From Aromatoleum toluolicum (GTDB taxonomy: Bacteria; Pseudomonadota; Gammaproteobacteria; Burkholderiales; Rhodocyclaceae), in assembly GCF_012911005.2 (NCBI RefSeq), contig NZ_WTVS01000054.1:1-39714 (forward strand): 39,714 bases of DNA, in the 5' to 3' direction. Every line of letters starts with the position of its first letter. The first letter of the stretch is position 1. Positions 1 through 39,714 of this stretch are shown here, piece after piece. The notes under the pieces were generated by a model. The model worked only from the letters and a program-made list of their open reading frames with translations, searched no databases and had not been told where the DNA came from. The translations under genes were made by a program, and so were the position numbers.

Positions 1-50
1 GAAGCGGAGGCTCCCAGGACAGGATGGGGATGGGTTTCTGCGACGGCTGC

Positions 51-95
51 ATAACCCATCCCCACCCCAACCCTCCCCTTGAAGGGGAGGGAGTG
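51..95. repeat. REP-like GC-rich hairpin element
   Basis: The arms CCCTCCCCTT (71-80) and AAGGGGAGGG (82-91) are exact reverse complements around one base, preceded by a C-rich tract from about 57. This layout resembles short interspersed extragenic palindromes common in proteobacterial genomes. It lies beyond the gltD terminator. Only one copy is in the window, so repeat status is from general knowledge and is not shown here. Confidence 0.4.
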
Positions 96-121
96 AACAT
101 GCCGCTTAACGCTGCACCAGG

Positions 122-151
122 AAAAAGGGCGACCCGCGGGTCGCCCTTTTT
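122..151 (-). terminator. Perfect palindromic rho-independent terminator after gltD
   Basis: The 15-base arms 122-136 and 137-151 are exact reverse complements. Each has five A/T at the outer edge and a GC-rich core (GGGCGACCCG / CGGGTCGCCC). Because both ends carry the A/T tract, it can terminate transcription in both directions. It starts 22 nt beyond the gltD stop codon and closes the gltBD transcript. Confidence 0.85.
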
Positions 152-173
152 CATTTCATCCGCTGAAAGCGGC

Positions 174-1637
174 TCAGCGCGGCAGCACCGTCTCACCCAT
201 CAGGAACTGATCCACCTCGCGCGCGCATTGACGCCCCTCGCGGATCGCCCACACGACCAGCGACTGTCCGCGGCGCACGTCGCCGGCAGCAAATACCTTC
301 GGCGCGCTGGTCGCATAGCAGCCAACACCGTCGGTGGTGGCCTTGGCGTTACCGCGCGCATCCTTCTCGACCCCGAAGGCTTCGAGCAGCTTGCCCAGCG
401 GGTTCGTGAAGCCCATCGCGAAGAAGACCAGGTCGGCCTTCACCTCGAATTCCGAGCCCGCGACCTCCGACATACGACCGTCCTTCCATTCGAGGCGGAC
501 CGCCTTCAGGCCGGTGACCCTTCCGTCCTTGCCGAAGAATTCCTTCGTCGCGACGGCGAAGTCGCGCTCGCAGCCTTCCTCATGCGACGAAGACGTGCGC
601 ATCTTGATCGGCCAGTACGGCCACGTCAGCGCCTTGTTCTCTTCCTCGGGCGGCATCGGCATCAGCTCGAACTGGGTCACGCTGGCCGCACCATGGCGGT
701 TCGACGTGCCGACACAGTCGGAACCGGTGTCGCCGCCGCCGATCACGACAACATGCTTGCCTTCGGCCGAGATCGGGTTCGGGCCATCACCGGCCACCGC
801 CTTGTTCTGCGGAATCAGGAACTCCAGTGCAAAATGCACGCCGACAAGGTCACGGCCCGGCACGGGCAGATCGCGCGGCACTTCCGACCCTGCGGCGAGG
901 ACCACGGCGTCGAAGTCCTTCTGCAGGGCTTCGGCGCTGACGAACTCCTGCGCATCGTTGGCGATGCCAGGCCCCGTCGTCTCGGCCCCGACGATCACGC
1001 CGGCACGGAAGCGCACACCCTCGGCCTCCATCTGCGCCATGCGACGATCGATCAGGCCCTTCTCCATCTTGAAGTCGGGGATGCCATAGCGCAGCAGACC
1101 GCCGATGCGGCTGCTCTTCTCGAACACGGTCACGTCATGACCGACGCGCGCGAGTTGCTGCGCGGCGGCAAGGCCCGCCGGGCCGGAACCGACGACGGCG
1201 ACCTTCTTGCCGGTCTTCACCGCGGCCGGGCGCGGCTGCACCCAGCCCTCTTCCCACGCCTTGTCGATGATCGCGTGCTCGATCGACTTGATGCCGACGG
1301 CGTCGGCGTTGATATTCAGCGTGCACGCCGCCTCGCACGGAGCGGGACAGATGCGGCCGGTGAACTCGGGGAAATTGTTGGTCGAGTGCAGGACCTCGAT
1401 CGCCTCCTTCCACTGGCCGCGATACACCAGGTCATTCCAGTCCGGAATGATGTTGTTGACGGGACAGCCGTTGTTGCAGAACGGGATGCCGCAATCCATG
1501 CAGCGTGCGCCCTGCACCGCCGCCTGCTCGTCGGTGAGACGCAGCACGAACTCCTTGTACTTCTTCAGGCGCTCGGCAACCGGCTCGTAGGCCTCCGACA
1601 GACGCTGATACTCCAGAAATCCGGTGGGCTTGCCCAT
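174..1637 (-). CDS. gltD: Glutamate synthase (NADPH) small (beta) subunit
   Basis: The GOGAT beta subunit takes electrons from NADPH through FAD and passes them to the alpha subunit, which makes two glutamates from glutamine and 2-oxoglutarate in the cytoplasm. The 487 residues are the usual length. A cysteine cluster at C46, C49, C54 and C58 ([13 protein letters not shown]) is the N-terminal iron-sulfur ligand set. A first dinucleotide fold ([12 protein letters not shown]) follows at about residue 148 and a second ([12 protein letters not shown]) near 300. The ATG lies 2 nt after the gltB stop, so the two subunits are almost certainly translated from one message. A strong palindromic terminator follows the stop. 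No anomaly is visible. Confidence 0.97.
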
Positions 1638-1639
1638 TT

Positions 1640-6313
<4,674 letters not shown>

Positions 6314-6382
6314 CACGTTCTTCCTCGACACAACACGTTTGCCGGCATGGACCGGCGTTGATCGGGCGACGGCAGCGCCGCA

Positions 6383-6408
6383 TGCAAATAACGCACCAAA
6401 ATTGTGCA
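6383..6408 (-). promoter_or_regulatory. Putative sigma-54 promoter with overlapping NtrC-like dyad
   Basis: On the minus strand TGGTGCG (6398-6392), four bases, then TTGCA (6387-6383) matches the sigma-54 consensus TGGCACG-N4-TTGCA at 10 of 12 fixed positions, with GG and GC exactly 10 nt apart. The predicted start is near 6372, about 60 nt before the gltB ATG. Overlapping the -24 element is GCACCAAAATTGTGC (6393-6407 as written), one base from the NtrC consensus GCACC-N5-GGTGC. NtrC sites that activate usually lie further upstream; one on the -24 box would more readily block polymerase. Its role is an inference. Confidence 0.55.
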
Positions 6409-6414
6409 GGCGTC

Positions 6415-6446
6415 AAAAAGAGCCGGGTGCACGCGCACACCGGCTC
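6415..6446 (-). terminator. Rho-independent terminator between dgt and gltB
   Basis: On the minus strand GAGCCGG (6446-6440) pairs with CCGGCTC (6426-6420). An inner three-pair extension and a short loop complete the stem, and five T residues (6419-6415) follow directly. It can end the pilM-to-dgt transcript. It also lies downstream of a sigma-70-like promoter at 6501-6529, so it may act as an attenuator or as the 3' end of a small RNA. Confidence 0.75.
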
Positions 6447-6494
6447 CGTTCGGCCAGTGCTTGACACACGGCCACTGCTTACCTTTCAGGCGGA
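6415..6494 (-). ncRNA. Candidate gltB leader RNA / small RNA
   Basis: A transcript starting from the promoter at 6501-6529 (start near 6494) would reach the terminator U-tract after about 80 nt. It would fold a first hairpin at 6473-6452 (GGCC arms plus an inner GUGU/GCAC stem) and then the terminator hairpin. A GTG-initiated 20-codon frame (6475-6413) with AAAGG six bases upstream ends inside the U-tract and could be a leader peptide. Its composition shows no clear run of one amino acid. The region could equally be only the dgt terminator next to a gltB promoter. No known riboswitch class is recognised. Confidence 0.35.
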
Positions 6495-6500
6495 CTTGGG

Positions 6501-6529
6501 AATATACCCCCGCGAAACCCGTGTTTCAA
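6501..6529 (-). promoter_or_regulatory. Putative sigma-70 promoter upstream of gltB
   Basis: On the minus strand TTGAAA (6529-6524) and TATATT (6506-6501) are separated by exactly 17 nt, and each matches consensus at five of six bases. The predicted start is near 6494. It lies just after the dgt stop codon and reads toward gltB, but a terminator-like hairpin stands between it and gltB. Confidence 0.6.
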
Positions 6530-6562
6530 GATTTTTTTGCGGCGCGGTAAACCTATGATGCT

Positions 6563-7687
6563 TCAATGAATTTCGCCAACTGCGAAGAGTCGGCGATGCT
6601 CTTTCATCGCATAGCGGTCGGTCATTCCGGCAATGTAGTCGGCGATGGCGCGCGGCGTGTCGGTGCGCGCACGCATCTGGTATTGCGGCGGAAGCAGCCG
6701 GGGATCGTTCATGAACGCGCCGAACAGATCCTGGATGATGCGGCGCGCCTTGTCCGTCATGCGCAGCACCTGGTAATGCGCGTAGAGGTTCTGACGCAGG
6801 AATGCCTTCAGCTCGCGCAGGCGCGGCGCGAGCTCCTCCGAATAGGCCACCAGTCGCCCGGCGTGACGCACGTCCGCGAGCGATTGCACCCCAGTACCGA
6901 CGATGTTCGCGCGCGTCGTGGCGATCAGGTCGAGCGCCATCTCGTTGATCATGCGCCGGATCGTCTCGTGGATCAGCCGACGCCCTGCAAGCCCCGGCCA
7001 GCGGGCCTCCGCATCTCGGCGGGCATCCGCGAACACGGCAACCTCGTCCAGCTGCTCCAGCGTGATCAGTCCGGAACGCAGGCCGTCGTCGACATCGTGG
7101 TTGTTGTATGCGATCTCGTCGGCCAGATTCGTGAGCTGCGCCTCCAACGAGGGCTGATGACCGTCGAGGAAACGCTGCCCCAGTTCGCCCAGCTCCTTGG
7201 CACGCTCGCGCGAGCAGTGCTTCAGGATCCCCTCGCGCGTCTCGTAACACAGGTTCAGGCCGTCGAAGGCGGCGTAGTGCTCCTCGAGAAGATCGACCGT
7301 TCGCAGGGACTGCAGATTGTGCTCGAAGCCGCCATACGCCTTCATGCAGGCGTTGAGGGCATCCTGCCCCGCATGCCCGAACGGCGTGTGCCCGAGGTCA
7401 TGGGCGAGCGCGACCGCTTCGACCAGATCCTCGTTGAGTTGCAGCGTCCGTGCCACGCTGCGGGAGATCTGGGCCACCTCGATGCTGTGCGTCAGGCGCG
7501 TGCGGAACAGGTCGCCCTCGTGATTGACGAACACCTGCGTCTTGTATTCGAGCCGCCGGAACGAGTTCGAATGCACGATACGGTCGCGGTCGCGCTGGAA
7601 CTCGCTGCGGATGCCGGGCGAGGGCTCGGGATGAACCCGCCCGCGCGAATTCGCCTCGGTGACCGCCCAGGGAGCGAGCGTCATCAT
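6563..7687 (-). CDS. dgt: Deoxyguanosinetriphosphate triphosphohydrolase-like protein (HD domain)
   Basis: This is a member of the dGTPase-like HD phosphohydrolase family, which splits dNTPs into the nucleoside and tripolyphosphate in the cytoplasm. The protein is about 374 residues. The HD metal site is visible as RLTHSIEV followed by [12 protein letters not shown], with a later [10 protein letters not shown] segment. The N-terminal [15 protein letters not shown] segment is typical of the family. The ATG at 7687 gives a 4-bp overlap with the aroB stop; an ATG at 7684 and a TTG at 7693 are alternatives, and no strong ribosome-binding site decides between them. It is the last gene of the pil-aro-dgt run, followed by a terminator. 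Substrate preference in this subfamily cannot be read from the sequence. Confidence 0.9.
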
Positions 7688-8766
7688 GCGCAACGCGCTT
7701 CGATGGCTGCGGCGATCGCCTCGTGCGTCGCGTCGGCATGGATGACCGCCCTGCCGATGCCGCGCAGCAGGATCAAGCGCAGCCGCCCGGCCTCCACCTT
7801 CTTGTCGTGCGCCATGAGCTCAAGATAGCGTGCAGCACCGAGCCGCGGACCCAGCACCGGCAACCCGGCGCGCCGGTGCAGCGCCTCGACGCGCGCGACA
7901 TCGTCTGCACTCAACCACCCCAGGCGGGCCGAAAGTTCCGCCGCCATCATCGTTCCCGCCGCCACCGCCTCGCCGTGCAGCCACGCACCATAGCCCATGC
8001 CGGTTTCGATCGCGTGCCCGAAGGTATGACCGAGGTTCAGGAGCGCTCGCTCCCCCTGCTCGGTTTCGTCCGCCGCCACAACGACCGCCTTATTTGCGCA
8101 CGACCGCTCGATCGCAAAGGCCAGCGCTTCGGGCTCGCGTGCGACCAGGCGCTCGATGTTCGACTCCAGCCACGCGAAGAAATCCGGATCGCGGATCAGG
8201 CCGTACTTGATGACTTCCGCGAGGCCGGCGGCCAGTTCGCGCGGCGGCAGGGTGTCCAGCGTTCCGGTGTCGGCCAGCACCAGCTTCGGCTGGTAGAACG
8301 CGCCGATCATGTTCTTACCGAGCGGGTGATTGATCGCGGTCTTGCCGCCCACCGACGAGTCGACCTGCGACAGCAGCGTCGTCGGAACCTGGATGAAGGG
8401 GACGCCGCGCTGGTAGGTCGCGGCCGCAAAACCGGTCATGTCGCCGATGACGCCGCCTCCCAAGGCAAGGAGCGTCGTCGAGCGCTCGCAGCGCTCCGCC
8501 AGCAGCATGTCGAAGATCTGGTTGAGGGTCGGCCAATCCTTGTGCGCCTCGCCATCGGGGAGCGTCACGGCATGCACCTGCACGCCGAGATCGCGCAGAC
8601 CGGCCTGCAGCCAATCGAGGTAGAGCGGGCCGACGACGTCGTTGGTGACGATCGCGACGCGCGGCGTCCTGAGGAAAGGGAGGATCAGCGACGGATCGCC
8701 GAGCAGGCCACGGCCGATATGGATCGGATAGCCGCGGTCGCCAAGTGCCACATTGAGGGTACGCAT
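7684..8766 (-). CDS. aroB: 3-dehydroquinate synthase
   Basis: AroB converts DAHP to 3-dehydroquinate, the second step of the shikimate pathway, using NAD+ and a divalent metal. The 360 residues are the normal length. Family signatures are [31 protein letters not shown], and the metal-binding histidine regions [12 protein letters not shown] and [10 protein letters not shown]. It lies directly after aroK (1 nt between the aroK stop and this ATG) and overlaps the dGTPase gene, so it is translated within the pil-aroKB-dgt operon. The next pathway enzymes are not in the window. Confidence 0.97.
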
Positions 8767-8767
8767 G

Positions 8768-9280
8768 TCACTTCTTGAAGTTTTCGATGGCCTTCTCGAT
8801 CACGCGCACCATCCCGCCGGGATTGCCGCGACCGCCATCGACGATGATGTCCGCGACCGACCGGTACAGCGGATCGCGTTCGCGATAGAGATTCTCGATG
8901 CGTTCGCGCGGGTTGGGCACCTGCAGCAGCGGGCGGTTGCGGTCGTGGCGGGTCCGCTCCCACAGAACCGGCGTCGGCACGTTGAGGTACACGACGATAC
9001 CCCGTTCCGACATCATCGCGCGATTGTCGGGATTGAGCACGACCCCGCCGCCGGTCGCCAGCACGAGGTCGGATTCGCGCGTCAACTCGTCGACGAGCTG
9101 AGTTTCGCGCCGCCTGAAACCTTCCTCGCCTTCGATCTCGAAGATCGTGGAGACCTTGACCCCCGTGCGAGCCTCGATTTCATGGTCGCAATCGATGAAG
9201 CGCATGCGATGACGCCGGGCATACTCACGACCTACCGTGGTCTTCCCGGCGCCCATCATGCCAATCAGAATCACTAACAC
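8768..9280 (-). CDS. aroK: Shikimate kinase I
   Basis: AroK phosphorylates shikimate at the 3-hydroxyl with ATP. The Walker A loop [11 protein letters not shown] lies at the N-terminus. The shikimate-binding [11 protein letters not shown] and RRRE segments follow, then the GGG motif in LATGGGVVL. It is about 170 residues, the standard length. The start is uncertain: no ATG is available upstream of the P-loop, and the candidates are GTG at 9280, GTG at 9274 and TTG at 9283, none with a strong Shine-Dalgarno sequence. GTG 9280 is used here. A perfect 6-bp hairpin (9319-9324 with 9331-9336) lies between pilQ and aroK but has no U-tract, so read-through from pil is likely. It is the standard neighbour of pilQ in many beta- and gammaproteobacteria. 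Confidence 0.95.
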
Positions 9281-9347
9281 CAACCCGGCATCCGATACGT
9301 AATGCCGGCAACTATACAGCAGGCGAACGAGCCTGCGCGCGTGCCGG

Positions 9348-11535
9348 TCACTTGAGCGTCAGGGAATCCGAGACGATGCGCGGAGTCAAAAAGACCAGCA
9401 ATTCGCGCCGCGCCGACTGCGTATTCGTAGAGCGGAACAGGGCACCGAGATAGGGAATCTCGCCGAGCAGGGGCACACGGTTCACTGTGGTGGTTTCCTC
9501 TTCCTCGAACACGCCGCCGATCACCACTGTCCCGCCGTTCTCGACCATCACTTCGGTCGTCACGCTCTTCTTGTCGATCGGCGGGTTAAGCGTGCCCGCA
9601 ATCTGGATTGCACGTGTGAAATCTGCGCGGTCCTTTGTAACTTCGACCTTCAACTGTACTCGGCCATCCGGTGTAATGCTCGGGCGCACCTTCAGCATCA
9701 GCACGGCGTCCTTGAATCTGATGGTCGGCGGCTCGGTTCCGCTCGAGGGCGTGATGTAGGGAATCTCCTGACCCTGCTTGATCGTCGCCTCGACCTGGTT
9801 GGCCGTGAGGATGCGCGGGCTCGACACGACACGGCCGCGACCGTCCGATTCGAGGGCTGCCAGCTCGAGGTTCAGGAAGCGCGTCAGCGAACGGTTGAAC
9901 AGGGTCAGGTTCAGCGCGCCGAACGGGTTGGTCGGCAGGAAGCCGTTGCCACTCACCGCATTTTCGCCCACGCGATGAATGATCGTATTGATCGGCGAGT
10001 CCGGATCCGTGCTGATCTCGCCCGTCTGGGAGTTGAAGTTGCCGAACTCGGACGTACCGAAGCCGATCTTTGCCCCCTCACCGAGGTTCTTCGACTTACG
10101 ATCCCCGTAACCCAGACGCACGCCGAGATCGCGGGCGAAATCCTTATTTGCCTCGACGACCCGCGCCTCGATCATGACCTGGCGCGGCGGGATGTCGATA
10201 TCCTTGATGAGGCTCGCAAGGGCCGCCAAGCGGCTCGAGACATCGGTGACGAACAGCCGATTACTCCGCTCGTCGACGACGACGCTGCCACGCTTCGACA
10301 GCATCGTCTGATCCTTGCTCTTCAGGAAGTCGAAGATTTCCTTCGACTTGTGATAGTTGATCTGGAAGCTCTCGGTCTGCAACGGTTCCAGGTCGCCGAT
10401 CTGCGCCTTCGCTTCGAGCTGCAGCTTCTCGCGCGTTGCGAGCTCCTCGCCCGGCGCGATCCAGATGACGTTACCCGACTTGCGCATGTCCAGGCCCTTG
10501 GCCTGCAGGATGATGTCGAGCGCCTGGTCCCACGGCACATCCTTGAGGCGCAGCGTCAGGTTGCCCTGCACCGAGTCGCTGGTGATGATGTTGAAGTTGG
10601 TGAAGTCCGCGATGACCTGCAGCACCGAACGGACATCGATGTTCTGGAAATTCAGCGAGAGCTTCTCGCCCTTGTACTGGCCGCGCGCAGCCCCCTGGAC
10701 CAGCTTGTTCGGATCTTCGACGACGCGGCGAACCTCGAGCACGAACTGGTTGTCGCTCTGGTAGGCGTTGTGCTCCCACTTGCCGTTGGGCGTTACCTGC
10801 AGGCGGACGTTGTCGCCCTGCTGCTGGGCGGTCATCGACGTCACCGGCGTGGCGAAGTCGGTGACATCCGAGCGGCGACGCAGGTGCTCGGGCAAGGACG
10901 TCTTGAGGAACTCGACGACCAGACCGCCACCCTGCTGACGGATGTCGATGCCGGCGTCGGGACTGGAAAGCTGTACAACCACGCGCCCCTCGCCATCCTT
11001 GCCGCGGCGGAAATTGATGTCGCGGATGCTGCTGCCCTCGGCGACGGCGTCACGCTTCGGCGCGGCGAAATTGGCCATCGCCTGCGAGACCTGAGTCGTC
11101 GTGGCACCGACCGGAGCCGCGGCACCGAGAGCTATGATGACGCTGCGCCCCTCGATGCGCGATTCGAAGGGAGTGACCCTGGTGACATTCAGGACGAGTC
11201 GCGTGCGGTCCCCGGACTGGACGATGTTCGCGCTGCGCAGGTCGCCTTGGTCGATTTCCTGCACGCTGCGGCCCAAGCCGTTGGTCGTACCGGGAAAATC
11301 GAATGCGATCCGCGCGGGGTTCGCAACGCTGAAACTCGCCGGGGGCGCGGCGAGGGGCTCCTTGAGCGTGAGCTTCAGCAGTACGGCACCCCCCCTGCTG
11401 GGAAACCTCGAGGTCTTCGATACGATTCGTCGCGGCCTGGCTTTGCGAGGACGCAGCCTGCGCCAGGACGGCGGGCGCAGGAACAGCCAGGGTGAACGCC
11501 GCACACAGCAGCGCAATCATGCGTTTGTGATTCAT
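9348..11535 (-). CDS. pilQ: Type IV pilus secretin PilQ (apparent frameshift at 11389-11395)
   Basis: PilQ forms the outer membrane ring through which the type IV pilus extends. The ATG at 11535 overlaps the pilP stop (ATGA), has AGGAGG 8 nt upstream and opens with a clear signal peptide (CAAFTLAVPAPAVLAQA). After 49 codons the frame enters a run of seven G (11395-11389); read as written it stops at 11050 after 161 codons. Removing one G joins SQQGG to AVLLKLTLKEPL, restoring the AMIN domain, the secretin N-domains and the C-terminal secretin domain ending at 9348, 728 residues in all. The downstream reading frame alone lacks any signal peptide. The cause is either a sequencing or assembly error in the homopolymer or a genuine frameshift; the body of the gene is otherwise intact. 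Confidence 0.93.
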
Positions 11536-12047
11536 TTCCGTGCCTCCTGCTGCTCCTGCAGCAGCAATGTGCTGATGCGCTCGACCCAATCGCCGTTCAT
11601 GTCTTCAACCAGTTCTTTCAGGGTGACTTCGGACTCCGAGATCGCCGTCACCAGTCCGAAATTCTGGCCCAAGTAGTTGCCTACCCTGACCTGGTGCAGG
11701 TTCTGGTCGGCGCGTACCAGTGCATGCACCTTGCGGTTCTGGGTGATCACACCGACAAGTTGCAGGGATTCGAGCGGATAGGCTTCGAGCGGCTCGCGCC
11801 TGCGATCGAGGTCGGGACCGCCACGGCGAGTGGTTTTCGTTTCGGGCTCGATGCGACTCAGAACGAAGGGGTCGGCGGCGCCTTCGGCTTCATACTTCAC
11901 GACCGGGACCGGCTTCATCTCGGGCAAGGGCTTGATCGTACCGGTCATCCCCTTTTCCTGCTCGGTCATCCACCCCTGAATGTCCTCCTGATCGCCTGCA
12001 CAGGCGGTGAGGACAAGGGCGCTTGCAAGTATCAGAAGGCGTTTCAT
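11532..12047 (-). CDS. pilP: Type IV pilus assembly lipoprotein PilP
   Basis: PilP is an inner-membrane-anchored lipoprotein that links the PilM/N/O platform to the PilQ secretin. It has 171 residues. The lipobox LTAC places the lipidated cysteine at C16, followed by a flexible segment and the compact C-terminal domain, which includes YPLESLQLVGVI and VRVGNYLGQNFG. It starts 7 nt after the pilO stop and its stop overlaps the pilQ start by 4 bp. The length and motifs are normal for the family. Confidence 0.95.
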   Translation of the reverse strand: MKRLLILASALVLTACAGDQEDIQGWMTEQEKGMTGTIKPLPEMKPVPVVKYEAEGAADPFVLSRIEPETKTTRRGGPDLDRRREPLEAYPLESLQLVGVITQNRKVHALVRADQNLHQVRVGNYLGQNFGLVTAISESEVTLKELVEDMNGDWVERISTLLLQEQQEARK

Positions 12048-12054
12048 GGCTTTC

Positions 12055-12723
12055 TCACTTGCCTCCCTTTGCCTTTGCGGCCTTCTCCTGCTGGCGCTTC
12101 TGCGCGAGCTCCTCTTCGTCGAGGTAGCGATACGTCACCGCCTTCGCTTCCAGCTTGAGGCCGCCATCCTTCTGGGTTTCGATCGCGATGTTGTCCAGCG
12201 TCACGATCCGGGACATGCGGGCAACGTCTTCGGCGAATGCACCGAGGTCGTTGTAGGCGCCGACGATGCGCACATCGATCGGCATCTCGGCGTAGAAGTC
12301 CTTGACCGTTTCAGTGCCTGGCTTGAAGAGCTCGAACTGCAGTCCTCGGCCGACGCCGGCCTGGTTGATGTCGGACAGCAGCGAGTCCATTTCCGCGCGA
12401 TTCGGTAGTTGCTTCAGCAGCGCGCCGAACTGGCGGTCGGTCTCTTCGAGTTGGAGCTTGTACGCATCCAGATTCACGGCAAGCTTCTTCTTCGTCACCC
12501 AGTCCTGGCGCAGTTGCACCTCTTCCGCCTCGCGCTGTTCGAGGAGCGCCACCTGATCGCGCCAGTCGAACCACCATGCGAGAGCGAGGACTGCAGCCAG
12601 CAGCGCGATGAACACCGCGATGCGCGGCGCAAGCGGCCATGCGCCGGGATCGTTGGGATCGAGGCCCTTGAAATCCTGCGAGAGACGCTCGAAATCGATG
12701 CCTTGGAGTTTGCCGAGATTCAT
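12055..12723 (-). CDS. pilO: Type IV pilus inner membrane protein PilO
   Basis: PilO dimerises with PilN in the periplasm and supports the PilP-PilQ connection. Its 222 residues comprise a short cytoplasmic stretch, one membrane segment at about residues 31-50 (FIALLAAVLALAWWFDW), a coiled-coil region and a ferredoxin-like C-terminal domain. The C-terminus is Lys/Ala-rich. The ATG overlaps the pilN stop by 4 bp, indicating translational coupling. Confidence 0.95.
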   Translation of the reverse strand: MNLGKLQGIDFERLSQDFKGLDPNDPGAWPLAPRIAVFIALLAAVLALAWWFDWRDQVALLEQREAEEVQLRQDWVTKKKLAVNLDAYKLQLEETDRQFGALLKQLPNRAEMDSLLSDINQAGVGRGLQFELFKPGTETVKDFYAEMPIDVRIVGAYNDLGAFAEDVARMSRIVTLDNIAIETQKDGGLKLEAKAVTYRYLDEEELAQKRQQEKAAKAKGGK

Positions 12724-13292
12724 TTCCTGGCCCCTTGATCGCCTTCGGCCTTGGGCCCTTCGATACCGATGTTGAGCGCGAAGTCGCTGACCCGGCGCTT
12801 GTTCACCGTTGCCGCCTTGATCTCGACCAGCCCCGGGTTGGCAAGGTAGGGCGATTCGTCGAGGCTGCGCATCAAAGCCGAGACGCGCGAATTGGACTGC
12901 GAGTAGCCGAGCAGGGCGATCTTCGGGCCGGTCTGCTTGATGGACCGCAGATACACGCCGTCGGGCACGCGGCGCGCGAACTCGTTCATGACGTTTACGG
13001 CCTGGGCACGCGTGGTCTGCAGGGACTCGATGACCTGCTTGCGCGCCAGCAGGGCATCGATCTGTTCACGCAGGCGCTTGATTTCGGCGATCTGCGCGTC
13101 CAGCTTGGTGATCTCGGACTTGAGGAAATCGTTGCGGCGTTCTTGACGCTCGACATAGCCGGCGATCACGGTATGCACGAGCAGCGCGACCAGCAGGCCG
13201 ACGACGACCATCGCGACGGACACGACAAAGAACTGCTGGCGGCGTTCACGGCGCTTGAGTTCGCGATGGGGCAGCAGGTTGATTCGAATCAT
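12720..13292 (-). CDS. pilN: Type IV pilus inner membrane protein PilN
   Basis: PilN is the partner of PilO, and its cytoplasmic N-terminus binds PilM. The motif IRINLLPHRE at the very start is the PilM-binding peptide typical of PilN. A membrane segment follows at about residues 22-47, then a coiled coil and a small periplasmic domain. It has 190 residues. It overlaps pilM and pilO by 4 bp each. Confidence 0.96.
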   Translation of the reverse strand: MIRINLLPHRELKRRERRQQFFVVSVAMVVVGLLVALLVHTVIAGYVERQERRNDFLKSEITKLDAQIAEIKRLREQIDALLARKQVIESLQTTRAQAVNVMNEFARRVPDGVYLRSIKQTGPKIALLGYSQSNSRVSALMRSLDESPYLANPGLVEIKAATVNKRRVSDFALNIGIEGPKAEGDQGARK

Positions 13293-14362
13293 GAATCGAA
13301 TCTCCGGAGCGCCAGTCCGCAGGCAACCATCAGCGACGGTGCATCGGCCAGCAGGTTCTTGGGTCGCACGCGCGACGACATCGACATTCCGACGAAGGGG
13401 TTCGCGACGATGGCCGGGACCTGCGTACGGCCGGCGACCACGTCGGAAAGGCCCGGCATCACCGAGCAGCCGCCCGCAAGGACGATGTGGTCGACCTGGT
13501 TGTACTGCGTAGAGGTGAAGAAGAACTGCAGCGCCCGCGACACTTCGAGGGCCAGGCTGTCCATGAAGGGCCGCATCAGGTCGCGCTCGTAATCCTCTGG
13601 CAGGCCGCCCGCACGTTTCGCGGCCTCGGCGTCCTCGACACTCATGCCGTACTGGCGCGCGATTTCCTGCGTGAGCTGCATGCCGCCGAAAGCCTGTTCA
13701 CGCGCATAGAGCTGCTGGCCGTTACGCAGGACGCTGACGTTCATGACGTTCGCGCCGATGTCGATCACCGCGACGATCTTGTCGGCGCCGCCGCCCGGTA
13801 GCTGCCTGGCGACGAGTTCGAAGGCTGCTTCCGCGGCGAAGGACTCGACGTCCATCACCGCGGCCTTGAGGCCGGCGGACTCGACCACGGCGACGCGGTC
13901 TTCGACCTTTTCCTTGCGCGATGCGGCGATCAGGACCTCGACCTCTTCGGGGCTACCCGGCGAGGGGCCAACCACCTGGAAGTCGAGATTGACTTCGTCC
14001 AGCGCAAAGGGAATGTACTGACTAGCCTCCGACTCGACCTGGAGTTCCATCTCCTGGTCGCGCAGGCCGCCTGGCAGGATCATCTTCTTGGTGATCACGG
14101 CCGAGGCCGGAAGCGCGACGGCAACCTGCTTTATACCGCCGCCCATGCGGCGCACGGCACGCATCACGGCGTCGCTCACACCTTCGAGATTGGCGATATT
14201 GCCGTCAACGACGGCGTCACGCGGCAGGGATTCGATGGCGTACCGCTCCATGCGGTACGCACCCTTTTCGCCCTCTGACAGCTCGACCATCTTCACCGAT
14301 GAAGATGAGATATCGAGGCCGACCAGCTGACGCGCCTTGGGGCGAAATAGGGAGAAGTCCAT
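13289..14362 (-). CDS. pilM: Type IV pilus assembly ATPase-like protein PilM
   Basis: PilM is an actin/FtsA-like cytoplasmic protein that binds nucleotide and the PilN N-terminus. It has about 357 residues. Actin-fold signatures are VGLDISSSSVKMVEL near the N-terminus, AVIDIGANVMNVSVL in the middle, and HIVLAGGCSVMPGL near the C-terminus. ATG 14362 is used; an adjacent GTG at 14365 is slightly better spaced from AAGGA and cannot be excluded. It is the first gene of the pilMNOPQ operon and is divergent from mrcA, with about 170 bp between them. No convincing promoter for pilM could be fixed there, although an inverted repeat lies at 14428-14442. Confidence 0.96.
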   Translation of the reverse strand: MDFSLFRPKARQLVGLDISSSSVKMVELSEGEKGAYRMERYAIESLPRDAVVDGNIANLEGVSDAVMRAVRRMGGGIKQVAVALPASAVITKKMILPGGLRDQEMELQVESEASQYIPFALDEVNLDFQVVGPSPGSPEEVEVLIAASRKEKVEDRVAVVESAGLKAAVMDVESFAAEAAFELVARQLPGGGADKIVAVIDIGANVMNVSVLRNGQQLYAREQAFGGMQLTQEIARQYGMSVEDAEAAKRAGGLPEDYERDLMRPFMDSLALEVSRALQFFFTSTQYNQVDHIVLAGGCSVMPGLSDVVAGRTQVPAIVANPFVGMSMSSRVRPKNLLADAPSLMVACGLALRRFDS

Positions 14363-14427
14363 CACAAAGAAAATCCTTAAATTTCTTTATGTTAGGCGCC
14401 GATACTGAATAAGCTTCTGAGATGCTA

Positions 14428-14442
14428 GCAACAAAGTGTTGC
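14428..14442. promoter_or_regulatory. Inverted repeat in the pilM-mrcA divergent region
   Basis: GCAACA (14428-14433) and TGTTGC (14437-14442) are exact reverse complements separated by AAG. The site lies about 66 bp upstream of pilM and 91 bp upstream of mrcA, a plausible position for a repressor or activator dimer. No regulator can be named. Confidence 0.3.
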
Positions 14443-14471
14443 GAGTGCAAACACAGACGGCGGCAGATGCT

Positions 14472-14506
14472 TTGGAGGCGCCGGGTGCGCAAACGTATAA
14501 TTGCGC
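14472..14506 (+). promoter_or_regulatory. Putative mrcA promoter with palindrome over the -10 box
   Basis: A perfect TATAAT lies at 14496-14501, 31 nt before the chosen mrcA ATG. A weak -35 (TTGGAG, 14472-14477) sits 18 nt upstream. The -10 lies inside a dyad, GCGCAA (14487-14492) and TTGCGC (14501-14506), which could be an operator or chance. The -10 match supports the ATG at 14533 over earlier in-frame starts. Confidence 0.45.
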
Positions 14507-14532
14507 TCCCGCCCTCCCTCTCTGGATTCCCG

Positions 14533-16890
14533 ATGCGCTGGGTCTTTTATCCCCTCGCGGCACTCATCGCTCTTGTCATTCTCGGCGCGGCAACCATTGC
14601 GGCCGTCTCTGCATTCGCATGGCCGAACCTGCCTTCGCTCGACGTTCTGACCGATTACCGCCCGAAGATTCCGCTGCGAGTATACACGTCAGATGGGTAT
14701 TTACTCGGGGAATTCGGCGAGGAACGGCGGGTCGTCGTGGCAATGGACGAAGTCCCGACGATTCTCAAGCAGGCCATCCTCGCCGCCGAGGACGAGCGCT
14801 TCTACGAACACCCCGGGATCGATGTGATCGGGATCGCGCGCGCCGCGCTCGCGAACGTCGTATCCGGCGGGCGCGGCCAGGGCGCGTCGACGATCACGAT
14901 GCAGGTGGCGCGCAATTTCTTCCTGACACGCGAGAAGACCTTCAACCGCAAGCTCTACGAGATTCTCCTTGCATTGCGCATCGAGCGCAGCCTGAGCAAG
15001 GATCAGATCTTCGAGCTCTACATCAACCAGATCTTCCTCGGTCAGCGGTCGTACGGGTTCTCGGCCGCGGCACGCGCCTACTTCGACAAGCCGCTGAAGG
15101 ACATCACGGTGGCCGAGGCGGCCATGCTCGCGGGACTGCCGAAAGCGCCGTCGGCCTACAACCCGATCGCGAACCCGCGCCGGGCGATCCAGCGCCAGCA
15201 TTACGTGCTGCGCCGCATGGTCGAAGCCGGCTTCATCGACGAGAAGACCTTCGAGGCGGCCCGCGCGGAACCGCTCGTGCTGGCGAACGGGCGCTCGGCA
15301 GCGAGTCCCCTGCGTGGCGACTTCGTTGCGGAGATGGCGCGCCAACTGGCCGTCGAGCAGTTCGGCGAACAGGCTTACGATTCGGGCATCCGCGTGATCA
15401 CGACGGTGACGCGCGACGATCAGCAGGCCGCCTACAAGGCCGTCCGCCAAGGGGTGATGGATTACGAGCGGCGGCACGGTTACCGCGGCCCCGAGAGCTT
15501 TGTCGATCTGAACGGTGTGAGCGCGAACGACGAAGAGCGGCTCGACGAGCTGCTCGCCGACGTCACGGACTACGATGACCTGCTCGCCGCGCTGGTTCTC
15601 GAGGCGTCACCCAAGTCGGTCACAGTCTATCGCCACGGCGAAGTCCTGAAGATCACCGGCGCCGGACTGGCCTTTGCTGCGCCGATGCTCAACGAACGGG
15701 CCCCGCAGGCACGCAAGGTGCGGCGCGGGGCGATCGTGCGCATCCGCGATCTCGGCGAGAAGGGCTGGGAGATCGCGCAGCTGCCGGACGTGGAGGCGGC
15801 ACTGATCGCGGTTGACTCGAATACGGGCGCGGTTCGGGCGCTCATCGGCGGCTTCGATTTCAACCGCAACAAGTTCAATCACGTGACCCAGGCGCTACGC
15901 CAGCCGGGATCGAGCTTCAAGCCCTTCATCTATTCGGCGGCGCTCGAACGCGGTTTTTCGCCGAGCAGCGTCGAAGAGGACGCACCGCTGTTCTTTCCGG
16001 CCGGGATCACCGGCAGCAAGGACTGGGAGCCGAAGAACTACGACGGCAAGTACGAAGGACCGATGACGCTGCGCGAGGGGCTGGCACGATCGAAGAACAT
16101 GATCTCGATCCGGCTGTTGCGCTCGATCACACCCGAGTACGCGCAGGACTACATCACGCGCTTCGGTTTCGATGCGGCCCAGCATCCGCCCTATCTGACG
16201 ATGGCGCTCGGCGCCGGCATGGCGACGCCGTGGCAGATGGCGACCGGTTATGCAGTGTTCGCGAACGGCGGCTACCGCATCGAACCCTATGTCGTGAAGG
16301 AGATGATCGACGGGCAGGGGCATGTCGTCGCCAAGGTGGACCCGCCCGTCGCGGGCGAGAGCGCGCCGCGCGTGATCGATCCGCGCAACGCGTGGCTGAT
16401 GACCTCGATGATGCAGGACGTGGTCCGGCGCGGTACGGCAACGCGGGCGCTGGTCCTCAAACGCGGCGAACTTGCCGGCAAGACGGGGACGACCAACGAC
16501 TACGTGGATGCCTGGTTCGCCGGCTTCCACCCGGACCTGGTCGCGGTGAGCTGGATGGGGCACGACCAGCCGCGCAATCTGGGACGCGGCGAGACCGGCG
16601 GTTCGGCCGCCCTGCCGATGTGGGTGAATTTCATGCGTACCGCGCTGAAATCCCTGCCGGAGAAGTTCCCGGCCCGCCCGGACGGGCTGGTCGCCGTCCA
16701 TACGGGTTCGGGGCGCGAGGAATTCCTCTACAGCGAGAACCTGCCGACGGAACCGATCATGCTCCCGACGGGCACGGAGGAGTTGCCGCTGCCGGCAGAG
16801 GCGCCGGACGAGGCACTCCCGCAGACGCGCCCGACGGCGGCACCGGCGCCGGTAGTGGAACGCAGTCCGACGCCGGTGCGGCGACCGTAG
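14533..16890 (+). CDS. mrcA: Penicillin-binding protein 1A (class A transglycosylase/transpeptidase)
   Basis: This class A PBP polymerises and cross-links peptidoglycan at the inner membrane. From ATG 14533 it has 785 residues, with an N-terminal membrane anchor at about residues 6-30. The GT51 glycosyltransferase has catalytic E86 in EDERFYEHPGID and the QGASTITMQVARN motif. An OB-like linker follows, then the transpeptidase with S460-x-x-K463 (SSFK), S520-K-N and K650-T-G. The C-terminal tail is Pro/Ala/Thr-rich. The reading frame is open upstream to 14422, but that extension is basic and lacks a ribosome-binding site, while a TATAAT box lies at 14496. Next to pilM is the usual place for this gene in proteobacteria. 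Confidence 0.96.
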   Translation: MRWVFYPLAALIALVILGAATIAAVSAFAWPNLPSLDVLTDYRPKIPLRVYTSDGYLLGEFGEERRVVVAMDEVPTILKQAILAAEDERFYEHPGIDVIGIARAALANVVSGGRGQGASTITMQVARNFFLTREKTFNRKLYEILLALRIERSLSKDQIFELYINQIFLGQRSYGFSAAARAYFDKPLKDITVAEAAMLAGLPKAPSAYNPIANPRRAIQRQHYVLRRMVEAGFIDEKTFEAARAEPLVLANGRSAASPLRGDFVAEMARQLAVEQFGEQAYDSGIRVITTVTRDDQQAAYKAVRQGVMDYERRHGYRGPESFVDLNGVSANDEERLDELLADVTDYDDLLAALVLEASPKSVTVYRHGEVLKITGAGLAFAAPMLNERAPQARKVRRGAIVRIRDLGEKGWEIAQLPDVEAALIAVDSNTGAVRALIGGFDFNRNKFNHVTQALRQPGSSFKPFIYSAALERGFSPSSVEEDAPLFFPAGITGSKDWEPKNYDGKYEGPMTLREGLARSKNMISIRLLRSITPEYAQDYITRFGFDAAQHPPYLTMALGAGMATPWQMATGYAVFANGGYRIEPYVVKEMIDGQGHVVAKVDPPVAGESAPRVIDPRNAWLMTSMMQDVVRRGTATRALVLKRGELAGKTGTTNDYVDAWFAGFHPDLVAVSWMGHDQPRNLGRGETGGSAALPMWVNFMRTALKSLPEKFPARPDGLVAVHTGSGREEFLYSENLPTEPIMLPTGTEELPLPAEAPDEALPQTRPTAAPAPVVERSPTPVRRP

Positions 16891-16917
16891 GAACGAATCC
16901 TCCGGAGCATCGGCCGT

Positions 16918-17241
16918 TCAGCCTGCCTTGACCTCGGTGGGCGCCCCGGACTGCTGGCTGACGAGTTGCGACAGCAGCGCGTAGAGTTCAGCGCCGTCGC
17001 GCGTGGCGATCCAGCGGCCGGCGTCGTGGCGGAAGTGGAAGCCGCCGGCCTTGGCGGCAACCCAGATCTCGCGGGCGGCCGAGTGGCGGTTGATCACCAT
17101 CTTGCTGCCGTTCTCGAACTCGATCTCCAGCACGCCGCCGGGCATGGTCTCGATGTCCAGTTCGGCACCGCAGGCTTCGAGCGCGGCCTCGATGCGCACG
17201 AGTTCGGCTTCGGCCAGCGCGTTGAACGCCGATTCTTCCAT
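16918..17241 (-). CDS. cyaY: Iron donor protein CyaY (bacterial frataxin)
   Basis: CyaY binds iron and modulates IscS during iron-sulfur cluster assembly. It has 107 residues. The acidic first helix (EESAFNALAEAELVRIEAAL) and the beta-sheet motifs GVLEIEFENGSKMVIN and REIWVAAKAGGFHF are characteristic. ATG 17241 is chosen because AAGGAG lies 6 nt upstream; the longer open frame upstream overlaps lptM. The gene is divergent from lptM, with 46 bp between the two starts, and convergent with mrcA. Confidence 0.95.
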   Translation of the reverse strand: MEESAFNALAEAELVRIEAALEACGAELDIETMPGGVLEIEFENGSKMVINRHSAAREIWVAAKAGGFHFRHDAGRWIATRDGAELYALLSQLVSQQSGAPTEVKAG

Positions 17242-17287
17242 GTTCGCTCCTTCTGTTAGCATTTCCGTTTTTTCGACCGACGACACC

Positions 17288-17458
17288 ATGCGAGCCATTC
17301 CGACCGCTGCCGCGCTGTGCTGCGCCCTTGCCCTGAGCGGTTGCGGGATCAAGGGGCCGCTGTACCTGCCCCAGGTTCCGCCCGCACCGGCCAAGGCTGC
17401 TCCGGCCGCCGGCGTCGATCATAGCAAAGCCCCCAAAGCGACCGACGACTCCCGATGA
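17288..17458 (+). CDS. lptM: LPS translocon maturation chaperone LptM (YifL-type lipoprotein)
   Basis: This 56-residue lipoprotein has a signal peptide and lipobox ending at C19 (LSGC), immediately followed by GIKGPLYLP, the conserved LptM/YifL motif. LptM assists oxidative maturation of LptD in the outer membrane. The rest is a low-complexity Pro/Ala/Lys tail. Its TGA overlaps the lysA ATG (ATGA), the usual lptM-lysA pairing. Confidence 0.9.
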   Translation: MRAIPTAAALCCALALSGCGIKGPLYLPQVPPAPAKAAPAAGVDHSKAPKATDDSR

Positions 17459-18717
17459 CCTCCCGATTTCCGATTCCGACCCTGACCGAGGGCAGCGACG
17501 GCCTTCAGCTCGAAGGCGTGGCCCTTGCCGCCATCGCCGCGCAGTATGGCACTCCGGTGTATGTCTATTCGCGACGTGCGCTGACCGAGGCCTTCTCCGC
17601 CTACCGCGAGGCACTTGCGGGCCGCCGCGGGCTGGTGTGCTACGCGGTGAAGGCGAATTCGAACCTCGGCGTGCTGTCGGTGTTCGCGCAGCTGGGCGCA
17701 GGCTTCGACATCGTCTCGGGCGGCGAGCTCGCGCGGGTGCTGGCCGCCGGCGGGGACGCGGGCAAGGTGGTGTTCTCGGGCGTGGGCAAGAGCCGCGACG
17801 AGATGCGTCAGGCGCTGAAGGCCGGAATCCGCTGCTTCAACGTCGAGTCGGAAGCCGAGATCGACCGCCTGAACGCGGTCGCGGGCGAACTCGGCAAGGT
17901 CGCACCGATCGCCTTCCGCGTGAATCCGGATGTGGATCCGAAGACTCACCCGTATATCTCGACGGGCCTCAAGAGCAACAAATTCGGCGTCGCGATCGAT
18001 GCGGCGGCGGACCTGTACCGGCACGCGGCGAGCCTGCCGAACCTGCGCGTGAGCGGCGTGGCGTGCCATATCGGCTCGCAGCTGCTCGACCCCGCACCGA
18101 TCGCCGAAGCGGCGCGGAAGATCCTCGACCTTGTCGACCGGCTGGCGACCGAGGGGATCACGCTGGACCACATCGACCTCGGCGGCGGGCTCGGCATCCG
18201 TTACCGTGACGAGCGGCCGCCGACGGTCGCCGAATACCTTGCACCGTTGCTCAAGCTGTTCGAGGGGCGCAAGGAGGAGCTGTGCTTCGAGCCGGGCCGC
18301 TCGCTGGTCGGCAACGCGGGCCTGTTGCTGACGCGCATCGAGTACCTGAAGCCGGGCGAGGAGAAGAACTTCGCGATCGTCGATGCGGCGATGAACGACC
18401 TGGCCCGCCCGGCGCTGTACGACGCCTACCATGAGGTGGTCGCGGTGCAGCCGCGCACGCTTGCGGCAAAGAACTACGAGATCGTGGGACCGATCTGCGA
18501 GAGCGGTGACTTCCTCGCGCATGACCGCGAGCTGGCCGTCGCGGAGGGCGACCTGGTCGCGCTGCTGTCGGCAGGCGCCTACGGCATGGCGATGAGTTCG
18601 AACTACAACACCCGTCCGCGCGTTGCCGAGGTGATGGTCGACGGCGACCGCACGCACCTGATCCGCAGGCGCGAGACGGTCGAGTCGCTCTACGCGCTCG
18701 AGTCGCCGTTAACCTGA
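17455..18717 (+). CDS. lysA: Diaminopimelate decarboxylase
   Basis: LysA decarboxylates meso-diaminopimelate to L-lysine, the last step of lysine synthesis. It has 420 residues. The PLP lysine is K66 in CYAVKANSN. The glycine-rich PLP phosphate region (DLGGGLGI) and the active-site cysteine C348 in PICESGD, supplied to the partner subunit, are present. The C-terminal YGMAMSSNYNTRPR is typical. It is translationally coupled to lptM. It is convergent with the minus-strand gene at 18727, only 9 bp away, with no clear terminator between them. Confidence 0.97.
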   Translation: MTSRFPIPTLTEGSDGLQLEGVALAAIAAQYGTPVYVYSRRALTEAFSAYREALAGRRGLVCYAVKANSNLGVLSVFAQLGAGFDIVSGGELARVLAAGGDAGKVVFSGVGKSRDEMRQALKAGIRCFNVESEAEIDRLNAVAGELGKVAPIAFRVNPDVDPKTHPYISTGLKSNKFGVAIDAAADLYRHAASLPNLRVSGVACHIGSQLLDPAPIAEAARKILDLVDRLATEGITLDHIDLGGGLGIRYRDERPPTVAEYLAPLLKLFEGRKEELCFEPGRSLVGNAGLLLTRIEYLKPGEEKNFAIVDAAMNDLARPALYDAYHEVVAVQPRTLAAKNYEIVGPICESGDFLAHDRELAVAEGDLVALLSAGAYGMAMSSNYNTRPRVAEVMVDGDRTHLIRRRETVESLYALESPLT

Positions 18718-18726
18718 GCGATTTCG

Positions 18727-19086
18727 TCACACATTCCGAACCCTCGGGGCGACCCGCTTCCCTTCGGCCTGCGCCTCCTGGATGAGGGCGCGGCCGAAGG
18801 CCTTCCAGGCCGGGCCACCGTGCGTGTGCACGCCGGTGTCGGCGCTCTCCTCCATCACGCGTAGCATCAGCACGCCCAGCGCGAAGAGTTCGCCGCGCGC
18901 GCGCAGGCGGGCGTCCGGGTCGGCGAGGAGCGCCTGGGTGTGGTCGGCACCACCTTGCAGGGCCTCGCGTGCGAGCTTGCGCATGCCGGCCGCGTCGTCC
19001 CAGTCCAGTTCGAGCACGATGCCGCGCTTGAGGATTTCGCGCTCGAGCTGGCAGGCGTCGCGCTCGAAATGTTCGAATCCGCTCAT
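18727..19086 (-). CDS. Conserved-looking hypothetical protein after rfbD
   Basis: This 119-residue soluble protein is not recognised. It has no signal peptide or membrane segment. It is rich in acidic and basic residues and helical in character (for example CQLEREILKRGIVLEL). A central alanine/arginine-rich stretch and VHTHGGPAWKAFGRAL near the end are the most distinctive parts. Its ATG lies 3 nt after the rfbD stop, so it is probably co-transcribed with rfbBADC and translated by re-initiation, since it has no clear Shine-Dalgarno of its own. Codon use matches its neighbours. A role in rhamnose or O-antigen metabolism would rest on position only. Confidence 0.7.
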   Translation of the reverse strand: MSGFEHFERDACQLEREILKRGIVLELDWDDAAGMRKLAREALQGGADHTQALLADPDARLRARGELFALGVLMLRVMEESADTGVHTHGGPAWKAFGRALIQEAQAEGKRVAPRVRNV

Positions 19087-19089
19087 CGC

Positions 19090-19983
19090 TCAGCGTGCCA
19101 GCTCTTCGACGCAGCGGCGCAGGGCGTCCTGCCAGTGTGGCATGGCGATGCCGAAACGCGCCGCGAGCCGGTCGGCGGCGAGGCGTGAGTTGGCCGGACG
19201 CGCGGCCGGCGTCGGATAGGCCGCGGCCGGGATCGGTTCCACGTGCGCGATCTGCAACGCGATTTCCGGCCGCGAACTTCGCGCCGCGACGAAGATCGCT
19301 TCGGCGAATCCGTGCCAGCTCGTGTCGCCGGCCGACGTCAGGTTGAAGATGCCTGACGCGAAGGCACCGTCGCGCCGTTCGCGCTGCGCGTGGGCGACGA
19401 TGTGCGCGGTGGCGTCGGCGATGTTGCGCGCCCAGGTCGGCGCACCATGCTGGTCGGCGACGACACGCAGTTGTTCGCGTTCGGCGCCCAGACGCAGCAT
19501 CGTGCGCACGAAGTTGCCGCCGCGGGCGGCGAATACCCAGGTGGTGCGCAGGATCAGGTGGTCGCAGCCGCTTTCCCGGATCGCCACTTCACCGGCGAGT
19601 TTGCTGCGCCCGTAGGCGTTGACCGGGGCGACGGGATCGTCCTCGGTGTAGGGGCCGGTCTTGCTGCCGTCGAACACGTAGTCCGTCGAATAATGGACCA
19701 GCAATGCGCCGGCCGCCTTCGCGGCGCGGGCGAGTTCGCCGGGCGCGCTACCGTTGATCGTGGTCGCGAGTGCTTCCTCGGACTCGGCCTTGTCCACGGC
19801 CGTGTAGGCGGCGGCGTTGACGATGACATCGGGGGCGAGGTCGGCAACCAGTGCCGCCAGGGTCTCGGGGCGCGACAGGTCGCAGCGGCTGCGGTCGAGC
19901 GCGATGACTTCGCCGAGCGGCATCAGGCTGCGCGCGAGTTCCCAGCCGACCTGGCCGTTGGCGCCGGTGACGAGCAGTCTCAT
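19090..19983 (-). CDS. rfbD: dTDP-4-dehydrorhamnose reductase
   Basis: RfbD (RmlD) reduces dTDP-4-keto-L-rhamnose to dTDP-L-rhamnose, the last step of the pathway. It has 297 residues. The Rossmann motif GANGQVGWEL is at the N-terminus, STDYVFDGSKTGPY in the middle, and the YGRSK catalytic YxxxK motif follows. ATG 19983 overlaps the rfbC stop by 4 bp. The open frame upstream of it is the shadow of rfbC and is not used. Confidence 0.96.
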   Translation of the reverse strand: MRLLVTGANGQVGWELARSLMPLGEVIALDRSRCDLSRPETLAALVADLAPDVIVNAAAYTAVDKAESEEALATTINGSAPGELARAAKAAGALLVHYSTDYVFDGSKTGPYTEDDPVAPVNAYGRSKLAGEVAIRESGCDHLILRTTWVFAARGGNFVRTMLRLGAEREQLRVVADQHGAPTWARNIADATAHIVAHAQRERRDGAFASGIFNLTSAGDTSWHGFAEAIFVAARSSRPEIALQIAHVEPIPAAAYPTPAARPANSRLAADRLAARFGIAMPHWQDALRRCVEELAR

Positions 19984-20537
19984 TCGAATACCTCGCATTG
20001 TGCGAGGGGCTTGCCCTCGCGGTCTTTCGCCGAGAGTTGCGGCTCGCCGGCGAGCGGCCATTCGACGCCGACGGTCGGGTCGTTCCACGCGAGGCAGCGC
20101 TCGTGTTCGGGCGCGTAGTAGTCGGTGGTCTTGTAGAGGAAATCCGCGGACTCGGACAGCACGACGAAGCCGTGCGCGAAGCCGGGCGGGATCCACAGCT
20201 GACGGTGGTTGTCTTCGGAGAGCTCGATGCCCGTCCAGCGGCCGAAGCTCGGCGAGCGGCGGCGCAGGTCGACGACGACGTCGAACACCGCGCCGCGCAC
20301 GACGCGCACGAGCTTCCCCTGCGGCTGACGGATCTGGTAATGGAGGCCGCGCAGCACGCCGCGCGCGGAGCGGGAGTGGTTGTCCTGCACGAACGGCTCG
20401 TCGAGGCCCGTGGCGTCGCGGAAGGCGCGTGCGTTATAGCTTTCGAGAAAGAAGCCGCGTGCGTCACCGAACACCCTGGGTTCGATGATCAGCACGTCGG
20501 GAATCGCAGTGGGAGTTGTGGGCAGAATGGCTTTCAT
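19980..20537 (-). CDS. rfbC: dTDP-4-dehydrorhamnose 3,5-epimerase
   Basis: RfbC (RmlC) epimerises dTDP-4-keto-6-deoxyglucose at C3 and C5. It is a cupin-fold protein of 185 residues. FFLESYN, VQDNHSRSARGVLRGLHYQ (with the catalytic histidine) and PPGFAHGFVVLSE are diagnostic. Its ATG shares one base with the rfbA stop (TGATG), and its own stop overlaps the rfbD start, so translation is coupled on both sides. Confidence 0.97.
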   Translation of the reverse strand: MKAILPTTPTAIPDVLIIEPRVFGDARGFFLESYNARAFRDATGLDEPFVQDNHSRSARGVLRGLHYQIRQPQGKLVRVVRGAVFDVVVDLRRRSPSFGRWTGIELSEDNHRQLWIPPGFAHGFVVLSESADFLYKTTDYYAPEHERCLAWNDPTVGVEWPLAGEPQLSAKDREGKPLAQCEVFE

Positions 20538-21421
20538 CAGAACACCCTCTCTTCGAGCACGCGCAGCAGGTACTGACCATAGCCGTTCTTCGCGAGCGGC
20601 TTGGCGAGTTCGGTGAGCTGGGCGGCGTCGATCCAGCCCGCGCGCCACGCGATCTCTTCCGGACAGGCGATCTTGAGGCCCTGGCGCTTTTCGATCGTCT
20701 GGATGAAGAGGCCCGCCTCGAGCAGGCTCTCGTGCGTGCCGGTGTCGAGCCACGCGTGACCGCGGCCCATGACCTGCACGTCGAGCGCGCCGGCTTCGAG
20801 GTAGTGGCGATTGACGTCGGTGATCTCGAGCTCGCCGCGCGGGCTGGGCTTGAGACCGCGTGCGATGTCGACGACGCGCTCATCGTAGAAGTAGAGACCG
20901 GTGACGGCGTAGCGGCTCTTCGGCTTCGCCGGTTTTTCCTCGATGCTGATCGCGTGACCTGCGGCATCGAACTCGACGACGCCGTAGCGCTCGGGGTCAT
21001 TCACCGGATAGGCGAAGACGGTCGCACCGTGCGCGCGCTGGCCGGCCTGCCTGAGGTCGTCCGCGAGTTCGTGGCCGTAGAAGAGGTTGTCGCCGAGCAC
21101 CAAGGCAGACGACGAGCCGGCGATGAACTCCTCGCCGATCAGGAAGGCCTGGGCGAGACCGTCCGGGCTGGGCTGCACGGCATACTGCAGGCGCAGACCC
21201 CAGCGGCTGCCGTCGCCGAGGAGCTGCTCGAAGCGCGGGGTGTCCTGCGGCGTGGAGATGATGAGGATGTCGCGGATCCCCGCGAGCATCAGCGTGCTGA
21301 GCGGGTAGTAGATCATCGGCTTGTCGTACACCGGCAGCAGCTGCTTCGACACGGCCAGCGTGGCCGGGTGCAGGCGGGTGCCGGATCCGCCGGCAAGGAT
21401 GATGCCCTTGCGTGTGCTCAT
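20537..21421 (-). CDS. rfbA: Glucose-1-phosphate thymidylyltransferase
   Basis: RfbA (RmlA) joins glucose-1-phosphate and dTTP to give dTDP-glucose. It has 294 residues. The nucleotide-binding start [16 protein letters not shown] and the sugar-phosphate segment [19 protein letters not shown] are textbook. [11 protein letters not shown] and the [16 protein letters not shown] region complete the fold. ATG 21421 overlaps the rfbB stop by 4 bp. The longer open frame upstream lies inside rfbB and is ignored. Confidence 0.97.
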
Positions 21422-22482
21422 GCGCGTCGATCTCCATAGTTGCGCGCGACCCATTCGCGATAGGCGCCGCTTTGCACGTCCGCCACCCAGTCCTGGTTCG
21501 CGAGGTACCACGCGATGGTCCTGCGGATGCCGGTTTCAAAGGTCTCGGCCGGGCGCCAGCCGAGTTCGCGCTCGATCTTGCGCGCGTCGATCGCGTAGCG
21601 GCGATCGTGGCCGGGACGGTCGGCGACGTAGGTGATCAGGCGCGCGTGCGGGCCGGCCGGGTCGGGGCGCAGTTCGTCGAGGAGCGCGCACACGGTATGC
21701 ACGATCTCGAGGTTGGGCTTCTCGTTCCAGCCGCCGACGTTGTAGGTCTCGCCGAGGCGGCCGCGCGCGAGCACTTCGCGGATCGCGGCGCAGTGGTCGC
21801 CGACGTAGAGCCAGTCGCGCACGTTGCGGCCGTCGCCGTAGACCGGCAGGGCCTTGCCCGCGAGGGCGTTGGCGATCATCAGCGGGATGAGTTTTTCGGG
21901 GAACTGGTAGGGGCCGTAGTTGTTCGAGCAGTTGGTCGTCAGCACCGGCAGGCCGTAGGTGTGGTGCCAGGCGCGCACGAGGTGGTCGGACGCGGCCTTG
22001 CTCGCGGAGTACGGGCTGTTGGGTTCGTAGGCCTTGGTCTCGGCGAAGGGCGGGTCGTTCGGGCCGAGCGAGCCGTAGACCTCGTCGGTCGACACGTGCA
22101 GGAAGCGGAAGGCGTCCTGCTCCGCGCCGTCGAGTGCGGACCAGTAGGCGCGCGCGGCCTCGAGCAGCGTGAACGTGCCTTCGACATTGGTGCGCACGAA
22201 GGCCGCGGGGCCGTGGATGGAGCGGTCGACGTGGCTTTCGGCGGCGAAATGCACGATCGCGCGCGGGCGGTGTTCGGCGAACAGGCGGTCGATGAGCGCA
22301 CGGTCGCAGATGTCGCCGTGGACGAAGAGGTGCCGAGGATCGCCTTGCAGGGCGGCGAGATTCTCGAGGTTTCCCGCGTAGGTCAACGCGTCGAGATTCA
22401 GCACCGGCTCGTCGCCCGCGCGCAGCCAGTCGAGTACGAAGTTGGCGCCGATGAAGCCTGCGCCGCCCGTCACCAGAATCAT
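21418..22482 (-). CDS. rfbB: dTDP-glucose 4,6-dehydratase
   Basis: RfbB (RmlB) converts dTDP-glucose to dTDP-4-keto-6-deoxyglucose with bound NAD+. It has 354 residues. The NAD fold [15 protein letters not shown] is at the N-terminus. [12 protein letters not shown] and the catalytic [17 protein letters not shown] (YxxxK) segment are clear. GAGG lies about 7 nt before the ATG. It is the first gene of rfbBADC, divergent from dacB. The rhamnose made would feed O-antigen or other surface glycans, but no glycosyltransferase is in the window. Confidence 0.97.
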
Positions 22483-22634
22483 TGCTCTACCTCTTCAGCC
22501 GGGGTGATCCCGCATGCCACGGCGTAAAATGCCGGTCCGGGGGAAAAACGGAAGCTGTGATTGTATCGCGGTCGCATAGCCGCCGTACCCTCGCGGACCT
22601 CGCCAGTATGTTGCAGGATATCGACGACCAACTC

Positions 22635-24080
22635 ATGACAACGCGCCCCGTGTTCCGGTTTCTGGCTGCCCTGCTTTTCTGCGGTCTGATGGCCTCTGCG
22701 CACGCGACTGCGCTGCCGCCATCGGTGCGGCAGGCGCTCGACGCCGCCCGCATTCCGCCAGGCAACGTGGCGGTGTGGGTGCAGGCCGTCGATGCGCCGG
22801 CCCCGCAACTGGAGGCCGGCGGTGAGCGGCCGATGAATCCGGCGTCGGTCATGAAGGTGGTGACCGCCTTTGCGGCGCTCGACCGGCTGGGGCCAGCCTT
22901 CACCTGGACGACGCGGGTGGCGACCGGCGGACCGGTGGCCGCGGGCGTTCTGGGCGGCAACCTGTACCTGACCGGCGGCGCGGATCCGATGCTGAATTAC
23001 GAGCGGCTCGGGAAGCTGCTGCGTCAGGTGCGCGCGCTGGGCATCACGACCGTGGGCGGCGACATCGTGCTCGACGGTTCGGCGCTGGTGCTGCCGCCGC
23101 ACGACCCGGCGGCCTTCGACGGGCGCGCGCTGCGCCCCTACAACAGCGGCGCCTACGGGCTGCTGATGCACTTCAACACGCTGCAGTTGCGCCTCGTGCC
23201 GGCGGCCGACCCGGGGCAGCCGGTGGGGCTTGCCCCCTACCCGGCGCTGACGGGTGTCGACATCGACAATCGCATCGCGACGGCTCCCGGCCCGTGCGGC
23301 GTGTGGTACGGCAACCTCGACGCGGCGCTCGAAGCGGGGCCGCAAGGGCCGCGGCTGGTGCTGTCGGGGAGCATGCCGGCGAGTTGCGGGCAGCGCGACT
23401 GGGCGACGGCGCCCTTGTCGCCCGAGGCCTTCGGGCGTTCGCTCGTCGCGGCGCTGTGGGGCGAGCTGGGTGGCAAGGTCGAGGGCACGGTGCGCAGCGG
23501 CGTGACGCCGGGCGATGCGGCGACTCTGATCACGGAGACCTCGCCGCCGCTTGCCGACGTGGTGCGCGAGATGAACAAGTGGTCGAGCAATGTGATCGCG
23601 CGCCTGCTGCTTGCGACACTGGGACGGGAAAGCGGGGCGAGCCTGGACATGGTCGCGGGCGGCGCCGAGGCGGTGCGCGCCCTGCTCGCGGCGGACGGCA
23701 TCGCGACCGAAGGCCTCGTGATCGAGAACGGCTCGGGTCTTTCGCGCATCGAGCGCGTCACGGCGCGCACGCTCGCGGAAGTCCTGCTCGCGGCATGGCG
23801 GCGCCCCTTCATGCCGGAGTTCATCGCCGCGCTGCCGATCGCCGGCGAGGACGGCACGGCGCGCGGGCGGCTGTACGACAGCCCGGCGCGCGGCTACGCG
23901 CACATCAAGACCGGCTCGATCAACGGCGTGAAATCCCTGGCCGGCTACGTGCTCGACCGCAACGGCCGGCGCCACGCGGTCGTGATGATGGTGAACCACG
24001 CCGAGGCCGGGTCCAGCCAGGCCGCGCAGGACGCGCTGCTGGAATGGGTGTGGGCGGGCGGCGCGGTGCCGGCGCAATAG
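22635..24080 (+). CDS. dacB: D-alanyl-D-alanine carboxypeptidase/endopeptidase (PBP4)
   Basis: This periplasmic low-molecular-weight penicillin-binding protein of the S13 (DacB) family trims or opens peptidoglycan cross-links. From ATG 22635 it has 481 residues. A signal peptide (FRFLAALLFCGLMASAHA) precedes the mature part. The active site shows S71-V-M-K74, S317-S-N319 and K425-T-G, with the family's large insert between the first two motifs. The frame is open back to 22482, but the ATG directly before the signal peptide is the natural start; ATG 22608 is an alternative. No strong ribosome-binding site is seen at either. Confidence 0.94.
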   Translation: MTTRPVFRFLAALLFCGLMASAHATALPPSVRQALDAARIPPGNVAVWVQAVDAPAPQLEAGGERPMNPASVMKVVTAFAALDRLGPAFTWTTRVATGGPVAAGVLGGNLYLTGGADPMLNYERLGKLLRQVRALGITTVGGDIVLDGSALVLPPHDPAAFDGRALRPYNSGAYGLLMHFNTLQLRLVPAADPGQPVGLAPYPALTGVDIDNRIATAPGPCGVWYGNLDAALEAGPQGPRLVLSGSMPASCGQRDWATAPLSPEAFGRSLVAALWGELGGKVEGTVRSGVTPGDAATLITETSPPLADVVREMNKWSSNVIARLLLATLGRESGASLDMVAGGAEAVRALLAADGIATEGLVIENGSGLSRIERVTARTLAEVLLAAWRRPFMPEFIAALPIAGEDGTARGRLYDSPARGYAHIKTGSINGVKSLAGYVLDRNGRRHAVVMMVNHAEAGSSQAAQDALLEWVWAGGAVPAQ

Positions 24081-24108
24081 CGGGGCGGCCGCGCGACCAC
24101 GTGGAGCC

Positions 24109-24525
24109 TCAGGCGTCCGTCGGCATCGGCATGGTGCTGCGGTCGAGCAGGTTCAGCCAGCCGCGGATGACGCGGTAGATGATCCACAGCGTCGCCCCCA
24201 CGAACAGCACGAACGCGAACGGGATGCCGATCACCGTAAAGAACATCGCAATCGCGACCAGAATCCACAGCAGCGCGAACCAGAAGGTGCGGATCTGCCA
24301 GCGGAAATGGCTTTCCAGCCAGGTGCCGCGCACCGCGTCGCGCTTCATGTAGTTGAGCACCACCGCGAGGATGGACGGCAGGCTCGCGACGAAGCTGCCG
24401 ATGATGGTCGCGGAGCCGACGACGCCGGTGACCACCGCGAACGCATGCAGCGCATAGATCACGTGTGCGAGCGTGACGAGCCCGCCGAGGTCGGCGGGGG
24501 CGCTTCCGGTCCGGTAGTCGGGCAT
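24109..24525 (-). CDS. Small membrane protein, DUF4870-like
   Basis: This 138-residue protein has a short polar N-terminus and about three hydrophobic segments (residues about 14-45, 80-100 and 100-122), separated by the amphipathic NYMKRDAVRGTWLESHFRWQIRTFW region. That LESH(F)RWQIRTFW segment is typical of DUF4870/Tic20-like small membrane proteins of unknown function. CGGAG lies 7 nt before the ATG. It follows ubiD by 50 nt on the same strand and is convergent with dacB. Confidence 0.8.
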   Translation of the reverse strand: MPDYRTGSAPADLGGLVTLAHVIYALHAFAVVTGVVGSATIIGSFVASLPSILAVVLNYMKRDAVRGTWLESHFRWQIRTFWFALLWILVAIAMFFTVIGIPFAFVLFVGATLWIIYRVIRGWLNLLDRSTMPMPTDA

Positions 24526-24575
24526 GGCTGGCTCCGTGAAGATGAGGATTCCGGTGGAATCTTACAGGCCCGACT

Positions 24576-26066
24576 TTACAGGCCCAACTCGGTCCACATC
24601 GCATCGACGCGCTGCTTGACTGCGGCGTCCATCACGATCGGCCGCCCCCATTCGCGGTTCGTCTCGCCCGGCCACTTGTTGGTGGCGTCGATACCCATCT
24701 TGCTACCGAGGCTCGCGACGGGGCTGGCGAAGTCGAGGTAGTCGATCGGGGTGTTGTCGACCATCACGGTGTCGCGCGACGCATCGACGCGGGTCGTCAT
24801 CGCCCAGATCACTTCCTTCCAGTCGCGGATGTTCACGTCGTCATCGACGACGATGATGAACTTCGTGTACATGAACTGGCGCAGGAAGCTCCAGATGCCG
24901 AACATCACGCGCTTGGCGTGCCCCGGGTACTGCTTGCGGATGCTGACCACCGCGAGACGGTAGGAGCAGCCTTCGGGCGGCAGGTAGAAGTCGGTGATCT
25001 CGGGGAACTGCTTCTGCAGCAGCGGCACGAACACTTCGTTGAGCGCGACGCCGAGCATCGCCGGTTCGTCGGGCGGCTTGCCGGTGTAGGTCGAGTGGTA
25101 GATCGGGTTCTTGCGCATGGTGATGCGCTCGATCGTGAAGACGGGGAATTCGGAGACCTCGTTGTAGTAGCCGGTGTGGTCGCCGTAGGGGCCTTCGGGC
25201 GCGGTGTCGTCGGGGTGGATCACGCCTTCGAGCACGATCTCGGCCGAGGCCGGCACCTGCAGGTCGGAGCCGAGGCATTGCACGAGCTCGGTCTTGGCCC
25301 CGCGCAGGAGTCCGGCGAACTGGTATTCGGACAAGGAGTCGGGCACCGGCGTGACGGCACCGAGGATGGTCGCGGGGTCGCAGCCGAGGACGACGGCGAC
25401 CTTGAACGGTTCGCCCGGATGCGCGAGCTGGTGCTCGCGGAAGTCCAGCGCGCCGCCACGATGCGCGAGCCAGCGCATGATGACGCGGTTTGGCCCCAGC
25501 ACCTGCTGGCGGTAGATGCCGAGGTTCTGGCGCTTCTTGCCGGGGCCGCGCGTGACGACGAGGCCCCAGGTGATCAGGGGTGCGACGTCGCCGGGCCAGC
25601 AGTGCTGGATCGGCAGTTTCGCGAGGTCGACGTCGGCGCCTTCCCACACCACTTCCTGGCACGGCGCCGAGCGCACTTCCTTGGGCGACATGTTGAGCAC
25701 CTGGCGGAAGGCCGGGAACTTCTCCCACGCGTCCTTGAGGCCCTTGGGCGGCTCGGGTTCCTTGAGGAAGGCGAGGAGCTTGCCGACTTCGCGCAATGGC
25801 GTCTGCCAGTTGCCGTCGGGCAGTTCCTCGCCCATGCCGAGCGCGACGCGTTCGGGCGTGCCGAAGAGGTTGGCGAGCACCGGCATCGCCTGCGGCACGC
25901 CGCGCGTGACGGGCTTTTCGAACAGCAACGCCGGACCGCCGGCGCGCAGCACGCGGTCGGCGATCTCGGTCATCTCGAGGTGGGTGTCGACGGGAACGGT
26001 GATGCGCTTCAGTTCGCCACGCTGTTCGAGCTGGGCGATGAAGTCGCGAAGATCGTGGTAACGCAT
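24576..26066 (-). CDS. ubiD: 4-hydroxy-3-polyprenylbenzoate decarboxylase UbiD
   Basis: UbiD decarboxylates 4-hydroxy-3-polyprenylbenzoate in ubiquinone synthesis using prenylated FMN made by UbiX. It has 496 residues. It begins [21 protein letters not shown], as in UbiD, and contains [18 protein letters not shown], which includes active-site acidic residues of the family, and the [18 protein letters not shown] segment. ATG 26066 has AAGGA 5 nt upstream. It lies 31 nt after pyrF, so the two may be co-transcribed. UbiD-family enzymes also act on aromatic acids, but the close UbiD-type sequence and the ubiCA genes 1.3 kb away favour quinone synthesis. Confidence 0.95.
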
Positions 26067-26097
26067 GTAGTCCTTTCGGGTACGGCGGTATTGCGGT

Positions 26098-26913
26098 TCA
26101 GCGGTTGGCGTTGATCGCGTCGCGCGTCTCGAGGGCGACCTGGCGGGCCGCCTGGGCATAGTCTTCCCCGCTGCCGGCGAACAGGATCGCGCGCGAGGAG
26201 TTGAGCATCAGGCCGGTACCGTCGGCGGTGCCGCCCGCCTGCATGGTCTCGGCGATGTCGCCGCCCTGGGCGCCGATGCCCGGCACCAGCAGCGGCATGT
26301 CGCCGACGATGTGGCGCACGCGCGCGATCTCGTTGGGGAAGGTCGCGCCGACGACGAGCGCGCAGTTGCCGCTCGCATTCCAGTCGTTCGCGACCAGGCG
26401 CGCGACGCGCTCGTACAGCCGCTCGCCGCCGCCGACGTCGAGGAACTGCAGGTCGCTGCCGCCCGGGTTCGAGGTGCGGCACAGCAGGATCACACCCTTG
26501 TCGGCGTATTCGAGGTAGGGCTCGACCGAATCGCGGCCCATGTAGGGATTCACGGTGATGGCGTCGGCGCGGAAGCGTTCGAAGGCTTCGATGGCATATT
26601 GCGCGGCGGTGCTGCCGATGTCGCCGCGCTTGGCGTCGAGGATCACCGGCGTATCGGGGTGGCGCTCGTGGATGTGGGCGATCAGGTCTTCGAGCTGGTC
26701 CTCGGCGCGCTGCGCGGCGAAGTAGGCGATCTGCGGCTTGAAGCAGCACACGAGGTCGGCGGTGGCGTCGACGATGCCCTTGCAGAATTCGAGGATGGCG
26801 TCCGGGCGGCCCTGCAGGTGGGCGGGGAAGCGCGCGGGATAGGGATCGAGGCCGACGCAGAGCAGGCTGTTGCGGCTCTGCCAGGCGGCCCGGAGGGCGG
26901 TCATGAAGTGCAT
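26098..26913 (-). CDS. pyrF: Orotidine 5'-phosphate decarboxylase (subfamily 2)
   Basis: PyrF converts OMP to UMP, the final step of pyrimidine synthesis. It has 271 residues, the length of the longer subfamily 2 enzymes. [14 protein letters not shown] at the N-terminus, the catalytic [18 protein letters not shown] and [14 protein letters not shown] are diagnostic. ATG 26913 has AGGA about 7 nt upstream; ATG 26904 is possible. The upstream gene is separated from it by a terminator at 26987-27016. Confidence 0.96.
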
Positions 26914-26986
26914 GGAGGCGTCCTGATTGGTCCGGGGCGAATGATAAGCCGGATGACGCCCGCGCGTACGCCCGATGCTGCCGGAC

Positions 26987-27016
26987 AAAAGAACGGGGCC
27001 GCGCGATGGCGGCCCC
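26987..27016 (-). terminator. Terminator after the small periplasmic protein gene
   Basis: GGGGCCGC (26995-27002) and GCGGCCCC (27009-27016) form an 8-bp GC stem with a 6-base loop. Read on the minus strand the stem is followed by GTTCTTTTG. It lies 22 nt after the stop of the gene at 27039-27287. Confidence 0.7.
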
Positions 27017-27038
27017 GGCGGCAGGGAATTCGACCCGC

Positions 27039-27287
27039 TTACATGTCGATCTTGAGGATCTTCATGGCTTTCGCGAGGGTATCGACCGATTCCTGGTGCT
27101 TGCCGGCCTTGTGCATCGCCTCGCCGTCGGCACGCAGCTTCTTGACCTCCGCCATCTGTTCGGCGGTCAACATCGGATTCTTCGCCATCGCGTCATCGAT
27201 CTTCTTCATGTCGGCGGGACAATGGAACGCGAAGGCACTGGAAGACAGCGCCATCGCGAACAGGCCTAAGAGCAGGCTCTTCTTCAT
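27039..27287 (-). CDS. Small secreted periplasmic protein of unknown function
   Basis: This 82-residue protein has a clear signal peptide ([19 protein letters not shown]) and a mature part of about 62 residues, [17 protein letters not shown] and onward. The mature protein is helical and lysine/alanine/methionine-rich, with one cysteine close to its N-terminus. AAGGAG lies 7 nt before the ATG. It stands alone, with a terminator after it and about 79 bp separating it from ubiA. I do not recognise the family. The histidine-cysteine pair and methionines might bind metal, but this is a guess. Confidence 0.8.
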
Positions 27288-27366
27288 CTTGGTCTCCTTG
27301 GGGAACGCGCGGCGACAAGCCGGCGCACTACTTCGACCGCATCCGATCCGGTCGGTTCACCCTAGT

Positions 27367-28254
27367 TCAGACGGCAGGAAACGCAATGTAATCAGCGACG
27401 ATGCCGGCGAAGATGCTCGCCCCGACCCAGTTGTTGTGCAGGAAGGCCTTGAAGCACGGTGCGCGTTCGCGGCCGCGGATCAGCGTGTAGTGGTAGCCCG
27501 CGATGCCGCAGGCGCCGAGGAGGCCGGCGAAGTAGAACGCGCCGCGCCCCGCGGCGACGCCGATCGCGGCGAACAGCGCGAAGGCGAGCGCGTAGCACAG
27601 CATCACCGCGGCAACGTCGAAACGGCCGAAGGTGATCGCGGAGGTCTTGATGCCGATCCTGAGGTCGTCGGGACGATCCACCATCGCGTACTCGGTGTCG
27701 TAGGCGACGGTCCAGAAGATGTTGCCGAGCAGCAGCCACCACGCGATCGCGGGCACTTCACCCTGCACCGCGGCAAAGCCCATCGGGATGCCGAAGCCGA
27801 AGGCGATGCCGAGGTAGGCCTGCGGGATCGCGAAGAAGCGCTTCATGAACGGATAGCTCGCGGCGAGGAACAGCGCCGGCAGCGACAGCCACAGCACAAT
27901 GGGCGCGAGCGGCAGGATCAGCAGGAAGGCCAAGAGCGAGAGGCCGGCGGCGAGGAGCAGCGCCTCGCGGGTGCCGATCGCGCGCGTCGCGAGCGGGCGG
28001 TTCTTCGTGCGCTCGACATGGCCGTCGAAATCGCGGTCGGCGTAGTCGTTGATGACGCAGCCGGCCGAGCGCATCAGCACCGTGCCGAGGACGAAAATTG
28101 CGAGGACGTGCAGCGGCGGGAAGCCGTCGGCAGCGAGCCACAGCGCCCACAGCGTCGGCCACAGCAGCAGCAGGATGCCGATGGGCTTGTCGAGGCGCAT
28201 CAGCCGCAGGTAGATGGGCAGGCGGGCGGACAGTGGGAGCGGCGCAGACATCAT
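27367..28254 (-). CDS. ubiA: 4-hydroxybenzoate polyprenyltransferase
   Basis: UbiA attaches the polyprenyl chain to 4-hydroxybenzoate in the inner membrane. It has 295 residues and is almost entirely hydrophobic helices. The two aspartate-rich motifs are [19 protein letters not shown] and [16 protein letters not shown]. The ATG at 28254 overlaps the ubiC stop by 4 bp; an ATG at 28251 follows directly. UbiC supplies its substrate, so the pair forms the first two steps of the pathway. Confidence 0.97.
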
Positions 28255-28808
28255 TCGGGCAGGTCCAGGATCGTGGGCAGGAAGGCCTCGCTGACGAGCA
28301 GCGCGCGGCCGTGCAGGCGGAACAGCGAACGCCGCGCCCACACGCGCGGCGGCATCGCCATCGGCGCGACCGCGGCAGAGGCGAGATGATAGCGCGCGTC
28401 GCGACGGTCGAGGCAGGCGCAGGTCAGCGCGCGGCGGCTGATCGCGGGGTCGGCGAACAGCGCGGCGCCCAGCGGCCGGGCGCCCATGCCGTGAAAGAGG
28501 TTCCACGCGCCACGCACGTTGGCGCGCGGCAGCAGCGAGCGCGCGAACACCACCGGCACGCCGTCGGCGACGAGCAACACTTCGCGCAGCCACGCGAGTT
28601 CGCCGCGGCGCAGGCCGAGCAGCGTGGCCTCGTCGCGGTGCGGCACGGCGAGGCACTGGCGCAGCACGCGCACCGAGAAGCTGCCGCAGCGGGCGCGGAT
28701 GCGCGCGGTGAGCGAGGCGGGATCGGTGAGCCAGGGGCGGAGCGTGCGGGAAACGGTCGCGCGCGGCGGGCGCTTCAGCCAGGTTTCTTTGTGGGGAGAG
28801 GTGCGCAT
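28251..28808 (-). CDS. ubiC: Chorismate lyase
   Basis: UbiC splits chorismate into 4-hydroxybenzoate and pyruvate, feeding UbiA. It has 185 residues. The segments [18 protein letters not shown] and [22 protein letters not shown] match the UbiC fold, with its conserved arginines and the C-terminal glutamate. The N-terminus is basic. It is translationally coupled to ubiA. The 72 bp between it and the recG stop hold GC-rich repeats but no clear terminator. Confidence 0.92.
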
Positions 28809-28880
28809 GGGAGGACGACGTCGGGACGACGCGCATGATACCGGCCGCGAGCCCCGGCCCCAAACCGGTGCGTCGGTCGC

Positions 28881-30929
28881 TCAGGCGCGCAGCAGGCCCT
28901 CGCGCCCTCCGAGCCAGCGCTCCATCAGCTGCGTCGCGACCGCGGGCGCGTCCCGCAGCAGCCGTTCGGCGAGCGCGCGCGCCGGCTCGACGAGATCGGC
29001 GTCGCCCTCGAGGTCGGCATAGCGCAGCAGCGGCACGCCGCTCTGGCGCGCGCCGACAAATTCGCCGGGGCCGCGGATGCGCAGGTCCTCGCGCGCGATG
29101 GCGAAGCCGTCGCTATGCTCGTAGATGACCTTCAGGCGCGCACGGCCGTTTTCCGACAGCGGGTGGGCGTAGATCAGGATGCACGCGGATTCGGCGGTGC
29201 CGCGCCCGACACGCCCGCGCAACTGGTGCAGCTGCGCGAGGCCGAAGCGCTCGGCGTGCTCGATCACCATCAGGCTCGCGTTGGGCACGTCGACGCCGAC
29301 CTCGATCACCGTCGTCGCGACCAGCAGGTGCAGTTCGCCGGCCGAGAACGCCGCCATCGTCGCGGACTTCTCGTCGGACTTCATGCGCCCGTGCACGAGG
29401 CCGATCTTCAGTTCGGGCAGTGCCGCGCCGAGCGTCTCGAAGGTCTCGACGGCGGTCTTCAGCTGCAGCGCCTCGGACTCCTCGATCAGCGGGCACACCC
29501 AGTAGGCCTGCGCCCCGCCGAGGCAGGCGTCGCGCACGCGCGCGATGACCTGATCGCGGCGCGACTCGGCGACGAGCTTGGTGAGGATGGGCGTGCGCCC
29601 CGGCGGCAGTTCGTCGAGCACGGTGACGTCGAGGTCGGCGTAGTAGCTCATCGCCAGCGTGCGCGGGATGGGCGTCGCGGACATCATCAGCATGTGCGGG
29701 TGCAGCGCGTCGGCGCCCTTCTCGCGCAGCGCGAGGCGCTGGCGCACGCCGAAGCGGTGCTGCTCGTCGACGATCGCGAGGCCCAGGCGCGGCAAGGCCA
29801 CGGGATCCTCGATCAGCGCGTGCGTGCCGACCGCGAGCAGCACCTCGCCGCTCGCCAGGCGGGCGAGCTCGGCCTCGCGCTCCTTCTTCCTGCGGCTGCC
29901 CGACAGCCACGCGATGCCGACGCCGAGCGGCTCGAGCCACGCGGCGAGCTTCTTCCAGTGCTGTTCGGCGAGGATCTCGGTAGGCGCCATGAGCACGGCC
30001 TGGAAACCGTTCTCCGCCGCCTGCAGCATCGCGAGCGCGGCGACGATGGTCTTGCCGCTGCCGACATCCCCCTGCAGCAGGCGTTGCATCGGGTGCGGCG
30101 TGGCGAGGTCGCGGCCGATCTGCGCGACCGCGCGCGCCTGGGCGCCGGTGAGGGTGAACGGCAGCTGTGCGAGGAGCGCCGCGGTGAGTTTGCCGTTGTC
30201 GCGCAGGATGGGCGCGCGGCGCGTGCGGCGGGCGTTGTAGGCGCGGCGCAGCGACAGCTGCTGGACCAACAGTTCCTCGAACTTGATGCGCTGCCACGCG
30301 GGATGGGCGCGGTCTTCCAGCGCGTAGGGGTCGATGTCGGGGGGCGGCTGGTGCAGCGTGCGCAGCGCGTCGGCGAAGGGCGGCAGCTGCAGGCCGCCGG
30401 GCAGGGCCGCGGGCAGCAGTTCGGTCATCGGCGGGCGCTGCAGTTCGCGCCCGATGAGCTTGCGCAGCGCCGACTGCGCGAGCCCCGCGGTGGTCGGATA
30501 GACGGGCGTGAGCGCCTGCGGCAGCGCCTCGCCGGCCTCGACCGGGTGCACGCGCGGGTGCACCATCTCGTTGCCGAAAAAGCCGCCGCGCACCTCGCCG
30601 AACACGCGCACGCGCCGGCCGGGGGCGAGCTGTTTCTGCTGCGAGGGGTAGAAGTTGAGCCAGCGCGCGGTGAGCGTGCCGCTCGCGTCGCGGATCTGCG
30701 CGACGAGCTGGCGGCGCGGCCGCAGCGTGACCTCGCAGGTCACCACCTCGCCTTCGACCTGTACCGGCGCGCCGGCGCGCGCCGCGGCGATCGGGGTCAG
30801 GCGGGTTTCGTCTTCATAGCGCAGCGGCAGGTGCAGGACGAGGTCCTGCGGCCGGCGGATGTCGAGCTTCGCCAGCCGGCCTGCGAGTTGCGGGCCGATG
30901 CCGGCCCAGGCTTGCTGATCGTTAGCCAA
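28881..30929 (-). CDS. recG: ATP-dependent DNA helicase RecG
   Basis: RecG remodels stalled replication forks and Holliday junctions. With the start proposed here it has 682 residues, close to the usual 690. An N-terminal wedge/OB domain precedes Walker A GDVGSGKT, the DEQH box ([12 protein letters not shown]), the [12 protein letters not shown] motif III and the helicase C motifs ending QLRGRVGRG. The C-terminal [14 protein letters not shown] is typical. No ATG precedes the conserved start; TTG 30929 overlaps the end of ridA by 8 bp and is the most likely initiation codon. It is co-directional with ridA and coupled to it. Confidence 0.96.
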
Positions 30930-31302
30930 GCACCAGGATGGCGTCGGCCTCGACCACGCCACCCTTGGGCAGCTCCTTGACGCCGACGGCGGCGCGCGCC
31001 GGGAAGGGCTCGGCGAAGTAGCGCGCCATGACCTCATTGACCTTGGCGAAGTTGGCGAGGTCGGTGAGGTAGATCGTCACGCGCACGGCGTCGGCGAGCG
31101 AACCGCCGGCCGCCTCGGCGACCGCCTTGAGGTTCTCGAACACGCGCACGGTCTGCGCCTCGAAGCCTTCGACCATCTGCATCGTCGCGGGATCGAGGCC
31201 GATCTGGCCGGAGCAGTAGACGGTGTCGCCGACCTTGACGGCCTGCGAGTAGGTGCCGATCGCGGCGGGAGCGTTGGGGGTCGAGATGATGCTGCGACTC
31301 AT
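30922..31302 (-). CDS. ridA: RidA family enamine/imine deaminase
   Basis: RidA hydrolyses reactive 2-aminoacrylate and related imines released by PLP enzymes. The trimeric family's features are present in 126 residues: IGTYSQAV near the N-terminus, [11 protein letters not shown], and the active-site region [22 protein letters not shown] with the conserved arginine and glutamate. AAGGA lies 8 nt before the ATG. It is separated from fliW by a terminator. Confidence 0.95.
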
Positions 31303-31347
31303 GGTCGGATTCCTTTATTTTACGAACGATCCGGACAGGGATCGGAT

Positions 31348-31380
31348 GAAACAACGCCCCGGCGCATGCGGCGCCGGGGC
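31348..31380 (-). terminator. Terminator after fliW
   Basis: GCCCCGGCGC (31356-31365) and GCGCCGGGGC (31371-31380) form a perfect 10-bp stem with a 5-base loop. Read on the minus strand the stem is followed by GTTGTTTC, a weak U-rich tail. It begins 16 nt after the fliW stop codon. Confidence 0.65.
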
Positions 31381-31396
31381 GCGGGGGAAACGTCGA

Positions 31397-31840
31397 TCAA
31401 GCTTCGGCGCGCAGGGTCACGTCACAGCCCAGACGCGTGATGACCTTCTGGATGCCGCGGCGCGAGGACACGTTGATCACCAGCGGCGCCATGAAGTTCG
31501 CGCGCATCCCGGCCGTCGCCGGGTTGCCCGCGTCGCCCTCTTCCTTGCGCACGATCACGGCGACGAAGGCATCGGCAGGGTTCGTGAGCTTGAGCTGCTC
31601 CGCCTCGTCGTCCGTGAGACCGAACTCGTAATTGACGCCCAGTCGGTCGGGGCCGGTGATCGAGAAGACGGCCGCGGGATTGTCGAGGCTCTGCAGCAGG
31701 AACAGGGACGAGGTGGAGCCGTCCTCATGCACCAGGGCGAACTGCTTGCAGTCCTCGAAACCGGGAAGCCCGGCCGGAAACTCGATCACTTTGTCATCGG
31801 GAATATCGACGGTACCGAACACCTGACTTTCGATCTTCAT
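31397..31840 (-). CDS. fliW: Flagellar assembly factor FliW
   Basis: FliW binds the translational repressor CsrA, and flagellin in the species where it is studied, coupling flagellin supply to its synthesis. It has 147 residues. FGTVDIPDDKVIEFPAGLPGFEDCKQFAL at the start and the PLVINVSSRRGIQKV segment near the end are the family's hallmarks. GAGGAGG lies 6 nt before the ATG. No flagellar or csrA gene is near; instead it follows the SPOR and DUF2802-type pair by 83 nt. A hairpin ending in GGGCAG-GT-CTGCCC lies in that gap but has no U-tract. Confidence 0.92.
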   Translation of the reverse strand: MKIESQVFGTVDIPDDKVIEFPAGLPGFEDCKQFALVHEDGSTSSLFLLQSLDNPAAVFSITGPDRLGVNYEFGLTDDEAEQLKLTNPADAFVAVIVRKEEGDAGNPATAGMRANFMAPLVINVSSRRGIQKVITRLGCDVTLRAEA

Positions 31841-31923
31841 GGAGCCCTCCTCTGATTTGATCCGCTTGTGACACCCTTGCGTGCGAGCACGCCGGGCAGG
31901 TCTGCCCTCCCCGGCCCGCACTG

Positions 31924-32658
31924 CTACTTGCGCGGAGCCAAGATCATGCCATCCAGCTTGCGTTCGCGGCGAACTTTTTCCTGCGCCGCAAGCGCGGACT
32001 CGCGGTCCGGATACGGGCCGAGCACGACCCGGGCCTGCAGATGCGCCGGATAGCCCTTGCGCTCGAGCTCACGGCGCATACTTTCGGCATTGGCCGTATC
32101 GAGAAACACGCCCAGCTGGATGAGGTATCCGGGCCCCGGCGGCGGCCCGGCATGCAGGCGCGGCGCCGCGGCGCGCGACGACGCATCGGTCGTTTCCGCC
32201 GCGGCGACCGCCGACTTGGCGGCCGGGGCGCTCGGAGCATCGGCTGCCTGCTCTGACGCGGGGGGAGTCGCGGGCGCGGCAGGGACGGCTGAGGCCGTCC
32301 ATCCCGGCGGAGACGCCTCCGGGGCGGCCATCGCACCGTCGGGCGCGGTTGCCAGGGGCGCGGATTGCGTCTCGCCGGTGCGGGCCTGCCCGGTGTCGGC
32401 GGGGGCATCCTGTTCCGCCGCGACCGGCGCCGCTGCCATCGTGGCCGGGGTCGCAGGCTCGGCGGCAGTCGGCTCGGCAGGCGCGGGAACGGCAGACGGC
32501 GCCGACGGCGCGGCCGTCTCGCCGCCCTCGACCAACCATAGCGATGCCGTCAGCGCCATAAGGGCGACGATCGCCATCAGCGCGCGCATCAGGCTGGCCT
32601 TGCGCAGGGTTTCGGCATCCGCGACCGCGAGGTCTCCCGCGGTGGGCGAGCGGCTCAT
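31924..32658 (-). CDS. SPOR-domain membrane protein
   Basis: This 244-residue protein has a short cytoplasmic N-terminus, one membrane segment at about residues 25-45, a long Ala/Pro/Thr-rich periplasmic linker (about 50-165) and a C-terminal SPOR domain (GYLIQLGVFLDTANAESMRR, then ARVVLGPYPDRESALAAQEKV). SPOR domains bind peptidoglycan stripped of stem peptides at division sites. The ATG overlaps the stop of the upstream gene by 4 bp. The topology resembles FtsN or DedD, but outside the SPOR domain no family is evident. Confidence 0.88.
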   Translation of the reverse strand: MSRSPTAGDLAVADAETLRKASLMRALMAIVALMALTASLWLVEGGETAAPSAPSAVPAPAEPTAAEPATPATMAAAPVAAEQDAPADTGQARTGETQSAPLATAPDGAMAAPEASPPGWTASAVPAAPATPPASEQAADAPSAPAAKSAVAAAETTDASSRAAAPRLHAGPPPGPGYLIQLGVFLDTANAESMRRELERKGYPAHLQARVVLGPYPDRESALAAQEKVRRERKLDGMILAPRK

Positions 32659-33239
32659 GGCGCCTTCCCGGAGTCGCCGGCCTGGCTGCGCGCCAGCGAT
32701 TGCACGAGCTCGGCCTCGGCGACGGTGATGCCGCAGCGCTCGGCGATCGTTTCAGCATCCAGCCCGCGGCGCGCGAACACCAGTGCCTCGTTGTATTCGG
32801 GCGACGCGCCGTGGGGCACGACGCCCACCTCGGCCTGGTCCGTGCGCGCACGCAGCTGCTCGCGGATTGCGTCGAGTTCGCGCCGCAGTTCGGCCAGCGC
32901 GCTCCCCTGTTGTTCGAGCTCGCGCCGCAGCTGACGGACCTCCAGCTCGTGCTGGAACGCGTCAGGGGCGGCATCTGCACCGGCGGGCGCGGGCACGGGG
33001 CGGCCGGCGTCGTAGAGCGGACCGGGCTCGTCCTCGTCGTCGCTGTCGGCGACGAGGACGTCGACACTCTCGGGTGCGTCGGCGGGCGCAGCGGCGGGCA
33101 CTGCGACGGGCAATGCGACCGGCGGCACGGCCGGCTCGGACGCCGACGCGCGCGGCGGGCGCGAGGCGCGGTAAAGCTGGTAGCCGACATAGACCGCAAG
33201 CAGCGCGATCGCGGAGAGGATGAGTTCACGCAGTCCCAT
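32655..33239 (-). CDS. DUF2802-type membrane protein
   Basis: This 194-residue protein has an N-terminal membrane segment (residues about 4-22), an Ala/Pro/acidic linker, a coiled coil (about 90-135, QLRRELEQQGSALAELRREL) and a C-terminal helix-turn-helix-like segment EYNEALVFARRGLDAETIAE followed by RCGITVAEAELVQSLA. The latter matches the DUF2802 pattern often found next to chemotaxis or motility genes. It is coupled to the SPOR gene by a 4-bp overlap. The pair may form a membrane complex; this is inference. Confidence 0.82.
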   Translation of the reverse strand: MGLRELILSAIALLAVYVGYQLYRASRPPRASASEPAVPPVALPVAVPAAAPADAPESVDVLVADSDDEDEPGPLYDAGRPVPAPAGADAAPDAFQHELEVRQLRRELEQQGSALAELRRELDAIREQLRARTDQAEVGVVPHGASPEYNEALVFARRGLDAETIAERCGITVAEAELVQSLARSQAGDSGKAP

Positions 33240-33322
33240 TCGACCTCACGCGGGGGGCAGGACAACAAGGATCGTGCATCTGAAAGGCAGGCCGGAACGG
33301 GCGCGACGACGGATAAGTCGGG

Positions 33323-33328
33323 GATAAT
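33323..33328 (+). promoter_or_regulatory. Possible -10 box upstream of the ydcF-like gene
   Basis: GATAAT (33323-33328) matches the sigma-70 -10 consensus at five of six bases and lies 23 nt before the ATG at 33352. No good -35 is seen 16-18 nt upstream, and the gene lacks a clear ribosome-binding site. Confidence 0.3.
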
Positions 33329-33351
33329 ACTGGCGCCCCACCCTCCCGACA

Positions 33352-34131
33352 ATGCAGATGGCCTTCGACTCCGCGCTCGTCCTGTTCTGGCTCAAGAAGA
33401 CCGTGTCGATCATGGTGCAGCCGCCGGTTGCGCCGCTGCTGCTGATCGCCGTCGGGCTGCTGCTCGCGGCACGCCGGCGGCGGGGCGGCTTCGCGCTGGC
33501 GTGGGCGGGCGTCGTGGCCACCTTGCTGCTGTCGACGCCGGCGAGCGTCGGCTGGCTGCTGAACGGGCTCGAGACGGCGCCGGTGGTCGACGCGGCGGCG
33601 ATGCGCGAGGCGCAGGCCATCGTCGTGCTCGGCGCCGGCAAGCGGCGTCATGCGCCCGAATACGGCGGCGAGACGGTGAACCGCCTCGCGCTGGAGCGGC
33701 TACGCTACGCGGCGCGGCTGGCGCGCAGGACGGGGCTGCCGGTGCTGGTCAGCGGCGGCGCGCCGACGGGCGACGTGCCGGAGGCGGTGCTGATGCAGGC
33801 GACGCTCGAAGAGGATTTCCGCATCCCGGTGCGCTGGGTCGAGCGGGCCTCGCTCGATACGCGGCAGAACGCTCAATTTTCGGCGGTGCCGCTGCGCGCC
33901 GCGGGCGTGCGCCGCATCCTGCTCGTGACCCACGCCGCCCACATGCCGCGCGCCCAGGCGGCCTTCGAGGACGCCGGGCTGCACGTCATCCCGGCGCCGA
34001 CTGCGTGGCTGGGCGGCACCGGTGCCGGCGACCAGGTGCTCGGGGAGCTCCCCGGGCCGACCTCCGCCTATGCCGGCTGGTATGCCGTGCACGAGTGGCT
34101 GGGGCTGCTGGCGTACCGCCTGACGCGCTGA
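33352..34131 (+). CDS. YdcF/ElyC family (DUF218) membrane protein
   Basis: This 259-residue protein has two hydrophobic N-terminal segments (about residues 25-42 and 47-62) followed by the DUF218 domain: AIVVLGAGKRRHAPEYGG, LPVLVSGGAPTGD, ASLDTRQNA and ILLVTHAAHMPRA. ElyC and related proteins affect envelope or peptidoglycan precursor metabolism; the exact reaction is not established. It is divergent from the DUF2802-type gene, with 112 bp between them. ATG 33352 is used; ATG 33358 is an alternative. Confidence 0.9.
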   Translation: MQMAFDSALVLFWLKKTVSIMVQPPVAPLLLIAVGLLLAARRRRGGFALAWAGVVATLLLSTPASVGWLLNGLETAPVVDAAAMREAQAIVVLGAGKRRHAPEYGGETVNRLALERLRYAARLARRTGLPVLVSGGAPTGDVPEAVLMQATLEEDFRIPVRWVERASLDTRQNAQFSAVPLRAAGVRRILLVTHAAHMPRAQAAFEDAGLHVIPAPTAWLGGTGAGDQVLGELPGPTSAYAGWYAVHEWLGLLAYRLTR

Positions 34132-34193
34132 GCGGGCGCGACCGGCTCGCCCGGAACAGGGTCAAAACCCTTCCACGCGACATGTATCCGTGT

Positions 34194-34240
34194 TTGCGTT
34201 TCGCCGACCGCTTGCCTATAGAAACTTAGGCGCCATAAAA
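34194..34240 (+). promoter_or_regulatory. Candidate promoter and dyad upstream of the cytochrome operon
   Basis: Two weak sigma-70 arrangements overlap here: TTGCGT (34194) with TATAGA (34217) at 17 nt, and TTGCCT (34212) with CATAAA (34234) at 16 nt. A dyad GCCTA (34214-34218) and TAGGC (34227-34231) spans them and could bind a regulator. This is the only AT-rich part of the 219-bp gap between the ydcF-like gene and the operon. Confidence 0.35.
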
Positions 34241-34350
34241 AGCTGCGGCGGCGATTCGCTTGCGGCACTTCGCCGGACCAGCACTGCATATGCGCCTCGG
34301 GCATTGCCTCGTCATCGGGGCGGCGGCCTGGAACCCAACAGGAGCGGACC

Positions 34351-36951
34351 ATGAAAGTGCTCGTCACCGCCGGCGTGGCCGTCGGCGCTCTGCTCGCCAT
34401 GGTGTTCGTTTCGGCCGATCGCGATACGGGCATCTCCCTCTCCCCCTCCCCGCTGGTCGCCACTGCCACCGCCCAGCAGCCCGCGCCGCTGCCGCCCGTG
34501 GTGGCCCCGGACACGCCGATGCCCGAGAGCACGTCCGTCGACCAGGACGCGCCCTACTTCGAGGCCTGCGCACGCGAGGGCCTGGCGGAATCGGCCTGCG
34601 TCGGCCGCCTGATCTGGTTCAAGGCGACCGCAGGCAACGAGCGCTTCCACACCTACGTGTTCCAGCAGCGCGTCGGCGTGCTGCCGGACTGGTATCGCGT
34701 GCTGCGAGCCGACCAGCGCGACGACCGCTTCCGCGCGTGGGGGCTGATCAACGATCCGTCGTGCTGCGTGCCGGGCGAGGCGAACTGCCCGGCGAAGAGC
34801 CACGACGAGACGTACGGCTTCGACTGGTGTCCGGGCGACGACGTGCTGCTGAAGCACGTCGGCAAGCCGGGCTATGTCGATCCCGCCTGCGCGCTGAAGG
34901 ACGCGGCGCTCGATCCGGCCGACCCGCACGCGAAGGACGGCCGCGACCAGCGCCATTCGGCCTGCGACCTGCGCTTCGGCACCTCGACCGGGGCGCTCGG
35001 CTTCCGCAAGTTCCCGAACCCGCGCTTCGACGCGGAGCAGTGGAGGAAGCTGAACGGCAGCCTCGGCACCTGGGAAGGCTTCGGCCGGCGCATGATCGAG
35101 CAGACCAAGGTGCCGTCGGACGAGCGTTTCAGCCGCCTTGCGGACGCGTCGGTGGAGCCCCCCTTCCTGATCGGAACGAGCTGCGGCTCCTGCCACATCG
35201 CCTTCGACCCGCTCAACCCACCCGCCGACCCGGCGCACCCGCGCTGGGAGAACATCAAGGGCCTGGTCGGCAACCAGTACCTCCGCAAGTCGGAGATCCT
35301 CGGCTCGGGCATGCCGAAGAGCAGCCTGGAATGGCAGATGTTCGCGCACGCGCGGCCGGGCGTGACCGACACGTCGGCGATTCCGCATGACGGCGTGAAC
35401 AACCCGGGCACGATCAACGCGCTGATCAATGTCGCGCAGCGCCCGATCTTCCCCGGCGAATCGATCGCGAAATGGCGCAAGGTCGCCACCTGCGGCGCGG
35501 AGAAGGACGAGACGAAGTGCTGGTGCGAGCCCGGGCGCGAGACGAAGTGCTGGGAAAAGAGCACGCGCAGCGACGACACGACGCTGGGCAAACCCGGCGT
35601 GCATCACATCCTGAAGGGCGGCGAGGACTCGATCGGCGCGCTCGAGGCGATCCAGCGCGTGTACTTCAACATCGGCTCGTGCTCCGAGCAGTGCTGGCTG
35701 AACCACCTCACCGACCTGCGCCAGGTCGACCCGCAGGCGCGCTACTTCGGCCAGACGCCGTTCAACATCGGCCAGTGCCGGCGCGACTGCCCGAACTTCC
35801 GCGCGATCGAGGACCGCCTGCCCGACATCCTGGCGTTCTTCCTGTCGGCCGAATCGAATGCGACCGATCTCGCCGTCGCGCGCAATGCGGTGCGCAAGGC
35901 GGCCGACGCGGCGGCACCCGAATACGGCCGCGACAGCCTCGTCGCCGACCTGGAGATGGAGCACGGGGCGGGGGCCGTCGGACGCGGCAAGGCGGTGTTC
36001 GCGGCGAACTGCGCGCGCTGCCACTCGAGCATTCCGGAGAGCGTCGGCGGGCCGTTCGCGAACCGCGACTACTACGCGATCGCCGACAACGGCCTGCGCG
36101 CCGACTGGCTGGGCAACGACGTCGCCACGCCCGCGACCGAGGTCGGCACGAACCGCTGCCGCGCGCTCCATTCCAACCACATGGCGGGCCACGTGTGGCA
36201 GGAGTACGGCTCGGAGACGCTGCGCGCGCGCGCGCCGGACATCAACGTCAAGGAGCCGAACGACGGCGGGCGCGGCTACTACCGCAACATCTCGCTGCTG
36301 AACCTGTGGGCGCATGCGCCTTTCATGCACAACAACGCGATCGGGCCGGAACTGTGCGGCAAGCCGGCGAACGCGGCAAACGACTTCTTCCGCGCGCGCG
36401 AACTCGACGCCGACGGCAAGCTCGCGGCGACGCAGAGCGAGTGCTTCCAGACCGATCCGAGCGTGGAAGGACGCTACCGGCTGTACCTCGCGTCGATGCA
36501 CGAGCTGCTCTATCCGGACGCGCGCAAGCCCAAGGCGACGCTCACCGACCAGGACGTGGTCCTCGACCTCGGCCCGCGCGCGTGGGACGGCACGAGCGAG
36601 AAGCCGCTCGTCGGCAGCGGACAGGTGCGCATCCCGGCAGGCATTCCGGCCAACTCGATGACCAGCCTGCGGCACAAGGACCTGGTCGTGGATCTCTTCC
36701 TCGCGAAGCGCGACCCGGCGAAGCTGGAGGCGCGCCTGGGCAAGGAGACCACCGGGCAGATGCAGAAGCTCGCGGACGACATCCTCGCCTCCCCGGGCGA
36801 GTTCGCCGGCCTGCTGCGCGGCCAGCGCGAGCTGCTGCGCCAGCACTACAGCAACTGCACCGACGAGATCGAGAACGGCGGCCACCGCTTCGGCGAGGAC
36901 CTGTCGGACGCGGACAAGAAGGCGCTGATCGCCTTCCTCGCGACCCTGTGA
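34351..36951 (+). CDS. Exported di-heme c-type cytochrome, unknown function
   Basis: This 866-residue protein has an N-terminal signal/anchor (VTAGVAVGALLAMVFVSA). Two canonical heme c sites are present: CGSCH at 278-282 and CARCH at 554-558. Twenty further cysteines (for example the PSCC, KCWC, CSEQC and CRRDC segments) suggest many disulfides outside the cytoplasm. A conserved-looking WAHAPFMHNN (653-662) resembles the loop after the second heme in the di-heme peroxidase/MauG/RoxA superfamily, but overall similarity to any named enzyme cannot be judged here. AGGAG lies about 7 nt before the ATG. It is the first gene of an operon with a lipoprotein and a second di-heme protein. Function is unknown; a periplasmic or outer-surface oxidase, peroxidase or electron carrier is possible. 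Confidence 0.88.
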   Translation: MKVLVTAGVAVGALLAMVFVSADRDTGISLSPSPLVATATAQQPAPLPPVVAPDTPMPESTSVDQDAPYFEACAREGLAESACVGRLIWFKATAGNERFHTYVFQQRVGVLPDWYRVLRADQRDDRFRAWGLINDPSCCVPGEANCPAKSHDETYGFDWCPGDDVLLKHVGKPGYVDPACALKDAALDPADPHAKDGRDQRHSACDLRFGTSTGALGFRKFPNPRFDAEQWRKLNGSLGTWEGFGRRMIEQTKVPSDERFSRLADASVEPPFLIGTSCGSCHIAFDPLNPPADPAHPRWENIKGLVGNQYLRKSEILGSGMPKSSLEWQMFAHARPGVTDTSAIPHDGVNNPGTINALINVAQRPIFPGESIAKWRKVATCGAEKDETKCWCEPGRETKCWEKSTRSDDTTLGKPGVHHILKGGEDSIGALEAIQRVYFNIGSCSEQCWLNHLTDLRQVDPQARYFGQTPFNIGQCRRDCPNFRAIEDRLPDILAFFLSAESNATDLAVARNAVRKAADAAAPEYGRDSLVADLEMEHGAGAVGRGKAVFAANCARCHSSIPESVGGPFANRDYYAIADNGLRADWLGNDVATPATEVGTNRCRALHSNHMAGHVWQEYGSETLRARAPDINVKEPNDGGRGYYRNISLLNLWAHAPFMHNNAIGPELCGKPANAANDFFRARELDADGKLAATQSECFQTDPSVEGRYRLYLASMHELLYPDARKPKATLTDQDVVLDLGPRAWDGTSEKPLVGSGQVRIPAGIPANSMTSLRHKDLVVDLFLAKRDPAKLEARLGKETTGQMQKLADDILASPGEFAGLLRGQRELLRQHYSNCTDEIENGGHRFGEDLSDADKKALIAFLATL

Positions 36952-36969
36952 GCGAAAGGAGACCGCGCC

Positions 36970-37863
36970 ATGACCCGCCAAGCCTTTCGCCCCCTGCGCT
37001 CCCTTCGCACCCTGGGCGTCCTCGGCGCCGCGCTGGCGCTGCTTGCCGCCTGCGGCAAGACCGAGCCCCCGGCAATCGCGTTCGCGCCGTACGCGACGGA
37101 TTACGCGAGCAAACCCGACTTCGCCCAGCTCGAGCACCAGTTCCCGCTGACGCCGGCCGATCTCGCGAAGATCACGCCGGAGAACCTCGCGCTGCTGAAC
37201 CAGGAGCAGCTCGACCAGATCTACGCGCGCCTCACCGCGGGGCCGATCCCCGACGGTCCGTTCGACGGCAGCATCATCCTGCCCGAGGGCGAGAGCGGCA
37301 AGCTGCGCGCGGGCGAGATCGTCGGCGGGCTCGCCGGCTTCGCACTGCACCTGAAGGGCATTGCCGTCGACAAGATCGGCGAGACGCTGTGGAAGGGCAA
37401 GGTGTTCTACCGCAACGAGCGCGTGCTGCGGAACCGCATCGAGGACCTGGAGATCTTCCGCAAGGCCGGTCTCGTCGAAGGCGAACCGCAGAAGATCACC
37501 GTCGGACGCAAGGACGCGTGGCTGCTGTTCCCTGCCAAGCTCTACTGCGGCCAGAGCCTCGTCGATTCGCGGCGCGAGTCGGTGATCATCGACTACGCCT
37601 TCACCGACGAGCTGCCCGGCTATCAGGAGAAGCCGGACTTCCTCGCCGGCCGGCGCGGACTCAAAGTGCGCGACGAGATCCGCATGGTGCGCCCCGGCCT
37701 CTACCTCGGCCGCGCCTACATGGACCGCGTGTTCGTGCTGAACTTCGTCCTCTACAACAAGGAAATCGCCGAGCGCGACGGGCCGGCCTTCCAGAAGGCC
37801 GGCACGGTACAGGAAGACTGCTGGGGCGGCACGCAGAAGCGGGTCGTCGTCGCCGCGAAGTAG
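36970..37863 (+). CDS. Outer-membrane-type lipoprotein of the cytochrome operon
   Basis: This 297-residue protein begins with a basic signal peptide and the lipobox LLAAC, giving a lipidated C28 followed by glycine (no Asp at +2), which predicts sorting to the outer membrane. The mature part has two more cysteines (C193 and C284). Distinctive segments are GPFDGSIILPEGESGKL, ETLWKGKVFYRNERVLRN and VRDEIRMVRPGLYLGRAYM, which suggest a beta-rich, lipocalin-like or ligand-binding fold. AAGGAG lies 8 nt before the ATG, and the gene starts 18 nt after the first cytochrome stop. I do not recognise the family. It may anchor or partner the cytochromes at the outer membrane. Confidence 0.85.
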   Translation: MTRQAFRPLRSLRTLGVLGAALALLAACGKTEPPAIAFAPYATDYASKPDFAQLEHQFPLTPADLAKITPENLALLNQEQLDQIYARLTAGPIPDGPFDGSIILPEGESGKLRAGEIVGGLAGFALHLKGIAVDKIGETLWKGKVFYRNERVLRNRIEDLEIFRKAGLVEGEPQKITVGRKDAWLLFPAKLYCGQSLVDSRRESVIIDYAFTDELPGYQEKPDFLAGRRGLKVRDEIRMVRPGLYLGRAYMDRVFVLNFVLYNKEIAERDGPAFQKAGTVQEDCWGGTQKRVVVAAK

Positions 37864-37894
37864 GCCGGCCACGGGCGGCGAGGAGATGCCGGCG

Positions 37895-39670
37895 ATGCGC
37901 GCCGCGAACCGGGCCAGTGGGGTGATGCTCGCGGCGGCGCTCGCGGTCGCGCTGTGGGACTACGGCCGCCAGCCCCCGCCCGGCGCGGCCGAACCTGCCC
38001 CGGCGGCGCGTGGCGAAGCCCGCACGACGCCGTCCCCGCCAGCCCGCCTGGTGCTTGCGCCGGACGCCTACGGCGAGGACCTGCCGTCCGCCGGCGCGTC
38101 GCTGTTCGACCAGCGCGTCGCGGCGCTCGGCGGCGCGGCGGCCCTGCCTTATCCGTTCGAAAGTCTGTTGCAGCATCTGGAAGGCGGCGGACAGTGCGCG
38201 GACCTGCCCGAGGGGCGCTGCCTCGTGCGCGTGCTGATCCCGATCGGCCGTTCGCTGCAACGCCTCGCCGCAGCCCCGGAGTTTTTCCGCCACCCGCGCG
38301 TCGTCGCCGCCATGGCCGGCGAACCGGCCGCCCACGGCCCGGGCCCGCTGCAGCGCGACCGCCTGTATCTCGGCCACGTCGGCAACAGCGAGGTCGTCGA
38401 GGTCATCAGCTACAACGAGGCGGCCACCCGCTTCGAATTCCAGCTCGTGCTCGACTACCGCAGCGGCGCCCGGCCGCGCGTCGTGTATGCGTCGCGCCCG
38501 CTGTGCCTCGCCTGCCACCAGAATCACGCGCCGATCTTCTCGCGCCCGCTGTGGCAGGAGACCAACGCCAATCCGGCGGTCGCGGCGCGGCTTGCGACGT
38601 GGCAGGCGAACGTCGCGGGCGTGCCGGTGCGGCGCGGCATCGATCTCCCCGGCGCGATCGACGCCGCCGCCCAACGCGCCAATCGCTTCGCGCTGTGGCA
38701 GACGCTGTGGCGCACGGGTTGCGGCGACGGCGAGCGCGGTACACGCTGCCGCGCCGCGCTGTTCGAGGCCGCGCTGCGCTACCGCGCGACGGGACGCCAC
38801 GAGCACGTCGCGCTGCACGACGCGATCCTGCCCGCCTTCGCCGCCGCCTGGCAGGCTCACTGGCCGGGCGGGCTCGCGCTGCCCGACGCCAACATCCCCA
38901 ACCGCGATCCGCTGCCGGAAGGGCTGGCCCGCACGGACGGCGCGATGCTCGCGAACATTCCCGCGCCGTTCGACCCGCTCGCACCGCGGCCGCCGCTCGA
39001 AGTCTGGCGGCTGCCGGACACCGGGCGCCTCAACGAGACCGTCGCGGGGTTGGCCGATCTGCTGGGCGAACACGACCTCGCCCGCCTGCGTGCTGCCCTG
39101 CGCGGCCATCCATCGCAGGCGACCGACTTCGCCCGCGTCGGCGACGCGGTCGCCGCCCTCGCCGCTGCACCGGGCGGCGGACCGTTCGCCGCGGGGCCGT
39201 TCCGGCGCGAAGCGCTGATGAAGGCGCTCCTCGCCCGGCTCGGCAGCCCGGAACGCGAATCCGCGCCCCTCGCCACGGCGGCGCCGGAGCGCGACGTGCC
39301 GCACTTTCCGCCCGCGACCTCCGCCGGCCTGTTGCAGCGCTACTGCACCCCCTGCCACCAGACGCCATCGAGCACCCCGCCGAATTTCCTGCACGGCGAC
39401 GAGGCGACCGTGCGTGCCCGCCTGACGCACTGCGCCGCGCGCATCCGCTATCGCCTCGCGATGTGGCAGCAGCAGCCCGCGGCGCGCGCGAAGACGCCCA
39501 TGCCCCCGCTGCAGGCGCTGCGCCCGCTCGGCGCCGACCCGTCGAGCTGGGCAGCGAGCGCCGAGCTCGCGACGCTCGCCGCCTACGCCACCGAACTCGC
39601 GGGCGGCGCACCGATGCCGCAGCCGGACAACTACGAGGCCCTGCCTCCCTGCCTGCCCGCCTCGGGCTAA
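37895..39670 (+). CDS. Second exported di-heme c-type protein, unknown function
   Basis: With ATG 37895 the protein has 591 residues; AGGAG lies 9 nt upstream, whereas it directly abuts the alternative ATG 37886. A signal/anchor (residues about 8-20, GVMLAAALAVALW) and a Pro/Ala linker lead into a large domain. Heme c sites are CLACH at 204-208, within SRPLCLACHQNHAPIFSR, and CTPCH at 484-488, within YCTPCHQTPSSTPPNF. Between them lie several hundred residues without further heme sites. No close named family is recognised. Its place directly after the lipoprotein and first cytochrome implies a joint role, for example passing electrons between two di-heme proteins across the periplasm. Confidence 0.86.
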   Translation: MRAANRASGVMLAAALAVALWDYGRQPPPGAAEPAPAARGEARTTPSPPARLVLAPDAYGEDLPSAGASLFDQRVAALGGAAALPYPFESLLQHLEGGGQCADLPEGRCLVRVLIPIGRSLQRLAAAPEFFRHPRVVAAMAGEPAAHGPGPLQRDRLYLGHVGNSEVVEVISYNEAATRFEFQLVLDYRSGARPRVVYASRPLCLACHQNHAPIFSRPLWQETNANPAVAARLATWQANVAGVPVRRGIDLPGAIDAAAQRANRFALWQTLWRTGCGDGERGTRCRAALFEAALRYRATGRHEHVALHDAILPAFAAAWQAHWPGGLALPDANIPNRDPLPEGLARTDGAMLANIPAPFDPLAPRPPLEVWRLPDTGRLNETVAGLADLLGEHDLARLRAALRGHPSQATDFARVGDAVAALAAAPGGGPFAAGPFRREALMKALLARLGSPERESAPLATAAPERDVPHFPPATSAGLLQRYCTPCHQTPSSTPPNFLHGDEATVRARLTHCAARIRYRLAMWQQQPAARAKTPMPPLQALRPLGADPSSWAASAELATLAAYATELAGGAPMPQPDNYEALPPCLPASG

Positions 39671-39681
39671 GGAGCGCGACG

Positions 39682-39714
39682 ATGGCTATCCTGCGCCGAT
39701 CCTCCCCCAAGCCC
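39682..39714 (+). CDS. Start of a fourth operon gene, cut by the window end
   Basis: An ATG at 39682 has AAGGAG 8 nt upstream and begins MAILRRSSPKP before the window ends. It starts 11 nt after the preceding stop and on the same strand, so it very likely continues the cytochrome operon. Nothing can be said of its product beyond a basic N-terminus. Confidence 0.65.
   Translation, partial: MAILRRSSPKP

What the first reader, a model, noticed from the sequence alone, without database searches (positions are those of the whole stretch)
34351..39714. Uncharacterised extracytoplasmic operon: two di-heme cytochromes plus an outer-membrane lipoprotein
Three complete genes and the start of a fourth, each with a good ribosome-binding site and gaps of 11-31 nt, encode only exported proteins: 866 aa (two CXXCH), a 297-aa lipoprotein predicted for the outer membrane, and 591 aa (two CXXCH). 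No maturation genes, known reductase or terminal oxidase accompany them, and the set does not match a pathway I know (not Mtr/Omc, Sox, Nir/Nos or Ccp). A four-heme chain with an outer-membrane anchor suggests oxidation of an external or lipophilic substrate, or electron exchange at the cell surface. The grouping is seen; the function is inference.
Basis: partly seen in the sequence, partly recalled or inferred. Interest (0 to 1): 0.8.

Follow-up and report, generated by a model that had tools for sequence, protein, structure and literature searches.

The report
Five-gene RoxA-type di-heme envelope operon
A rare but strictly conserved five-gene bacterial operon makes three exported or membrane-anchored heme enzymes related to rubber- and fatty-acid-oxidising enzymes, plus a new type of heme protein and a barrel-shaped lipoprotein, and most likely oxidises an oily molecule in the cell envelope.

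Summary
The window holds the first three genes (P1, P2, P3) of a five-gene operon cut by the contig end at base 39714. The missing two (F3a, F3b) lie on contig C55 of the same draft genome. In 80 loci found with P1, the order P1-P2-P3-F3a-F3b on one strand holds wherever the contig reaches, with one loss (P3 in L083) and one extra ORF (L068). In 150 genomes of the own family, all 21 with P2 also have P1 and P3.
F3a and F3b belong to the RoxA / fatty-acid-oxygenase branch of di-heme enzymes; P1 is a divergent relative. P3 is a c-type cytochrome whose confident model matches no known fold. P2 is a beta-barrel lipoprotein with faint lipocalin/fatty-acid-binding resemblance.
Indirect clues point to lipids: a patatin-like gene adjoins the operon in 6 of 80 loci, in three P1 lineages; distant P1+P2 homologues sit with a GMC oxidoreductase, a DyP-type peroxidase and a protein whose only PDB match is coral allene oxide synthase (weak).
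Best reading: oxygenation of a lipophilic, probably unsaturated acyl, substrate. Substrate and reaction are inferred. 'Electron exchange at the cell surface' is not supported. Novelty: new variant of a known kind.

The parts
34351..36951 (+). P1: 866-aa exported di-heme c-type protein, divergent RoxA-type (CGSCH 278-282, CARCH 554-558, PFMHNNAIGP His660, C-terminal GHRFG His845)
   Evidence: ORF; motifs in alignment A5; hhalign to F3a/F3b probability 97.8/97.7% over the C-terminal heme region; best PDB hit RoxA 4b2n, E 0.0046, weak
36970..37863 (+). P2: 297-aa lipoprotein with a conserved beta-barrel core
   Evidence: Lipobox LAAC-G; 63 invariant columns over 39 sequences; model pLDDT 85.7, pTM 0.82; Foldseek top 4mve, probability 1.00, E 1.7e-3, then lipocalin/FABP/CRABP, all weak
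37886..39670 (+). P3: 594 aa (591 from ATG 37895) exported or anchored cytochrome with two CXXCH and the motif C..CHQ...P-I/L-F; no known fold
   Evidence: A2; no hhalign link to P1 or F3a (F3b not tested); model pLDDT 84.5, pTM 0.85; Foldseek PDB best E 0.62
39682..39714 (+). F3a: first 11 codons (MAILRRSSPKP) of the fourth gene, a probably membrane-anchored di-heme RoxA-type enzyme; nearly all the rest, and F3b, are on contig C55 of the same genome (locus L103)
   Evidence: Sequence; matches L014 F3a MAILRRSSPNP; C55 carries F3a (843 bits, 494 codons up to the contig edge) and F3b (865 bits); NCBIfam NF040606 above cut-off for the L014 proteins

Best explanation
The operon encodes an envelope lipid-oxidation system. 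Shown: five co-conserved genes; three di-heme proteins (F3a, F3b and, divergently, P1) with the marks of the RoxA/FadCcp branch, in which the N-terminal heme binds O2 and the C-terminal heme takes a His near the C-terminus (roles from the RoxA literature, not tested here); a cytochrome without a fold match (P3); a beta-barrel lipoprotein (P2). Inferred: P2 binds and presents a lipophilic substrate at a membrane; P1 oxygenates it; F3a and F3b, which carry an uncleaved-looking N-terminal membrane helix, carry out a further oxygenation, isomerisation or peroxide-reduction step, as 10S-DOX and 7,10-diol synthase act in tandem in P. aeruginosa; P3 shuttles electrons between them and the respiratory chain. 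The likeliest substrate is an unsaturated fatty acyl chain or another unsaturated lipid, released or made accessible in some lineages by the patatin-like protein.
For: Order and co-occurrence. F3a and F3b (L014 copies) score 160.6 and 159.8 bits against the NF040606 cut-off of 150, and hit Pfam RoxA-like_Cyt-c above cut-off. The F3a profile's best PDB hit is RoxA 4b2n, E 2.7e-17. The His-Asn motif is in 31 of 32 P1, 20 of 20 F3a and 18 of 18 F3b; the C-terminal GH motif in 32/32, 19/20 and 16/18. A patatin-like gene adjoins in 6 of 80 loci: upstream in L068, L078, L091, downstream in L084, L085, L089, in three P1 lineages. Distant P1+P2 homologues lie in a syntenic six-gene cluster with a GMC oxidoreductase, a 433-aa unknown, a DyP-type peroxidase and a protein whose only PDB matches are coral allene oxide synthase entries (best E 0.0035) in L099, L109, L110 and L112. 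Precedent for fatty-acid oxygenation by this enzyme branch: PMC4496055.
Against: No substrate or activity is shown anywhere. P1 is below every curated cut-off except two generic cytochrome c domains (28.8 vs 150 for NF040606), and its N-terminal half could not be aligned to RoxA or F3. RoxC proteins, also RoxA kin, showed no rubber cleavage (PMC10837239 passages), so kinship does not predict substrate. The patatin-like gene is absent from the held flanks of 74 of 80 loci. The GMC, 433-aa, DyP and AOS-like genes were found in none of the 80 operon loci, nor beside the P1 relatives in L100, L101, L102 and L105, so the oxylipin flavour belongs to the distant cluster only. The allene-oxide-synthase link is weak: Pfam Catalase finds nothing at that place in four genomes, and one heme Arg and the distal Asn of coral AOS are not at the expected spacing. 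The DyP assignment is partial: above one Pfam cut-off, below another and below the NCBIfam one. No P2 fold match reaches E 0.001.
Confidence: 0.42

Rival explanations
1. Peroxide defence: membrane-anchored F3a/F3b and P1 are peroxidases that reduce H2O2 or lipid hydroperoxides with electrons from the quinol pool or cytochrome c, via P3; P2 delivers the hydroperoxides.
For: The superfamily is named after cytochrome c peroxidases (NF040606); F3a and F3b have an N-terminal hydrophobic stretch with an AXA-type cleavage motif near its end in only 3 of 20 and 3 of 18, recalling the proposed quinol peroxidase YhjA with its predicted transmembrane helix (PMC10301912, start of abstract in the listing).
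Against: No CCP_MauG (PF03150) match for P1 or P3 (E up to 1) or F3a/F3b (E up to 0.1). RoxA lacks the acid-base residue of the peroxidases (PMC6797691 passages). Three enzymes plus two unique proteins is heavy for simple H2O2 removal (judgement).
Confidence: 0.25
2. Protein maturation: P1 or F3a/F3b modify a residue of P2 (or P3), as MauG does for methylamine dehydrogenase and MbnH for MbnP (recalled). P2 would be the protein substrate.
For: P2 is well conserved (63 invariant columns including Trp141) and lies next to P1 in 80 of 80 loci (2 of them partial).
Against: In the distant cluster the P2 homologue (147 aa) shows no signal peptide while the P1 homologue does, judged by eye, so they should lie in different compartments. 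MbnH-family score 12.1 against a cut-off of 362.85 (F3b).
Confidence: 0.12
3. Surface electron exchange: the four cytochromes carry electrons to or from an external acceptor or donor, anchored by P2.
For: All products look exported or membrane-anchored, with eight hemes.
Against: None of the five conserved genes is a porin or multiheme wire, and no sixth neighbour family is in more than 24 of 80 loci (most neighbour families not annotated); three of the four cytochromes carry enzyme-type RoxA motifs; P2 outer-membrane sorting is uncertain.
Confidence: 0.06
4. Oxidation of a non-acyl hydrophobic substrate (sterol, hopanoid, carotenoid, polyisoprenoid quinone tail or aromatic hydrocarbon) by the same chemistry.
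For: RoxA cleaves polyisoprene (PMC6797691, listing and passages); several host genera named are known as aromatic or hydrocarbon degraders (recalled); the GMC oxidoreductase beside a distant homologue resembles choline dehydrogenase and, weakly, cholesterol oxidase, both below cut-off.
Against: Patatin-like and allene-oxide-synthase-like neighbours favour acyl lipids, both indirectly.
Confidence: 0.15

Closest known systems
RoxA / RoxB rubber oxygenases (RoxA structure 4b2n)
   Same: Same family by sequence for F3a and F3b; two CXXCH, P-Y/F-x-HN-G/N motif, C-terminal GH motif; exported
   Different: Far below the RoxA/RoxB equivalog cut-offs (51-70 bits for F3a/F3b against 1000/900); operon with three such proteins, a fold-novel cytochrome and a barrel lipoprotein
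FadCcp: P. aeruginosa PA2077 (10S-DOX) and PA2078 (7,10-diol synthase)
   Same: Tandem exported di-heme enzymes of the RoxA branch; motif PYFHNGSVP (PMC4496055)
   Different: PA2077/PA2078 are 634 and 624 aa and a pair; here 866, about 507 and about 492 aa in a five-gene operon; direct sequence comparison not done (sequences not on hand)
RoxC (lipoprotein RoxA relatives of unknown function)
   Same: F3a and F3b hit the RoxC model (86.0 and 75.3 bits); RoxA kin predicted to be attached to a membrane
   Different: RoxC cut-off is 900 bits; RoxC is itself the lipoprotein (PMC10837239 passages), here the lipoprotein is a separate gene
Bacterial CcpA / MauG / MbnH
   Same: Two c-type hemes
   Different: No PF03150 match; MbnH score of F3b 12.1 against 362.85

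Membership tests
NF040606 / RoxA-like di-heme enzymes | Score above the curated NCBIfam cut-off (150 bits), for F3a and F3b | tested here: met
   L014 F3a 160.6 and F3b 159.8 bits, the closest complete copies; in six-frame searches of the own genome the match is broken into pieces below the cut-off
NF040606 / RoxA-like di-heme enzymes | Same cut-off, for P1 | tested here: not met
   P1 28.8 bits; kinship rests on hhalign to F3a/F3b, probability 97.8/97.7%, and motifs
NF040606 / RoxA-like di-heme enzymes | Pfam RoxA-like_Cyt-c (PF21419, cut-off 26.7), for F3a and F3b | tested here: met
   F3a 52.4, F3b 57.8 bits
NF040606 / RoxA-like di-heme enzymes | Pfam RoxA-like_Cyt-c (PF21419, cut-off 26.7), for P1 | tested here: not met
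   P1 11.6 bits
NF040606 / RoxA-like di-heme enzymes | Two CXXCH, HN(G/N) motif, C-terminal GH motif | tested here: met
   P1 32/32, 31/32, 32/32; F3a 20/20, 20/20, 19/20; F3b 18/18, 18/18, 16/18
Rubber oxygenases RoxA/RoxB | Equivalog cut-offs 1000/900 bits | tested here: not met
   F3a 57.6/52.1, F3b 50.8/69.7; P1 11.2/12.3
Rubber oxygenases RoxA/RoxB | Phe317, Phe301 and Trp302 at the active heme | not testable with these tools
FadCcp (PA2077/PA2078) | Sequence grouping with PA2077/PA2078 | not tested
   Their sequences were not on hand; motifs known from PMC4496055 only
FadCcp (PA2077/PA2078) | Fatty-acid dioxygenase or diol synthase activity | not testable with these tools
   Needs an assay
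Classical CcpA/MauG | Pfam CCP_MauG domain (PF03150) | tested here: not met
   Not listed for P1, P2, P3 at E up to 1 nor for F3a/F3b at E up to 0.1
MbnH family | TIGR04039 cut-off 362.85 | tested here: not met
   F3b 12.1 bits; not listed for F3a or P1
Mtr/Omc electron conduits | Outer-membrane porin plus multiheme cytochrome in the gene cluster | tested here: not met
   Neither is among the five conserved genes; no sixth neighbour family is in more than 24 of 80 loci; most neighbour families were not annotated
Lipocalin / FABP-like barrels (P2) | Significant fold match | tested here: inconclusive
   4mve probability 1.00 but E 1.7e-3; lipocalin/FABP/CRABP hits probability 0.13-0.44 among the 50 shown; second aligner unavailable

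The most novel reading that the evidence does not exclude
A new bacterial oxylipin-type pathway: three successive RoxA/FadCcp-type di-heme oxygenases act on one membrane lipid, fed by a lipocalin-like lipoprotein and wired to respiration by a cytochrome of a new fold. A second architecture of the same P1-P2 module adds a GMC oxidoreductase, a DyP-type peroxidase and an allene-oxide-synthase-like hemoprotein.
Probability: 0.25. Interest if true: 0.82.

Novelty: new variant of a known kind. Interest (0 to 1): 0.6.

Why it matters
As far as I know (recalled), bacterial lipid oxygenation by di-heme enzymes in the envelope is known mainly from the P. aeruginosa diol-synthase pair and from rubber oxygenases. 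A strictly conserved five-gene unit, with two protein families that gave no family match above cut-off in Pfam or NCBIfam and one confident model without a fold match, gives a genetically clean system (gene order fixed, presence patchy within one genus) in which to test what RoxA relatives of unknown function do. It could also supply new O2-activating di-heme catalysts for hydrophobic substrates.

Tried and rejected
Annotation by Pfam, NCBIfam and PDB sequence search of the three window proteins alone gave little beyond generic cytochrome c matches; the kinship came from alignments and from the downstream genes. The 'major prion protein' hits of P2 (E 1.3-4.9) and similar were discarded as chance. 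Mtr/Omc, classical CcpA/MauG, MbnH and true rubber oxygenase were considered and not supported (membership table). Kinship of P3 to the RoxA branch was tested and not found: hhalign probability 7.9% to P1 (only a 22-residue CXXCH stretch) and 1.3% to F3a (F3b not tested). A plasmid search with P2 found nothing; with the distant 147-aa P2 homologue it found one Nocardia record (32% identity) with no annotation and, by eye, unrelated neighbours, not pursued. Phe317/Trp302 equivalents of RoxA could not be placed and are not claimed. Promoter and terminator scans were uninformative. The tree of P1 relatives has long branches that meet (L101, L105, the GMC group); only the lineage spread of the patatin label is used from it.

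Rows dropped: A5 (P1) has 32 rows, the window plus 31 of the 41 non-redundant loci; A1 (P2) 39 rows, the window plus 38 of 46; A2 (P3) 27 rows, the window plus 25 of 42 plus L084, which was outside that list; A3 (F3a) 20 of 36; A4 (F3b) 18 of 37. The rows were chosen by hand for spread.
Full report
WHERE IT IS. The window is contig C239 of a 6.16-Mb, 289-contig draft. The nearest named P1 relative found is that of Aromatoleum tolulyticum, 96% identical. The finding sits at the contig's end.

THE GENES. P1 (34351-36951, 866 aa), P2 (36970-37863, 297 aa), P3 (37886-39670, 594 aa; or 591 aa from 37895, the better-spaced start) and the first 11 codons of a fourth gene at 39682 are all on the + strand, 18, 31 (or 22) and 11 nt apart, each next start with a GGAG-type site upstream. 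Relatives show what the window cuts off: two more genes, F3a (median 507 aa) and F3b (median about 492 aa), similar to each other. In the own genome they are on the 4041-base contig C55 (843 and 865 bits). No overlap of 15-200 bases joins the two contigs. C55 holds 494 codons of F3a up to its edge, against 510 in L014, and the window holds the first 11, so only about five codons would be missing between them if the lengths are equal; the join therefore rests on synteny and this fit.

CO-CONSERVATION. One scan of named genome contigs gave 80 loci (99 encoded a relative; the best 80 were kept). Six-frame profile search of these 80: P1 80, P2 78, P3 74, F3a 65, F3b 63. The two P2 misses are partial at a contig end and were seen by tblastn. 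The six P3 misses are five contig ends and one real absence (L083, a MAG contig); the 15 F3a and 17 F3b misses are all at ends of the held DNA. The order and strand of the five never vary; L068 has one extra ORF between P2 and P3, and single genes are split in L079 (P1), L088 (P3) and L036 (F3b). In 150 genomes of the own family, P2 occurs in 21, P1 in 24 and P3 in 23; all 21 have all three, and 126 have none. The three P1 genomes without P2 are G030 (a P1-P3 variant), G634 (82% complete, P1 cut at a contig edge; it also has P3) and G670 (the other cluster, below, whose P2-like gene is under the threshold used). In a phylum-wide draw P2 hits 2 of 398: the own genome and one weak distant homologue. 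In a P1 search of 61 relatives 14 have a match, including full-length P1 in 6 of 17 genomes of the own genus: patchy, accessory, but kept whole. The Nitrospira, Kuenenia and Chloroflexota labels (L080, L081, L083) are MAG contigs and may be mis-binned.

WHAT THE ENZYMES ARE. F3a and F3b (L014 copies) pass the NF040606 cut-off and the Pfam RoxA-like cut-off; the F3a profile's best PDB match is RoxA 4b2n, E 2.7e-17. P1 matches F3a and F3b by profile comparison over the C-terminal heme region only (97.8 and 97.7%), and RoxA weakly. The shared marks are two CXXCH, P-F/Y-x-HN-N/G, and a C-terminal GH motif (counts). In RoxA and its modelled kin a His near the C-terminus is the second ligand of the C-terminal heme, and the N-terminal heme binds O2 (PMC4496055 sections; PMC6797691 passages). 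Full membership of P1 is not claimed, since it fails the curated cut-offs. F3a and F3b carry a strongly hydrophobic N-terminal stretch with a cleavage-like AXA in only 3 of 20 and 3 of 18, so they are probably membrane-anchored (inference).

P3 AND P2. P3 has no family match above cut-off; its model is confident (pLDDT 84.5, pTM 0.85) yet Foldseek finds nothing in the PDB better than E 0.62. Three alphaproteobacterial versions (L084, L085, L089) are about 290-410 aa with one CXXCH, so the N-terminal heme domain may be the core. P2 is 50-68% identical to the window's across the aligned loci, with 63 invariant columns; its model matches 4mve (probability 1.00, E 1.7e-3) and, weakly, lipocalins and fatty-acid- or retinoid-binding proteins. 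This suggests, but does not prove, a ligand-binding barrel.

CLUES TO SUBSTRATE. (a) A patatin-like gene (PF01734, 32.4 bits against a cut-off of 27.7, tested for the L085 copy) lies next to the operon in 6 of 80 loci, upstream in three and downstream in three, in three P1 lineages (a single origin of the upstream placement is not ruled out by well-supported branches). (b) A distant genome found with the P2 profile (G293, same phylum; 3 of 195 genomes of its order have the P1-like gene; I take it for an alphaproteobacterium from recall, no call names it) carries P1-like, GMC oxidoreductase, P2-like, a 433-aa unknown, a DyP-type peroxidase and a 398-aa protein, in that order. The same six genes in the same order are in L109, L110 and, at 47-68% identity, in L112 from the window's own family; L113 and L114 show P1-like plus GMC only. 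The P2-like protein matches the operon-type P2 in 78 of the 80 loci at E 5e-23 to 2e-13; none of the other four genes was found in any of the 80. The 398-aa protein's only PDB matches at E up to 0.1 are two coral allene-oxide-synthase/lipoxygenase entries (E 0.0035 and 0.043). The published heme-site residues of coral AOS are T66, H67, N137, R64, R102, R360 and Y353 (PMC5617202 passages). By eye on alignment A6, T102-H103 and Y374/R381 (spacing 7) fit; R136 is near the place of R102; R64 and N137 do not fit by spacing. Pfam Catalase does not detect the protein. This is a lead, not a proof.

MECHANISM. Most likely a lipophilic, probably unsaturated acyl, substrate is bound by P2 and oxygenated by P1, with F3a and F3b acting on the product and P3 relaying electrons. 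My confidence: operon 0.97; RoxA-branch kinship of F3a/F3b 0.95, of P1 0.85; lipid oxygenation 0.42. Rivals are listed; the compartment mismatch of the distant P1-like (signal peptide) and P2-like (none, by eye) speaks against P2 being merely a protein substrate or anchor of P1.

LITERATURE. Eight searches of the open library listed no description of this operon; most subscription journals are not held. Read: PMC4496055 abstract, first part of Results and section 18; passages of PMC10837239, PMC6797691, PMC5155153 and PMC5617202; all others only as search listings.

Noticed in passing
L112:6793-15791; L099:3274-12026; L109:5418-14171; L110:5651-14402: A second, unnamed cluster: P1-like, GMC oxidoreductase, P2-like, 433-aa unknown, DyP-type peroxidase, allene-oxide-synthase-like protein, syntenic between three genomes of a distant order and one genome of the window's own family.
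   Followed up: partly
L100:4309-10190 (minus strand), L102:40-5730: A P1-like plus P3-like pair followed by a small CXXCH protein with an EF-hand-like stretch and a multi-helix membrane protein (by eye), without P2 or F3 genes.
   Followed up: no
L015:18418-20157, L016:18549-19826, L042:19422-21113, L076:19329-20852: A TIR-domain protein (PF13676 shown for the L076 copy) at or one gene downstream of F3b in four loci; weak match to a Thoeris-type model (46.5 bits against 220).
   Followed up: no
L079:9842-12295: P1 of this MAG is split by an in-frame stop, so possibly a decaying copy or a sequencing error; left as it is.
   Followed up: no
L068:6004-7161, L070:8717-9826, L088:4716-5942: A metalloprotease-like protein (matrixin/astacin Pfam match for the L068 copy) upstream of the operon in three loci labelled Hydrogenophilales or Tepidiphilus.
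   Followed up: no
window 33352-34131: DUF218 (ElyC-like) gene upstream on the same strand, 219 nt before P1; a matching gene is upstream of the operon in L014, but it is not among the widely shared neighbour families.
   Followed up: no
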